Assembly: GCA_029261795.1 (NCBI GenBank)
Contig: JAJDAP010000108.1
Coordinates: forward strand, 20,915 to 84,914
Reading direction: 5' to 3'
Origin: Deltaproteobacteria bacterium
Lineage (GTDB): Bacteria; Myxococcota_A; UBA9160; UBA6930
Length of the DNA: 64,000 nucleotides
Position numbers and translations under genes: made by a program. The notes beneath the pieces were generated by a model. That model saw only the letters and a list, made by a program, of their open reading frames with translations. It had not been told where the DNA came from and searched no databases. Position 1 is the first letter of the stretch. Each line of letters begins with the position of its first letter. Of this stretch, positions 1 through 64,000 are shown in pieces.

Positions 1-203
1 GCATCCGGCAACTGGCCGTCCCAGAGCAGGCCGCAAAGCGCCTCGAAGGAGACCCGGCCAGCCAGCTGTTCGACATCGTGCCCCCGGATGACCAGTCTGC
101 CGCGTTCGCCATCCACCTGGGAGAGGTTCGTTTCGGCCACGATCACGCCGTCGAGGCCCGGGGCGTATTGGTCGGGCGCGGCAGTCGATCTTTCATTTTC
201 CAT
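1..203 (-). CDS. Citrate synthase family protein, N-terminal part (cut by window edge)
   Basis: Reverse-strand reading from ATG at 203 gives MENERSTAAPDQYAPGLDGVIVAETNLSQVDGERGRLVIRGHDVEQLAGRVSFEALCGLLWDGQLPD, the typical citrate/2-methylcitrate synthase N-terminus (GLDGV..ET..S.VDG..G.L.YRG..). GGAGG-type RBS just upstream. Confidence 0.8.
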   Translation of the reverse strand, partial: MENERSTAAPDQYAPGLDGVIVAETNLSQVDGERGRLVIRGHDVEQLAGRVSFEALCGLLWDGQLPD

Positions 204-235
204 GCACTTTCCTCCTTTGGCCCGCTAGGATAGTA

Positions 236-275
236 TGATCAATCAATGAATCAAGGTTGATCAATGAATCAATCA
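236..275. promoter_or_regulatory. Repeated operator-like sequence in divergent citrate synthase intergenic region
   Basis: TGATCAATCAATGAATCAA (236-254) and TTGATCAATGAATCAATCA (257-275) are near copies made of TGAT/ATCA units, and the second overlaps the start codon of the + strand gene. AT-rich in a GC-rich context. Confidence 0.5.
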
Positions 276-1538
276 TCCAACTCGGAATCCGGGGAGCTGA
301 CGGCGCGCCAGGCCGCTGATCTGCTCGGCGTGAAGCTCCCGACCCTCTACGCCTATGTGAGCCGCGGATTGCTTCGCAGCCTGCCCGGAACGGGCAGCGG
401 CCGTGCCCGTCGCTACCTCTTGAAGGACGTGGAGCCGCTCCGCGACCGGAGCCGCGGTAGTGCCGCAGCCGCCGGTGCATTGCGGTTTGGCGAACCGGTT
501 CTTGATTCCGGAATCACGGAGATGACGCCGGCGGGGCCAGCCTATCGTGGGCGCCTCGCCACCACGTTGGCGCGAGACGGCGTCGGCTTCGAATCGGTTG
601 CCGAGTTCTTGTGGACCGGCATCCTGCCGGATTCGCCGCCAACGTGGCCGGTTCCCGAAGCGGCGCCGCGACTCGCCGGGCTGGCGCGGCTGGTTCCCGA
701 AGGCGCGCCTCCAGCAAGTGTCAGGCCGTTGGTCGTTGCCGCATGGGCCAGTCGCGACCCGGGTCGCTTCGATCCCCGAGCGGATGCGGTACTCCCGCGC
801 GCCCGCGCCGTAACCCGGTTGTTGGCCGCCTCGTTGGCTTTGCCGAGCAGCCCGGACCGGGCTTCGGCTGGCTGGCGAGCGCCCACGATCGCGGATGCCG
901 TCTTGTTGGCCTACGGCATCGAGCCCGCCGAGAGCCGGCGGCGCGCGCTGAACGCCATGCTGGTGTTGATGGCGGACCACGAGCTGAACGCATCTACGTT
1001 CGCGGCCCGCGTGGCGGCCTCGGCCCAGGCCGATGTGTACGCTGCATTGCAGGCAGGCCTGGCCACATTGTCCGGGCCCCTTCACGGCGGCGCGTCCGAT
1101 CAGGTCGAAGCCGTCGTGCGCGAGATCGAACGACCCGAAGACGCCGCGCGCGTGGTGCACGAGCGCGCTCGGCGTGGTGAGAGAGTTCCCGGCTTCGGCC
1201 ACTTCCTCTACCGGGAAGGCGGGGACCCGCGCGCGACGGCCCTGATGGAAATCGCCTGGGAGTTGGTCGGCGAGGTTGGATCCGGGCCCGGCTCTGACGA
1301 GGTCGCCAGGGTCACGGCCCTGATCACGGCAATGGAGGCGGCGGAACATCCGAAGCCGAACGTCGATGCCGCTGCGGTGGCCACGCGCGCGGCCATCGGG
1401 TTACCCGCCGGCGCGGTCGCTGGCATCTTTGCCGTGGCACGCTCCGTCGGCTGGGTGGCCCACATCCTCGAGCAGTACGAGACCGGAGATCTGCTGCGGC
1501 CGCGGGCACGCTACGTCGGACCGCCGACGGACGGCTAG
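264..1538 (+). CDS. Citrate synthase family protein with N-terminal MerR/excisionase-like HTH domain
   Basis: N-terminus LTARQAADLLGVKLPTLYAYVSRGLLRSLPGTGSGRARRY is HTH-like; C-terminal citrate synthase motifs LNASTFAARVAAS, GPLHGGASDQVEAVV, PGFGHFLY, PNVDAAAVATRAAIGLP. Confidence 0.9.
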   Translation: MNQSSNSESGELTARQAADLLGVKLPTLYAYVSRGLLRSLPGTGSGRARRYLLKDVEPLRDRSRGSAAAAGALRFGEPVLDSGITEMTPAGPAYRGRLATTLARDGVGFESVAEFLWTGILPDSPPTWPVPEAAPRLAGLARLVPEGAPPASVRPLVVAAWASRDPGRFDPRADAVLPRARAVTRLLAASLALPSSPDRASAGWRAPTIADAVLLAYGIEPAESRRRALNAMLVLMADHELNASTFAARVAASAQADVYAALQAGLATLSGPLHGGASDQVEAVVREIERPEDAARVVHERARRGERVPGFGHFLYREGGDPRATALMEIAWELVGEVGSGPGSDEVARVTALITAMEAAEHPKPNVDAAAVATRAAIGLPAGAVAGIFAVARSVGWVAHILEQYETGDLLRPRARYVGPPTDG

Positions 1539-1581
1539 CCCAGGCGGCCGCTATCCTACGCGATTCAGCAGCGGAGTCGCC

Positions 1582-2277
1582 TTGGATCAGATCTCACTCG
1601 GGATTGCGTGGTACGTGGTCTTCATCTTCTCGACTACCGCCCACGAGGCCGCCCATGCCTGGGCTGCCAAACGGGGCGGGGATTCCACCGCCTACGAGGG
1701 AGGTCAGGTCGGCCTGGACCCGCGGCCGCACATTCGCCGCGAGCCGATGGGAATGGTGCTCGTGCCGATCGTGAGCTTCTTCCTGATCGGCTTCATGATG
1801 GGTTGGGCGAGTGCGCCCTACGACCCGGTCTGGGCTCGTGCCCACCCGCACCGTGCCGCTCGAATGGCGCTGGCAGGCCCCGTCGCCAACCTGCTCCTGC
1901 TCGTCGTCGCCGGCCTCGTGATTCGCGGCATGATTGCGGCGGGCATGCTCCAGTTTCCGGATTCCGTCGGCTTCATCCATGTCGTCGATGGGCTGGGCGA
2001 TGGCATGATGCCCGCCGTCGCCACGCTGCTCAGCCTGATGTTCTCGCTGAACCTCCTGTTGTTCATCCTGAACATCATCCCACTACCGCCGCTCGACGGG
2101 AGCACGGCCATCGGCATCTTCATGAGCGAGAAGAACGCGCTGCGGGTTCAAGAGGTGATGGCGACGCCGGCGCTCTCGATGTTCGGCATGCTGGGCGCAT
2201 TCCTGCTGATCCAACAGATCTTCTGGCCCTCGTTCCTGGCGGCGATCCGCTGGCTCTATCCGGAACTCGGATTCTGA
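1582..2277 (+). CDS. M50-family site-2-type zinc metalloprotease, membrane
   Basis: HEAAH zinc motif (HExxH), multiple TM segments, LAGPVANLLL and IPLPPLDGS motifs; TTG start chosen. Confidence 0.85.
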   Translation: MDQISLGIAWYVVFIFSTTAHEAAHAWAAKRGGDSTAYEGGQVGLDPRPHIRREPMGMVLVPIVSFFLIGFMMGWASAPYDPVWARAHPHRAARMALAGPVANLLLLVVAGLVIRGMIAAGMLQFPDSVGFIHVVDGLGDGMMPAVATLLSLMFSLNLLLFILNIIPLPPLDGSTAIGIFMSEKNALRVQEVMATPALSMFGMLGAFLLIQQIFWPSFLAAIRWLYPELGF

Positions 2278-2296
2278 CCGGCTAACATTCCAGCCG

Positions 2297-2935
2297 ATGA
2301 GAAACGCTTCCCGCATCCTGTTCGGATCGGCACTCCTGCTCGGGCTGCCACTCGCGGCGGCGGCGCTCGATTGTCCGCCGGGAACCGAGCGATCGGGGGC
2401 AGCGCCGCCGGACGGGCACCGGGAATGGTGTGTATTGCCCGACGGTGTCCAGCACGGGCCATCGCATTCGTACTATTCGGAGGGTGCTCGGCTCGCGCAA
2501 GCGACCTTCGAGCACGGCCGGTTGACCGGCGCCTACCAGGAGTGGCATCCGAACGGAAGACTCAAGCTGGAGGGCCACTATCGATCCGACGAGAAGGACG
2601 GCAAGTTCGCCGCCTTCTATCCCGACGGAACCAAGAAGTGGGAGGAGGGCTGGCGCGCCGGAGTCCAACACGGGCCAGCCCGTTCCTGGCACCCGAACGG
2701 GAATGCGATGGGTGATATGTCCTTCACGGAAGGCCGGCTCCACGGACCAGCGCGCACCTGGTACTCGAGTGGCCAGATCCAGGCTGAGGGCGTCTTCGTA
2801 GACGGCGCTCGGGACGGGGAGTGGCGGGCGTGGTGGGAAGACGGGCGTACCCAGAAGATCGTCGAGTTCGATCACGGCAAGGAACTCTCGCGCGAGTACA
2901 AGCCACGCAACAAACTCCGCGCAGAGCCCGAATGA
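2297..2935 (+). CDS. Secreted MORN-variant repeat protein (YwqK-like)
   Basis: Signal peptide followed by repeated W.pNG.....E..Y..G..hG units. Confidence 0.75.
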   Translation: MRNASRILFGSALLLGLPLAAAALDCPPGTERSGAAPPDGHREWCVLPDGVQHGPSHSYYSEGARLAQATFEHGRLTGAYQEWHPNGRLKLEGHYRSDEKDGKFAAFYPDGTKKWEEGWRAGVQHGPARSWHPNGNAMGDMSFTEGRLHGPARTWYSSGQIQAEGVFVDGARDGEWRAWWEDGRTQKIVEFDHGKELSREYKPRNKLRAEPE

Positions 2936-2968
2936 TGCCGCAGAGCCTGGCTTCGAGATCCGCCGTGC

Positions 2969-3850
2969 TCAGATCTCGACGGCGAGGCCGTCGTTCGAGA
3001 TCCCGACGCCGGCATCTCGAATCATCGCGGCTTCCCGGGAGCGTTCGTCGAGGATCGGGTTCGTGTTGTTGATATGGATGTAGAACGTGCGGCCGCGCAT
3101 CAGGCGGAGGCGTTCGAGGCTTCCGTCGGGCCCGCTGATCGGGACGTGGCCCATCTTCCAGGCATCCGGTGCCCCGGGGCGCATGCGGAGCAGTTCCTCC
3201 GCCGTCCAGAAGGTTCCGTCGACGAATCGGACGTCAGCGGCCTGGAGTTCGGCCAGCGTGGCCTCGTCGAGGGTCTGGATGCCTGGCGCATAGACGAGGC
3301 GCTTGCCGGTTCGCTTGTCGGTGACGCGCAGGCCTAACGTCGCTTCCGGCGAATTGGAGGCGATCTCCTGCAAGTAGCCGGGAATCTTCCCCGGCACCGG
3401 AAAGAGCTTCGCCTCGAGCCGTCCGCCGCGATCGAGATCGAACGGTTCGTCGATGGCCACGCAGCCGAAGGCGGGCGTTATCAGCCGGAAGGTGGCGTTG
3501 TCGTCGAGCAGTACGTCACGGATCCAGGGCGTCGTGATCACGCGGTAGGGCAGTGATTCGCGCAACACCAGCAGACCCATCACGTGGTCGAGGTCCGCGC
3601 CCGTGAGTACGACGCTGTCGATCGGCACGTCGCGGGTGCCCGGCCGTGGGTGGAGGCCGGAGAAGCGCGCGAATTGATCGCGGATGTCCGGGCTCGCGTT
3701 GACGATCGACCAGCGTTCGTCGCCAGCGCAGATCGCGATGGAAGTCTGCGAGCGGGGCGGAACATTCGCGTCGCCAGCCCTGGCTCGAACCGAGTTCTCT
3801 CCACCGCAGTTCCATTGGGGCAAGCCACCGCCGGCCGCCGATCCCAGCAC
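2969..3850 (-). CDS. pqqB: PqqB-like metallo-beta-lactamase-fold protein
   Basis: VLGSAAGGGLPQWNCGG N-terminus, QTSIAI, NASPDIRDQ, VVLTGADLDHVMGLLVLRE: PqqB signature segments. GTG start. Confidence 0.8.
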   Translation of the reverse strand: MLGSAAGGGLPQWNCGGENSVRARAGDANVPPRSQTSIAICAGDERWSIVNASPDIRDQFARFSGLHPRPGTRDVPIDSVVLTGADLDHVMGLLVLRESLPYRVITTPWIRDVLLDDNATFRLITPAFGCVAIDEPFDLDRGGRLEAKLFPVPGKIPGYLQEIASNSPEATLGLRVTDKRTGKRLVYAPGIQTLDEATLAELQAADVRFVDGTFWTAEELLRMRPGAPDAWKMGHVPISGPDGSLERLRLMRGRTFYIHINNTNPILDERSREAAMIRDAGVGISNDGLAVEI

Positions 3851-3858
3851 GTGAACCT

Positions 3859-6800
3859 TCAGGCAGATACCTTGCTGACCGAGACGAGGACGGTCGCGCC
3901 GCCGAGCGGGTGTTCCTGACTCTCGGCGTCGGCGCCGTCGAGAGAAAGTTCGGAGGCCAAGGTGTTCTCCTTCACGTAGTCGGCGAACGCGGTGACTGCG
4001 ACGCGGTGTGTTTCCGGCAGTTCGATGGCGAGGCGAATGCGGTCGCTGACATGGAGCCCGGCGTCACGCCTTGCCTGCTGCACGATCCGCACGACGTCAC
4101 GCGCATGACCCTCCTGAATCAACGCCTCGTCCAGTTCGAAGTCCACGACCACGATCATCTCGCCCGAGGCGAGGGCCTGGCAGGCGACCCCTTCCTTGGC
4201 GTTCAGGCGGAACTCGAACTCGTCCGGCGCCAACGTCTGGGAGCCGACGGTCACGGTGCCGTCTTCGTTCCGGGTCCAGTCGCCATTCTTCGAGGCGGCG
4301 ATGACCTTCTTCGTCTCAGCGCCAAGCCTGGGCCCGATGGCGCGAGCGTTGACCTGCAGGCGGAAGTCCGCGAACGCTTCGATCTCCTCGGACAGCTCGA
4401 CCGCCTTGACGTTCATTTCGTCCTGGATCAGATCGATGTAAGGCCGCAGGCGTTCGACCCCATGGCCAGCGATGGTCAGCGATCGCAAGGGTTGGCGTAC
4501 GCGCACCTTCTCCTGGCGGCGCATCGAGAGCCCCGCGCTGCAGACGTCGCGAACCGTATCCATGTCGGCGACGAGTTCGCGCTCTGCCGGTAGCGCTCGG
4601 GCGTCGGGCCAATCCGAGAGGTGCACATCATCGCCGCCAGACAAGCCGGCATAGACCTCGTCGGTCAGGAACGGAAGCAGCGGGGCCGCGACCTGGCACA
4701 AGGTGCGCAAGGCGGTCGCCAGCGTGTCGTATGCGGCCTGCTTGTCCGCGTCGGCGAGGTCGCTCCAGAAGCGCGGCCGACTGCGGCGGATGTACCAATT
4801 GTTCAGCGCATCGAGGTAGCCGACGATGGCTTGGCAGGCCCCCGCGATGTCGTAGGCGTCCATCCGCTCCTCTGCGGTTTCGACGAGTTCCCGGGTCTTG
4901 GCCAGCGCATAGCGATCGAGGACCGTTGCACCCTCGCGGGTGGGGCTCGCCTCTATGCCATCCGCGTTCGCGTAGAGCGAGAAGAAGTACCAGGCGTTCC
5001 AGACCGGCATCAGGACGCTTCGCACGACTTCGCCGATGGGCTTTCCCTCGCGCTCGACCTTCAGATCGCCACCGCGCAGTACCGGTGAGGAGACGAGGTA
5101 CCAACGCAGAGCATCCGACCCGTAGTTGCGAAACACGATCTCGGGCTCGGGATAGTTCCTCAATCGCTTCGAGAGCTTCTGGCCGTCCTCGGCACCGAGC
5201 ACGCCATGGCACATGCAGTTCTTGAAGGGATGCTTGTCGAACAGCGCCGTCGCCAGGACGTGCATCGAGTAGAACCAGCCGCGGGTCTGCGAGACGTACT
5301 CGACGATGAAGTCGGACGGAAAGTGATCGTCGAACCACTCCTTGTTCTCGAACGGGTAGTGGACCTGGGCGTAGAACATCGAGCCACTCTCGAACCAACA
5401 ATCGAGCACATCCGGAATGCGGCGCATCATGCTCTTGCCGGTCGGATCGTCGGGGTTCGGCCGGACCAGCTCATCGATCGCGGGCCGATGGAGATCCGTA
5501 ACCGGGACTCCGAAATCGGCTTCGAGCTCGGCGATGCTCCCGTAGACGTCGAGCCGCGGGTAGGCGGGGTCGTCGCTCTTCCAGACCGGGATCGGTGCGC
5601 CCCAGAAGCGGTTGCGACTGATCGACCAATCCCGTGTGTTCTCCAGCCACTTGCCGAAGAGCCCGTCCTTGATGTGGCCCGGGATCCAGTTGATCTCCTG
5701 GTTGTTCCGGATCATGTCTTCCTTGATGTCCGTGACCTTCACGTACCAGGAATTCATCGCGCGGTAGATGAGCGGTGTATCCGTGCGCCAGCAGTGGGGA
5801 TAGTTGTGGAGGATCGTCTCGTGGCGAAGGAGTCGCCCGGAATCCTTGAGGTCGCGGATGATGGCCTTGTTGGCATCGTGGACGTGTTGTCCCGCGTAGT
5901 CCGATACCTCGGCCGTGAACTCGCCCGCTTCGTTCACGGGAACAACCACGGCGATATCGGCCGCCGTGCAAATCGCCATGTCGTCTTCGCCGAAGCCTGG
6001 GGCCATGTGGACGACACCGGTGCCCTCTTCGATTTCGACGAAGTCAGCAGCGAGGACTCGGAAGGCGTTCTCGTGCCCGGCAAAGTACGGGAACAGGGGC
6101 CGGTAGCTTCGGCCAGCGAGTTCGCTGCCTTTCAAGGTGCCGACGTGCTTGGCCTCACCAAGCTCCGCCGCATAACGTTCGACCAGTGCCTCGCAAAGGA
6201 TGACACGGCGGCCGCCCTGCTCGAGCACGGCGTAGTCGATCTCGGGACCCACTGCGAGCGCCAGGTTCGAGGGCAGGGTCCAGGGTGTCGTGGTCCAGGC
6301 GAGCAGATCGGTCGGGAGTTCCTCCCCGGCGATGGGCTCGAGTTCGAAGCGCACGGTCAGTGCCGGGTCCTGTCGCTCTCGGTAGGCGTCGTCCATGCGC
6401 GTCTCGAAATTCGAGACCGGCGTCTGGCACGCCCAGGAGAAGGGCATCACGCGATAGCCCTCGTACAAGAGCCCCTTGTCGAAGAGCTCCTTGAACGCCC
6501 ACAGCACGCTCTCCATGTAGTCCCTATCCATGGTCTTGTAGTCGTTCGCGAAATCGACCCAGCGCCCGGAGCGTTGCACGGTCTCCTGCCACAGTTCGGT
6601 GTAGTTGTAGACCGAGCGGCGACAGTGATCGTTGAAGGCCTCGATCCCGTAGTCGATGATGGCCGTGCGGCCGGAGACACCGAGTTCCTTCTCGGCCGCC
6701 ATCTCCGCGGGAAGTCCATGGCAATCCCAGCCAAAGCGGCGCTCGACGCGGTGGCCTCGCATCGTCTGGTAGCGCGGCACGATGTCCTTCACGTAGCCGG

Positions 6801-7011
6801 TCAGCAGGTGCCCGAAATGCGGCATGCCGTTCGCGAAGGGTGGACCGTCGTAGAAGACGTACTCGTTCTCGCCGCTCGGCCCGGCGTCGCGCTGCTCGAC
6901 GGAGCGTTCGAAGATCTTGCCCTCACGCCAACGGGTGCCGACCCGCTCTTCGATCTCCGGGAAATTCGGTTGCGGCGGGACGTCGGGATAGGGCCGGCGG
7001 GGGGAACTCAT
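3859..7011 (-). CDS. ileS: Isoleucine--tRNA ligase
   Basis: 1050 aa; GPPFANGMPHFGHLLTGYVKDIVPRYQTMRGH, DCHGLP and KLSKRLRNYPEP (KMSKS-like) class I aaRS motifs. Confidence 0.97.
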   Translation of the reverse strand: MSSPRRPYPDVPPQPNFPEIEERVGTRWREGKIFERSVEQRDAGPSGENEYVFYDGPPFANGMPHFGHLLTGYVKDIVPRYQTMRGHRVERRFGWDCHGLPAEMAAEKELGVSGRTAIIDYGIEAFNDHCRRSVYNYTELWQETVQRSGRWVDFANDYKTMDRDYMESVLWAFKELFDKGLLYEGYRVMPFSWACQTPVSNFETRMDDAYRERQDPALTVRFELEPIAGEELPTDLLAWTTTPWTLPSNLALAVGPEIDYAVLEQGGRRVILCEALVERYAAELGEAKHVGTLKGSELAGRSYRPLFPYFAGHENAFRVLAADFVEIEEGTGVVHMAPGFGEDDMAICTAADIAVVVPVNEAGEFTAEVSDYAGQHVHDANKAIIRDLKDSGRLLRHETILHNYPHCWRTDTPLIYRAMNSWYVKVTDIKEDMIRNNQEINWIPGHIKDGLFGKWLENTRDWSISRNRFWGAPIPVWKSDDPAYPRLDVYGSIAELEADFGVPVTDLHRPAIDELVRPNPDDPTGKSMMRRIPDVLDCWFESGSMFYAQVHYPFENKEWFDDHFPSDFIVEYVSQTRGWFYSMHVLATALFDKHPFKNCMCHGVLGAEDGQKLSKRLRNYPEPEIVFRNYGSDALRWYLVSSPVLRGGDLKVEREGKPIGEVVRSVLMPVWNAWYFFSLYANADGIEASPTREGATVLDRYALAKTRELVETAEERMDAYDIAGACQAIVGYLDALNNWYIRRSRPRFWSDLADADKQAAYDTLATALRTLCQVAAPLLPFLTDEVYAGLSGGDDVHLSDWPDARALPAERELVADMDTVRDVCSAGLSMRRQEKVRVRQPLRSLTIAGHGVERLRPYIDLIQDEMNVKAVELSEEIEAFADFRLQVNARAIGPRLGAETKKVIAASKNGDWTRNEDGTVTVGSQTLAPDEFEFRLNAKEGVACQALASGEMIVVVDFELDEALIQEGHARDVVRIVQQARRDAGLHVSDRIRLAIELPETHRVAVTAFADYVKENTLASELSLDGADAESQEHPLGGATVLVSVSKVSA

Positions 7012-7145
7012 GGCTGGGGAACTTAGCGAGCCATTCCGGGAACTTCCGGCGCTTCGACCTGGCCGGTATGCTGTCGCCCGTACAACGCCGGGCCGGGGGC
7101 AGAGTGCCTCGCCTGGTCCTCCCTCTCTTATTACGAAGGCGCCGC

Positions 7146-8021
7146 GTGCCCGAGCTACCCGAGGTGGAGGTCACTCGCCGGCGGATCGAGCCCTTCCTGG
7201 TCGGTCGGACCATCGAGCGACTCGAAACGACGCCGCCGAGCTACTTCTTCCTGACCCCGCCGGCCCAGCTGGAGCGCCGTCTCGTGGGGCGGAGCGCCCT
7301 GAATCTCGAGCGTCGAGGGAAATACCTGCTCGCCTGCATCGAGGGCGGAGAGCGATTGCTGCTGCATCTGGGGATGACCGGCCAGCTGTTCTCGTCCGGG
7401 GCCACGAGTGTTCGCCTGCTCTCGGCCACGGCGCGGGCCGCGCTCGGGCCGGAGGAACAATCGGAGTTCCAGCCCGATCGTCATACGCATCTGCGGCTCT
7501 CGTTCACCGATGGTGGCCCTGGCGTGTTCTTTCGCGACGTCCGCAAGTTCGGGAAGGTCCAGCTGCTGGCCGTCGGCGAGGCTTCGGAGCGTCTGGATCG
7601 CCTCGGCAAGGACGCCCTCGAAGTGGAAGGCTGCGATCTGTTCCGCGCGACCCGGAAGCGAACGGTCGCGATCAAGAACCTGATGCTCGACCAGAGTGTC
7701 ATCGCCGGGACCGGCAACATCTATGCAGACGAGTGCTTGTTCTTTGGGGGCGTGCGACCGCGGCGTCGGGCGGCACGGGTGACGCGCGCGGAATGCGACC
7801 GCATCGCGGAAGGTTTGAAGCGCGTGATGCGACGTTCGATCGAGACCGGTGGTTCGTCGATCAGCGACTATGTCGCGCCCGATGGCAGCGACGGTGCGTA
7901 TCAGGACGAACGCCGGGTCTACGCGCGGGGCGGCGAACCGTGCCACCAATGCGGAACGCCGATTCGGCGCATCGTGATCGGTCAACGAAGCGCTCACTAC
8001 TGCCCGGCGTGCCAGAAGTGA
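7146..8021 (+). CDS. mutM: Formamidopyrimidine-DNA glycosylase
   Basis: (M)PELPEVE N-terminus (GTG start), DVRKFG, C-terminal zinc finger CHQCGTPIRRIVIGQRSAHYCPACQ. Confidence 0.95.
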   Translation: MPELPEVEVTRRRIEPFLVGRTIERLETTPPSYFFLTPPAQLERRLVGRSALNLERRGKYLLACIEGGERLLLHLGMTGQLFSSGATSVRLLSATARAALGPEEQSEFQPDRHTHLRLSFTDGGPGVFFRDVRKFGKVQLLAVGEASERLDRLGKDALEVEGCDLFRATRKRTVAIKNLMLDQSVIAGTGNIYADECLFFGGVRPRRRAARVTRAECDRIAEGLKRVMRRSIETGGSSISDYVAPDGSDGAYQDERRVYARGGEPCHQCGTPIRRIVIGQRSAHYCPACQK

Positions 8022-8031
8022 GGGGCTCCCG

Positions 8032-9531
8032 ATGCTGACGCTGGCGGAACTGCGGCATCTGGTTCCCGTGCTGGCGGCCGCCCGGGTCGGAGCGCGCGTC
8101 GACAAGGTCGTCCAGAGCGATCCGACGGATCTGGTGTTGCATCTTTCTGGTGGGGGAGAGGGAGCAGCAGGGGATCGGATGCTGTTGCTCTTGTCGGCGA
8201 GCCCCAAGACGGCGCGCATCTCCCAACTTTCGCGGCCGCGGAAGGCACCGCCGCAGCCTCCCGGTTTAGCGCAGTACCTCAAGGCCCATATCGAAGGAGG
8301 GCGTCTTCGGGAGGTACGACTGGAGGGGGAAGATCGGCAGGTGCGGTTCTGCATCGATACCCGGGAAGGACGTTATTCGCTCCTGTTCTCGATCCTCGGG
8401 CCCCGGAGCAACCTCTACGCACTCGACGGCGACGATCGGGTCGTCGCCGCGGCACGGCCGCTTCAGGAGACCCGCCGGGACCTGGCCATGAACGCGCCCT
8501 GGCGCAATCCCGACGGCGGTCCGCCGAAGCAGGCGGAGGATCGCTTCGCCGCCGTCGCTGAAGATGCGCTTCTCGCCGAGATCGAAGTGCACTACGCCGA
8601 GGCGGAGGCCGAGACCGGGGAGCGGCAGCTTTCGAGTCGTCTCGCCAAGGCGCTGAAGAAGCAGAACGCGACGCTAGCGAAGAAGGTGCGGCTGCTGGAA
8701 GAGGACCTCGCTGTGGGAGCAGAGGCGTCGCGTTGGGAGCGGCTCGGCGAACTCCTGAAAACGCGGATTCGAGACGTGAAGCCCGGCATGAGCGAGATCG
8801 AGGTGCGGGACTTCGAGACGGGTGATCCTGCCACGGTCCCGCTCGAGCCGAAGCTCTCGCCACAGAAGAACCTCGAGCTGCTGTTCAAGAAGGCCCGCAA
8901 GGCCGAGAAGCGCGGGCGCAAGGCGGCCAACGACATCGATGCGGCCAAGGCACGGCTGGCTACCAACCAAGCGCTTCGTGAAGAGGTGGCCGGCGCCACG
9001 CTGGAACGAGTCGCCGAGATGAGCGCTGAACCGGACGTGGCGCGGCTGCTCGAGCGGTACTTCCCGGCGCCCAAGGTGACGGAGCGGGTCGCCAAGAAGA
9101 AGGTCTGGAAGGTGGGCAAGCAGGAGCTTTCCACTCGGCTCGTCCCGAAACGTTATGCCACCGAGTCCGGGCTGGAAGTCTGGGTGGGAAAGAACGACGA
9201 GGGGAACGACATCTTGACCACACGGCTCGCCCGGGGAAACGACCTCTTCTTCCATGTCGAAGGAGATCCCGGAAGCCACGTCGTCCTGCGCACCGAGGGC
9301 AAGGGCGAACCGGCGCACGAAACGCTCCTGGAGGCTGCCGAACTTGCGGCCAACTTCTCGAAAGCGAAGAACGCGGCCCGCGTCTCGATTCACATCGCCG
9401 AGATCAAGGACATCTCGAAACCGTCCGGCGCCAAGCCCGGCCTGGTCCATGTCCACCGCGGCCGGACGCTCCAGCTACGGCGCAGCGATGAACGGATGAA
9501 GCGGATCTTGGGAAATCGGATCGAGGAATAG
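8032..9531 (+). CDS. rqcH: NFACT-family protein (RqcH/Rqc2-like)
   Basis: N-terminal FbpA-like domain, coiled-coil middle, C-terminal NFACT-R segment (GNDLFFHVEGDPGSHVVLRTEGKGEPAHETLLEAAELAA). Confidence 0.8.
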   Translation: MLTLAELRHLVPVLAAARVGARVDKVVQSDPTDLVLHLSGGGEGAAGDRMLLLLSASPKTARISQLSRPRKAPPQPPGLAQYLKAHIEGGRLREVRLEGEDRQVRFCIDTREGRYSLLFSILGPRSNLYALDGDDRVVAAARPLQETRRDLAMNAPWRNPDGGPPKQAEDRFAAVAEDALLAEIEVHYAEAEAETGERQLSSRLAKALKKQNATLAKKVRLLEEDLAVGAEASRWERLGELLKTRIRDVKPGMSEIEVRDFETGDPATVPLEPKLSPQKNLELLFKKARKAEKRGRKAANDIDAAKARLATNQALREEVAGATLERVAEMSAEPDVARLLERYFPAPKVTERVAKKKVWKVGKQELSTRLVPKRYATESGLEVWVGKNDEGNDILTTRLARGNDLFFHVEGDPGSHVVLRTEGKGEPAHETLLEAAELAANFSKAKNAARVSIHIAEIKDISKPSGAKPGLVHVHRGRTLQLRRSDERMKRILGNRIEE

Positions 9532-9649
9532 CCTCCGCCTCGCTTCGAATTTCTCGCGATGGTGGCCTGGACGCCGGCAAGCGCTTTCCAGAGGGCCCTT
9601 CAAGCCCGGCACCGGGAACTCCGATACGCACGGCGTGCCGCAATCCAGC

Positions 9650-10664
9650 ATGATTCACGACCTCAAGACCCTGGTGCTCTCGTTCCATCCGGCCGTGGCG
9701 TTCGATACGCCCGAGGAGGCCCGGGTCGAGCAACTGGCAGACCGGGTCGCCGAGGAGCTGCGGATGCCGGTCTTCGTCTGGTCCGTGACGGGCGGCCTCG
9801 TCCAGAAGCCGACCGCGCACGCGAACCGGAGTACCGCCGATCCGATTGCCGTCCTCCAGCATCTCGCCGGCCTGACGGTCGAGGGAATCTTCCTGCTCAA
9901 GGACTTCGCGAAGTTCCTGGACGACCCGAGCGTGTGTCGCGCATTCCGCGATGCGGCCTCGAACCTCTCACACACCGCGTCCTCGATGTGGATTACCGGT
10001 GCGGGCCATGATTTCCCGCCGGATGCGGACGCCGAGATCGTGCACTTCGAAATGGCCCTTCCCGGCAAGAAGGAACTCGGCGAGGTCGTCGCCACGGTGG
10101 TGCGCTCGCTGCGCACGCGAATTGGCGCCACCGTCAGTCTCTCGAAGCCCGAGCTCGACCAGCTGTTGACGTCGCTCTCCGGGATGACCGCCAACCAGGT
10201 GCGTCAGGTGGTCGCGAGGCGTCTCCGAGCGCATCTTCGCCACCCTGCTGACCTGGCTGCAGGAGAAGAAGGAGTCCGTCTTCGTCGTCGCTACCGCCAA
10301 TGACGTCTTCAAGCTCCCGCCGGAACTGATGCGGAAGGGTCGCCTCGACGAGATCTTCTTCGTCGACCTTCCCGATGGCCAGGAGCGCGGCACGATCTTC
10401 CACATCCACCTGGAACGACGGAAGCAGGACGTCGCCGCTTTCGACATGGCATCCCTCGTCGGTGCGAGCGACAGCATGAGTGGCGCGGAGATCGAACAAG
10501 CCGTGATCGCGAGCCTCTACGGCGCGCTGCACGAGAAGAGGTCGCTCGACACCGAGATGATCCTCTGCGAACTGCGAAGCACAGTGCCTTTGTCCGTTTC
10601 GCGCTCGGAGGATCTCGACCGCCTGCGCGAACTCGCACGCGATCGCTTCGTCCCTGTTCGTTAG
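9650..10664 (+). pseudogene. Ycf46-like AAA ATPase with internal deletion and frameshift (Walker A/B region missing)
   Basis: N-terminal part (MIHDLKTLVLSFHPAVAFDTPEEARVEQLADRVAEEL..SLSGMTANQVRQVV) is in one frame; the C-terminal AAA part (GVSERIFATLLTWLQEKKESVFVVATANDVFKLPPELMRKGRLDEIFFVDLP) resumes in another frame at about 10213-10222 with no P-loop between. Confidence 0.8.
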
Positions 10665-10698
10665 TTCACGGGCGTCCCGGCTCGAGCCTCGTGCTAGG

Positions 10699-11688
10699 TC
10701 AGGAGTGCGCGCGCCAAACCGTGAAGCTCGCGGTACCCGCCACTTCTTCGGCGACGCCGAACCCGCACAACATTCGCCCCACCGGCACCGTACGTTGAGC
10801 CACGATCCACAAGTCGCCCCCCGACCGGAGCCGCTGCGCGGCGTCGCGGCAGAGGGCACGCACGATCTCGTAGTGCTGGTCCCGGCCGGTGTGGATCGGC
10901 GGATTGCTGACGATCCGGTCGAATCGAAGCTCGGCTGGAAGCGCGCCGAGACCATCGCCTGCATGGAGCCTGGCTCGAGGTAGGTTCCGCCGGGTGGCTT
11001 CGAGCGCGAGCGGGTCGACGTCGAGCGCATGGAGTTCGAGCCCGGGATCGAGGCTCGCCAGGTACATCCCGACCACTCCGGCACCGCAGCCGAAATCGAG
11101 GATCCGGGAATCGGCTTCGACCGCCGTCAGCGCCGAGAGCAAGAGCGCCGTAGCCGGGTCGAGATGCCCGTGGGCGAACAAGCCCGGGAACGAGACCCAC
11201 GAAGCCTCCCCGTTCGGGAAGCTCCCGTGCGCGCTCTCCATCCAGTCGTCGAGTGAACCGCGGAAGCCGACGCCGCCGCGGATCGTCCCGTGCCACACAC
11301 GACAGTGTCGGCGTGCGTCGAGGGTCCGCAGGTTCTCGGCAACCTCGCTGAGCCCTTTGTCAGCGGAGCGGATGCCTTCGTCGTTGGCACCGACCACGAG
11401 CAGGGGTGCCCCTGGTTCCGTGCGGGCGGCGATGGCGTGAAGCGCCATCTGGAAGGCTTCGCGCCCCTTCGGTAAGCGCACGATCGCGGCATTGCCGTGT
11501 CCCTCGCTGGGCCAGGCAGTCCCCTCGGCCCCGTAACGCTTCCAGGAAAGGATCGACGCGGTCTCCCGCACGGCGGCCTCGAGCCGCCCACTCACATCGC
11601 CGGCCACCCAGACAGGACCGACAAGGCCGAGTTCGGGGAGGACGCCCGCGACGACTTCGGCCGCCCCGGTCTCTCGGTCTTTCTTCAC
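10699..11688 (-). CDS. Class I SAM-dependent methyltransferase, RsmC/RlmG-like (rRNA guanine-N2)
   Basis: VLDFGCGAGVVG-type motif (ILDFGCGAGVVGMYLAS), NPPIHTG, LWIVAQR; overall RsmC-like layout. Confidence 0.8.
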   Translation of the reverse strand: MKKDRETGAAEVVAGVLPELGLVGPVWVAGDVSGRLEAAVRETASILSWKRYGAEGTAWPSEGHGNAAIVRLPKGREAFQMALHAIAARTEPGAPLLVVGANDEGIRSADKGLSEVAENLRTLDARRHCRVWHGTIRGGVGFRGSLDDWMESAHGSFPNGEASWVSFPGLFAHGHLDPATALLLSALTAVEADSRILDFGCGAGVVGMYLASLDPGLELHALDVDPLALEATRRNLPRARLHAGDGLGALPAELRFDRIVSNPPIHTGRDQHYEIVRALCRDAAQRLRSGGDLWIVAQRTVPVGRMLCGFGVAEEVAGTASFTVWRAHS

Positions 11689-11695
11689 CGTCGCG

Positions 11696-12145
11696 TCAGG
11701 CCGTCCAGACCCGCTTCTCGACGGTTCCGAACATACGCGAGTGCTCGACGCGAGTGGGTGTTATGCGAATGGCGGCATAGCCTTCGGAGCCGGGCCCGTC
11801 CGGCCAGAACTGGGCAAGGTCATAATCGAGCACATCCCACACGTGCTTGCGCGTGGCCTCATCCGTCAGGATCTCGGCCTTGCCGCGAACCAGGATGTGG
11901 ACGAACTCGGGCGGAGCCACCTGGTACTGGATATCGACGACGGGCGTCTCTGCGATCTGCAGTGCCTTGGGCGACGTCGGGTCCGTGGCGAACCAGAGTG
12001 TTTCGCCTTCCCAGGTGGGATGAACCAACCGAACGCGCGGTTCGCCGTCGCGGACGGTTGCCACGGCGCCCCACACGGCGGCCCGACAAGCGGTGTCCAC
12101 GTCCTTGAAGAATGTACTGCGTTCGCTTTCGCTGACCTTGCTCAT
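11696..12145 (-). CDS. Pyridoxamine 5'-phosphate oxidase/PPOX-family flavin-binding protein
   Basis: WGAVATVRDGEPRVRLVHPTWEGETLWFATDPTSPKALQI...VDIQYQV split-barrel pattern. Confidence 0.75.
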   Translation of the reverse strand: MSKVSESERSTFFKDVDTACRAAVWGAVATVRDGEPRVRLVHPTWEGETLWFATDPTSPKALQIAETPVVDIQYQVAPPEFVHILVRGKAEILTDEATRKHVWDVLDYDLAQFWPDGPGSEGYAAIRITPTRVEHSRMFGTVEKRVWTA

Positions 12146-12178
12146 GGATCGATCCCTTCTGGTTGACCGGCCACCGTA

Positions 12179-12685
12179 TCACAGGCCAGCTTCAAGGGGC
12201 CGCAGACCCTGGCCGAGCATGGTGCGAAGCGGCGGCCAGAGTTCCAGCTTCGAGAGTGCCTGCAGAGGGACGAATTCGGCGCCGACGATTTCACGTCGGT
12301 CGAAAGCGATCGTACCTGTGGTGTCCGCCTCCTGACACGCGAAGACGTGCACGTGATCTTCCATGTGCGAATGCTCGACGATCCAGCTGCCAAGGTTGCT
12401 GAGGGCTTCCGGATCGATCTCGAGACCGGTCTCCTCCTGGAGCTCACGGGCGGCTGCGTCGCGTGGATCCTCACCCCGTTCGACCCGGCCACCCGGTGTC
12501 GACTGCCACGGGTGGTAGCTGGTCTGGACCAACAACAGGGCGTCGCCACGCCAGACGAACACCGTGGCACCCCTCACGGTCGGGTGGGTCAAGTGTGCCC
12601 AGGCCCCGAACGTCTTGGAGGCGAGCCGATACGCGGTCCGAACCATCGCATCCACGCTCACCAGGCGCTCGGTACTTCGAGCCAT
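12179..12685 (-). CDS. NUDIX hydrolase
   Basis: Nudix box GGRVERGEDPRDAAARELQEETGLEI. Confidence 0.93.
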   Translation of the reverse strand: MARSTERLVSVDAMVRTAYRLASKTFGAWAHLTHPTVRGATVFVWRGDALLLVQTSYHPWQSTPGGRVERGEDPRDAAARELQEETGLEIDPEALSNLGSWIVEHSHMEDHVHVFACQEADTTGTIAFDRREIVGAEFVPLQALSKLELWPPLRTMLGQGLRPLEAGL

Positions 12686-13656
12686 TCGAGATCGGGGAAA
12701 TCATCACTCACTGTGAGCGAGCCGCCATCGACGACCATCACGTCTACGCCAGCGGTCGTGGCATCGATGACGCCCTCGGTACCCCGGACCAACAACGCGG
12801 TACTCCACGCCTCAGCGGTGGCGCCGGACGTCCCGATCGCGATCGAAACCACCTCATGGCTCACCGGCCAGCCGGTCCGGGGATCGATGACGTGTCCAAA
12901 CTGCTGGGCTCCGATCGGATAGGTCTGGCCGAGGCTCGCCGAGACGGAGGCGTGGGCGTCGCTCAGTGAGAGTACGCCGAGGCGTCGCTCGCCAGCGCCT
13001 ACCAACACCCGCCATGTCGGTGCGTCGAGAGGCGTCCCCAACGCGAGCAGGCTCGATCCCCCGAAATTGAGCAGCGCGCGGTCGGCACCTTGCTCGCGTA
13101 GCCACGATTCGACCTGCTCGAGGGCCCATCCCTTGGCGAGGCCGCCGAGATCGATGGAGGTTCCCGGTGTCAGCGTGACGAAGCCCTCTTCGAGGATGAT
13201 TCGGCTCGTGCCGACACGAGATCGTGTCGTTGCGAGATTCTCTTCGTCGGGGAGCTCGTTCGCAAGCGATTGCTCGCGCCATAGGGCGATCAATGGGCCC
13301 ACGGTCACATCGAAGGCGCCATCCGTTTCGCTGGCGAGGCGCTTCGCGTCGGAGAGGATTCCGATGACCGTCGGGCCTGCGGGCAGCCGAGCACCCGCCT
13401 CGAGGGCGGATCGATTCAATCGAGAGATCGTGCTCTCGGGCTCCCAGCGACTAACGAGCCGTTCGATCGCGTCGATCTGCTCGAAGCATCCGTCGATCCA
13501 TCGCCGACCCGTTACCTCGTCCGGTGCGATGACGGTGATCTCGAGAACCGTCCCCATCGAGGGTCGTCCTTCGCGGAGCACGACCGGCGTCTGAAGCGCG
13601 GTGCAACAAAGGAGCGCGGTCAGCGCGATCACCAGCGGCACGGCGCGACCGCTCAA
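12658..13656 (-). CDS. apbE: FAD:protein FMN transferase (ApbE), probable lipoprotein
   Basis: MGTVLEITV, SRWEPESTISRLN, VTVGPLIALWR, SIDLGGLAKGWALEQV, LLNFGGSSLLALG, GHVIDPRTGWPV motifs; TTG start overlapping the upstream gene stop is inferred. Confidence 0.9.
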   Translation of the reverse strand: MSGRAVPLVIALTALLCCTALQTPVVLREGRPSMGTVLEITVIAPDEVTGRRWIDGCFEQIDAIERLVSRWEPESTISRLNRSALEAGARLPAGPTVIGILSDAKRLASETDGAFDVTVGPLIALWREQSLANELPDEENLATTRSRVGTSRIILEEGFVTLTPGTSIDLGGLAKGWALEQVESWLREQGADRALLNFGGSSLLALGTPLDAPTWRVLVGAGERRLGVLSLSDAHASVSASLGQTYPIGAQQFGHVIDPRTGWPVSHEVVSIAIGTSGATAEAWSTALLVRGTEGVIDATTAGVDVMVVDGGSLTVSDDFPDLEWLEVPSAW

Positions 13657-14165
13657 AGATCCGGCCGCTCGCCGCTTTGATAGTTCTTCGAGTTTCCGCG
13701 GAAGACCGACCACAGCGCGAGCGCCACCAGGGCGGCCAGGCTGGTCTGCAGTGCGAGAAAACCGAGAATCTTGGTCCAGGCGAAGAGCGGATGAACGAAG
13801 CGGATCAGCCAGCTCGAGCCTTCGTCGACCAGGGCAGAGAGGAACGGCAGTACGATCAGCCAGGCCTTGATCCGGTTCGAGAGTGGGATGAAGAGCACCA
13901 GATGCGTGAGCACGAGTAGCAACATCCCCATCGCGAATAGATGGAAGTGCGAGACCTCGAGCAGGCCCTGATAGGAGCGCGGCTGTCTGAAGCTCTCGTC
14001 GTCGCCGAGGTAGTAGGTCGTCACGGATTCCGGTGTGAGCGACATCTTCTCGAAGTAGAGCAGGCTGTTGGTCAGCCAGAGGCCGGCGACGTAGACGCAA
14101 TAGAGAACCACGATCGTCTGGAGCAGCCGGTTGCGGCTCCACTCCCCGGTCACGACGAATCGCAA
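13653..14165 (-). CDS. Polytopic membrane protein of apbE/FMN-binding cluster
   Basis: 170 aa, about four TM segments with conserved-looking His residues (SHFHLFAMGMLLLVLTHL); coupled to apbE. Confidence 0.7.
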   Translation of the reverse strand: MRFVVTGEWSRNRLLQTIVVLYCVYVAGLWLTNSLLYFEKMSLTPESVTTYYLGDDESFRQPRSYQGLLEVSHFHLFAMGMLLLVLTHLVLFIPLSNRIKAWLIVLPFLSALVDEGSSWLIRFVHPLFAWTKILGFLALQTSLAALVALALWSVFRGNSKNYQSGERPDL

Positions 14166-14178
14166 GCGCCAGGTCCCG

Positions 14179-14757
14179 CTATTGGCCGCCGGCAGCGAGA
14201 CCGGTGGGAGAGGGCGCCGCGGCTACTTCCGGAGCACCCACGAACGCCTCGTAGAGGGCCAGCGCGCGACGGACACCGCTGGTGACGGCGCGAGAGGAGA
14301 GCGTTGCGCCGGCGATCCCGTGGATCTCGCCCCCGAGGCTGAGCGCGGAATCGAGACGCCGATCGTCGAACTGCGCCAGCCAGCGCTCCGGCGGCATGAA
14401 TTCGCGGGGTTCGTAGAAGGCGAGGATGCGTGTGTCGACCACCTTGCCGCCGGGGTCGAGGACGACCAGGAACGCCTCCGGAAACGTGCGCACGGTGTGC
14501 ACATCGATGATCGCGTAGCCGATGACCTGCCCATCCTTGTGGGCCGTGTGTATCGTCGCGAGGCGACTCTCCAGTTGCCCATGGGCGCGCTCTTCGATCC
14601 TGGCAGCCTGAAGATCGTCGAGCATGAGCGTGCGGCGTTCGATCGAATCCGCCGCGGGAAAGGCCTGCTCGAGTGCTTCGCGCTTCGATGCGAAGACCTC
14701 GGCCCCCGCCGTGTTTGCAACCACGACGAGAGCCAAGACGAGCCAGAGCCCTTGCAC
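14179..14757 (-). CDS. FMN-binding domain protein (flavinylation target, RnfG/NqrC-like domain)
   Basis: Signal peptide plus C-terminal IAGATLSSRAVTSGVRRAL, matching the [ST/A]GAT.[ST] covalent-FMN motif. GTG start inferred just after the porin stop. Confidence 0.8.
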   Translation of the reverse strand: MQGLWLVLALVVVANTAGAEVFASKREALEQAFPAADSIERRTLMLDDLQAARIEERAHGQLESRLATIHTAHKDGQVIGYAIIDVHTVRTFPEAFLVVLDPGGKVVDTRILAFYEPREFMPPERWLAQFDDRRLDSALSLGGEIHGIAGATLSSRAVTSGVRRALALYEAFVGAPEVAAAPSPTGLAAGGQ

Positions 14758-14758
14758 G

Positions 14759-16135
14759 CTAGAACGCAAATCCGACTCCCAGCGCCAGTTCGTCGGGGCG
14801 CGTTCCGCTACGTGCAGTGAGGTTCCGGTACTCGAGCTTGATGACGACATTCGGGTGCGGGTAGTAGTTCACGCCGCTCGTGTACACCCAGTAGGCACGA
14901 TTCCGGTTGGCGGTGAAGCCACTGGGGACGTTGAACTGGGTATCGACGTACTCGAAGCGTGCGAAGGGTTCGAGCGACTTGTCCTCGTTGCCGAACAAGC
15001 GCGGCCAGACGTCGTAGGCGACCTCGGCGTAGGCGCCGAGCATGTCCTCGGCGATCGGCGCGGTGCTGGAACGGCCCAAGGAGGCGTTGAAATCGGAAGC
15101 CTCGTCGAGGTGGGTGTAGGCCGCGAGCAGCCGCGCACTCAAGGGCCCGTCGCGATACTGGAGGTGGCCTTCGGTGATGTAGAGACGTGCGTCCGCGATC
15201 GACTTTCCGTCGGCGGTGGCGCCACCGGTCGCCAGGCCGAGGCCCGTGTCCTGGTCGACTTCGCCCACGTAGAAGGAGCCGCCGAATTCGAGGCCGGGAA
15301 TCGATTCGGGGCTGTAGTCGCCCCGGACCACGATGGCGAGGTCTTCGGCGAGGGCGTGGTTGCCCTTCTGCCGCGCACTCCGGAATCCGGAATCGCTGAA
15401 GCGCGCACCGTTGAAACCGGTCATCACGTAGGCGCGGTACTCGAAGTTCTCGCCGAGTTGGCCGAAGATGCCGGCGCCCATGTTGCGCCAGGTGCTCGGG
15501 ATGATGCGGGTCTCGACCTCGGGCCGTCTGACGCCGTAGAAGAAGGGCGGTTCGTGGATCTCGTTGACGAAGCCCACAGGCGCGAGCATCAGCCCGGCCC
15601 GGAAGTTCAATTCCGGCTTGTAGAAGAAATCGAGGGATGCGAGTTCGACCGACGCGCTGCCGCTGCCTTCGCCGTTCTTCACGTCGCTCGTCGTACCATG
15701 CTCGAACTCGATCTCAGAGTTGAACACGATGCTCTCGTTGAACTTGTACCCGAAGTAGAGCACCGTGCGGAGCGCGTCTGCACGGTCGAGTTCCGGCCCC
15801 GGGCCTTCGCCACTGACGATGTTCGTGTAGTTGTACTCGCCGTAGCCGCCAATGCTCAGTCCACGGTCGATACCGTAGATCTTCGATGCGGCGGGTCCGA
15901 AGCCGTAGGAACCGGCTAGTTCCTTGTCTTCGGGGACCGCGACCTGGGTACGTACCCTGGACAACTCATCGGCCAGGATCTGGACCTGCTTCTCGAGTTG
16001 CTGGATGCGATCGTCGCGGGCGATGGCACCCTCGGATTCGGCGAGAGCGGGGGCCGCGCAGGCGACGCCGATCAGGATCGGCAGCCGCACCACGAGGCGT
16101 CGAAGCGTACAGGAGAGGATAGACGGGCAGGACAT
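14759..16135 (-). CDS. Outer-membrane porin-like protein (phosphate-selective porin/OprO-P-like beta-barrel)
   Basis: Signal peptide, coiled-coil QQLEKQVQILADEL, GGYGEYNY, alternating beta-strand pattern, terminal aromatic (GVGFAF). Confidence 0.75.
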   Translation of the reverse strand: MSCPSILSCTLRRLVVRLPILIGVACAAPALAESEGAIARDDRIQQLEKQVQILADELSRVRTQVAVPEDKELAGSYGFGPAASKIYGIDRGLSIGGYGEYNYTNIVSGEGPGPELDRADALRTVLYFGYKFNESIVFNSEIEFEHGTTSDVKNGEGSGSASVELASLDFFYKPELNFRAGLMLAPVGFVNEIHEPPFFYGVRRPEVETRIIPSTWRNMGAGIFGQLGENFEYRAYVMTGFNGARFSDSGFRSARQKGNHALAEDLAIVVRGDYSPESIPGLEFGGSFYVGEVDQDTGLGLATGGATADGKSIADARLYITEGHLQYRDGPLSARLLAAYTHLDEASDFNASLGRSSTAPIAEDMLGAYAEVAYDVWPRLFGNEDKSLEPFARFEYVDTQFNVPSGFTANRNRAYWVYTSGVNYYPHPNVVIKLEYRNLTARSGTRPDELALGVGFAF

Positions 16136-16163
16136 CTGAGATTTCTAGGCGCTGGGAGGGAAA

Positions 16164-16190
16164 TGAAATTGAAATTGGTGTTCAATTTCA
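16164..16190. promoter_or_regulatory. Inverted repeat upstream of porin/flavinylation operon
   Basis: TGAAATTGAA-N7-TTCAATTTCA, perfect 10-bp arms, AT-rich, just upstream of the 16135 start. Confidence 0.45.
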
Positions 16191-16275
16191 ATGAATCCCT
16201 ACCATACCCGAGAACGACCCCTCCGCAAGCCAGCCCAGCGGCGAAAATCGATCGGCGAGCGTGGCCGCCTGCTGA

Positions 16276-17102
16276 TCAGGCCCCGGCGTGGCTGCTCGGG
16301 CGGAGCTGGCCCGGCCCCGTCAACAACAGCCGGATCAGGCTGGCCTGGCGATTGGTCCCGGTCTTGACGAAGATGCGCTTGAGGGTGGTCCGCGCGGTCG
16401 TTCGGGTGCGGTCGCACCCGCGCGCCCTCCCGTGGGCCCTCCGCTGGTCCGATCCAATCGCGGAGACGTTCGGTCAGCAGCGCATCGGATCCATCGCGAA
16501 TGGCCGATGCGGCAACGTCTGGCGGTCCACCCAAGAGGTCGGCGGCGCTGCGGTTCGCAAACACGACCTGTCCAGCGCCATCCAACAGGACGACACCGAG
16601 GATGAGTTGATCGAGAACTCCCCACAGGGCATCGGCGGTGATGTCCTGGCGGATCAATTCGTCGTGCAGGCGCGCCGCACGCACCAGATGGGGAGACAGG
16701 GTTCGGAGACGCTCCAGATCCACTTCCGTCGGAGCCCAGTCGTCGCGAGCGAGCGCCAGGAAGAACGTGTCTGCGCGCTGCGCGGTTCGGCCCAGCAGGA
16801 TCACGACCCCGCTGGGCGCTGGAAACCCCGCTGGTTCCAGGATTTCCCGGAACAGCCGACTTTCGGCGAACAGGGCCTGGAGAGGACCGGGTGGAATCAC
16901 GGTCACGCTTCCGAGGGGGAACTCCTTCATCTCCGAGGGCTCGGGGAAGCGGGGGTGTGTGGCTTCCTCTGCCAGCGGATCGGGCGGCCGGAGCCCGTCG
17001 GCCAGGAAGATCCCGGTTCGTCCGGTTCCATTTTTCGGCCGATCCGGGGGAGTCGTACAGGAGCTCGAGGAGTTCAAGATCGCTGAGCGCCTGACCGGAC
17101 AT
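16276..17102 (-). pseudogene. LuxR-family regulator, degenerate (frameshifts, truncated HTH)
   Basis: Sensor-like middle (SPHLVRAARLHDELIRQDITADALWGVLDQLILGVVLLDGAGQVVFANRSAADLL); the LuxR HTH C-terminus is in another frame (RTTARTTLKRIFVKTGTNRQASLIRLLLTG); a plausible N-terminus MSGQALSDLELLELLYDSP is in a further frame. Confidence 0.7.
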
Positions 17103-17197
17103 CGACCCGTACCTAAGCCGATCGGCCTCGATTCCGCGCCCTCTAAACGGGGGGTCCTGTACGTATTTCGGCTCAATGCAGCCTGATAAGGCCCGAT

Positions 17198-17548
17198 TCA
17201 GGCCGCCGGTGTGAACTTCACCGGCATTCGAGTGATCCCGTGGATGAACGAAGAAGTGGTTCAGCTCCTGCTCGGTGATCTTCTCGCCGTCGACGGAGCC
17301 ATGGACGTACTTCGAGATTAGCGTGTCATCGGGGTTCTTGCGCTTCTCCTCGGCGAGGGCGTTGCAGTAGAGCCACATCTGCGCCGAAGCGTTGGTGGCT
17401 GCGTCGTCGCCCGGCGATAGATCCGGATCATCCCCGCCGATCATGTTATTCGACCACTCGAAGATCTTCTTGCGGTCCTCGTAGGGAATCCCGACGAGCT
17501 CGCAGATCAAGGTGAGCGGAAGCTCACAGGCGAGGTCGGTTCCATCAT
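17198..17548 (-). pseudogene. Cytochrome P450 remnant
   Basis: DLACELPLTLICELVGIPYEDRKKIFEWSNNMIGGDDPDLSPGDDAATNASAQMWLYCNALAEEKRKNPDDTLISKYVHGSVDGEKITEQELNHFF is P450; it is followed in another frame by a P450-like C-terminus (HGITRMPVKFTPAA*). I-helix, ExxR and heme-Cys regions are absent. Confidence 0.8.
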
Positions 17549-17549
17549 A

Positions 17550-17566
17550 TCGGACGCCTTGTCCGA
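17550..17566. promoter_or_regulatory. Candidate TetR operator
   Basis: TCGGAC-GCCTT-GTCCGA perfect 6-bp arms between the divergent P450 remnant and the tetR gene, with an extra CGGAC half-site at 17572. Confidence 0.45.
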
Positions 17567-17600
17567 CTCAACGGACGATTTGCTCGCTATGGTCCGGAGC

Positions 17601-18296
17601 ATGTCTGAACGGCGCCCGCTTTCCTCTCCTCCGAAAACCCGCGAGGAGGCTCTCCGGGTATTCCGAACTGGCCAGATTCTCGCCGCTGCCCGCCAGGTGA
17701 TCGGCGAGGTCGGCTACGGGGATGCGTCGATCGATCGAATCTCCGAGGGCGCGGGGGTGGCTCGCAGCACCGTCTACGTCTACTTCGAGGGGAAAGAGGA
17801 TCTGCTGAATCAGTGCCTGGCCGAGAACCGGGTCGAACTGAGCGATCGCGTTCGCGAAGCCGTCGAGCGCGTAGAAGGCCTCGAGCAACAACTCCACGCG
17901 TTTCTGACCGCAATCCTGGCCTACGTCGGCGAGTATCAGGAGTTCTTCCGCGCCATCATGCGCGTACGCGGCCTCGATCCATTCTTCCAGGACAGCGACC
18001 GTCCAGCCCCGGAAATGGACGTGATCCGTGTCGAAGTGCAGGCCGTCCTGGCCGACATCTTCAAGCAGGGCCAACTCGAAGGGATCCTCACGCAGCAGCG
18101 CAGCCTGGAGGCCGCCCGCGTGATCGGCTCCTTGATCTATGGCGCGCTGATGTGGCGGGCCAACGACACGGATCCGAGCCCGGCCGAAGAGGAAGCCCAG
18201 AGTCTCGTGCAGACCTTGCTGTATGGGCTGACCCGGCCGAGCCCGGATTCCAAGGACATGCACGACCCCGCGGCCACACGGAATGGCATCGCCTGA
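17601..18296 (+). CDS. TetR/AcrR-family transcriptional regulator
   Basis: HTH: AARQVIGEVGYGDASIDRISEGAGVARSTVYVYFEGKEDLL. Upstream starts at 17559 (TTG) and 17589 (ATG) are possible. Confidence 0.9.
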   Translation: MSERRPLSSPPKTREEALRVFRTGQILAAARQVIGEVGYGDASIDRISEGAGVARSTVYVYFEGKEDLLNQCLAENRVELSDRVREAVERVEGLEQQLHAFLTAILAYVGEYQEFFRAIMRVRGLDPFFQDSDRPAPEMDVIRVEVQAVLADIFKQGQLEGILTQQRSLEAARVIGSLIYGALMWRANDTDPSPAEEEAQSLVQTLLYGLTRPSPDSKDMHDPAATRNGIA

Positions 18297-18298
18297 GC

Positions 18299-20683
18299 AT
18301 GGAACGTGGACTCAGCGAAATCCGGGTCGTCGATCTCTCCACGGGGATCGCGGGTGCCTATGCCAGCAAGCTCTTCGCCGATGCGGGTGCCGATGTCATC
18401 AAGGTCGAACCCCCGGCCGGTGACCCGCTGCGGCGCTATACGGCTAGCGGAGCCGAACTCGGCGCCGCCGATGGTGCGCTCTTCCGATTCCTGGCCGCCT
18501 CCAAGCGCTCGGTGGTGGGCGGGCTCGGGGATCCGGAGGTCGCGCGACTGGTGGCCTCCGCAGACCTGTTGATCGAAAGCGCCGGCCCGGAGGCCGACTT
18601 CGATCGCGCCGCGCTCTGCGCGCGCCATCCGGGGCTCGTGTGGCTTTCGCTCTCGCCCTACGGACTCGAAGGTCCCTATGCGAATCGGCCGGTCAGCGAA
18701 CTCACGATCCAGGCGGAGTGTGGTTCGATCAGCGTGCGCGGTCTGAAGGGGCAGGAGCCCTATCAGGCAGGAGGGCGCACCACCGAATGGATCGGCGGAG
18801 TCTTCGCCGGTGTGGCGGCGTTGGCCGCCGTGCGTCGCGCCGGGCGCACGGGCCACGGTGAGTTCATCGATTTCTCGCTGAACGAAGTGATGGCCTACGG
18901 AACGACCAACTTCATGGACACCATGTGGGGCCTGCTTGGCCGCCCTCCGGTAACGGGATCGGTCCAGTCCACCGAGACACCTTCGATCGAACCCACGCTG
19001 GATGGCTGGGTCGGCTTCAACACCAACAGTGCCCAGCAGATCGCGGACTTCCTGCTGCTGGTCGGTCGGCCCGACCTGCGTGAGACCGGCGAGTTCAATC
19101 TCGCCAGTCAGCGCTCGGAGCGCATCGACGAGTGGGAGGCCATCGTTCACGCCTTCACCGAGACGCGTTCGACCGCCGAGATCGTAAAGGAAGCATCGCT
19201 GTTGCGGATTCCCGTGGCGCCGGTGCTGAACGGGGCGACAGTGACGGAACACGAACAGTTCCTGGCGCGAGAGGTCTTCTCGGAAGATCCGTCCGGCGGG
19301 TTCCAACGGCCGCGCCCGCCGTATCGCATCGGGGGCGAAGGGCCGGCGCCGGCGCGCCCGGCGCCAGGCCTCGGCGCGCACGACGGCCAGATCGAGGATC
19401 GCGCCCCCACGCGTCCCGAAGCGAGCGGAAAGCCCCAGCTGCCGCTCGAAGGCCTTCGGGTCTTCGATGCCACCGCATGGTGGGCGGGGCCTTCGGCGAG
19501 CCACATGCTAGGTAGCCTGGGCGCGGACGTGATCCACGTCGAATCGGTCCAACGTCCGGACGGGATGCGCATGACCGGCGGCATGTTCGCGGGCGGGAAG
19601 GACGCCTGGTGGGAGTACAGCATGTTCTTCCTCAACTCGAACACCAACAAGCGTGGCATCACCCTCGATCTCACCAGCGAGAAGGGAATCGCGCTCGCAA
19701 AGCAGCTGATCGCGCGCTGCGACATCGTGATCGAGAATTTCTCGCCGCGGGTCATGGAGGGTTTCGGGCTGGACTGGGAAACCATCCACGCGCTCAATCC
19801 CGATTGCATCATGACGCGCATGCCCGCGTTCGGGCTCGATGGACCCTGGCGCGACAACGTCGGCTTCGCCCAGACCATGGAGCAGATGACCGGCCTGGCC
19901 TGGTGCACGGGGCACACGCACGATCGGCCGCGCATCCAGCGCGGGCCCTGCGATCCGATCTCGGGGATGCACGCCGTCTTTGCGACGTTGGTCGCGCTCT
20001 ACGAACGAGAAGCGCTCGGCCACGGCGTCCATGTCGAGTGCACCATGGTCGAAGGCGCGCTCAATGCCGCCGCCGAGCAGGTGATCGAAGCGAGCGCCTA
20101 CGGTCACGTACTCGGGCGCGAAGGCAATCGCGCACCCTGGGCGGCACCCCAAGGGCTCTATGGCTGTGCCGGCCACGATGCGATGGCGACGCCCCAGTGG
20201 TTGGCCCTGGCGGTAGAGACGGAGGGCCAGTGGGCGGCTCTGCTCGATTGGTTGGGTCGGCCCGCCTGGGCGAAGGACCTCGCCGAGGCGACCCTGCAGG
20301 AAAGGCGAGCCCACCACGATGAGATCGACGAAGCCCTGCGCGCCGTCTTTGCCGACCGCGACCGGGAAGCCTGCGTATCGGAGCTGCTCGAGCATGGCGT
20401 ACCTGCTGCCCCGGTCGTCGATGCCCGCGCCCTCTCGGATCATCCCCAGATGTGCTCCAGGGGCTACTACGAGGAAGTCGACCATCCCGTTGTGGGTCGC
20501 CAGTGGATGAACGCCGTACCGTTCCGCTATGCGTCCGTCGATCGCTGGCTGAAGCAGCCACCGCCGACACTGGGCCAGCACAATCACGAAGTCCTCAGCT
20601 GGCTGGGTTGCAGCCAAGCAGAGATCGCCAGTCTCGAAGCCGATGGTGTCATCGGAACACGCCCGGCCAAGGTCGGGGCCTGA
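18299..20683 (+). CDS. Two-domain fused class III CoA-transferase (CaiB/BaiF family)
   Basis: Two successive family III CoA-transferase units (IRVVDLSTGIAGAYASKLFADAGADVIKVEPPAGD... and LRVFDATAWWAGPSASHMLGSLGADVIHVESVQRPD...). Confidence 0.92.
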   Translation: MERGLSEIRVVDLSTGIAGAYASKLFADAGADVIKVEPPAGDPLRRYTASGAELGAADGALFRFLAASKRSVVGGLGDPEVARLVASADLLIESAGPEADFDRAALCARHPGLVWLSLSPYGLEGPYANRPVSELTIQAECGSISVRGLKGQEPYQAGGRTTEWIGGVFAGVAALAAVRRAGRTGHGEFIDFSLNEVMAYGTTNFMDTMWGLLGRPPVTGSVQSTETPSIEPTLDGWVGFNTNSAQQIADFLLLVGRPDLRETGEFNLASQRSERIDEWEAIVHAFTETRSTAEIVKEASLLRIPVAPVLNGATVTEHEQFLAREVFSEDPSGGFQRPRPPYRIGGEGPAPARPAPGLGAHDGQIEDRAPTRPEASGKPQLPLEGLRVFDATAWWAGPSASHMLGSLGADVIHVESVQRPDGMRMTGGMFAGGKDAWWEYSMFFLNSNTNKRGITLDLTSEKGIALAKQLIARCDIVIENFSPRVMEGFGLDWETIHALNPDCIMTRMPAFGLDGPWRDNVGFAQTMEQMTGLAWCTGHTHDRPRIQRGPCDPISGMHAVFATLVALYEREALGHGVHVECTMVEGALNAAAEQVIEASAYGHVLGREGNRAPWAAPQGLYGCAGHDAMATPQWLALAVETEGQWAALLDWLGRPAWAKDLAEATLQERRAHHDEIDEALRAVFADRDREACVSELLEHGVPAAPVVDARALSDHPQMCSRGYYEEVDHPVVGRQWMNAVPFRYASVDRWLKQPPPTLGQHNHEVLSWLGCSQAEIASLEADGVIGTRPAKVGA

Positions 20684-20849
20684 GCGAGTTCGGGCGAGGA
20701 GCCCGCTTCCGGGCCCCTGGGCCGGCATCGGCCTCGTCTCCCGCGCAGGAGCCGGTTCGCGCTACCGTTCCTGCGGTCCTTCGGCCCAACAAGCGGGATC
20801 CGGATTGGCCCGCACTTGACCCCAAGACGAACCTGCAGGAGACGAAACG

Positions 20850-21155
20850 ATGGAACTCAAAGCCGGATCCCGATTGAAGAGCGGTGTGTGTGATACCCAG
20901 GTCATGGTGATCGCGGCGCCCGTGGATGACCTCGATCTCACCTGTGGAGGCGCTGCACTCGTCGACGTCGCCGGCGACGCACCTGGCGGTGCCATCGACG
21001 CAGACCACAAGAACGGCACCCAGATCGGCAAGCGCTATGTCAACGAAGACGCCACGCTCGAGCTGCTCTGCACCAAGCCCGGCGAAGGCTCTCTCGCCCT
21101 CGGCGGTGCCCCGCTGACGCTCAAAGAAGCCAAGGCACTTCCCTCCTCCGACTGA
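20850..21155 (+). CDS. Small conserved hypothetical protein (101 aa)
   Basis: Complete ORF with upstream AGGAGA; no recognised domain. Confidence 0.6.
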   Translation: MELKAGSRLKSGVCDTQVMVIAAPVDDLDLTCGGAALVDVAGDAPGGAIDADHKNGTQIGKRYVNEDATLELLCTKPGEGSLALGGAPLTLKEAKALPSSD

Positions 21156-21156
21156 G

Positions 21157-21233
21157 CGGGGACGGACTCCTCAAGTTTCAAGATTGCAAGTTTTTCAAAC
21201 TTGCAATCTTGAAACTTGAGGAGTCCGTCCCCG
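21157..21233. repeat. Perfect inverted repeat, 37-bp arms, 3-nt loop
   Basis: CGGGGACGGACTCCTCAAGTTTCAAGATTGCAAGTTT / TTC / AAACTTGCAATCTTGAAACTTGAGGAGTCCGTCCCCG read directly. Confidence 0.97.
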
Positions 21234-21243
21234 GAGGTTTGCG

Positions 21244-22746
21244 ATGAACGTGATGATGCTGATGGAGATGGCGTCCGGCGCCATGGGTGAGCGGGTTGGG
21301 GTCCAGTGCGACGACGATTGTTGGACCTACGAAGATTTATTCCAGGGTGCGGGCCGGCTGGCGGCACAGGTTCGCGAGAGCGGTGCCGAGCATGTTGCCA
21401 TCCTCGACGAGTCGAGCCCGGCCGTGCCGCTTGCGCTCTTCGGCGCGGCCTGGGCGGGCAAGCCATTCGTTCCGCTCAACTACCGCCTGACCGGGCCCGA
21501 ACTCGACGCGCTGATCGAGCGGATCACGCCGGCGGTACTGGTAACCGACGCGGCGCGAGCGAAGGAACTGGAAGGCCGCGCGGGGCTCGATGTCATCAAC
21601 CGCGACGATTTTCTCGGTACCGCCAGGAGCGATGCCACCCTGCCGGCGCCGGACTGGTCGATGGAGCCCGAGGACATCGCGATCCTGCTCTTCACGAGTG
21701 GCACGACCGGTGCACCGAAGGCGGCGGTGCTTCGCCACAAGCACATGGTCTCCTACATCCTGGGTTCGGTGGAATTCATGGGGGCCTCCGAAGAGGACGC
21801 TGCGCTCGTCTCGGTGCCGCCCTATCACGTGGCCGGGATGGCCGCGATCCTCTCGTCGGTCTATGCCGGCCGGCGCATCGTCCAACTGGCGCGCTTCGCG
21901 CCGGATCACTGGATCGAGGTGGCCGAGCGCACGGGCGTGACCAATGCCTTCGTCGTCCCGACGATGCTCCAGCGGATCGTGGCCGAGATCGACGACAAGG
22001 CCCGCAAGCCGCCGAGCGCGCTGCGCTCACTCGCCTACGGTGGCGGCAAGATGCCGCTTCCCGTGATCGACCGCGCCATGCAGATCTTCCCGCCTAGCGT
22101 CGATTTCACCAATGCCTACGGGCTGACCGAGACCAGTTCGACGATCGCCGTGTTGGGCCCCGACGATCATCGCGTCGCCGCATTCAACGACGATCCGGAT
22201 GTGAAGCGACGGCTCGGCTCCGCCGGGAAGCCACTTCCCGGGGTCGAGGTCGAGATCCGGGACGAGAACGGCAAGGCCGTGCCCCTCGGTGAGAGCGGCG
22301 AAATCTGGGTGCGCGGTGAACAGGTCTCCGGCGAATACCTGGGCCGCGGGAGCTTGCTCGTCGAGGGCGGTTGGTTCCCGACCAACGACGGCGGCTCACT
22401 CGATGCCGAGGGCTACCTGTTCGTCTCTGGGCGGATCGACGACGTCATCGTGCGAGGAGGCGAAAACCTCTCCCCGGGAGAGATCGAAGATGTTCTCCAC
22501 GAACACGCGGCGGTCGGCGACTGCGCCGTCGTGGGAATTCCCGATGAGGAGTGGGGCGAGGGCGTGGCGGCCGCGATCGTGTTGAAGCGCCAGGTCGAGG
22601 CCAGCGAATTGCAGGACTGGGTCAAGCAGCACTTGCGTTCGTCGCGGGTTCCTCAGCTCATCGAGTTCTGGGATGAGCTTCCCTACAACGAGACGGGGAA
22701 GCTGCTGCGCCGCAAAGTCCGCGAGGCACTCGGTTCCGCCAGCTAA
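21244..22746 (+). CDS. Class I adenylate-forming enzyme / acyl-CoA synthetase
   Basis: LLFTSGTTGAPKAAVLRH, YGLTETSST, GEIWVRGEQVSGEYLG, VSGRIDDVIVRGGENLSPGEIE, NETGKLLRRKVRE. Confidence 0.95.
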   Translation: MNVMMLMEMASGAMGERVGVQCDDDCWTYEDLFQGAGRLAAQVRESGAEHVAILDESSPAVPLALFGAAWAGKPFVPLNYRLTGPELDALIERITPAVLVTDAARAKELEGRAGLDVINRDDFLGTARSDATLPAPDWSMEPEDIAILLFTSGTTGAPKAAVLRHKHMVSYILGSVEFMGASEEDAALVSVPPYHVAGMAAILSSVYAGRRIVQLARFAPDHWIEVAERTGVTNAFVVPTMLQRIVAEIDDKARKPPSALRSLAYGGGKMPLPVIDRAMQIFPPSVDFTNAYGLTETSSTIAVLGPDDHRVAAFNDDPDVKRRLGSAGKPLPGVEVEIRDENGKAVPLGESGEIWVRGEQVSGEYLGRGSLLVEGGWFPTNDGGSLDAEGYLFVSGRIDDVIVRGGENLSPGEIEDVLHEHAAVGDCAVVGIPDEEWGEGVAAAIVLKRQVEASELQDWVKQHLRSSRVPQLIEFWDELPYNETGKLLRRKVREALGSAS

Positions 22747-22793
22747 ACCTCTTGCTTCGAGGGCTCCGGCGTGGCCCGGTCGCAGCAAGATCG

Positions 22794-23750
22794 CTAGTTG
22801 GCGGTCGGAACGGCGCCGGCGCGAACCGCGGGCAGGCCGTCGCCGAAGCGCCGCGCCCAGGCAGCCTGGCGCCCACCGATGCTGCCAAAGCCCGTTTCGC
22901 GGTCGTAGGCCCGGCCGAGGCGGTGGAGTTCGTCGCGCGCCTCCTGGATGTGCTTTCCCCATCGCTGCTGAAAGCGCGCGAGTGCGGCTTCTTCGCTTCG
23001 TCCCTCTCCGCGCACGGCCACCAGGCCCTGCTCGAATTTCGCGGTCAGCTCTTCGGAGAGCATTCGAGCCAGTTCCAGATGAAGCTGGGCGTGGGCCAGC
23101 ACTTCGGGTGCTGGCTTCTTCGAGGCGGGGTTCCACCAGGAACGGGATCGGGAGATCATCGGGAAGTAGCTGGCGCGTCTAGCGCGGGCCACGAAGTGAT
23201 CCTCCCGGGGTCGGTCGACGATCGTGTTGAGGGCACAGCTGATCACGACATACACATCCGCGTGTAGTTTCGTCGCTTCCTTGCCAGGCGTACGCGTGCG
23301 GTCCGGGCGCTTCTCCAGGAAGTCGTCCTTCGTGAGGTCCTTGTAGAGGGCGAGATCCTGCTGATGCGACAAGTCCGGCGGCCGCGCGAAACAGCCCGTG
23401 CCGCCCCAGAGCCCTTGCTCGTTGAGGCTGTCCTGGAGCATCTCTTCTTCGAGAGCGTCGAGTTCGTCGTTCGCGCTCTCTGCCTCCCGGCGAATCGCCT
23501 GATCTCGCCGCTTGGCAGCTTCTTCTGCGGCCTCGTTCTCGAAGCCGCTGAAGTCGCCGTCTCCACCGGTTTCGCGGAGTACGCGCATGCGCTCGCGGAA
23601 CTTCTCGCGCTGTCCCATGCCCGGTTCTGCGACCCGGTCGGCTTCCTCTGACCGAGGCGCCGGCGGCGGCTCCGTCTCGCTCTCCGCCGCCAGGCTTCCA
23701 GAAACAAGGATGGACAGCAGGACGGCCGTCGCATGGAGGCCCGACGTCAT
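22794..23750 (-). CDS. Secreted protein with HxxxH-containing domain, possibly DUF922-like
   Basis: Signal peptide MTSGLHATAVLLSILVSGSLA; charged coiled-coil; C-terminal YFPMISRSRSWWNP..VLAHAQLHLELARMLSEEL...HLGRAYDRETGFG-type pattern. Confidence 0.5.
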   Translation of the reverse strand: MTSGLHATAVLLSILVSGSLAAESETEPPPAPRSEEADRVAEPGMGQREKFRERMRVLRETGGDGDFSGFENEAAEEAAKRRDQAIRREAESANDELDALEEEMLQDSLNEQGLWGGTGCFARPPDLSHQQDLALYKDLTKDDFLEKRPDRTRTPGKEATKLHADVYVVISCALNTIVDRPREDHFVARARRASYFPMISRSRSWWNPASKKPAPEVLAHAQLHLELARMLSEELTAKFEQGLVAVRGEGRSEEAALARFQQRWGKHIQEARDELHRLGRAYDRETGFGSIGGRQAAWARRFGDGLPAVRAGAVPTAN

Positions 23751-23787
23751 GCACCTCACGCGTCGAACCTCCGCCCCGCGGTCGAAC

Positions 23788-24627
23788 TCACTTCTCGCCG
23801 ATTTCCATGCAAAGGTCGGCGAGTCGGAGTTCGCCCTCGCGGGTCTGCCCGCCGCTCTCCATGAAGCGTTGCATGGCGTGCTGTGCCTCACCGGTTCGGA
23901 TCAATCCCTGGAACAAGTACGCTTCCTCGATCAGCCCGGTTTCGAGCGCTGTTTCGGCGCCCAGGGTGGAAGCCTTCGCGTCGGCGATCGCGCGCGCCGG
24001 GAAGCGCGCGATGCGTTTCGCAAGCCGCGTGACGAACGGCCGGAGCCCTGTCTCCGGGAGCGCTCGGTTCAGGTATCCCCAGCGCTCGGCAGTCTCGGCG
24101 TCGACGTCGTCGCAACCGAGAATCACCTCGAGGGCGCGGCCGCGGCCGATCAGGCGCGGAAGCCGCTGGGTCCCGGATCCGCCAGGGAGAATCCCCAGGG
24201 CGACCTCGGGCTGATTGACGATCGTCTTTCCCAGCGCGCCGAAGCGCATGTCGCAGGAGAGCGAGAGCTCACTGCCACCGCCACCGACCCGCCCGCCGAT
24301 CTCGGCGATCGTGGCCTTCGGCATCGTGCGATAGGTCTCGCACATGGCATGGAACACGTTCGCGTCCACGCGCTCTGCGCGTCGCGCGGTGCCGTCCGTC
24401 GGGAATTGGAGGATCGCGGAGACATCGAAATGGGCGATGAAGAAATCCGGGTCGTCACTGCGGAGCACGACCGCGCGCACGCTGTCGTCCACCGCCACCT
24501 GTTGCCCGAAGCCGGCGAGATCGCCGAAGAGTCCGAGTGTCATCACGTTGATCGGCGGGGCCGAGATCGTGGCGAAGGCGACTCCGTCCTCGAGGGCGAC
24601 GCTCAAGTGCTCGAACGAATAACTCAT
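23788..24627 (-). CDS. Enoyl-CoA hydratase/isomerase family protein
   Basis: Crotonase pattern: ATISAPPINVMT, IAEIGGRVGGGGSELSLSCDMRFG, PEVALGILPGGSGTQRLPRLIGRGRALE. Confidence 0.9.
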   Translation of the reverse strand: MSYSFEHLSVALEDGVAFATISAPPINVMTLGLFGDLAGFGQQVAVDDSVRAVVLRSDDPDFFIAHFDVSAILQFPTDGTARRAERVDANVFHAMCETYRTMPKATIAEIGGRVGGGGSELSLSCDMRFGALGKTIVNQPEVALGILPGGSGTQRLPRLIGRGRALEVILGCDDVDAETAERWGYLNRALPETGLRPFVTRLAKRIARFPARAIADAKASTLGAETALETGLIEEAYLFQGLIRTGEAQHAMQRFMESGGQTREGELRLADLCMEIGEK

Positions 24628-25523
24628 TGGGGAAGCCTGACGTCGTCGTCCCCGCGCACGAACAGCGGAGCGACCGCGAGTTCCTTGATCGCGGCGTCCA
24701 TCTCGTGGTCGGCGGGTGGCATCGAGGAGGCGAAGGTCTGGGCCGCGTCGATGATCTTGGGCAGTAGCCCCGCGTCGCTCGCGGAGTTGACGAAGACTCC
24801 AGGCCGCGCCAATGCCCAATGGACGGCGCGCTGGATCTCGGCATCGTCGGTCAGCGGCTCGTACCAGGTCGTCGTGAAGGGCTTGGTTCCATCCTCCCAG
24901 CGCCGGCGAGCCACGCTCTTGATGGTCTGGACGGCGACCTCGCGTTCCTCGCAGGCTTCGAGCAGGTTCTCGAAATCATCGGCGTACTCGGGCTGGGCCA
25001 TCATCGTGAAGTTGTAGGGCAGCAGAACCGAAGCGAAATCGAACTCGGCGAGGCTGCGGAGATGCATGGCCGCTACCCGCGTCCCATGGCCGGTCACGCC
25101 GATCTGGCGCACCAGGCCTTCGTTGCGTGCCTCGATGAGGGCTGCCACGGCACCGTCCTCGGCGAAGGCCGTCTGCCAGTCGTCTTCCTTCACCAGATTG
25201 TGTAGCTGGATCAAATCGACGTGATCGGTCTGCAAGCGTTCGAGCGATTTCGCGAGCTGCTTGCGAGCGCCTGCGCCGTCGCGCGCGTCGGTCTTGGTCG
25301 CGAGAAAGAAGTTCTCTCGATGCTCGGGCATCCACTCGCCCACGCGGCGTTCTGCGCGGCCATAACTCGCGGCAACGTCGATGTGGTTGATGCCGGCGTC
25401 GAGGAGCATGTCCAGCACCGGCGCAGCCTCTGCGGCGTCGGCCATGTAGCCGAGTGCGGCGGCACCAAAGATGATGCGCGTGCTTTCGTGTCCTGTGCGT
25501 CCAAAGTTCAGGATCGGGATCAT
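24624..25523 (-). CDS. Aldo/keto reductase
   Basis: GINHIDVAASYGRAERRVGEW, FLATKTDARD, LERLQTDHVDLIQLHNL, RQIGVTGHG. Confidence 0.92.
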   Translation of the reverse strand: MIPILNFGRTGHESTRIIFGAAALGYMADAAEAAPVLDMLLDAGINHIDVAASYGRAERRVGEWMPEHRENFFLATKTDARDGAGARKQLAKSLERLQTDHVDLIQLHNLVKEDDWQTAFAEDGAVAALIEARNEGLVRQIGVTGHGTRVAAMHLRSLAEFDFASVLLPYNFTMMAQPEYADDFENLLEACEEREVAVQTIKSVARRRWEDGTKPFTTTWYEPLTDDAEIQRAVHWALARPGVFVNSASDAGLLPKIIDAAQTFASSMPPADHEMDAAIKELAVAPLFVRGDDDVRLPQ

Positions 25524-25669
25524 CGAGCCTCCGGTTGTTGCCCACGCCGGGGCGACGGCACGCTAGGGTACCATGCAAGACGCGTCGCACGCGCCTCACG
25601 GGCGCAATTGGGCGGGGGAGCCGGAATCGTGGCGGCGGAGGCCTCGCGACAGCAAGAACAGGGACGCCC

Positions 25670-26545
25670 ATGAGCCGCGCGAGCAACTGGCTGCGCCCGG
25701 GCGTTCGCTTCATGATCGCGAGCGCGCTCGCCTTCAGCGTCATGAACGCACTCGTCAAGGTCGTGGGCGCGCGCATCCCGAGCCAGGAGATCGTGTTCTC
25801 CCGCGCGCTGGTCTCGGTCCTGCTGACGGTTGTTATGCTGGCGCGGATCGGCGTGCCGTTCTTCGGCGAGAACAAGCCGCTCCTTCTGCTACGGGGAATC
25901 TTCGGATTCTGTGGCTTGTCCTGCGTCTTCTTCGCAGTGACGCGTTTGCCACTCGCAGAAGCCACGGTGCTGACGTATCTGCACCCGGTCTTCACGGCGA
26001 TCCTCGCCGCGATCTTCCTGAAGGAGCCGGTGGGTCGCAGCGTCGTGGTCGGGGTATCCATCTCGCTCGCCGGGATGCTATGTGTGGCGAGGCCGGCCTT
26101 CCTGTTCGGCGGGGGCTCCTCCCTCGATGGCATCGCGATGCTCGCGGCGGTCGCCGGAGCGTTCTTTGCCGGTTGCGCATATGTCTGCGTCCGAAAGCTG
26201 GGTGCTACGGAACATCCGCTGGTGATCGTTCTGTATTTCCCGATGGTCGCGGTGTTGACCGCGCCGGCGACCGTTCCACTGATGGCTGAGCAGGCCGTCT
26301 GGCCGACCGGGCTCGAGTGGCTCTGGCTGTTCGGCGTCGGGGCCTGCGCCCAGGTGGGCCAGGTGGCGCTGACCCGCGGTATGCAACACGAGCCGGCCGG
26401 GCGCGCTACCGCGCTGTCCTACCTCCAGGTGGTGTTCGCCGCGGTATGGGGAATCGCGTTCTTCGACGAATTGCCCGATGGGGCAACGGCCCTGGGCGCC
26501 GCCTTGATCCTGCTGGGCGCCTTCGCGGCTAGCCGCCGCGAATAG
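25670..26545 (+). CDS. EamA/DMT-family transporter
   Basis: Ten-TM DMT pattern (ALAFSVMNALVKVVG, LPLAEATVLTYLHPVFTAILAAIFLKEP). Confidence 0.9.
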   Translation: MSRASNWLRPGVRFMIASALAFSVMNALVKVVGARIPSQEIVFSRALVSVLLTVVMLARIGVPFFGENKPLLLLRGIFGFCGLSCVFFAVTRLPLAEATVLTYLHPVFTAILAAIFLKEPVGRSVVVGVSISLAGMLCVARPAFLFGGGSSLDGIAMLAAVAGAFFAGCAYVCVRKLGATEHPLVIVLYFPMVAVLTAPATVPLMAEQAVWPTGLEWLWLFGVGACAQVGQVALTRGMQHEPAGRATALSYLQVVFAAVWGIAFFDELPDGATALGAALILLGAFAASRRE

Positions 26546-26566
26546 TCGCCGGGGTATCATTCGCCA

Positions 26567-27556
26567 ATGGCGGCTCATCTCTGGAACCCGAACGACCTTG
26601 TCGAAGCGCTTCGCGATCCGGGCTGTTTCGAGCGCTGGTCGCCAGTCACCGGCGAACCGTTCGTGTGGATCGACCTCACGACAGCGGCTGAGATTCCCGC
26701 GGAAGCACGGCACCGCCTCGCAACGCTACCGGCGGTGAGCGTCGGTATGGGACCGGAAACGGCTGGATTCGCCGATGTCGTCGACGTCCGAACGACGGAC
26801 GAGGACGAGTCCGCAATGCTGTGCCGCGCCGTCGCGGCTCATCCGCTGGCCAGCGTCGCGCTCGCCCAGTTGTTGCGGCGCAGTGAGGCGATGTCGGTAG
26901 AGCACGCGATGCTCGCGGAATCGGCCGTCTACTCGATGCTTCAGAGCGGACCGGAGTTCGCGAAGTGGCTGTCCGGCAGACGCCCCCGCGAAGCGGAGGC
27001 ACCGAGCGGCCCCGCCGTCCGTATCGAGCGCGAAGACGACACACTGCACGTTCGGTTGAATCGTCCGGAGAAACGCAACGCCTTCTCGGCCGAGCTTCGT
27101 GACGGCCTTTGTGAGGCGCTTGCGCTGGTGCTTCGGGACGACACCGTCGCGCACGTCGAATGGTCGGGGGAAGGACCGGCCTTCTGCAGCGGCGGCGATC
27201 TCGATGAGTTCGGAACGCTCCCGGATCCCGCCACAGCGAACGCGATTCGGGCGACACGCAGCGCGGGAATGCTGCTGGCTGCGATAGCAGAGCGGGTGCA
27301 TGCCCGCGTGCACGGCGCCTGCATCGGCGCCGGTGTCGAACTGCCGGCGTTGTGCGGTCGGGTGAGTGCGGGCCCGGACGCGTTCTTCGCGCTGCCCGAG
27401 GTCGGCATGGGCCTGGTGCCGGGAGCAGGCGGTACGGCGAGTCTGCCCCGCAGGATCGGCCGCCAACGCACGGCCTGGCTGGCGCTCAGCGGCGAGCGAA
27501 TCGACGCCGATACCGCGCTGCGATGGGGCCTCGTCGATGCGGTCTCCACGCCGTGA
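26567..27556 (+). CDS. Enoyl-CoA hydratase/isomerase family protein with about 130-aa N-terminal extension
   Basis: LNRPEKRNAFSAELRDGL, FCSGGDLDEFG, GACIGAGVELPALCGR, PEVGMGLVPGAGGTASLPRRIGRQR. Confidence 0.85.
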   Translation: MAAHLWNPNDLVEALRDPGCFERWSPVTGEPFVWIDLTTAAEIPAEARHRLATLPAVSVGMGPETAGFADVVDVRTTDEDESAMLCRAVAAHPLASVALAQLLRRSEAMSVEHAMLAESAVYSMLQSGPEFAKWLSGRRPREAEAPSGPAVRIEREDDTLHVRLNRPEKRNAFSAELRDGLCEALALVLRDDTVAHVEWSGEGPAFCSGGDLDEFGTLPDPATANAIRATRSAGMLLAAIAERVHARVHGACIGAGVELPALCGRVSAGPDAFFALPEVGMGLVPGAGGTASLPRRIGRQRTAWLALSGERIDADTALRWGLVDAVSTP

Positions 27557-28845
27557 GCGCGGCTGCCTATTCACGCGCCCTGTTGCGCGAGGCCGGCGCC
27601 GCGGAGGTTCCGATCCGCGAGCCGGAGGAGCAGGACTGCCCCGCTGCGGATTGGGCGCAGTCGGGTGCGCTCGCCTTGACCGGCAGACCCGATGGCCCGC
27701 CGCTCCTGCCGCGAGCGGCAATCCCGACCTGTGCTCGCGGGTCCGCACTCGCACTCGGAGAGCTGGCTTCGGCTCCGAACCTCGCCGCCCTCGACGGGCC
27801 GGCATTGCTAGGCGAGCGCGCCGCACTCGATGGGCTTTCCCGCCGGGGCCGCATCTCGGCCGGAGGCAGCTGCCGGTTGCTCGAGGCGAGGGACGGCTGG
27901 CTCGCGGTCGGGCTCCCGCGTGGAGAAGAGGATGCGCGGCTGCTCCCCGCCTGGGTCGGTATCGAGGCGACGGGCGACCCATGGCAAAGCATCGAGACGG
28001 CACTGGCGCGCCTACCCGTCAAGGTGGCACTCGAGCGCGGACGGCTGTTGGGTCTGCCGATCGCGGCGAGTTCACCTGGGGGGTCGACGTACCCGGTGCC
28101 CTGGCTCTCGGTATCGCGTCACGGCGAGCGGAGGCCGGGACGAAGTAGGGCCAACCAGGTGGCCGACCTGACCTCCCTGTGGGCGGGTCCACTCTGCGGG
28201 CAACTGTTGGTCGGCGCCGGACTGGCCGTCTCGAAGGTCGAGTCGAGTACGCGCCCGGACGGTGCCCGCAGCGGCTCGCCGCAGTTGTTTCGACTCCTCA
28301 ACGGCGCGAAGTCGAAACAGGCCTTCGATTTTTCGACCGAGCAAGGTCGCCGGGCGCTGCGCCAGTACCTGACGAGCGTGGATATCGTGATCGAGTCCGC
28401 CAGACCTCGTGCACTGCGACAACTCGGCATCGTTGCGGAGGAATGGCTCGCCGAAGCGCCCGGTCGGATCTGGTGCGGGATCACCGGCTACGGAAGAAAC
28501 GGGCCGGCGGCTGAATGGGTCGCTCTGGGTGATGACGCGGCGGCGGCCGCCGGGCTTCCGTTCCGCGTCGGAGAACCGGAGCAACCGCAGTTCGTCGGGG
28601 ATGCGATCGCGGATCCGCTGACCGGCCTTCACGCGGCCGTCGCGATCATGGCTTCACGCGAACGGGGCGGCGGCGAACTCCTCGATGTCACGCTTTCGGG
28701 CGTCGTCGCCCGCGCAATGGATCACCACGCAGCGGTCGAGGGTGAAGTCGTGATGCGGCCGGGCGGCTGGTTCGTCGATACCGGAAGCGCCTTTGCACCG
28801 GTGTCTGCGCCGCGCGCGCGCGCCTACTCTCCCCCGATCACGTAG
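27553..28845 (+). CDS. CoA-transferase family III (CaiB/BaiF-like)
   Basis: ANQVADLTSLWAGPLCGQLLVGAGLAVSKVESSTRPDG..., FDFSTEQGRRALRQYLTSVDIVIESARPRALRQLG, AIADPLTGLHAAVAIMASRERG. GTGA overlap with previous stop. Confidence 0.85.
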   Translation: MSAAAYSRALLREAGAAEVPIREPEEQDCPAADWAQSGALALTGRPDGPPLLPRAAIPTCARGSALALGELASAPNLAALDGPALLGERAALDGLSRRGRISAGGSCRLLEARDGWLAVGLPRGEEDARLLPAWVGIEATGDPWQSIETALARLPVKVALERGRLLGLPIAASSPGGSTYPVPWLSVSRHGERRPGRSRANQVADLTSLWAGPLCGQLLVGAGLAVSKVESSTRPDGARSGSPQLFRLLNGAKSKQAFDFSTEQGRRALRQYLTSVDIVIESARPRALRQLGIVAEEWLAEAPGRIWCGITGYGRNGPAAEWVALGDDAAAAAGLPFRVGEPEQPQFVGDAIADPLTGLHAAVAIMASRERGGGELLDVTLSGVVARAMDHHAAVEGEVVMRPGGWFVDTGSAFAPVSAPRARAYSPPIT

Positions 28846-30236
28846 CCGAGGGCCCTCAAGATCGAGAGCTTCATCGAATCGACCTCGACCGAGTCCGGGC
28901 TGGCTCCCCAACTGGCCGGGCCGCGTTCGAGGTACTCGCTCGCGAGTTCGACCAGCGCGGCGGTGGCCTCCGGTTCGTCCTGGTGCAGGTCGATCTGTTC
29001 CCCGGGATCCTCGTTGATGTCGTAGTAGTAGCGCGACTGATGTCGCGGCTGCTGCGGCCACCAGACGAGCTTGGCATCCTCGGTGCGGACGCCGATGGTC
29101 GGGTTGTCGGGCCTCGTGTTGGCCCAATTCCGATCCAGATGCGCGTAGGCCGGGCCCGGGTGGGGATCAGCCTCACCGAGAATCAGCGGTACCAGCGATC
29201 GGCCATCGGTCTCGTCGACCGGCTCGATGCCGACGATATCGAGGATCGTGGGCCAGAGGTCGACGTTCTCGGTGAGCTCCTCGATGACGCGAGGTTCTTC
29301 GAGGAACCAAGGCAGCACGAAGATCGCGGGGGTTTCCACGTTCTCGGCGTGGACATCCTTGGCGTGGCCTTCATTTCCGTGCTCCATGAACGCTTCGCCG
29401 TGGTCGGCCGCGATCACGAGCAGCGTATTGTCCATCAGCTCGAGCTTCTCGAGCTGAGCCACCAGCGTGCCGACGTTGCGGTCGGTCCAGTGGATCGAGT
29501 TGTCGTAGGCATCCTCGTACCCGGAGCCGAAGATCGCGGAGTCTTCTTCGAAAGCGAACTGGTGGATGTCCATGTAATGCACGTAGAGAAAGAACTTGTC
29601 CTCGCGATAGCGGGTGACGAATTCGACCGCCGACGTCGTCAGGTCCCAGTCCGAGCCCAACAGCTGGTGCGGCGTGTTCTTCGCCCGCTCGACGGCAGCC
29701 GCACTCGTCGCCGTCGAGGGACGGACGTACTGCTCGAAGCCCTGCTGGAAGCCGAACTCGTGGCCGACCCAGCCGTTGCGGTAGAGCCCGGCAGTCCTGT
29801 AGCCCGCCTTTCGGAAGAGCTCGGCCGGTAGCGTCGCCTCCTCCGGGAGGACGTGGCCGAAGCGCAGGATCTCGTTCGTGACCGGATAGGTGCCGGTCCA
29901 GAGCGAGGCCATCGAAGTCTTGGTCCAGGTCGATTGCGCCACATGATTGTGGAAGCGGATTCCGGTTTCGGCCAGGCGATCCATGATCGGACTGGTCTCG
30001 CGCTCGTACCCATACGAACCCAGATGATCTGCGCGCAGCGTATCGATCAGGATGAAGACGACGTTCAGATCTTCGATCTCGGCGATCTTGCGGATGTCGG
30101 CGAGTTCGCCGTGGTCGCGCGCGGGCAGCTCGATCTTGATCTGCGTGGCGGCGTAGCCGATCACCAGGAGAGCAGCCGCAGCGTAGTAGAACCAGCTCGA
30201 GTCGAGGAGCTTCTTGATCATTTCCTGTCCTGGCAA
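28824..30236 (-). CDS. Membrane-anchored sulfatase/phosphoglycerol-transferase superfamily protein
   Basis: N-terminal TM; NVVFILIDTLRADHLGSYGYERETSPIMDRLAETGIRFHN; ADHGEAFMEHGNEGH; alkaline-phosphatase superfamily layout. Confidence 0.88.
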   Translation of the reverse strand: MPGQEMIKKLLDSSWFYYAAAALLVIGYAATQIKIELPARDHGELADIRKIAEIEDLNVVFILIDTLRADHLGSYGYERETSPIMDRLAETGIRFHNHVAQSTWTKTSMASLWTGTYPVTNEILRFGHVLPEEATLPAELFRKAGYRTAGLYRNGWVGHEFGFQQGFEQYVRPSTATSAAAVERAKNTPHQLLGSDWDLTTSAVEFVTRYREDKFFLYVHYMDIHQFAFEEDSAIFGSGYEDAYDNSIHWTDRNVGTLVAQLEKLELMDNTLLVIAADHGEAFMEHGNEGHAKDVHAENVETPAIFVLPWFLEEPRVIEELTENVDLWPTILDIVGIEPVDETDGRSLVPLILGEADPHPGPAYAHLDRNWANTRPDNPTIGVRTEDAKLVWWPQQPRHQSRYYYDINEDPGEQIDLHQDEPEATAALVELASEYLERGPASWGASPDSVEVDSMKLSILRALGYVIGGE

Positions 30237-30332
30237 TCGCCCAAGGAGAACGGGCCGAGGACGCTAGCACTGCGCCCTCGGCGTTCCATCGGCAGACCGT
30301 CCCGGCGGCCCGAGACCGACTTTGCTGCTTCC

Positions 30333-31217
30333 CTACGACTGCCGCTTGATCAGCCCGACCAGCACGAGGCCGCCCGCGCCGATCAAGAACAGGCTACTCG
30401 GCTCCGGGACGAACGCGATCGTCAGAGACTGGTAGCCGGCGCGCAGGTCCGCACCCGTCTCCGGGATCTTGATCGTGATCGGCGCGACCAGCGTGAGCAT
30501 GCCGCCGCTGGCGGTCAGGCTGTTCGTACCCATCGCGGTTCCGGACGTCACGAACGGGTTGGCGACGGTACCGCCCCCGCCGCCGAGGTTGCCGTCGTTG
30601 AACGTGATGGTGCCCGTGGTCCAGTCGGAGCCACTGACGGTGACTGTCACCGGGTTGCCCAGGATGTTGGCCATCGCCGTCACGATACCGGTCGAGCCGG
30701 CGTTGATCGGCAGGATCAGGCTGCCGAAGACGTTCGGCAGGGGCGAGATGCCCAGCAGGATGCCGAGGTTGGCGCCGGTGCCGAGGGCACCGCCGAAGCC
30801 GCCTGCAGGGCCGGCGCCCGCGCCGAAGCTACCCGCGTTCGAGAACTGGTTGGTGACCGTACCGATGATGAAGATCGAACTCGCCGCGGTCGGCAGCGGA
30901 ACGGGTCCGCCCCAGTTCGTAGCGGACGGCCGGAAGCTGTTGACCACGAAGACGCCCGAGGCGATGCCGAAGCCCGTGGAGCTGTGGTTCAACAGCCGGC
31001 CCGAGGCCGTGGTGCAGGTCTCGACACCCGTCACGGCGTCGACGGGGCAACCCGTCGCGGCCAATGGGACCGGGCTTGCGGGAAGGCCGGAGCCCGTGCC
31101 GGTGAAGGCGGTGAGGGTGGCCGTGAAGCCGGTCACCGCGGCGTTGGCGCCAGTTGCGGCGAGGATCCAGAAGAGGGCGGCAACCATCATCGCCGTGCGT
31201 CGGTGGATCGAGGTCAT
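30333..31217 (-). CDS. PEP-CTERM sorting domain protein (paralog 1)
   Basis: Signal peptide and C-terminal FVPEPSSLFLIGAGGLVLVGLIKRQS (PEP motif, TM, basic tail). Confidence 0.9.
   Translation of the reverse strand: MTSIHRRTAMMVAALFWILAATGANAAVTGFTATLTAFTGTGSGLPASPVPLAATGCPVDAVTGVETCTTASGRLLNHSSTGFGIASGVFVVNSFRPSATNWGGPVPLPTAASSIFIIGTVTNQFSNAGSFGAGAGPAGGFGGALGTGANLGILLGISPLPNVFGSLILPINAGSTGIVTAMANILGNPVTVTVSGSDWTTGTITFNDGNLGGGGGTVANPFVTSGTAMGTNSLTASGGMLTLVAPITIKIPETGADLRAGYQSLTIAFVPEPSSLFLIGAGGLVLVGLIKRQS
30430..30860. repeat. Copy 1 of near-identical tandem duplication (PEP-CTERM genes)
   Basis: Direct comparison with about 31455-31880 shows very high identity, including a perfect run of roughly 115 bp from ccggtcgagccggcgttgatcggcagg. 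Confidence 0.85.
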
Positions 31218-31280
31218 GTCGGGTGTCTCCATCTGCGAGGCACCGCCTCGCAGCCAGCCCTGTGCCACCTGCCGAGCGAG

Positions 31281-31324
31281 CCCCAAAAAGAATGCGGCCC
31301 CCTTCCCGAAGGAAGAGGGCCGCA
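31281..31324 (-). terminator. Rho-independent terminator after PEP-CTERM paralog 2
   Basis: Minus strand: TGCGGCCCTCTTCC-TTCG-GGAAGGGGGCCGCA followed by TTCTTTTT; UUCG tetraloop. Confidence 0.88.
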
Positions 31325-31359
31325 CGGTTCATTCGAACCCGGCTCGTTCTGGGAACGAA

Positions 31360-32235
31360 CTAGGCGTTGCGGCGGCGACCGATGGCCACGAGGCCCACAA
31401 CACCGGCGCCGAGGAGCACCAGCGTGCCCGGCTCCGGGACGAAGGTCAATTTCAGCACCTGGTAACCGGCGCGGAGGTCCGCACCCGTCCCCGGGATCTT
31501 GATCGTGATCGGCGCGACCAGCGTGACCATGCCGCCGCTGGCGGTCAGGCTGTTCGTACCCATCGCGGTTCCGGACGTCACGAACGGGTTGGCGACGGTA
31601 CCGTTGCCGCCGCCAAGGTTGCCGTCGTTGAACGTGACGGTGCCCGTGGTCCAGTTGGAGCCACTGACGGTGACCGTCACTGCGTTGCCCAGGATGTTGG
31701 CCATCGCCGTCACGGTACCGGTCGAGCCGGCGTTGATCGGCAGGATCAGGCTGCCGAAGACGTTCGGCAGGGGCGAGATGCCCAGCAGGATGCCGAGGTT
31801 GGCGCCGGTGCCGAGGGCACCGCCGAAGCCGCCAGCCGGGCCGGCGCCCGCACCGAAGGTACCTCCGCCCGAGAACTGGTTGGTGACCGTACCGATGATG
31901 TAGATCGAGTTCGGGGCGGTCGGCAGCGGAACGGTTCCGCCGAAGTTCGTTGCGGACGGTCCGAAGGCGTTGACCACGAAGACGCCCGAGCCGATGCCGA
32001 AGCCCGTGCTGCTGAAGCCCGACAGCTGGGTGGTGCAGGTATTATCGCCAGTCGAGGGTTCGATCGGGCAACCGGTGGCGGGCAACGGAGTCGGGCTCGC
32101 CGGAATGCCGGAGCCACTACCGGTGAAGGCGGTGAGGGTTGCCGTGAAGCCGGTCACCGCGGCGAAAGCCGGGGCGGATAACACCACGGCTCCAATCACG
32201 GCGAGGGTCACGGAAGCGATCTTGCTGCGCATCAT
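31360..32235 (-). CDS. PEP-CTERM sorting domain protein (paralog 2)
   Basis: Signal peptide MMRSKIASVTLAVIGAVVLSAPAFA; C-terminal FVPEPGTLVLLGAGVVGLVAIGRRRNA. Confidence 0.92.
   Translation of the reverse strand: MMRSKIASVTLAVIGAVVLSAPAFAAVTGFTATLTAFTGSGSGIPASPTPLPATGCPIEPSTGDNTCTTQLSGFSSTGFGIGSGVFVVNAFGPSATNFGGTVPLPTAPNSIYIIGTVTNQFSGGGTFGAGAGPAGGFGGALGTGANLGILLGISPLPNVFGSLILPINAGSTGTVTAMANILGNAVTVTVSGSNWTTGTVTFNDGNLGGGNGTVANPFVTSGTAMGTNSLTASGGMVTLVAPITIKIPGTGADLRAGYQVLKLTFVPEPGTLVLLGAGVVGLVAIGRRRNA
31455..31880. repeat. Copy 2 of near-identical tandem duplication (PEP-CTERM genes)
   Basis: See copy 1. Confidence 0.85.
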
Positions 32236-32515
32236 ATGAGTTCCACTCTTCCTTGTTTCGTTCCGAACCGAGGCACCCTGCGACGGTCGGGTAGAAATTC
32301 GATCCCCCTGCTCGCACCACATTCGGGCAGAGGAGGAGGAACACAGGGGAAGTGGGTACCGGGGCGAAAATGTGTCACTAAATCTGTTGCCGAGGGCTCT
32401 CATGGGTGAGAATCGAGCGATCGGGTCCCCCGGGGGCTATAATCGCTTCAACTGTCGGCCCAGGCGCGTCCAGTTAATGCCCGGCTCGCCGAATCCCGAG
32501 GAGGCACCCATCCTT

Positions 32516-34948
32516 ATGCGTTCCCATCCCAAGTTCAGCACCGTTCACGGTTCCCAGACGTGGCGGCGATGGCCGGTGCTCGCATTGGCGATGGCGCTTC
32601 TCCTTTTCACGGCTTCGTGTGGCGGCGGCGCCGACCCGGTGGCCGAGGCCCAGGCCCTCTATGAGCAGGGCCAGCTGGCGGATGCGGTCGCCACCCTCGA
32701 GGGTGAACTCGACAAGAACCCGTCGAACGCCGAAGCGAATTACCAACTGGGCACGATCTATGTTGCCGAGCGGAAGTTCCCGCTGGCGCTGTGGCCACTG
32801 CGCAAGGCATCGGAATCCGACGCCCCGGTCGCGCTGCAAGCCGGCCTGCTACTCGGCAATCTGCTCTTGGCGACCGGCCAGTCGGAAGAGGCCATCAACG
32901 TCGCCACCGGGTTGCTCGAGCAGGATGGCACGAACTCGGCGGCGCGGATCATGCGGGCCCAGGCGAAACTCGACCTGAGCCAGTGGACCGACGCGCTGGC
33001 CGACACGGAGATCCTGCTGGTCGAGACCCCGCGCGACTACACGACGCTCCACACGCACACCACCGCACTCTCTGAACTGGGCCGCTACGACGAAGCAGAG
33101 CAGTACCTCGAAGCGCTCTACCAGGTTGCGCTGGACGATTTCCCGGTGAAGGCGCCCAACATCTGTATCTCGGTGGCGAGCTTCCTGGACGAGATTCGAG
33201 AAGAACGGACGCGCGCCAAAGAGAAGGCCCTCGAGTGTTTCGAGGCCCATCCGGACAGCGAGATCGTGCTCGAGTGGGCGGTGTGGCTTCATGACGCATC
33301 GGAGGAGTCCGAGGCTGCAGACGCGGTGCTGGTGAAGGCGACCGATCTGGCCCCGCACCGGCTAGGGCTCTGGCAGATGCGCGCCGAACGTCTCCAGCGC
33401 CGCGGCGACACCGCCGAGGCGATCGACGTCTTGAAGCAGGCGGCTGAACTGCTCGACACACCCACGGCCTGGAACGTGTACTCGGGCATGCTCAGTTCTG
33501 CAGGCGAGAACGAACGGGCCATCCAAGCGCTCGAGCGCGGCATCGACGTAGCAGGCGACGACGAGGCGATGAGCTTCGTCAAAGCCGACCTGCTGACCAC
33601 GGTCGGTCGCTACGACGAGGCGCGAACCCTGGCAGACTCGCTTTCCGAGCTGGCCTACCGGAATTTCATCCTTGGGCGGATCGCAGACGCCGAAGGACAT
33701 CCAGAGGAAGCCCTGGCGTTGCTCGAGAAGGGCCTCGAGGTCTGGCCCAACAATGCCCAGGCCCGCTACAACGCCGGCCTGCTGGCCCAGAGGCTCGGCA
33801 AGATCTCGCTCGCGCTCGAGCACTACCGGGAAGCCACACGGGCGGATGCAGAGGCCACCGATGCGGCCCTGCGCATGGCCGAACTCTTGCTGACGACCGG
33901 ACAGTATGGGGCGGCCAATGATCTTGCGGTGCGTCATGCGGAGAACCGCCCGTGGGACGCCTATCTTCCGCTGGTCGGGGCGGAGGCGGCGCTTCGCGCC
34001 GGCAACCCCACCGATGCGCGCAAGATCTACGTCGACATCGTCGAGGGGCGTCACGGTCTCACGCTCGAGGCGGCACTCGGCGTCGCCATGGTCGAGCGAG
34101 AGACGACCGGACCGGAAGCGGCGGCACAGGTGATTCGCGACGCGAAGCTCGACTGGGCGGATCCGGCCAACGACCGCGCACTGGTTGCCCTGGTCGGGGA
34201 TCTCGTCGGGTCCGGAGATGTTGCTGGCGCCAAGGCCGAGCTGGCGCGTGCCATTGCAAGCCGCCCCGATGCCGCCCTGCTGCAAGTCATCGCCGGTGAC
34301 GTTCACGTCGCATCCGGCGCACGGGATCCGGCGCAAGCCGCGTACGATCGGGCCGTCGCCCTCGAGCCGGGGCTCGGCGCCGCGATCAAGGGCCAGGCGA
34401 CAGTTGCCGTGTTGCGCAAGGATCTGGAGGGCGCCGTGGTCCTGTTCGATGCGGCAGCCAAAGCGGACACCCCGGACCGGGCGGCCGCTTATCACGCGGC
34501 CCAGATCGTGCTCGAACTCGACAAGCGCGACGAGGCGATCGCCCGCTTGCGCGCCTACCTTCTAGTGGTTCCGGGCGCCGCCAATGCAGCCAACGATCTC
34601 GCCTGGCTGCTCGCGAGCGAGAAGCAGGATCTCGACTACGCCCTGGAGCTGGCCAAACGCGCCGTTCGGGTGCTGCCCTCGGCAGACTCGTACGACACCC
34701 TGGGTGCGGTTCACATGGCGCGCGGCGTCCCGAAGCTCGCGATACGTGCCTACCAGCAGGGGCTTCGCCTGGATCCGTCTGCCGCGGGCATCCGATACCG
34801 GCTCGCGCTCGCTCAGGATGCGGACGGGCGCACGGTCGCCGCCCTCGAATCGCTCCGAGCCGCGCTCGATCTCGGCGACTTCCCTGAAGCGGAGCAGGCG
34901 AAACTCCGCCTCGCCCAGTTCGAACAGTCGGCCGGGAGCGCGCAATGA
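32516..34948 (+). CDS. TPR-repeat lipoprotein (PrsT-like, inferred from context)
   Basis: Lipobox LLLFTASC; many TPR units; divergent from PEP-CTERM genes. Confidence 0.8.
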   Translation: MRSHPKFSTVHGSQTWRRWPVLALAMALLLFTASCGGGADPVAEAQALYEQGQLADAVATLEGELDKNPSNAEANYQLGTIYVAERKFPLALWPLRKASESDAPVALQAGLLLGNLLLATGQSEEAINVATGLLEQDGTNSAARIMRAQAKLDLSQWTDALADTEILLVETPRDYTTLHTHTTALSELGRYDEAEQYLEALYQVALDDFPVKAPNICISVASFLDEIREERTRAKEKALECFEAHPDSEIVLEWAVWLHDASEESEAADAVLVKATDLAPHRLGLWQMRAERLQRRGDTAEAIDVLKQAAELLDTPTAWNVYSGMLSSAGENERAIQALERGIDVAGDDEAMSFVKADLLTTVGRYDEARTLADSLSELAYRNFILGRIADAEGHPEEALALLEKGLEVWPNNAQARYNAGLLAQRLGKISLALEHYREATRADAEATDAALRMAELLLTTGQYGAANDLAVRHAENRPWDAYLPLVGAEAALRAGNPTDARKIYVDIVEGRHGLTLEAALGVAMVERETTGPEAAAQVIRDAKLDWADPANDRALVALVGDLVGSGDVAGAKAELARAIASRPDAALLQVIAGDVHVASGARDPAQAAYDRAVALEPGLGAAIKGQATVAVLRKDLEGAVVLFDAAAKADTPDRAAAYHAAQIVLELDKRDEAIARLRAYLLVVPGAANAANDLAWLLASEKQDLDYALELAKRAVRVLPSADSYDTLGAVHMARGVPKLAIRAYQQGLRLDPSAAGIRYRLALAQDADGRTVAALESLRAALDLGDFPEAEQAKLRLAQFEQSAGSAQ

Positions 34949-37377
34949 TCCGGACCGCAAGCAGCGCGCTCGGCCTCGGCCTTGTGCTGATGTTCGGCTG
35001 GGGTTGTACCTCCGAAGAGGCCCGGTTTGCCGAGGCCTTGCAGGAAGCAGAGGCCTACACCGAGCGCCAGGAATTCGGCAAGGCCGAGGTTGCGCTTCGC
35101 AGCGCGCTTCAGCTCCAGCCCAACAACGCTGACGTGAATGAGCGCCTGGCCAGGGTATTGGAGCGGAAACTCGAGTTCGCTGATGCGATCTTCTACTTCG
35201 AGGAAGCCTATCGGCTCGACCCCGACCAGGCCTCTGCAGCGCTCGGCCTTGCACGACTATTGCTAGGCGATGATCTCACGAGGTCCGAAGAACTTGTCGC
35301 AGCGGTGCTGGAACGGGACCCCGCGAATGCCCGCGCCTACGTTTCGCGCTCCTCGATCGCCCTGATCGACGAGGACGTCGACGAAGCGCTGGCCGCGGCG
35401 ACGACTGCGACGGAGCTCGATCCCGAGGACGCCCGGACCTGGTTCGCCCTGGCCACCGTGTACCAGGCCCGGATTCGCCAGGCGCGACTCGACCGCGAGG
35501 AGGTGCGGCTCGCGGACTTCGAAGCCGCCGAGGTTGCATTGCTGCGCGCCATCGAAATCGAGGGGCCGCTGTCTCTCGTCGCACACGAACGGGCCCGAAT
35601 CATCTCGTCCTGGCCTGGCCGGGCCGAGGAGGCCGGCCCACTGCTCCGCGAATTGATCGAGTCGCCGGAGGCGGCTCTGGAGGTCCGGCAGGCTGCGGCA
35701 CGCACCTATTTCGAGTTCGGTATGCGTCGCGATGACGTGGCCGCCGTGCGGCTCAGTGTCCCGGTTCTCGTGGATGCGAACAAGGAATCGACCGAGGCAT
35801 GGGAGGCCTGGGCGCGCGTCGAGGAAACCGCGGAACGCGGGGCCGGCGAAGCCGTGTTCCGCAAGTACGTCGAAACGCGCCCCGGTGACGTCCGCGCCTA
35901 CGAACATCTGGCGGACTACATGGCGATCACTGGCCGTCGTGACGAGGCCGTCGGCTTCCTCGAGACATCGGCCAGGAAGTTCTCCGAACCGTCGGTCCTG
36001 TTGTCCCGAGCCGTGATCGTGCGAATGGAAAACGGCGATCGGGCGAATGCGGGCGCCGCCTACGAGGCGTTGGCGAACGAATTCCCGAACGCTCCCCACA
36101 CGCGCCTGGTCGAGGCGCGGATCGCCTTCAATTCGGGGGAATACGGGCGCTCGGCAGATCTCTATCGGCTTCTGGCGACAGAGATTCCCTCGGTCGAGGT
36201 CTTCCGCTTTCTCTCCCTCTCGGAGCTTTATCTCGGGAATCTCCCCGCCGCCGAGGAGGCGATTCGAAACGCCATGAGCCTGCGCTCCGGCTTCGAACCG
36301 AGCCTGGCGCGAATCCGTGCGCGGATTCGATACGACGCCCGGGACTGGACACCGGTGATTCGCGTGCTCCGGAACATCGTGCGACACGGTTACCGGCTTC
36401 GCCCGGCCGAGCGGGTCTGGCTCGCCGAGGCGAACTACGGCAACGGCAACGCCAAGGCCGGCCGAAGGGTTCTCGAGAAGCTGCTGGCCGAAGAGGCAGC
36501 GCCGCTCCAAGCGGTTCTCGCGTTCGCTCGTCACGAAGCCGGCACCGACCCGGAGGCGGTGGCCGCGGTACTCGAAGCCGCCAAGGGCCGCCATCCGGAG
36601 AACCTGGGGCTTCGGGTCGTGGAGGCTCGCCTGGCTGCCTCGCGGGGCGACGTCGAACGGGCCAGCGAGATCGTCGAGGAACTGATCGGGGCGGGCGACT
36701 CACCGCCGATCGCTGCGCTCCTGCTTCGCGGCCGCCTGCGCCTGGCCGCCAATGATCTCGATGGCGCCAATGGGGACGCGCGTCAGGTCCTCGATCTCGA
36801 CCCGGGCAACGCGGCGGCGACCCGACTGATGCTGCAGGCGCTCGGTCGCGCAGATCGCATCCCCGAGCTGATTGCAACACTCGAGATCGAAGCCGAAGCG
36901 GGCAAACTCGAACTCGTGGGCAAGCGCACCCTGGCTTCGCTCCACTCCTCCAATGGAGATACCGACCGAGCCATTCAACTCTACGAAGAGATCTTCGAAG
37001 AGGCGCCCGAAGACGGTTGGACCATGAATGCCCTGGCCTATCTGCTGGCGCGGCGCGGCGACTCGCTCGACCGCGCGCTCGATCTGGCGCGTTCCGCTGT
37101 CGCCAAGATCCCCGACAACCCGCAGACCGTCGACACGCTGGGCTTCGTGTTCCTCGCCAAGGGTTTGCTCGAGCCGGCTCTCGGCCAATTCGATCACGCG
37201 CTCGAAGTGGCGACCGGGAACAACACTTCCCTGCTCGCGACGTTGCGCGCCCACCGCGGCCTGGCCCTCGAGCGTCTCGGGCGCCTGGCCGACGCGGAGG
37301 TCGAATACGCGCTCGCCCGGGAACTCGATCCGGAACTCGACCTGGCGGAACAGGCGCCTGCCTCGGCCGGTACATGA
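34945..37377 (+). CDS. TPR-repeat lipoprotein
   Basis: Lipobox LMFGWGC; TPR units throughout; ATGA overlap with previous gene. Confidence 0.85.
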   Translation: MIRTASSALGLGLVLMFGWGCTSEEARFAEALQEAEAYTERQEFGKAEVALRSALQLQPNNADVNERLARVLERKLEFADAIFYFEEAYRLDPDQASAALGLARLLLGDDLTRSEELVAAVLERDPANARAYVSRSSIALIDEDVDEALAAATTATELDPEDARTWFALATVYQARIRQARLDREEVRLADFEAAEVALLRAIEIEGPLSLVAHERARIISSWPGRAEEAGPLLRELIESPEAALEVRQAAARTYFEFGMRRDDVAAVRLSVPVLVDANKESTEAWEAWARVEETAERGAGEAVFRKYVETRPGDVRAYEHLADYMAITGRRDEAVGFLETSARKFSEPSVLLSRAVIVRMENGDRANAGAAYEALANEFPNAPHTRLVEARIAFNSGEYGRSADLYRLLATEIPSVEVFRFLSLSELYLGNLPAAEEAIRNAMSLRSGFEPSLARIRARIRYDARDWTPVIRVLRNIVRHGYRLRPAERVWLAEANYGNGNAKAGRRVLEKLLAEEAAPLQAVLAFARHEAGTDPEAVAAVLEAAKGRHPENLGLRVVEARLAASRGDVERASEIVEELIGAGDSPPIAALLLRGRLRLAANDLDGANGDARQVLDLDPGNAAATRLMLQALGRADRIPELIATLEIEAEAGKLELVGKRTLASLHSSNGDTDRAIQLYEEIFEEAPEDGWTMNALAYLLARRGDSLDRALDLARSAVAKIPDNPQTVDTLGFVFLAKGLLEPALGQFDHALEVATGNNTSLLATLRAHRGLALERLGRLADAEVEYALARELDPELDLAEQAPASAGT

Positions 37378-40376
37378 ACGAGCCCCGACCCCGGGCACTC
37401 GCGGGTCTCACGGTCTGCTTCTTCCTCTCCGGCCTCGCGGCTCTCGTCTACCAGACGGCATGGACCCGCGAACTGGCCTTCGTATTCGGGACATCAGAGC
37501 TTGCCGTGGCAACGGTGCTCGCCGCCTACATGGCCGGCCTCGCTGCCGGGGCAGCTCTGGCGGGCAGGCTGGCGCCGCGCATTCGTCGGCCGGTCCTCGC
37601 CTACGGTTGGCTGGAACTCGGGGTGGCTGTGGCAGCGCTGCTCGTTCCCGTCGGTCTCGACGGCGCAACCCGGGTCCTGCTCGCGCTCTACGGCGGTGAA
37701 CCGGGTCTCCCGGATGCAAGCCATGCTGGCATCGGCGTCTTCTACGCTGCTGTCGCATTCGGTCTGCTGATGGTGCCAACGCTCTTCATGGGCGCCACGC
37801 TTCCCCTGTTGGTTCGCCACGCCGTAGGCCGCGACGATGAGTTGGGCCAGCAGGTCAGTCGACTCTACGCCTTCAATACCGGGGGTGCGGTCGTGGGGAC
37901 GCTGCTGACAGCGTTCGTGCTGCTGCCACGCTTCGGTCTCGGGCAGACCGTCTGGATCGCGGTCGCCGTGAACGCGACCGTTTTCGGCGTGGCCGCATGG
38001 CTGGCCCGTCAGGTTCCCGCACCGGAAGCCGCGCCCGCGCGCGTATTCACCCCCGCAGCCGGCCGAGGTTGGGTGCTTCCGGCCGTGGCGCTCTCGGGTG
38101 TGGTTTCCTTTACAGGCGAGGTTCTCTGGACCCGATTGCTCTCGCACTTGCTAGGCGGAAGCGTGTACGCCTTCGCGACGATGCTCTCGAGCGTGCTGCT
38201 CGGGATCGCGCTCGGAGCTTCGGTCTCGTCGCGTTGGGCGGACAGCGCGGAACGCGCTGGCCGTGCCTTCGCGGGCGCGCAACTGGGTGCTGGCGTTTTC
38301 TCGGTCCTTGCCTTCCTGGCGGTCGCGGCGCTTCCAGGCGTCCTGCCCCAGAACCTGGATCCGTACGCGGCGCTCGGGTTGGGCGCGATCGTTTGCGCAG
38401 GGATCCTGCTCCCCGGCTCGCTCTGCTTCGGCGCGACGTATCCGTTGGCCGTCCGGGTGCTGGCCTCGTCCGCGGGCGAAGCCGGCCCGGCAAGTGCCCG
38501 GGTCTACACGTGGAACACCGGCGGTGCGATCGTCGGAGCGCTCTCGGCGGCCTACTGGACGCTGCCGGTATTGGGCTTCGAGGGGACTTTGCTATTCGCC
38601 GTCGGATTGAACATGGCGTTGGCGGTGGCAGCGGCCATGGCGATGGGTCCGAGGCGCAGCGTGTTCAGGTTCGCCGGCCTCGCCGCTGCACTGCTCCTCG
38701 CCGTCGTGATGATCCCCCCGCCGGAAGCGCTTCTCCGGCACGGTCCGTTGGGTGGCTCGCAGGGTGTACTACGCGAAGTCCGGGTCGGTCGCAGCGCATC
38801 GGTCACCGTTTCCGAAGCCGGCGGCCGCTTCGATCTGCGGACCAACGGGTTGCCGGAATCCCGCATCCGCACGCCTGCCGCCCCGCCCGGCGAGTTGATG
38901 ATTGCGCGTTGGATGGGCGCACTTCCGAGCGTGTTGCGGCCCTCGACGCGGAGTCTGGTGGTCGTCGGACTCGGCGGCGGCGTCTCGCTCGAACGGGTTC
39001 CGGCCGCGGTCGAAGAGATTCACGTCATCGAACTGGAAGCCGAGGTGGTTGCCGCGAACCGTTCGCTCGCTGCTTCGCGGGCGATCGATCCGCTTTCCGA
39101 CCCGCGCGTCTCCATCCATGAGAACGATGCCCGGAGTGCGTTGTTGCTGAGCGGCGATCACTTCGATGCCGTGGTCGCCCAGGCCTCGCATCCCTGGACA
39201 GCCGGTTCGGCGCATCTCTACACCCGCGAGTTCTTCGGCCTCGTGGCCTCACGACTTCGGCCAGGGGGCGTCTTCATCCAGTGGATGGGCGCGACCTATG
39301 TGAACGAGCCCTTGCTGCGCACGCTGGTCGCGACGTTGGTCGACACCTGGCCCCACGTTCGGGTCTATCAGCCCTACAGCGAGAGCTTCCTGTTCGTGGC
39401 GTCGGATCAGCCGTTCGCGCCGAGTTCCGAGGTCGACGCCTTCCATGCCCGAGACCCGGTTTCGGCCCGCGGCGTGGGTCTGGTTCGCGCCGATGATCTC
39501 GATGTGGCCCTCTACCTGGGCGACGAGGACGCGCCAATCTTCGCCGCCGGGGCCGAGCTGTGTACCGACGATCGGAACCTGCTGCAGATGCGTTCGCCGT
39601 TCGTACGTGGAAGTTCGAACTCGATCGCTGCGCTGGGAGCGCCCGGGACAGGCGTGACGCATCCGGCGACCCTCGGTCGCCTCCGTTCCTTGCTCGACCG
39701 TGCCAGCGTCTCCGAAGCCAGCGAACTTGCGGAGCGGGTGCCAGGCAAGGATCGCGCTGTTGCCAAGGCGCTGGGCGCCGTGGCCCTGCGGCGGTTCGCG
39801 CCCGCAAGGCGTGCCGTGCGACAAGCCCTCGAGGCGAACCCCGAGCGACCCGAGGCGCGCGCGTCGGCCTACCTGCTCGCCGCCTTGCAGGCGTCCGAGG
39901 CGATCGAAATCAGCCCGCCCTACCGCGACGCGGAAGCCGCCATCGCCGCCGCTCTCGTCGCCCGCGATGCGGACTCGCTCGAGACATTCAGGGGCCTGGA
40001 CGACCAACTCGCCGGCATCGCATGGGGTGATCCACTCCACCGCGCAGCACTCGAGCTGCGCATCGTTGCCCGAGCGCGCGGCGGTGAGGCCGCCGGAATC
40101 CTGTCGCTCGTCGACGAAGCACTGCCCGTCTATCGGGTCGATGCGGGCCTGTTGCTCCATCGAGCCCGAGCGGCGGCGGCGCTTGGGGAGACGGAAACCC
40201 TGTTGAGTTCCCTCGAAGCGCTGACGAGCCCGGGGGGCAGCCGAAAGGCCAACATTTCGGATCTTCTCCAGCTGCGCAGCATTCTCGAGAGCGCCGACCT
40301 GCCGCCTGAAGCCCAGGACCGGGCGCACGCGCTGAATGAGCACGTGTCGCGGTTGCTGACCAATCAACGGTCCTAG
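37374..40376 (+). CDS. Membrane protein fused to spermidine synthase-like domain, with C-terminal helical/TPR-like region
   Basis: N-terminal TM half (LAALVYQTAWTRELAFVFGTSELAVATVLAAYMAGLAAGA) and methyltransferase-fold half (VVVGLGGGVSLERVP, LYTREFFGLVASRLRPGGVFIQWM); ATGA overlap. Confidence 0.85.
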   Translation: MNEPRPRALAGLTVCFFLSGLAALVYQTAWTRELAFVFGTSELAVATVLAAYMAGLAAGAALAGRLAPRIRRPVLAYGWLELGVAVAALLVPVGLDGATRVLLALYGGEPGLPDASHAGIGVFYAAVAFGLLMVPTLFMGATLPLLVRHAVGRDDELGQQVSRLYAFNTGGAVVGTLLTAFVLLPRFGLGQTVWIAVAVNATVFGVAAWLARQVPAPEAAPARVFTPAAGRGWVLPAVALSGVVSFTGEVLWTRLLSHLLGGSVYAFATMLSSVLLGIALGASVSSRWADSAERAGRAFAGAQLGAGVFSVLAFLAVAALPGVLPQNLDPYAALGLGAIVCAGILLPGSLCFGATYPLAVRVLASSAGEAGPASARVYTWNTGGAIVGALSAAYWTLPVLGFEGTLLFAVGLNMALAVAAAMAMGPRRSVFRFAGLAAALLLAVVMIPPPEALLRHGPLGGSQGVLREVRVGRSASVTVSEAGGRFDLRTNGLPESRIRTPAAPPGELMIARWMGALPSVLRPSTRSLVVVGLGGGVSLERVPAAVEEIHVIELEAEVVAANRSLAASRAIDPLSDPRVSIHENDARSALLLSGDHFDAVVAQASHPWTAGSAHLYTREFFGLVASRLRPGGVFIQWMGATYVNEPLLRTLVATLVDTWPHVRVYQPYSESFLFVASDQPFAPSSEVDAFHARDPVSARGVGLVRADDLDVALYLGDEDAPIFAAGAELCTDDRNLLQMRSPFVRGSSNSIAALGAPGTGVTHPATLGRLRSLLDRASVSEASELAERVPGKDRAVAKALGAVALRRFAPARRAVRQALEANPERPEARASAYLLAALQASEAIEISPPYRDAEAAIAAALVARDADSLETFRGLDDQLAGIAWGDPLHRAALELRIVARARGGEAAGILSLVDEALPVYRVDAGLLLHRARAAAALGETETLLSSLEALTSPGGSRKANISDLLQLRSILESADLPPEAQDRAHALNEHVSRLLTNQRS

Positions 40377-40444
40377 TCCGACCTGGGGCCGGACCCCTTG
40401 TCCCGATCCGCCGACGCTTCCGCGATGGGTCCTAGACTCCGGGC

Positions 40445-41854
40445 GTGAGGATCGATCACGCCGAAATTCCCGGGGTTGGCAGCGGTTGTGTGCGGATCGC
40501 GGGCGGTCGGATCACCGAACTCGCGCCGCGGCTCGAAGCGATCCCGGGCGAGCCGTTCCTCGACGCAGACGGGGGCGCCTTGCTGCCGGGGCTTCACGAT
40601 CACCACCTCCACCTGTTGGCGATGGCGGCAGCGTTCGAGTCCGTGGCCTGCGGTCCGCCCAAGGTTCGAGACGCGGCGGGACTGCGCGCCGCATTGATGG
40701 CGGCGAGACCCGGCCATGACGGCTGGGTCCGGGGCGTCGACTATCATGAGAGCGTCGCCGGCCCACTCGACCGCGTACGCCTCGATGCGATGGGGCCGGA
40801 CCTTCCGCTGCGCATCCAACACCGGACCGGCGCCCTCTGGGTCGTGAATGCGGCCGGGCTCGCGGCGTTGGGTGTCGGTGCCGCCAGCTCCGACGAGCCG
40901 GAAGGTCTGGAGCGCGATTCGGCCGGGCGCGCCACGGGTCGGCTGTTCCGTTCGGACCTGTGGCTCCGCGAGCGGATCGGTGGGCTCGCTCCGCCGCTCG
41001 ATCGCGTCGGCCGCGCGCTCGCCCGCGCTGGCGTTACCGGCGTCACCGACGCGACCCCACACAACGGACCCGGCGAGGTGGCGCTCATCTCGCGTGAAGT
41101 CGAACGCGGCGCCTTGCCCCAGCACGTACAGTGGATGGGCGGTGTATCGCTGCCCGACGCGCCAGACGGCACCACCTGCTGGCGCAAGCTCGTGCTCGAT
41201 GAGCGCACGCTAAGGGCACCGCACGCGCTCGCTTTGGATATCGCAGGCGCCCACGATGCGGGGCGCCCGGTGGCGATTCACTGTGTCACCCGAGCCGAGT
41301 TGGTGGTCGCCTGCGCGGCGATCGAGCAAGCCGGCGCGGACCCGCGGGATCGGATCGAGCACGCTTCGGTGGCACCGCCGGATACCCTTACATGGTTGGC
41401 GCGCCTCGGCATCACGGTGGTGACCCAGCCCGGCTTCGTCTACGAGCGCGGCGATCGTTACCGCATCGACGTCGACCCGAACGACCGCGCTTGGCTCTAT
41501 CGATGCGCCGGCTTCGATCGCGCGGGAGTGCCGCTAGGCGCCGGAAGCGATGCGCCCTACGGCGCCCCGGACCCCTGGCGTGCCATGCAAGCGGCAGTGG
41601 ATCGCCGAACGATGGCCGGCGCAGCCCTGGGCGAGGCGGAAGCCATCACGCCGGAACGCGCGCTCTCGCTCTTTACCAGCGCGCCGGACCAGCCGGGAGG
41701 TGCGCCGCGAACGCTCGGTATCGGCAGCGTCGCGGATCTCTGCCTCCTCGATGCGCCCTGGTCGCGGGCGCGAGAGCGCCTCGCGAGCGACAGCGTGAGG
41801 GCAACGTTCCGCGCCGGCCGCTGCATCTGGGATGCGGACTCGCCCGCTTCCTGA
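40445..41854 (+). CDS. Amidohydrolase family protein (YtcJ-like)
   Basis: GLHDHHLHL, HCVTRAELV, RIEHASVA, GSDAPYGAPDPWRAMQAAVDRR. GTG start. Confidence 0.88.
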   Translation: MRIDHAEIPGVGSGCVRIAGGRITELAPRLEAIPGEPFLDADGGALLPGLHDHHLHLLAMAAAFESVACGPPKVRDAAGLRAALMAARPGHDGWVRGVDYHESVAGPLDRVRLDAMGPDLPLRIQHRTGALWVVNAAGLAALGVGAASSDEPEGLERDSAGRATGRLFRSDLWLRERIGGLAPPLDRVGRALARAGVTGVTDATPHNGPGEVALISREVERGALPQHVQWMGGVSLPDAPDGTTCWRKLVLDERTLRAPHALALDIAGAHDAGRPVAIHCVTRAELVVACAAIEQAGADPRDRIEHASVAPPDTLTWLARLGITVVTQPGFVYERGDRYRIDVDPNDRAWLYRCAGFDRAGVPLGAGSDAPYGAPDPWRAMQAAVDRRTMAGAALGEAEAITPERALSLFTSAPDQPGGAPRTLGIGSVADLCLLDAPWSRARERLASDSVRATFRAGRCIWDADSPAS

Positions 41855-41924
41855 CGCGCGGGAGCGGCGTTACCCTGACTCAGCCTGTGGCCTGCCCCAG
41901 CGCCACGAAGAAGTTGGAGTCGAG

Positions 41925-43205
41925 ATGTCGCCCACGCCGATGGCCAAGATGCCCGAGCCCGATCTCGAGTACCTGCCGATCCCGAAATCCCGCTACACGA
42001 GCGCCGAGTTCGCCGCGCTCGAGTGGGAGCGGATGTGGACGAAGGTCTGGTTGATGGCGGGCCGTGCCAGCGACATTCCCGAACCCGGCGACTATTTCAG
42101 CTTCGAGATCGGCAGTGAATCCGTGTTGGTGGTTCGCCAGCGCGATGGTTCGATCGCGGCGCGATACAACGTCTGCATGCATCGGGGCAATCGCTTGCGC
42201 GAACCCGGCCGCGGCCATGCCGAGGAATTCCGTTGTCTCTTTCACGGCTGGCGCTACGGCATCGACGGCACCCTGGAAGGCGCTCTCGACCCCGAGTGCT
42301 TCAAGCAAGGGGTCCCGACCGATCAGCTCAGCCTGCGGCCGGTGCGCTGCGAGAGCTGGGGTGGCTTCGTCTTCGTCTCGTTGAATCCGGAGGTGGGTCC
42401 GCTGCGGGATTACCTCGGTGTCATCCCGGAGCATCTCGATCCGTACGGTTTCGAGAACTGGAAGGTCGCCTACGACTGCACCATCGAGATCGAGTGCAAC
42501 TGGAAGACCTGCGTCGACGCGTTCAACGAGGCCTATCATCTCTCGTCTACCCACGCCTGGACCGTCGCCTTCAGCGACGACGTTCGTACCGTCTACGATT
42601 GCTACGACAAGCACACGCGCATGATCTTCCCCGAGCTCCAGGCGAGCCCGCGTTTCGCGCCGCCCGGAACGCTGACCGAAGAGATCAAGGAGATGTTCCT
42701 GAAGCGGGTGGGGGTGGATGTCGAGAACTTCGAGGGCGATTCGGATGCCGCGCGAGAGGCCTACGCCGAGGCAATTCACAAGATGGCGCCGATGCTAGGC
42801 GCGGATCTTGGCGACCTGAATCTGTCGCAGATGTGCGATGACTTCCACTACACGATCTTCCCGAACGTCACCTTCAACACACATAGCCTGTTCGTCTGGG
42901 TCTTCACGCACCGCCCGCATCCAACGGACCCGAATCGCATGTATTTCGATTTCATCAACTTGATGAACGCACCAGCCCAGGAGATTCCGCGGCCCGAGAA
43001 GGAGTTCTACTCCACCGCGAACGGCGACACCCTCGACGGCAAGTGCGAGGGAGGCGAACTGTTGGACGAGGATCTCTATAACCTGCCACGAATCCAACGC
43101 GGAATGAACTCGGCCGCTTTCGAGAACCTTCACCTCGGGACCCAGGAGGTCCGCATCCTGCACCATCAGAACACGTTGATGGGCTACATCGAGGGCAATG
43201 GATGA
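41925..43205 (+). CDS. Rieske aromatic-ring-hydroxylating oxygenase, alpha subunit
   Basis: Rieske CMHRGNRL...CLFHGWRYG; non-heme iron region DAFNEAYHLSSTH. Confidence 0.93.
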   Translation: MSPTPMAKMPEPDLEYLPIPKSRYTSAEFAALEWERMWTKVWLMAGRASDIPEPGDYFSFEIGSESVLVVRQRDGSIAARYNVCMHRGNRLREPGRGHAEEFRCLFHGWRYGIDGTLEGALDPECFKQGVPTDQLSLRPVRCESWGGFVFVSLNPEVGPLRDYLGVIPEHLDPYGFENWKVAYDCTIEIECNWKTCVDAFNEAYHLSSTHAWTVAFSDDVRTVYDCYDKHTRMIFPELQASPRFAPPGTLTEEIKEMFLKRVGVDVENFEGDSDAAREAYAEAIHKMAPMLGADLGDLNLSQMCDDFHYTIFPNVTFNTHSLFVWVFTHRPHPTDPNRMYFDFINLMNAPAQEIPRPEKEFYSTANGDTLDGKCEGGELLDEDLYNLPRIQRGMNSAAFENLHLGTQEVRILHHQNTLMGYIEGNG

Positions 43206-43555
43206 GCGACGCGGCCGCCGTCGACGGGGTGCTGGTCTGGCGTGTCATTCCGGTTTCCTTCCCGGCGGAAGGTCGGACTTGCGACTTCGAGATCGAAGGC
43301 ATCCGCCTGCTGCTGTGCAACGCGCTCGGGAATCCCTATGTCCTGCACGACGAGTGCCCTCACGAGCGCGTTCCGCTCGCTGGCGGGCGGCTCGAAGGAA
43401 CGGTGCTCGAGTGTCCACTCCACGGCGGAAAGGTGGACGTGCGGGACGGCGCAGTCGTCGAGCGCCCGATTCGAAAGCGGGCGACATGCTATGCGGTTCG
43501 GATCGGCGAACGCGGACTGGAAGTCGCATTGCCTGCCCACGATCCCGCGGCCTAG
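43202..43555 (+). CDS. Rieske [2Fe-2S] ferredoxin
   Basis: CPHERVPLAGGRLEGTVLECPLHGG (CxH...CxxH); ATGA overlap with oxygenase. Confidence 0.9.
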   Translation: MSDAAAVDGVLVWRVIPVSFPAEGRTCDFEIEGIRLLLCNALGNPYVLHDECPHERVPLAGGRLEGTVLECPLHGGKVDVRDGAVVERPIRKRATCYAVRIGERGLEVALPAHDPAA

Positions 43556-43844
43556 GTACGCGTTGAACTCGTGTTGAACATCCTCGAGCGGGAGGGAGGA
43601 CTCGGGGGAGCCATGTGTGCCAGCGCCAGCGGGTTCCGTCGTCGTACTCGATGCCGTGCTCCTGGCTGAACCAGTTCAGGCCATCCGTGCCTCTGGGAAG
43701 GCCGTCCGTCAAGACAGTGCCTGCGATGACGGCGGTCTGGGCCTCGTCTTGCCACAGGTAGTGGTTGCCCAGATTTACGAGCATCAACAGCGCCGAACCG
43801 GCCAGCAGGGCCGCGAGAATGGTGCGATCGGCCCCGCTGGTCAT
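43552..43844 (-). pseudogene. ArnT/GT39-like membrane glycosyltransferase remnant
   Basis: MTSGADRTILAALLAGSALLMLVNLGNHYLWQDEAQTAVIAGTVLTDGLPRGTDGLNWFSQEHGIEYDDGTRWRWHTWLP resembles the N-terminus of an ArnT-like glycosyltransferase, then breaks off; a +1 frame then reaches a stop at 43552. Confidence 0.65.
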
Positions 43845-45361
43845 CCCTCGGAAACCGACGACGCCGGCCGGAGGAGCCTCCGCAGACGGAGGCCGGACAG
43901 GGCGAGGATGGCGAGCCAGGCCGCGGCCAGACCGGCGGCCACGCTCGGTGCTCCTGCGAAGCCCCGCCACCCGACGGCCAGCTTCAAGACCCACGGCGAG
44001 AATTGCCCCTCGACCACGGTGTTGGCGTAGCCCACCAGCGGACTCATCGCGGGATCGAACAAGAAGCCGAGCTGTGGCTCGAATTCCAGATAGCCGAGCG
44101 ACTGGATGGCCGAGCCCCAGTTTCCGACCAGGAGAAGGAGTTGGATCCCGGCTCCGACGGCCAGTGTGCCGATCCAGACCAGGCGCGCCGTCTTGCCTGG
44201 CGCCGAATCCAGCCACGGACCGATGCCTAACATTAGAAGAGGTGTGGCGACGAACAGGTAGCGTGGGCCTGGCGCGGAGTAGAGCCCGGACCAGATCTTG
44301 AACTTGGCGCAGAAGAAGAGAAAGCTGAGGCTGATCCCGAGCGCGGCGAGTGCCGCTACGCGCCGCGTTCGCAGGAGGCGCGGGAACACCGCGCAGGCGA
44401 CCAGCAGCGGAGGCGAATAGAGAAAGACGCTGGTGCTCGGGCTGATCAGGAAGCCCGCCAGGCCTTCGGCAAGGGGCGTGGAGAACAACTGCCACTGCGA
44501 AACCATCGGCGACGCGAACCAGGTCCCCCACTTCGCGTGGTTCACCCCGGCATGGATCGCTACCGCAATGAAGAACGGCAACAGGATGAAGGGGGCATCG
44601 CGAAGGAAGGCGCGTGCGCAATCCGCGAGGTTCTCGGTGCGGTGGACCCGCGTCAGGCCAAAGGCCAGAGTCAGTGCCAGGCCGGCACCCGCGATCAGCG
44701 CCGGGACCCGAACCAGAAGGATGGCCGACGCCAGGCTGCAGCCGAGTAGCAACTGTCCTCGCCGGCCGCTGCGCGACCACGAGAGCAGGGCCAGCAAGGA
44801 GCCCAGGATCAGGATCGCTTCGGTCGTGTGCCGAAGGAAGTAGGCGGACATCGGAGCCACATAGGTCGTACACCCGAGCGCGAGTGCGGCCACCGCAGAG
44901 GAGCGCAACGAAACACCGAGGGCGCGCTCGAACCAGAAGAAGACCACGACCAGCAGCGCACTCGCGACCACGCCGTAGAACGAGGTCGTCAGGATCTCGA
45001 GGGTTCCACCGAAGCGCAGCGGACCCGCGCCCCCGGGAGGCCCCGCAGCAACGGCCGCCCAGTCGTCGGGAAGTGCCGCGCGCGACAACGCACCCACGCC
45101 GTAGAAGGGAAGGGCGAGTATGGACTGTCCGATCGCGAAGTGGTTGTAGCTGGCACCATCGGCACCCAGGAACACGTGGCGACCTGGCGGTACGGAGAGG
45201 CGACCGAGCAGATAGATCGAGCGCGTCGTTTCGAAGACGCCGATCTCGTCGGTTCCCTTGAAGCTCCCGTGGTGAAAACCGCCGTAGAGAACCACGAAGA
45301 AGACGGCCAAGGCACCAGCGACACGGCGATCATGGCCGCCGGGAGCGGAACGGGCGCGCAT
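43841..45361 (-). CDS. Polytopic membrane protein, glycosyltransferase-39/mannosyltransferase-like
   Basis: About 12 TM segments; N-terminal GTDEIGVFETTRSIYLLG; overlaps the next remnant's ATG. Confidence 0.65.
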   Translation of the reverse strand: MRARSAPGGHDRRVAGALAVFFVVLYGGFHHGSFKGTDEIGVFETTRSIYLLGRLSVPPGRHVFLGADGASYNHFAIGQSILALPFYGVGALSRAALPDDWAAVAAGPPGGAGPLRFGGTLEILTTSFYGVVASALLVVVFFWFERALGVSLRSSAVAALALGCTTYVAPMSAYFLRHTTEAILILGSLLALLSWSRSGRRGQLLLGCSLASAILLVRVPALIAGAGLALTLAFGLTRVHRTENLADCARAFLRDAPFILLPFFIAVAIHAGVNHAKWGTWFASPMVSQWQLFSTPLAEGLAGFLISPSTSVFLYSPPLLVACAVFPRLLRTRRVAALAALGISLSFLFFCAKFKIWSGLYSAPGPRYLFVATPLLMLGIGPWLDSAPGKTARLVWIGTLAVGAGIQLLLLVGNWGSAIQSLGYLEFEPQLGFLFDPAMSPLVGYANTVVEGQFSPWVLKLAVGWRGFAGAPSVAAGLAAAWLAILALSGLRLRRLLRPASSVSEG

Positions 45362-45398
45362 TCGTCAAGTATACTGGAGCGCGTTCTGGAGGTGGACC

Positions 45399-47138
45399 AT
45401 GCACGATCTGATCGTTCGCGGCGGCACGATCGTCGATGGAACCGGCGCCGCTCCCTTCAAGGGCGACGTGGCGATCCGCAACGGAATCATCGTCGAAGTC
45501 GGACGGGTGACCGAAGCCGACAGCGAAGAGATCGACGCGACCGGAAAGCTCGTCACGCCCGGTTTCGTCGACGTGCACACGCACTATGACGGCCAGGCGA
45601 CCTGGGATCCGGTTCTCACGCCGACGGCGTGGCACGGAGTGACCACCTTGGTGATGGGCAATTGCGGCGTCGGCTTCGCGCCGGTACGTCCGGGCCAGGA
45701 GGAATACCTGATCCAGTTGATGGAGGGTGTCGAGGACATTCCGGGGACGGCCCTGCACGAGGGGATCCAGTGGGGCTGGGAGAGCTTCCCGGATTACCTC
45801 GATGCACTCGACGAGTTGAAGTGGACGATGGATGTCGGGACCCAGGTGCCCCACGGTGCCGTGCGGACCTACGTGATGGGCGACCGCGGCGCGAAGAACG
45901 AGCCGGCGACGGCCGAAGACATCGCCGAGCAGGCACGGTTGGTAAAGGAGGGCATCGCGGCCGGCGCGCTCGGGTTCTCGATGTCTCGCACGATCGTGCA
46001 CCGCGCGGTCGACGGCGAAGTGGTGCCTGGGACCCATGCTGCCGAAGACGAGATCTTCGGCATTTCCCGGGTGTTAGGCGAGCTCGGGCAGGGCATCGTC
46101 GAGCTCGCGCCCGCGGGTGTCCAGGGTGAGGACATGTCGGCACCGGAGAAGGAAATCGACTGGATGGCGCGGCTCTCGGCCGAGATCGGTCGCCCGGTCT
46201 CGTTCGCGCTGGTGCAGCACGACATCGCGCCGGACCACTGGTCGCGGCTCCTGTCGTTGTGCGACGAAGCCGGCGAGCGCCATGGTGCGATCCTGCGCCC
46301 CCAGGTCGGCGCGCGCCCGAGTACGCTGCTGATCGGACATCAGACCTTCTCGCCCTTCACCTTCCGGCCGAGCTACATGCAACTGCGCTCGCTGGATTTC
46401 GAAGCGCGCATCGAACGTTTGCGCGACCCGGCGCTGCGGGCCAGCATCCTCGCCGAGGAGTCGACCTATCCGGTGCCCCAGCTCAAGGTCGTGGTCGACA
46501 TGATCGCGAACGGGCTCGACAAGATCTTCCGCCTGGGCAACCCGCCGGATTACGAGCCGCCGCCGGAACAGAGCGTGAAGTGCCAGGCCGAAGCGAACGG
46601 GACCGACGCCTACGCGCTGCTCTACGACTGGATGCTCGAGATGGAAGGCAAGCAGCTCCTGATGCTGACGTTGCTGAACTACAGCGGCCTCGATCTCGAG
46701 CCGGTACGCGCCATGCTGCAGCATCCACGCAGCGCCTTCGGGCTCGGAGACGGCGGCGCTCATTGCGGCGCGATCTGCGATGCCAGCATGCCGACTTCGC
46801 TGCTGGCCCACTGGGCGCGCGACCGGACGCGTGGCCCGAAGCTGCCCATCGAGTTCGTGGTTGCCAAGATGACCCGCGACACCGCCGACCTCTACGGGCT
46901 GAACGATCGCGGCATACTCGCGCCGGGCATGAAGGGCGACCTCAACGTGATCGACTTCGATGCATTGGGTCTCGAGATTCCCGAACTCGTGCACGATCTG
47001 CCTGCTGGCGCCGGTCGCCTGATCCAGCGCGCGACCGGCTATCTCGCCACGGTGGTCAGCGGAGAGGTGACGTTTCGGGATGGAAAGCACACGGGTGCAC
47101 TTCCCGGGCGTCTCGTGCGCGGGCCACAAACCGCCTGA
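45399..47138 (+). CDS. N-acyl-D-amino-acid deacylase family amidohydrolase
   Basis: [60 protein letters not shown]. Confidence 0.92.
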
Positions 47139-47219
47139 GAGGCCGCGGCGCGCCTCCCAACGCGGTAGGGGCTCAATCGAGCGCGCGGGCCCGCCGATCA
47201 GGGCTGCCGGGGGAACGGC

Positions 47220-47410
47220 ATGCAGATCCTGGATGGGCGCCGAGGGCCTGATCCAATGGGAGATGTCGAAGCGTCGGGTCTCGCTAGGTCTCAGCGACCC
47301 GGTACTTTCGAACCGCTTCCTGATGTGGGGATTCTTCGGGCTCTCGACGACGCTGATGGTGGCGGTCCCGTTCGCGCTCCACCTGAACCGGATCTCGGCT
47401 GCGACCAGGA
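47220..47410 (+). pseudogene. Membrane-protein remnant
   Basis: Frame fragment WMGAEGLIQWEMSKRRVSLGLSDPVLSNRFLMWGFFGLSTTLMVAVPFALHL looks like the tail of a membrane protein without an upstream body. Confidence 0.4.
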
Positions 47411-47483
47411 ACGGATCGCGCGCACGAGGGCTTCGGCCAGCTAGCATCCCTGGACCCCGGTCTCGCGGGGTTGTGGAGGATCC

Positions 47484-47926
47484 ATGCTGACCTCGTGCTT
47501 GCCGAGTCCGGCGCGATCGTCGAGTACGTGACGGAACGCTACGGCGGGGGACGCCTGGCTCCCGCGATCGGGGATGCCCAGCGTGGTCCCTATCTCCAGT
47601 GGTTCCACTACTGCGAAGCCACCGCCGGCGCCGCGATGAGTCCGGTGATCTTTCACACGCGCTACGTCGCGGATTCCGGCGAGCGGGGTGACCTCATCGA
47701 GGTGTGGACCCACCGGTCTCGAATGGCCCTGCGCCCGGTGGAAGCGTATCTGGGCGACCGGACCTGGCTGCTGGGCGACGAATTCAGCGCAGCCGATATC
47801 ATGCTGGGCTATACGATCGCGGTCGCCGAGATCTTCGGAGTTCTCGACGAGCAGTTTCCAGGGCTGAAGGCGTACTTCGGGCGGTTGGCCGCCCGACCGG
47901 CATTCAAATGGGCGGTCGCCGACTAG
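47484..47926 (+). pseudogene. Glutathione S-transferase, N-terminal thioredoxin domain mostly deleted
   Basis: GST sequence begins at DLVLAESGAIVEYVTERYGGG and continues to RPAFKWAVAD; an RBS-ATG (ggaggatccATG) sits 4 nt before it but out of frame. Confidence 0.7.
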
Positions 47927-47945
47927 CATCACGGGGAGTAAGCCG

Positions 47946-48494
47946 ATGGATCGAAAGAACTGTGTGCTCTACAGCGGCGCTGCATCGGGCGCCGAAGCAG
48001 CCTTTGGAGCCGGGGCTCAGCAATATCGGATCGCCGAGGTGAACTACAGCTTCGAGGGCCACAAGGATGCGCGCACCCGCGGCCTCCGTGTGCTGACGCC
48101 GGAAGAACTCGAGCAGGGTGATGTGAGCCTCGAGTACGTCAGCAAGCTGATGCATCGCGAGTACCGCGACACGCCGCTATTCAAGCGCGTTCTCCAGAGC
48201 ATCTGGCACCAGGTCAACAGTGGCCAGGAAGTCTGGGTCGTGGGTCGGATCCTCGACGATCAGACCGTGAAGGGCGGCACGGGTTGGGGCGCCGAGTTCG
48301 CGAAGCTCTGCAACAAGCCGCTCTCCGTTTTCGATCAGGCCCGTGGCGAGTGGTACCGCTGGCAAGGGGAACTCTGGGATGTCCTCCACGAGCCGAAGAT
48401 CGAACACCCGCACTTCACCGGCACCGGAACGCGTTTCCTCGAGGACAACGGGACCGCCGCGATCAACGCGCTCTTCGCTCGGAGCTTCGACTAG
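47946..48494 (+). CDS. Putative SLOG/LOG-like Rossmann-fold protein
   Basis: VLYSGAASGAEAAFGAGAQQYRIAEVNYSFEGH... and GGTGWGAEFAKLCNKPLSVFDQ. Confidence 0.5.
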   Translation: MDRKNCVLYSGAASGAEAAFGAGAQQYRIAEVNYSFEGHKDARTRGLRVLTPEELEQGDVSLEYVSKLMHREYRDTPLFKRVLQSIWHQVNSGQEVWVVGRILDDQTVKGGTGWGAEFAKLCNKPLSVFDQARGEWYRWQGELWDVLHEPKIEHPHFTGTGTRFLEDNGTAAINALFARSFD

Positions 48495-48504
48495 GCGATC
48501 GCGC

Positions 48505-48867
48505 CTAACTGCTCCGGGCTTCGCTCTTGCTCTGGCACGCAATGCAGAACGCAGCCTCGGGCCGGGCATGCAAACGGCCAGCCTCGATGCCGTCGCCACA
48601 CTCGAGGCAGAAGCCGTACTCGAGGGCATCGCAGCGGCGCAGTGCGGCCTCGACCTGTTGCAAGCGCAGCGCGGCTGCGCGTCGACCCGCCTGGACCATC
48701 GATTGCTGTTGGATGGCGTCGATTCTGGACACCCGTCCGATCGGCTGATCGAGGGCTACCGGCGCGGCGGCCTCGGCGGCAGCATCGAGCGCGCCCTGGA
48801 GTTCTTCGCGTAGTTCGAGCAGGGCCCGATGAAGCGCGCTGGATTGGGCGTTGGTCAGATCCGGCAT
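48505..48867 (-). CDS. TraR/DksA-family zinc-finger protein
   Basis: Coiled-coil plus C4 finger YGFCLECGDGIEAGRLHARPEAAFCIACQ. Confidence 0.9.
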   Translation of the reverse strand: MPDLTNAQSSALHRALLELREELQGALDAAAEAAAPVALDQPIGRVSRIDAIQQQSMVQAGRRAAALRLQQVEAALRRCDALEYGFCLECGDGIEAGRLHARPEAAFCIACQSKSEARSS

Positions 48868-48926
48868 GGCCCGGGTTCTACTCCCGGAACGCTTCCTCGT
48901 CACGTTGGTGATTCCCCCAGGGGATA

Positions 48927-48949
48927 CATTCAAATATAAACTTGTAATG
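48927..48949. promoter_or_regulatory. AT-rich imperfect palindrome upstream of tetR (candidate operator)
   Basis: CATTCAAATATAAACTTGTAATG, 7 of 11 dyad positions complementary. Confidence 0.35.
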
Positions 48950-48979
48950 GTGTGTACCCATTGGCTAGGGTCCCCGGCC

Positions 48980-49609
48980 ATGGTTGCCAGTGCCCCGAAC
49001 CTCTTCGAGTTGCCCCGCCGCGAGCGCCGCAAGCTCGAGATGCGGAGCCGCATCCTCGAGGCAGCGGGCGCGCTCTTCGAGGAGAAGGGCTTCAAGGCCA
49101 GCAAGGTTTCCGAGATCTGCGAGCGCGCGGATATCGCCCAGAAGACCTTCTTCAATCACTTCCCAGCCAAGCGTGATGTGCTGCGCGAGATTGCTCACTA
49201 CTGCGTCGACCAGCTCCGCATGGATGTCGAGGCGGTGAGCGAGGCCGAACTCTCCACCCGCGAGCGTTTGCTGGCGTTCTTCGGGCACATGGCCCAGGGC
49301 ATCATCGATGCGGGTCCCATGAATCGCGAGATGGTGACCGAGCTGGTCCACGTGCTGAACGACGGCGAAGAGCGTTCCGAGCGGGCCACCATGCTCCTCG
49401 ATGCCTTCGGCGCGATCGTACGGGGCGGGCTCGAGGCGGGCGAGATCACACGGCGACACGAACTCGAGACGCTCACCGAGATGATCCTCGGCGCCTACTA
49501 CGTGCTGATGTTCAACTACGCCAATCTCGAGGCGTTTCCGATCGTGCAGCATGCCGAAGCATCGGCACGCTTTCTGGCAGACGCGTTGGCTCCACACCCC
49601 AGCGAATAA
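48980..49609 (+). CDS. TetR-family transcriptional regulator
   Basis: MRSRILEAAGALFEEKGFKASKVSEICERADIAQKTFFNHFPAKRDVL. Confidence 0.92.
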   Translation: MVASAPNLFELPRRERRKLEMRSRILEAAGALFEEKGFKASKVSEICERADIAQKTFFNHFPAKRDVLREIAHYCVDQLRMDVEAVSEAELSTRERLLAFFGHMAQGIIDAGPMNREMVTELVHVLNDGEERSERATMLLDAFGAIVRGGLEAGEITRRHELETLTEMILGAYYVLMFNYANLEAFPIVQHAEASARFLADALAPHPSE

Positions 49610-49630
49610 CATTTCGAAGGAACCCGATTC

Positions 49631-50608
49631 ATGGCCAAACGAGAACTCGAACACGACCACCTTCCCCTGCCGAACGGCTGGTTCGCCGTGGCGTTCAGTC
49701 GCGACGTGCAGGACGGGGAGGTCGTTCCCGTCGAATATTTCGGCGAGGAGCTCGTGCTCTTCCGTACCCGGTCGGGACACGCCAAGGTGCTCGATCCTTT
49801 CTGTCCGCATCTCGGGGCGCATCTCGGTCATGGCGGTCGCGTGATGGGCGAGACGATCCGCTGCCCCTTCCACGCCTGGCAATTCGATGGAACCAGCGGC
49901 CAGTGTACGCACATCCCCTACAGCGAGCGCATCCCCAAGAAGGCGCGGGTCCGGAGTTGGGACGTGCAGGAGAAGAACGGCTTCATCTGGGTCTGGTACC
50001 ACAGCGAGCAGAAGCCGCCGGAATGGGATTTCCCCGAGCTTCCCGAGTTCAGTGATTCCGAGTGGAGCCCACCGCGGCAGTTCGACCTGATTCTCGACTC
50101 CTATGTCCAGGACACCCACGAGAACAACAACGATCCGGTGCATTTCCAGTACGTCCACAAGGCGACCCAGGCGATGGAAGGCGACATTCACTACGACCCC
50201 GATTCCACCCACTACCGGATCACCAATTCGAGCGAACAGGAGACGCCCTTCGGAACCTTCACGATGACGTTGGTGCGGGATTCCTGGGGTCTCGGGCTGA
50301 CGGCCGTGCGCAGCGAGGGAATTCCCGGAGCGGGCCTGTTGATGTACTCGTCGACGACCCCGATCAACGATGGTCAGGTCCACTCGCGATGGCTGCTCAC
50401 CTGCTCGAACAACATGGTGGATCTGGCGGGCGAGGAGTTCATGGCCAACCTCACCGCCGGAGTGGAACAGGATTTCGATATCTGGAAGAACAAGGTCCAT
50501 CGCTCGCGACCGATGCTATGCGACGGTGACGAGTATCTCGCTGGTTTCCGGCGCTGGGCGCGCCAGTTCTATACCGAGCCGGTCGGCGCGGTGGAGGTGG
50601 CTGAATAA
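49631..50608 (+). CDS. Rieske non-heme iron oxygenase (KshA-like)
   Basis: CPHLGAHLGHGGRVMGETIRCPFHAWQFDG; DTHENNNDPVHFQYVH iron site. Confidence 0.9.
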   Translation: MAKRELEHDHLPLPNGWFAVAFSRDVQDGEVVPVEYFGEELVLFRTRSGHAKVLDPFCPHLGAHLGHGGRVMGETIRCPFHAWQFDGTSGQCTHIPYSERIPKKARVRSWDVQEKNGFIWVWYHSEQKPPEWDFPELPEFSDSEWSPPRQFDLILDSYVQDTHENNNDPVHFQYVHKATQAMEGDIHYDPDSTHYRITNSSEQETPFGTFTMTLVRDSWGLGLTAVRSEGIPGAGLLMYSSTTPINDGQVHSRWLLTCSNNMVDLAGEEFMANLTAGVEQDFDIWKNKVHRSRPMLCDGDEYLAGFRRWARQFYTEPVGAVEVAE

Positions 50609-51831
50609 TGGATCGTTATCTCGTTATTTCATCGGACGGTCACGCGGGTCTGCCCGCGGCCGAGTATCGCGAGTACGTCGACCCCGAGTTCCGCGCAGCC
50701 TTCGACGCCGCGCTTCCGATCCAGATCGCCATGACGAAGGAAGCGGAGAAGCGCTTCCTGGTGGGCGATATCAACGCCGAATGGCGCAAGGGCCGCGAGT
50801 ATGAACTGACCGGCGCCTGGGATCCGACCGCTCGCGACAAGGTCCTCGATGCGGACGGCGTCGCCGCCGAGGTGCTCTTCCCCGACGGGATCACCGAGAT
50901 GAATGCACCGCCGTTCGGCGCGGGCTTCTCGATGGGCAGTGAGGGCGTGACGGCCGATCTCCAGTGGGCCGGATGCCGCGCGCACAACCGCTGGATGGCC
51001 GAATTCGTCCAGACAGCGCCGGAGCGGCGCATCGGACTCGCGTGTATTCCGCTGCTCTGGGACATCGATCTCGCGGTCGAGGGCATCACCTGGGCCAAGG
51101 AGAACGGGCTCGGTGGAATCATCCTGCCGCCGATGTGGGGCTCCTTCCCCGGCTATCACGATTTCCGCTACGACCCGGTCTGGGCGGCCTGCCAGGAAAT
51201 GGACATGCCGATCCATTTCCACTCGGGGCCGTCCCCGGCAACCGACTATTTCGGAGCCGGCGGGCTGGCCGGTGGCGATGCGATTCCGCCCGGCGCCGTC
51301 GGCGCCTATGTCACCGAAGTGCACATCTGGCTGACGCGCCCGCTGACGTTCATGCTGTGGGGCGGCGCCTTCGAGCGCTTCCCGAAGCTCAAGGTCTCGA
51401 TGACCGAGGGGACCGCCATCTGGGTGCCCGAGTATCTGGCGCTTCTCGAGCAACGTTATGCGGAGACCCCGTACAGCCAGAAGATGGGCGACTTCCGTAG
51501 CCACCTCTCGATGTCGCCGGCCGACTACTTCCGGCGCAACGTGAGGATCGGTGCCTCCTGCATGCCCCGGCGCGAAGCCGAGCTGCGCCATGAGATCGGC
51601 GTCGAACAGATCATGTGGGGCACCGACTACCCGCATCCCGAAGGCAGTTGGCCCAACACCATCGAGCAGCGCTACGACACCTTCCGGGATCTCCCTGAAG
51701 ACGAGATCGAAGCCATGGTGGGCGGGAACGCGGCCGCGTTCTACGGCCTCGACACCGAGAAACTCGCCCCCATCGTCGCCCGGATCGGTCCCGAGCGGGC
51801 GAGCTTCGGGAACGGCGGCGGCCCGGCCTAG
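50608..51831 (+). CDS. Amidohydrolase family protein (COG2159-like)
   Basis: VISSDGHAGLP, MPIHFHSGPSPATDY, WGTDYPHPEGSWP; TAATG overlap with oxygenase. Confidence 0.88.
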   Translation: MDRYLVISSDGHAGLPAAEYREYVDPEFRAAFDAALPIQIAMTKEAEKRFLVGDINAEWRKGREYELTGAWDPTARDKVLDADGVAAEVLFPDGITEMNAPPFGAGFSMGSEGVTADLQWAGCRAHNRWMAEFVQTAPERRIGLACIPLLWDIDLAVEGITWAKENGLGGIILPPMWGSFPGYHDFRYDPVWAACQEMDMPIHFHSGPSPATDYFGAGGLAGGDAIPPGAVGAYVTEVHIWLTRPLTFMLWGGAFERFPKLKVSMTEGTAIWVPEYLALLEQRYAETPYSQKMGDFRSHLSMSPADYFRRNVRIGASCMPRREAELRHEIGVEQIMWGTDYPHPEGSWPNTIEQRYDTFRDLPEDEIEAMVGGNAAAFYGLDTEKLAPIVARIGPERASFGNGGGPA

Positions 51832-52274
51832 AGACGCACCTCGAGTTCGAGGCAAAGCACGGTAGCGGTTTCGGGACACTCCTTCGCGAAGGCCGAAGTC
51901 CGCCGGACCTCATCCGGCACGCTCGATCGCGACACTTCGCGAAAACCGAAGCGGGTGAAGAAGCGCGCGGCCGTTTCCGTCAGCAAGAAGATCTCGCGCA
52001 AGCCGAGCTCGTTCGCGCGCGCGATCGCGCCGTACGCCAGTTCGGACCCGACGCCTTGGTTGCGAACCTCCGGCGAAACGACGGCCGAGCGGATCAGGCC
52101 GCGTCGCTGGTGGACTTCGAGGCCGATGGCGCCAACCACGGATCCATCCTCCTCGACGGCGACCAGGAGGTTGGCCAATCGCATCCACTCGGGAACCGCC
52201 GGCAGGTCATCTGCCGCCAACAATGCCTGCACGTGCGTTCGATCGGAATCTTCGGCACGACGGATGTCGATCAT
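51828..52274 (-). CDS. GNAT N-acetyltransferase, ArsN2-like
   Basis: IRSAVVSPEVRNQGVGSELAYGAIARANELGLREIFLLTETAARFFTRFGFREVSR. Confidence 0.75.
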   Translation of the reverse strand: MIDIRRAEDSDRTHVQALLAADDLPAVPEWMRLANLLVAVEEDGSVVGAIGLEVHQRRGLIRSAVVSPEVRNQGVGSELAYGAIARANELGLREIFLLTETAARFFTRFGFREVSRSSVPDEVRRTSAFAKECPETATVLCLELEVRL

Positions 52275-52324
52275 TTCCCGGACTCCTCGGCTGCCCCGCT
52301 AGACTGCTTGCCGGAGGATCCCAC

Positions 52325-53245
52325 ATGCCGTACGCCGAGGGTCGTACTTTCTACGATGCCGACAGCCACATCATGGAACTGTCCGAATGGATCGCCGACT
52401 AAGCCGATCCGGGCATCCGTGAGAAGATCCGCCCGCTCTACCTGGGCGCTGCGGGAAAGCTCGCCGAGAAGGCGGTCACGGAGGCGGCGGCTCGCAAGGG
52501 AGACGCGGCCAAGGCGGCCGAACTCGAAGCGAACGTGATGGGACCGAAGGGTTGGGGCGCACTCGGAGCATTCGACCCGGGAGAGCGGAGCCGCGCCCTC
52601 GACCTGCTCGGCTTCGACAAGCAACTGGTCTTTGCCACCTTCGCCGCGACCCAGTTCATGGGCGAGGACCCGGATCTCTTGCACGGCGGCTCCCGCGCGT
52701 TGAACCGGGCCATGGGCGCTTTCTGCGCGGATGACGATCGCATGATCGGTGTCGGCAGCGTCTTCTGGGGCGATCCGGCTCGCACGATAGAGGAAGCGGC
52801 CGCTGCCATCGAGGCGGGTTGTGGTGCGGTTCTGGTGCCCTCGATGCCCTCGATGCCCTCGGGCGACCTGTCGCCGACCCATCCCGACTATCATCCGCTC
52901 TGGCAGCTGCTCGAGGAACGCGGCGTTCCGTTCATGTTGCACATCGGCGGTGCCCCTGCCGAAGACGTTCCACGGCAATGGCCTCGAGAAGACCACGGAT
53001 TTCCTCGGCGGCGGCATCGAGCAGGGCGCGCTCTGGGTACCGGCCATGTTGCGCAGGATGGATCTGGCGCAACAGACCTTCCAGAAAACGGAACCGGCGC
53101 TTCGGCTTCCGATGGCAGCAAGCGACTACATCCGGCGTCAGGTGCGCTTCACGCCGTTTCCGACCGAGCCCGTTCCCTGAGGCCGCCAAGCAGAAGTTCT
53201 ACTCCGCAAACCGCCCATATGCTGAACTGGGGAACGCCCGCCTAG
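52325..53245 (+). pseudogene. Amidohydrolase family protein, multiply disrupted
   Basis: MPYAEGRTFYDADSHIMELSEWIAD then TAA (52400-52402), resumes in frame ADPGIREKIRPLYLG...PFMLHIGG, then frameshift GNGLEKTTDFLGGG/IEQGALWVPAMLRRMDLAQQTFQKTEPALRLPMAASDYIRRQVRFTPFPTEPV, then EAAKQKFYSAN and +1 AHMLNWGTPA*. Confidence 0.85.
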
Positions 53246-53267
53246 CATCCTCTGGGGCCGGCTACGG

Positions 53268-54047
53268 TCACTCGGGGGTGACGTAGGCCGCCGTGATGCC
53301 ACCGTCGACGAGGAACGTCGAGCCGGTCACGAACGAGGACTCGTCCGAGGCCAGGAAGACGACGGCGTCGGCGATCTCGCGAGCTTCGCCGAAGCGGCCC
53401 ATCGGAACGTGGACGAGGCGACGCTGGCGTTTCTCGTCGGTGTCGAGATATTTCATCAACAGCTCCGTCCGCAGCGGGCCGGGGCAGAGCGCGTTGACGC
53501 GAATCTCCTCGCGGGCATGGATGACGGCGAGCTCGCGAGAGAGCGCGAGGACACCACCCTTGCTCGCGGTGTAGGCGAGCTGCGGGGTTGCGGCACCGAC
53601 GACGGCCACGAACGAGGCGGTGTTGATGATCGAGCCGCCGCCGGCGCGGCGCAGGGCCGGGATGCCGTACTTGCAACCCAGGAAGACGCCCTTCAGATTG
53701 ACGTTCATCGTCAAGTCCCAGACGGCTTCGTCGGTCTCGACGGCGTCGGCGTCGTCCATGTGTGAGATGCCGGCGTTGTTGAAGAGCACGTGAAGTGCGC
53801 CGAATGCCTCCTCCGCCCCGGAGACCATCCGCTCGCAATCTGCGGCGCGGGATACGTCGGCCGCGATGGCGGTGGCTTCGGCACCAGCGGCACGCAGCTG
53901 TTCCGCGCCGCTTTCAGCCGCCGCCTCGTCCTTGTCGACCAGTACGACCTTGGCTCCCTGGCGACCGAAGGCGAGGCTCGTTTCGAGCCCGATTCCCGCG
54001 CCGGCGCCAGTCACCAACGCCACCTTGCCTTCGAGTCTTGATGTCAT
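53268..54047 (-). CDS. SDR-family oxidoreductase
   Basis: VALVTGAGAGIGLETS, LFNNAGIS, YTASKGGVLALSREL, FVTGSTFLVDGG. Confidence 0.95.
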   Translation of the reverse strand: MTSRLEGKVALVTGAGAGIGLETSLAFGRQGAKVVLVDKDEAAAESGAEQLRAAGAEATAIAADVSRAADCERMVSGAEEAFGALHVLFNNAGISHMDDADAVETDEAVWDLTMNVNLKGVFLGCKYGIPALRRAGGGSIINTASFVAVVGAATPQLAYTASKGGVLALSRELAVIHAREEIRVNALCPGPLRTELLMKYLDTDEKRQRRLVHVPMGRFGEAREIADAVVFLASDESSFVTGSTFLVDGGITAAYVTPE

Positions 54048-54126
54048 GGCCCCGGGGTCTACCGGCGCCGCGCGGCTCCGGCAAGTGCCGCCGTGCGAAG
54101 GGCCCATGGCGCGATAGGATGCCCCC

Positions 54127-55062
54127 ATGAAGCGCATGCTCCTGGTGACCCTGGTGGTCGGTCTTCTCTCGGGTTGTGGCTGGAAAGCCTTCGTCGAACC
54201 GTCCGCTGCGGGAATCGACTATGCCCTCCAGGGCGAGTACGCATCCGAGACCGAACCGCTGGCAGCGCAGGTGATCGCCCTCGGCGACGGCGCCTTCCGG
54301 ACCGTGTTCCTGCGCGGCGGACTTCCCGGTGCGGGCTGGGACGGGGAGACGCGCATCGTCGTCGATGGTTTCCGCGAGGGCGAGCGGGTCGCCTTCGATG
54401 GCGCGTTCAAGGCTTCGCTCGGCGGCGGACGGATCGAGGGCACCACCCGCAGCGGCGTACCCTTCGCTCTCACGAAGATCTTTCGCGAGAGCCCGACGTT
54501 AGGTGCGAAGCCGCCAGCCGACGCCACGGTCCTGTTCGATGGCTCAGGAACCCAGGCGCTGAGCGAGGGCAGCCTGGAGGAGCGGGGTTTTCTCGGGGTT
54601 CCGGTCACGACACGGAATGCCTTTGGGGATGCGACCTTCCACATCGAGTTCATGACGCCGTTCATGCCCACCGCGCGTGGCCAGATGCGTGGAAACAGCG
54701 GCGTCTACCTCCAGGGTCGCTACGAGGTGCAGGTGCTCGATTCGTTCGGGCTTCGCGGCGAAGACAACGAATGCGGCGGGATCTACAAGGTCTCCCGGCC
54801 GCGCGTGCACATGGCGTTTCCGCCGCTTCGGTGGCAGACCTACGACATCGTGTTCCGCGCTGCACGCTTCGATTCGTCGGGCGAGAAGACTGCCAACGCG
54901 AGGGTCACCGTGCAGCACAATGGTGTCCTCATCCACGAGGCTCTCGAACTCCCCGGCACCACCGGTGGTGGCGATCCGGAGAGCCCCGAGCCGGGCGCCC
55001 TGTTTCTCCAGGATCACTGGAACCCGGTGGTCTACCGGAACCTCTGGGTCGTGGCCGGTTAG
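54127..55062 (+). CDS. DUF1080 (3-keto-disaccharide hydrolase domain) lipoprotein
   Basis: Lipobox LLSGC; ATVLFDGSGTQAL, NAFGDATFHIEFMTPF, GNSGVYLQGRYEVQVLDSFG, WQTYDIVFRAARFD, FLQDHWNPVVYRNLWV. Confidence 0.88.
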   Translation: MKRMLLVTLVVGLLSGCGWKAFVEPSAAGIDYALQGEYASETEPLAAQVIALGDGAFRTVFLRGGLPGAGWDGETRIVVDGFREGERVAFDGAFKASLGGGRIEGTTRSGVPFALTKIFRESPTLGAKPPADATVLFDGSGTQALSEGSLEERGFLGVPVTTRNAFGDATFHIEFMTPFMPTARGQMRGNSGVYLQGRYEVQVLDSFGLRGEDNECGGIYKVSRPRVHMAFPPLRWQTYDIVFRAARFDSSGEKTANARVTVQHNGVLIHEALELPGTTGGGDPESPEPGALFLQDHWNPVVYRNLWVVAG

Positions 55063-55065
55063 GCG

Positions 55066-55485
55066 CTAGGGATCGGCTGTCAGCCCCGCCCGCGCGGCGG
55101 CCGGGTTCGGTAGCGGCGTTCGCCAGTTCGTGATCTCCGCCGCCTGGTAGGCCGTGAAGTCTCCGGGCAGGTCGTCGCTGCTCCAGCGCTCGAGAACCCA
55201 GGTCAGCAGCCGCGCGAGGCGGGCGTCGTCGATCGACGCGTTGGTCACGCCGGGTACGCGCGCCAGGTATTCGCGCCCACCGGGGAACTGCGCGAGCCGC
55301 CCTACACCGTGGAGAGACGGGATGTCGCCTCCGCCCTGGCCACTGGCGAGGTGGCAACCCTGGCACTGCAGGGCGTAGTCGAGGACAACGGCCTCCATCG
55401 TATCGGCGCGGGCAGAAGCTTCGCTGAACAGCGCGACGAACGCGCTCGCGAAGGCGCCGAGAACGACCGGTACGGCTCCATCCAC
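55066..55485 (-). CDS. Small monoheme c-type cytochrome-like protein, exported
   Basis: Signal peptide; DYALQCQGCHLASGQGGGDIPSLHG (CxxCH). Confidence 0.8.
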   Translation of the reverse strand: MDGAVPVVLGAFASAFVALFSEASARADTMEAVVLDYALQCQGCHLASGQGGGDIPSLHGVGRLAQFPGGREYLARVPGVTNASIDDARLARLLTWVLERWSSDDLPGDFTAYQAAEITNWRTPLPNPAAARAGLTADP

Positions 55486-55538
55486 TTTCGTTCGCTCCTC
55501 CGCTACCTCGGGCCCGCCGAGTGTGGTACTCCAACCAG

Positions 55539-55838
55539 ATGGCAGCCTACTTCATCGCGCAAAACCAAGTGAACGATCCGGCTCTCTATCAGGAATACGC
55601 CCAGGGGGCGGGCCCGACGATGGGACCAGCCGGCGGAAAGATCATCTCCTTCGACGTCGGTGCCGAGAGCATCGAGGGGTCGCCGCCCGGACCGCAGACG
55701 GTGATCATCGAATTCGAAAGCACAGAGGCCGCCAAGGCCTGGTACCACTCCGACGCCTATCAGGCCGTCGTCGGCAAGCGGCTCGCCTCGACCGAGGGCT
55801 ACGCGATCATTTCGCAGTCCATGAACATCGGTGGGTGA
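55539..55838 (+). CDS. DUF1330 family protein
   Basis: MAAYFIAQNQVNDPALYQEYAQGAGPTM...VIIEFESTEAAKAWYHSDAYQAV. Confidence 0.88.
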   Translation: MAAYFIAQNQVNDPALYQEYAQGAGPTMGPAGGKIISFDVGAESIEGSPPGPQTVIIEFESTEAAKAWYHSDAYQAVVGKRLASTEGYAIISQSMNIGG

Positions 55839-55886
55839 GGCCCGCTCGCCGAGCTAGTGTGCCGATCAGACAACGAGGAGACGACG

Positions 55887-56171
55887 ATGATCGCGATGGT
55901 GGCGACACTCAAGATCAAGGAAGGCCACGAGGCCGAGTTCGAAGCCGCAGCGAAGCAGCTTGCGGCGGCAGTGAGAGCCAACGAGCCCGGCAACCACCTC
56001 TACCAGCTCTGCAAGGGTAGTGAGCCCCAGACCTACTACTTCGTCGAGCGCTACGAGAGCGAAGAAGCGCTGGCCGCCCACGGGGCTTCGGCACACATGA
56101 AGGAGCACGGCGGCGCCATGGGTCCGCACATGGCCGGCCGTCCCGAGATCTTGAAGCTGGAAGAACTCTAG
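55887..56171 (+). CDS. Antibiotic biosynthesis monooxygenase (ABM) domain protein
   Basis: MIAMVATLKIKEGHEAEFEAAAKQLAAAVRANEPGNHLYQL...YYFVERYESEEALAAH. Confidence 0.88.
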   Translation: MIAMVATLKIKEGHEAEFEAAAKQLAAAVRANEPGNHLYQLCKGSEPQTYYFVERYESEEALAAHGASAHMKEHGGAMGPHMAGRPEILKLEEL

Positions 56172-56185
56172 GCGCCCGGCCGCGC

Positions 56186-56764
56186 CTAACGTTCGGGCTG
56201 CCTCTCGGCGGCCGCGCCCACGACGAGGGCGACCGAGCAGTTGTAGACCTGGGTACTCGTTCCGACACACCAATTGATGTCGTTGCTGCGCATCGGCGAG
56301 TAGATCGGGCGATCACCCTCGTTGCGATTGCAGAAGCAGCGCCCGCAGAAATCGCGGCCGCAGCAATCGTTGTAGGAGATGACGTAGTCGCGTCCGTCTT
56401 CCGGGTTGCGGCAGGTGCCGAGCCAGGTGACGGCGGACATCTCGGTTCCCGGCGGGCAGGTCGAATGGGTGCCGCCGCAGCAGCCGCACAGGAAGCCGTC
56501 GATGGCGCAGTGCCGCCAGTAGTCACAGCCGAGCGGGTCACCCTCCGGGCTGTCCCGGGGCGGTTCGCCTTCCTGGGTGGGGAAGCGCTCATCGGCCGCA
56601 GCCGCTCGGGCGACCGGCAGCAGCGGCAGCGCTGCACCGCCGGCCAGGACGGTGCCAAGGCGGGAGAGGAAGTGGCGCCGGGAGAGGCCGCGTGCCCAGC
56701 TTCGGCTCATGCGTTCGAAGACGCCGTCGAAGCGACTCACGATGCGGGGGTTCGCCACGCTCAC
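56186..56764 (-). CDS. mauA: TTQ amine dehydrogenase light (beta) chain, MauA-like, Tat-exported
   Basis: Tat signal SRRHFLSRLG; CDYWRHCAIDGFLCGCCGGTHSTCPPGTEMSAVTWLGTCRNPEDGRDYVISYNDCCGRDFCGRCFCN...NDINWCVG...VYNC aligns colinearly with MADH beta. Confidence 0.9.
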   Translation of the reverse strand: MSVANPRIVSRFDGVFERMSRSWARGLSRRHFLSRLGTVLAGGAALPLLPVARAAAADERFPTQEGEPPRDSPEGDPLGCDYWRHCAIDGFLCGCCGGTHSTCPPGTEMSAVTWLGTCRNPEDGRDYVISYNDCCGRDFCGRCFCNRNEGDRPIYSPMRSNDINWCVGTSTQVYNCSVALVVGAAAERQPER

Positions 56765-57972
56765 GGGGCTACCAACAGGCCGCCGGACAAACCGGTCGAT
56801 TCGATGTCACGCAAGTGTTCTCCAGTCAGTGCATCGTGGACGCTCACCCCGGCCGTTTCTCGGCTGCCCAGGAAGAGGAGCGGCGTGGCATCCTGGGAGA
56901 CCGCCAAGTTCGAAACGTCTGCGGCCGGCAGCACCGCAGACATCATCCACCCGAGGAAGCTCTCTGCCTCGATGCCCGCGAGGCCGCGAAGAAACGCTGC
57001 GGTCAGGTTGGACGGCTCGACGATGGCCGTCCGCTTCCGATCGGCCAATGTGTAGACCCACACTTCGGGGCCGCCGTCCTTGTGGCTGCTGGGGCCGCCC
57101 TGGTGCATGGCGGAGAAGAGGCGGCCGCTGGCCTTGTGGAGTGCCAGGTGCTGATTGCCGCCGACCCGCCATCCGTCGGCGCGCTGGTCGTCGCTGAGCA
57201 GGGACCAGGGCTCTGCGGAACTCGGCCGTTCCCCTCCGAAATCGACGGCGTGGGCGAAGCCTTCGAACGAAACGAACAACCAGCGGGCACCATCGATCTG
57301 CACGCCCTTCTCGGTGACGGGATCGTTGGTGGGGTCGAAGAAGCGCTCGCTTCGGCTGCGCGCCAGCTCCAGACCGGCTTCGTCCAGATCGATGCGCTGC
57401 GCGGTTCCGTCGCCGCAAAGCTGACCGAAGGAGCGCGGACCCGCTTCGAACACCAGGGCGCAGCCAGCTGTCTGGATCTCACCGCTGAGCGTCCGGCTCT
57501 CGAGATCGACGACCGAGACCGAGGTGGCCGGGGTCTGGTTGAAGACGAGCAAGAAGCGGTCGGCCAACACAGCGCCGAGGGCGACGCCGTTGCCGTTGTC
57601 TGCGCGCTTCGACGGAATGATCACTTCGCCGCTGACGGCAAGACTCTCGGCGTCGTAGATCGTGACGAGATCGGTGCGCTCGCCGCGGTGGCCGCGGGTG
57701 TAGACGGTCTCGGCGATATAGAACTCGCCACGTGCCCGCGAGACACGCGGGTGGATTCCGCCAACGCCCTGGCCGCCGTTGAGCATGCCGAGCATGCGAC
57801 CGTTCCCACCGTCGAAGAGCGCGCTGCGGCGTAGCACGGTATCGCCCACGAAGAGCCAGTGATCTTCGAGAGCGGGCAGTCGCTCGCTCCGGCCCTGAGC
57901 CTCCGTCTTCAGCTCGGCGCTGGCAGGAAGGGCCACGAGGAGCGCGAGGACGAGAGCGATCCGGTTGAACAT
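56761..57972 (-). CDS. mauB: TTQ amine dehydrogenase heavy (alpha) chain, MauB/AauB-like
   Basis: Signal peptide MFNRIALVLALLVALPASA; VVDLESRTLSGEIQTAGCALVFEAGPRSFGQLCGDGTAQRIDLDEAG, FFDPTNDPVTEKGVQIDGARWLFVSFEG, HLALHKASGRLFSAMHQGGPSSHKDGGPEVWVYTL. Confidence 0.92.
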   Translation of the reverse strand: MFNRIALVLALLVALPASAELKTEAQGRSERLPALEDHWLFVGDTVLRRSALFDGGNGRMLGMLNGGQGVGGIHPRVSRARGEFYIAETVYTRGHRGERTDLVTIYDAESLAVSGEVIIPSKRADNGNGVALGAVLADRFLLVFNQTPATSVSVVDLESRTLSGEIQTAGCALVFEAGPRSFGQLCGDGTAQRIDLDEAGLELARSRSERFFDPTNDPVTEKGVQIDGARWLFVSFEGFAHAVDFGGERPSSAEPWSLLSDDQRADGWRVGGNQHLALHKASGRLFSAMHQGGPSSHKDGGPEVWVYTLADRKRTAIVEPSNLTAAFLRGLAGIEAESFLGWMMSAVLPAADVSNLAVSQDATPLLFLGSRETAGVSVHDALTGEHLRDIESTGLSGGLLVAP

Positions 57973-58124
57973 GGTTTCCTCCGGCGCCAGACGGCGCCCC
58001 GGCTCCTGTAGCCTATCGGACTTCCCGGGCACTGGGCCACGACGCCGGACGACCCAACGGGTTTCGGCGCCGATTCGAGCTAGGGTACCCGGGCAGCAGG
58101 TACACACCCGAGAAGGAGCGAGCG

Positions 58125-59033
58125 ATGCGAATTGGCGTGATGGCAGGAGCGACCGGCGGAGAAGGAACCATCGAGGGCCTGATCGCTCGCGCCAAGGATG
58201 TGGAATCCCGCGGCTTCCATTCGATGTGGGTGGCCAACATCTTCGGGCTGGATGCGATCGGCGCATTGGCCGTCGTCGGGCACGAGACCTCGCGCATCGA
58301 ACTCGGCACCGCCGTGGTTCCGACCTACCCCCGACACCCCGTCGCGATCGCCCAACAAGCGCTCACGACCCAGGCGGCCAGCGGCGGCCGGTTCGCTCTC
58401 GGCATCGGTCTCTCTCACAAGATCGTGATCGAGGACATGCTCGGTTTCAGCTATGCGAAGCCCGCCTATCACATGCGCGAGTACCTCGAGGTGCTGACGC
58501 CGCTGATGCGCGGCGAGCCCGCGAAGTTCGAAGGTGAGCACTACCGCGTGAACGCGGGCCTCCAGGTCCCGGGTGCGTCTCCGGTGCCGGTGCTGATCGC
58601 CGCGCTCGGCGACCGGATGTTGCAACTTGCCGGTCAGTACACGGACGGGACGATTCTCTGGATGACGGGTCCCGCGACGATCGAGGATCACATCCGTCCC
58701 AAGATGTTCGCCGCCGCCAAGGAAGCCGGCCGACCGGAGCCGCGCGTCGTCGCGGGTTTCCCGATCGCCCTCACCAACGACCCGGACGCGGCCCGTACCG
58801 CGATCGGCGAGAACCTGGTGATGTACGGACAGCTGCCCTCCTACCGGGCCATGCTCGACAAGGAAGGTGCCGCCGGCCCGGCCGACATCGCCATGGTCGG
58901 CGACGAAGCCGCCATGGATGCGCAACTCGACCGCTTGCGCGATGTCGGCGTCAGCGACTTCGATGCCGCGATCGTGCCCGTCGATGACGAGACCGACGCG
59001 CGCACACTCGAGTACCTGCAGAGCAAGCTCTAG
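58125..59033 (+). CDS. LLM-class F420-dependent oxidoreductase
   Basis: ESRGFHSMWVANIFGLDAI, IELGTAVVPTYPRHPVAIAQQALTTQAASGGRFALGIGLSHKIVIEDMLGFSY. Confidence 0.9.
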   Translation: MRIGVMAGATGGEGTIEGLIARAKDVESRGFHSMWVANIFGLDAIGALAVVGHETSRIELGTAVVPTYPRHPVAIAQQALTTQAASGGRFALGIGLSHKIVIEDMLGFSYAKPAYHMREYLEVLTPLMRGEPAKFEGEHYRVNAGLQVPGASPVPVLIAALGDRMLQLAGQYTDGTILWMTGPATIEDHIRPKMFAAAKEAGRPEPRVVAGFPIALTNDPDAARTAIGENLVMYGQLPSYRAMLDKEGAAGPADIAMVGDEAAMDAQLDRLRDVGVSDFDAAIVPVDDETDARTLEYLQSKL

Positions 59034-59045
59034 CGCGAACCAGAG

Positions 59046-59900
59046 CTAGATCGAGCGGCGGTTCTTCGGCAGCTCGGCGAACTCGGGCTTCCGCTTCTCG
59101 CTCTTCGCAGCGAAGGCCTCGGCCATGTCGCCGCCGAAGAACATGCCCGCCTGCCAGGTAGCGATGTAGTTGAGGCCGTCCTCGACGCTGTGGTCGCGCG
59201 TGTAGTTCAGCATCTCCTTCGAGCCCCAGATGGCGAGAGGAGACTTCTCGGCGATCTCGCCCGCGATCTCGAGCACCGACGAGAGCATGGCGTCCTGATC
59301 GGGATACACCTCGTTGACGAGGCCGATCGCCTTGGCCTGGGCCGCGGGCATGCGGCGTCCCGTGTAGGCGAGTTCGCGGGCGAGCCCGTCGGGGATCAAT
59401 CGCGGTAGTCGCTGCAGCGTCCCGACGTCGGCGGTGAGGCCGAGGTTGATTTCCTGGATGCAGAAGAACGCGTCCTCGGTGCAATAGCGCACGTCGCAGG
59501 CCGAGATCATGTCGATGCCGCCGCCGACGCAGCCGCCCTGGACCGCGGCGAGCACGGGAACCCGCGCACGCTCGAGGGCGTTGAAGCTCTCCTGGAACAC
59601 CTTCGCACTCTGACGCATCTGACTGCGGGCGCGGCCCATCTCGATGCGCTCGCGATCGGCATCGCTCACGTCCTGCCCGTCGCCGCCCTGGCCGAAGACG
59701 GCGAGATCCATGCCCGCGGTGAAGTGCTTGCCCGTCGACGAGAGCACGATCACGCGCGCTTCTCCTTCGTCGCTCAGCTGATCGACGAGTTCCGGTAGCT
59801 CACGCCAGAAGTCCGGGTTCATCGAGTTGAACGCTTCGGGTCGGTTCATGCGCAGCTGCGCGATGCCGTCCTTCAGCTCGAGATCGAATGACTTCGCCAT
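59046..59900 (-). CDS. Enoyl-CoA hydratase/isomerase family protein
   Basis: MNRPEAFNSMNPDFW, HFTAGMDL, AVQGGCVGGGIDMISACDVRY, EINLGLTADVGTLQRLPRLI. Confidence 0.93.
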   Translation of the reverse strand: MAKSFDLELKDGIAQLRMNRPEAFNSMNPDFWRELPELVDQLSDEGEARVIVLSSTGKHFTAGMDLAVFGQGGDGQDVSDADRERIEMGRARSQMRQSAKVFQESFNALERARVPVLAAVQGGCVGGGIDMISACDVRYCTEDAFFCIQEINLGLTADVGTLQRLPRLIPDGLARELAYTGRRMPAAQAKAIGLVNEVYPDQDAMLSSVLEIAGEIAEKSPLAIWGSKEMLNYTRDHSVEDGLNYIATWQAGMFFGGDMAEAFAAKSEKRKPEFAELPKNRRSI

Positions 59901-61636
59901 CAGTTTGCTCCTGCGCCGCGGCCGCCGGGGACCTCGACGGTGTCGGTATCGCGGCCGGACCGGAAGATCGTTCCGGGCAGGGCGCCGGTGTGCGCGCCGT
60001 CTCGGATGATCTCGGTGCCGTTCACGACGACGTGGGCGATGCCCTCTGCGTTGGCGTAGAGCCGACAGGCACCGCCGGGAAGGTCGTCGCGGGTGTGAAC
60101 CGGCCCCGACGCGACGTGTTCGGGGTCGAACACGACGACGTCCGCGTGCCATCCCTCTTGCAGCCGGCCGCGTTCGCGGATGCCATAGAGGCGGGCCGGG
60201 ACGTCCGTCAGTTGGCGGACCGCCTCTTCGATGGGGAGCAACTCGTGCTCGCGGTTGTTCGAGAGCAGGTTGGTCGAGAAGGCGAAGGTGTCGATCATGT
60301 CGAGGTGCGCACCGGCGTCCGAGGCACCCACGACCGCCCGCCCGTCCTGCCAGGTCTTCGCCCGCAGCTCCCAGGTCGCCTGATCTTCCGGCGGGCTGCC
60401 CGGTAGGAACGAGGTCTTCAGATCGTCGGAGATCGCGAGATCGAGCATCGTGTCGAACGGCGTCTTGCCCGACTCTTCTGCCAGCTCACCGATGGTCCGG
60501 CCCAGCACCCCCTCGTTCTCGGGTTTGTGGACCTGGTCGATCTTGAAGGTCGCCCAGCGCGCGAGGCCTCGGAGCAGGCCGGCGGCTTCGGAGTTTGCGC
60601 CCTCGTCGAGCTGCCTGCGCAGTTCCGGATCCTTCAGGCGGATGATGCGCTCCTCGGGCGAGAGCCTGAAGATTGGCGCCCAGTTCGGCAGCGCGTCGAA
60701 CACGAAACCGGCGTGCAGATTGATGCGAACGCTAGGCGTCGTCGGAACCGTCAGCGCGATCACGGTCGCGCCGCGCTCGGCCGCGTAGTCGCCGGCGCCG
60801 AGCTGATGATGGGTGTACTCGGCGTTGGCCGCCGTGGGCGCCAGCACGTTCCAGTTGATCGGACGGTTCGCGGCTAGCGACATGTCGGTCATCAGCGCCT
60901 TCTCGTCCTCCTGCCAGAGGCCCGTGCCGGGAATGAACTCGAGGGTCGTCCCCGGCAGGTCGCGAATGGCGCGGGCCAACGCGACGATCTCCTCGCGGCT
61001 GGCATGCCGAGAGGGCACCGGTTCACCAGCTTCGTCGTTATGCGTGGCCGCGATCGAGGACGAGAAACCCATGCCGCCCTCGCGCACGGATTGCTGCAAC
61101 AGCTCGACCATCTGCTGGAGTTCTTCATCGGTGGCTTCGTTGCCGACCGCGCGCTCGCCCATCACCACCCGGCGCAGTGCTGAATGGCCGACGAGGAAGC
61201 CCGCGTTCACGGCGAGCCGCCCCTCGAGCTTGTCGAGATAGCTCCCGAAGCTGGTCCAATCCCAGGGCACGCCCTGCTGCAGACTCTCGAGCGGCATCCC
61301 TTCGACCCGGGCCAGCATCCGCATCATGTAGTCACCGGCTTCGGGCACCAGCGGCGCGATCGAGAAGCCGCAGTTCCCGCCTACCACGGTGGTGACGCCG
61401 TGAAACGAGGAGGGCGAGAGCGTGCCGTCCCAGAATGCCTGGGCGTCGTAGTGCGTGTGGATGTCGACGAAGCCCGGCGCCACGATCTGGCCGCTGGCGT
61501 CGATGGTTTCGGTCGCGGCTTCCTCGACGTCACCGATGCTGAGGATGCGGCCATCCTTGATCGCGACGTCGGCGAGGCGGGGTTCGGAGCCGGTGCCGTC
61601 GATGACGGTGCCACCACGAATCAAGAGATCGAGCAT
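59900..61636 (-). CDS. N-acyl-D-amino-acid deacylase family amidohydrolase (paralog of 45399 gene)
   Basis: DLLIRGGTVIDGTGSEPRLADVAIKDGRILSIG, GFVDIHTHYDAQAFWD, GVTTVVGGNCGFSIAP. Confidence 0.92.
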   Translation of the reverse strand: MLDLLIRGGTVIDGTGSEPRLADVAIKDGRILSIGDVEEAATETIDASGQIVAPGFVDIHTHYDAQAFWDGTLSPSSFHGVTTVVGGNCGFSIAPLVPEAGDYMMRMLARVEGMPLESLQQGVPWDWTSFGSYLDKLEGRLAVNAGFLVGHSALRRVVMGERAVGNEATDEELQQMVELLQQSVREGGMGFSSSIAATHNDEAGEPVPSRHASREEIVALARAIRDLPGTTLEFIPGTGLWQEDEKALMTDMSLAANRPINWNVLAPTAANAEYTHHQLGAGDYAAERGATVIALTVPTTPSVRINLHAGFVFDALPNWAPIFRLSPEERIIRLKDPELRRQLDEGANSEAAGLLRGLARWATFKIDQVHKPENEGVLGRTIGELAEESGKTPFDTMLDLAISDDLKTSFLPGSPPEDQATWELRAKTWQDGRAVVGASDAGAHLDMIDTFAFSTNLLSNNREHELLPIEEAVRQLTDVPARLYGIRERGRLQEGWHADVVVFDPEHVASGPVHTRDDLPGGACRLYANAEGIAHVVVNGTEIIRDGAHTGALPGTIFRSGRDTDTVEVPGGRGAGAN

Positions 61637-61713
61637 CGGAGCCTCCAGGAGCAATGGGGCCGGCGAGTGTACCAGCGCCCCCGGCGGCGGCCCGAGCTTC
61701 CGGAAGCCGCGGG

Positions 61714-62610
61714 CTAGCTCGCTCGCGGCAGCCCGAGGATCGCCCCGGTCTCTGCCGTCGTGGCGAAACGCCGGCCGACCTCGGCGCACAGCGCTGCGGC
61801 CCGTTCCACTTCGTCGACGTTGCTCTTCGCGTCCATGTGATCCTCGAAGCCGACCCGCAGGTGCCCGCCACGTTCGAGGGCCATTCGCGCGATCGGGGTT
61901 TCGAGAATTCCACCGCCGAGCACGGCGACGGCCCAGGGCAGCTCTGTCTCGCCGAGCATGGCCAGGTACATCTCGAGGGCTTCGGGGATCGGCGGCGCGC
62001 TATAGGTCGGGGCCCCGCCACCGAAGTAGCCACCGCCGGAGAAATAGAACTTCACGAGGGTGCCGGGCGGCAGCGTGCCCGCCGCATGGGCGGCCAGGAT
62101 CACGCGGAAGTAGCCAGGCTCGAAGATCGCGACCGACGGTCCGAGCCGGTAGTCGCGGCAGATCTTGGCCGCCAGGCGGATGTCGCTCGCCGCATTCACG
62201 TAGACGAAGGTGCCGTCGCCAGGCAGTCCGTCGGCTGCCGCCCCGCCCAGATTCACCGAGCCCGGATCGAGGATGCCCTGACGGATCACGCCGGCTTCGG
62301 CGAGGAAGCGTTGGTGCCCGTACTTCGCCTCTGGTCGATTCTCTGGATCGAAGGCGATGGTCGGGTAGAGGATCGCGTCCGGCCGCGCCTCGAGAATCGG
62401 TTGATAGGCCTCGTGGTAGCGCGCAGCCCCGGCCTCGCCTCCGAGCGTGGGTTGATCGCTATGCGTGTGAATGATCGTGGCGCCGGCCTCGAGGCAGGCG
62501 AGCGCATCTTCCGCGATCTCGGCCGGCTCCTTCGGAACGGCGGCGTTTCGCTCCTTGGGCGTGGCGCCGTTGAGAGCGACTTCGAGGACGACGGGCGTGG
62601 CTTCACTCAT
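61714..62610 (-). CDS. 3-keto-5-aminohexanoate cleavage protein (BKACE family)
   Basis: LEVALNGATPKERNAAVPKEPAEIAEDALACLEAGATIIHTHSDQP, VGFEDHMDAKSNVDEVERAAALCAEVGR. Confidence 0.92.
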   Translation of the reverse strand: MSEATPVVLEVALNGATPKERNAAVPKEPAEIAEDALACLEAGATIIHTHSDQPTLGGEAGAARYHEAYQPILEARPDAILYPTIAFDPENRPEAKYGHQRFLAEAGVIRQGILDPGSVNLGGAAADGLPGDGTFVYVNAASDIRLAAKICRDYRLGPSVAIFEPGYFRVILAAHAAGTLPPGTLVKFYFSGGGYFGGGAPTYSAPPIPEALEMYLAMLGETELPWAVAVLGGGILETPIARMALERGGHLRVGFEDHMDAKSNVDEVERAAALCAEVGRRFATTAETGAILGLPRAS

Positions 62611-62644
62611 CCCGACACTCTACCGCGCTGGCAGCGCGCGGCGG

Positions 62645-63517
62645 CTAGCCCATCCCCGGATGGGCAACGACCGGGCATTCGCCGCGGGCGAGTTTGCGGG
62701 CGCGCTCGACGAGCTGCGCTTCCATGCCCTCGCGGCCGAGCATGATCACGAAGTCGCCGGCCAGCACGCCGTCCAGGCAATGTTCGGCCAGTTCATCGAG
62801 ATCCTGGACCGGGAAGTCCATACCGGCGGCCTTCATACCGGACATGAACTGATCGAAGGTCATCTCCGAACCTTCGGGCACGGCAACGTCCCGCGAGAGT
62901 TCTTCGGGTCGGTTCCGCTTGGTCGTCCAGATGCCGGTCTTGAGCAGGCCGCCGGCCGGGTACAAGATCCCGGCGCCGAGCTTCAGCTGGTTCGACTGGA
63001 ATTGCGCCGCCAGGCACTCGGTCAGGATCGAGACGGCGGCCTTGCTGGATGCATACACGCACTGCTCGGCGAGCGGCGAGATGCCACCATCCCCGGAAGA
63101 GGTGTTGACGACGAAGCCTTCTTCGCCCCCGGCGATCATGCGCGGCACGAAGGCCTGGATGCCGTGCACCACGCCGTTCACGTTCACGCCGTGGACCCAC
63201 TGCCAGTCCGTAGGCTCGGTCTCCCAGACGTTGAGGTTCGCGACGCCCACGCCGGCGTTGTTGAAGAGCAGATGGCAGGCACCGTGCTGTTCGTAAACGG
63301 CATCGGCGCAGGCCTTCAGCGATTCGGGATCGCGCACGTCGACGCGCACGCCGGAGACGGCGCCGCCGAGTTCTTCCGTGGCCGCCTTGAGCGCGCCGTC
63401 TTCCACGTCGGCGATCACGACCTTGGCCCCGCGGCCGAGCAGGGCCTTGGCGAGTGCCTTGCCGATTCCGCTCGCACCGCCGGTCACGACGGCCACCTTG
63501 TTCTGGAAGTCCTGCAT
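62645..63517 (-). CDS. SDR-family oxidoreductase
   Basis: VAVVTGGASGIGKALAKAL, LFNNAGVGV, YASSKAAVSILTECLA. Confidence 0.94.
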   Translation of the reverse strand: MQDFQNKVAVVTGGASGIGKALAKALLGRGAKVVIADVEDGALKAATEELGGAVSGVRVDVRDPESLKACADAVYEQHGACHLLFNNAGVGVANLNVWETEPTDWQWVHGVNVNGVVHGIQAFVPRMIAGGEEGFVVNTSSGDGGISPLAEQCVYASSKAAVSILTECLAAQFQSNQLKLGAGILYPAGGLLKTGIWTTKRNRPEELSRDVAVPEGSEMTFDQFMSGMKAAGMDFPVQDLDELAEHCLDGVLAGDFVIMLGREGMEAQLVERARKLARGECPVVAHPGMG

Positions 63518-63610
63518 GCTGTCTCCTCTCGAGGCCTCGGGAAACCCGAGGACACAGAGGAGTAGCACTCCCGGCGCCGCGATTCAGAGCCCGCGATTCC
63601 TCGTCGGAAG

Positions 63611-64000
63611 CTAGAAGGTCCCGCTCTCGATGAGCCGCCGGATACTGATCATCGCGTCGGACCAACCGTGCACGTGGGTGATATCCACGGTCCCCGTGTG
63701 AACGAGTCGCAGGCGCGTACCCGCGTCCGTCGCTGACAGTTCCCAACGCACCTGCCCCGGCGCCTCGTCGAGCCACTGCCAGTCATGTACCAGCAGTCGA
63801 TTCGGAACGAGTTCGAGAATCCGGGCCGGCCCCACCTCGGTTGCTGCCTCGCCGCGCTGCCAACCATAGGCGTATCGCTTCGTCTCGGGGTCGATCTCGG
63901 CGGCGCTGGCCTCCATCCAGATTGCGACCTGGGCCGGATCGAGGAGCGCACGGAAGACGCGCTCCGGGGGCGCGTCGATCTCGATCTCGAGGTCGACGTG
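63611..64000 (-). CDS. SRPBCC/AHSA1-domain protein, partial at window edge
   Basis: HVDLEIEIDAPPERVFRALLDPAQVAIWMEASAAEIDPETKRYAYGW...LLVHDWQWLDEAPGQVRWELSATDAGTRLRLVHTG. Confidence 0.85.
   Translation of the reverse strand, partial: HVDLEIEIDAPPERVFRALLDPAQVAIWMEASAAEIDPETKRYAYGWQRGEAATEVGPARILELVPNRLLVHDWQWLDEAPGQVRWELSATDAGTRLRLVHTGTVDITHVHGWSDAMISIRRLIESGTF

Follow-up and report, generated by a model that had tools for sequence, protein, structure and literature searches.

The window, by which we mean the whole stretch of 64,000 nucleotides analysed, carries the heavy- and light-chain genes (B and A) of a tryptophan tryptophylquinone (TTQ) amine dehydrogenase as a bare, adjoining pair. 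This pair is probably part of a split system of the aromatic amine dehydrogenase (AADH, aau) type, in which the light chain would be matured in trans by a non-cognate MauE/MauD pair (E-D) encoded on another contig of this genome, C119. As read from the gene trees, the present gene set is a mosaic: B-A falls into a myxococcal clade, E-D into one of proteobacterial type, and the E-D pair is not the native partner of this lineage. The subunit genes represent a further member of a known enzyme type, and the new element is the split, mosaic gene set. Since bare pairs and E-D in trans recur in other genomes and the function of the swap is a prediction, the arrangement is moderately surprising.

The features of the locus are given in Table 1. 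A sequence-only reading of this DNA had described a 4-bp overlap of the two subunit genes on the minus strand, plus-strand genes on either side and the absence of mauE, mauD and mauG nearby; the gene calls agree with the layout, and none of the three genes was found around B-A in the window. Both predicted proteins matched their Pfam families (Me-amine-dh_H, 2.4e-32; Me-amine-dh_L, 3.4e-50), and a strong ribosome-binding site, GGAGGAAACCATG (GGAGG), stands ahead of the heavy-chain ATG. In alignments with PDB entries, the light chain could be aligned with the light chains of methylamine dehydrogenase (MADH) and AADH across the whole mature length. The two TTQ tryptophans and the catalytic aspartate fall in invariant columns, and their spacings equal those of MADH and AADH. 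We take Trp114 to correspond to Trp109 of AADH and Trp57 of MADH, Trp165 to Trp160 and Trp108, and Asp133 to Asp128 and Asp76, respectively. Thr172 of AADH is replaced by Ser177. A promoter scan of the B-A region gave nothing useful. With frames and signals intact, the evidence argues strongly for a pair of TTQ amine dehydrogenase subunits of the AADH type.

Table 1. Features of the amine dehydrogenase locus and its flanks (positions in the window)
Feature	Position	Strand	Remarks
TTQ amine dehydrogenase heavy chain (aauB/mauB-like)	56761-57972	-	403 aa, Sec-type signal peptide; Pfam PF06433; ATG start at 57972, stop at 56761
TTQ amine dehydrogenase light chain (aauA/mauA-like)	56186-56764	-	192 aa, twin-arginine leader (RR at residues 29-30), 14 Cys; Pfam PF02975; GTG start at 56764
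Overlap GTGA, heavy-chain stop/light-chain start	56761-56764	-	4 bp; mauE-mauD cannot fit between
Trp114 codon, first TTQ tryptophan	56423-56425	-	light-chain alignment
Trp165 codon, second TTQ tryptophan	56270-56272	-	light-chain alignment; spacing 51 residues, as in MADH/AADH
Asp133 codon, catalytic base position	56366-56368	-	light-chain alignment; 19 residues from first Trp, as in MADH/AADH
Small monohaem cytochrome c, CQGCH	55066-55485	-	profile match 158 bits; kin of the cytochrome after aauA
DUF1330 and ABM-domain genes, between light chain and cytochrome	55521-56171 (ABM 55857-56171)	+	outside the system
LLM-family oxidoreductase, right neighbour of insertion site	58125-59033	+	outside the system

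The assignment to the AADH type rests on several comparisons. Among solved structures, the heavy chain matched AADH best (2h3x, 146 bits, 1.1e-41), MADH reaching at best 116 bits (1.8e-32). The scores against the MADH equivalog models stay below the cut-offs for both subunits (TIGR02658, heavy chain, 109.8 bits against 454.45; NCBI light-chain model, 180.9 against 196.85), and the heavy chain is placed far from MADH in the tree. Moreover, the light chain has 14 cysteines as in AADH, whereas that of MADH has 12. The sequence-only reading would have been overturned by a position of the pair firmly inside canonical MADH; the TIGR02658 score, the best structures and the tree distance all place it elsewhere. 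Its suggestion of a divergent subfamily holds in so far as the pair belongs to an AADH-type clade that is common in Myxococcota, and otherwise does not. The substrate may be a primary amine, a tentative assignment of class because long branches in the trees make the placement of the AADH references relative to the window clade unsure.

The gene order in related loci was studied in the light-chain regions of 25 related genomes plus 80 other named genome records, which were searched with profiles of five genes. A few loci occur twice because their genome is represented in both collections, as with L057 and L111. G014, a genome of the same order, matches CP070734.1 without a difference at this locus; that record is a 'Deltaproteobacteria' MAG placed by NCBI under Myxococcota. 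The order B-E-D-A was found in 84 of 110 light-chain loci with a linked heavy chain, the bare order B-A in 23 and a partial order in 3. A small monohaem cytochrome c directly follows A in all 75 testable B-E-D-A loci. Annotated aau loci show the order aauB-mauE-mauD-aauA-cytochrome-cytochrome, so that the space between the AADH subunits, previously ascribed to an extra orf, is in fact held by mauE and mauD. AADH-type loci are represented by more than 580 matches in species genomes. Among the neighbourhoods of 106 such loci, 36 contain TonB-dependent receptors, 27 aldehyde dehydrogenases and 23 TetR regulators, hinting at uptake and at further oxidation of the product; none of the three was seen adjoining the window pair.

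Two further observations were made on light chains of this collection. In one group (L038, L040, L041, L045, L047, L049, L053, and L057), which carries the motif FLASCC or FLSSCC followed by YNS, the cysteines at positions 93 and 176 (window numbering) are lost together, suggesting from the alignment the loss of one disulfide. In genome G030 (locus L050, contig C79, 9238-10289), a TTQ light chain stands orphaned, lacking both heavy chain and E-D, and the haem motif of the accompanying cytochrome has changed to CSAWH; this is probably a decaying system. A glutathione peroxidase-like frame on the minus strand of the same locus (about 10380-10836) contains an in-frame TGA (VNVASK*GLTPQY) that is likely a selenocysteine codon.

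The genome to which the window belongs (5.74 Mb in 139 contigs, 90.7% complete) contains a single heavy chain, a single light chain, and one match each to MauE and MauD. The latter two form an adjoining pair on C119 with a 4-bp overlap and intact motifs (CGC in MauE, CPVC in MauD). The pair lies after two acyl-CoA dehydrogenase genes, homologs of which are adjacent also in G002 and G010, there without a strong MauE. Contamination as the origin of C119 was ruled out by its synteny, extending for about 8 kb, with contig C125 of G001, a genome of the same genus. Of the explanations offered earlier for the missing helper genes, trans-encoded maturation factors thus find their candidate in the C119 pair, and different maturation factors lose their ground to the intact mauE-mauD on that contig. 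The occurrence of mauE, mauD or mauG elsewhere in the genome had been named as evidence against the sequence-only reading; E and D do occur there, and no gene can be named MauG.

The mosaic origin of the two pairs had not been foreseen. In the heavy-chain tree, the window falls into a clade of 19 sequences, mostly from Myxococcota, 17 of which come from B-E-D-A loci (SH-aLRT 100). The tree of B and A combined agrees with this, and a tree constrained to group the window with the proteobacterial-type sequences was rejected (p-AU 1.1e-6). In the E-D tree, the C119 pair and the E-D of G006, a genome of the same family, are sisters (100/100) and lie within the proteobacterial-type clade (99/98); constraining the C119 pair to the myxococcal clade was likewise rejected (p-AU 1.5e-4). 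Members of the myxococcal B-A clade carry E-D genes of their own. G006 possesses a bare B-A of a third subfamily ahead of a full proteobacterial-type operon. In the simplest history, two full sets would have coexisted and then undergone reciprocal loss; B-A could equally well have been inserted directly. Well-supported branches of the heavy-chain tree require the bare layout to have switched at least 10 times. In G034, a bare pair and a stand-alone E-D are likewise in conflict (p-AU 0.006 to 0.025, for a group picked after the tree had been seen), which makes it a possible but weaker second mosaic case. The choice of groups after inspection of the tree applies partly to the two main AU tests as well, where the likelihoods differ by 77 and 103 units.

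Given this disagreement, a native mauE-mauD might lie in sequence that the assembly lacks and mature the enzyme, the C119 pair serving something else or being a relic. The draft state of the assembly leaves room for such genes, and phylogenetically the C119 pair is not the expected partner. We nevertheless consider this rather unlikely: any one gene has a priori a chance of about 9% of being missing, the C119 pair is the only one found and has all its motifs intact, and a second light chain that it could serve is absent.

The flanks of B-A bear on the question whether the pair is functional at all. In G001, a gap of 29 bp separates ABM from LLM, and B-A is absent from it; this empty site implies that the window pair was either inserted or lost cleanly and in one piece. 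The cytochrome gene of Table 1 lies 700 bp downstream of A on the same strand, with two plus-strand genes between, and likely encodes the electron acceptor of the enzyme, as judged from its family; the cytochrome tree was too weak to place it. One might suppose that B-A is an inserted fragment that left its maturation set behind and is decaying or was functionless from the start, as the clean empty site in a genome of the same genus and the decayed-looking precedent of G030, with its light chain lacking a heavy chain and its CSAWH cytochrome, would allow. The intact frames, the retention of the catalytic residues and of all 14 cysteines, the strong ribosome-binding site, and the presence of both a right-family cytochrome and an E-D pair in the genome make this improbable.

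Light chain and helper genes are also associated beyond this genome. Among 41 genomes, 23 have both a light chain and a strong MauE, 3 the light chain only, 2 MauE only and 13 neither (Fisher p 2.7e-6); G038, G030 and G015, all drafts, showed no strong MauE. A strong MauD is present in 11 of the 15 named genomes with bare or partial pairs: the genomes of L122, L101 and L146 have it within a second full operon, those of L164, L135 and L154 in an E-D pair that is unlinked, and the other five at the same locus; the remaining 4 are drafts. E-D in trans thus recurs among these genomes. That light-chain maturation in this clade is independent of MauE and MauD, other periplasmic oxidases forming the disulfides, would suit the draft genomes that have a bare pair and no strong MauD or MauE, but is very improbable in view of this co-occurrence, of the MauD genes in 11 of 15 genomes and of the E-D pair in the window genome itself.

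Regarding completion of the cofactor, the sequence-only reading had laid emphasis on the missing mauG, which is uninformative, since annotated AADH loci have no mauG nearby either. No PF03150 gene was found near the window pair; its paralogs in the genome are located on C33, C39 and C22. The five full CCP_MauG proteins (three on C33, one each on C39 and C22) are encoded away from both B-A and E-D. Four of them have a tyrosine at the position of Tyr294 of MauG, and none has Trp199, which rules out naming any of them MauG. No conserved diheme gene that could substitute for MauG was found among the families present in at least 8 AADH-type loci. Near the window locus, no azurin or amicyanin was detected; of the two Copper-bind matches in the genome, that on C22 is part of a larger NosD-like protein and that on C34 lies at a contig end. 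A separate locus (L029; G000:C33:60000-79999) contains two tandem diheme proteins of the MauG/CCP family, preceded by a very long protein resembling multicopper oxidases and followed by one that is Rieske-like and by a large molybdopterin oxidase, possibly arsenite-oxidase-like.

The genes and residues described here are observed, and the steps that would link them are taken from known MADH and AADH systems or inferred. The heavy chain would be exported by Sec and the light chain by a Tat-type route, as suggested by its RR leader. The disulfides of the 14-Cys light chain would then be formed by the membrane redox protein MauE and the thioredoxin-like MauD from C119, a role that we infer for this pair. 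TTQ would be closed by an oxidase, no mauG being linked to AADH loci. The periplasmic enzyme would oxidise a primary amine and pass the electrons to the cytochrome encoded at 55066-55485.

MauE and MauD, whose genes normally lie between those of the subunits, are usually regarded as dedicated partners. A genome in which the only E-D and the only B-A come from different branches amounts to a natural swap experiment. It suggests that a strict match between helpers and light chain is not needed, which would simplify production of such enzymes in a foreign host. A broader reading, to which we give even chances, is that MauE-MauD constitutes a separable and exchangeable module, that TTQ subunits have repeatedly lost their own pair and use an unlinked one of another subfamily, and that TTQ of the AADH type is completed without MauG by some other oxidase. 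With AADH-type loci widespread and unlinked to mauG, the question of TTQ completion can now easily be sampled.

The mau cluster of Paracoccus denitrificans (mauR-F-B-E-D-A-C-J-G-M-N, with M and N annotated as NapG- and NapH-like) contains an amicyanin, mauJ, mauG and two ferredoxin-type genes in addition to what aau loci have. Compared with it, the window is devoid of amicyanin, mauF, mauG, mauM and mauN, and B, A, E and D are homologous in the two systems. The aau loci of the Pseudomonas aeruginosa RW109 plasmid (LT969519) and of Cupriavidus pinatubonensis p1, with the order aauB-mauE-mauD-aauA-cytochrome(s), share with the window both subunits, the TTQ residues, the 14-Cys light chain, the small cytochrome c and the absence of mauG, F, L, M and N nearby. 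They differ in that E-D of the window genome is located on another contig, belongs to another clade and does not lie between B and A, which overlap by 4 bp, and in that two foreign genes part the cytochrome from A. In the tandem BA-BEDA-cytochrome loci of Gammaproteobacteria and G006 (L035, L115, L119, L125, L128, and L140), a bare B-A shares the E-D pair of its neighbour; there E-D belongs to the adjoining operon, whereas in the window genome it stands unlinked and alone.
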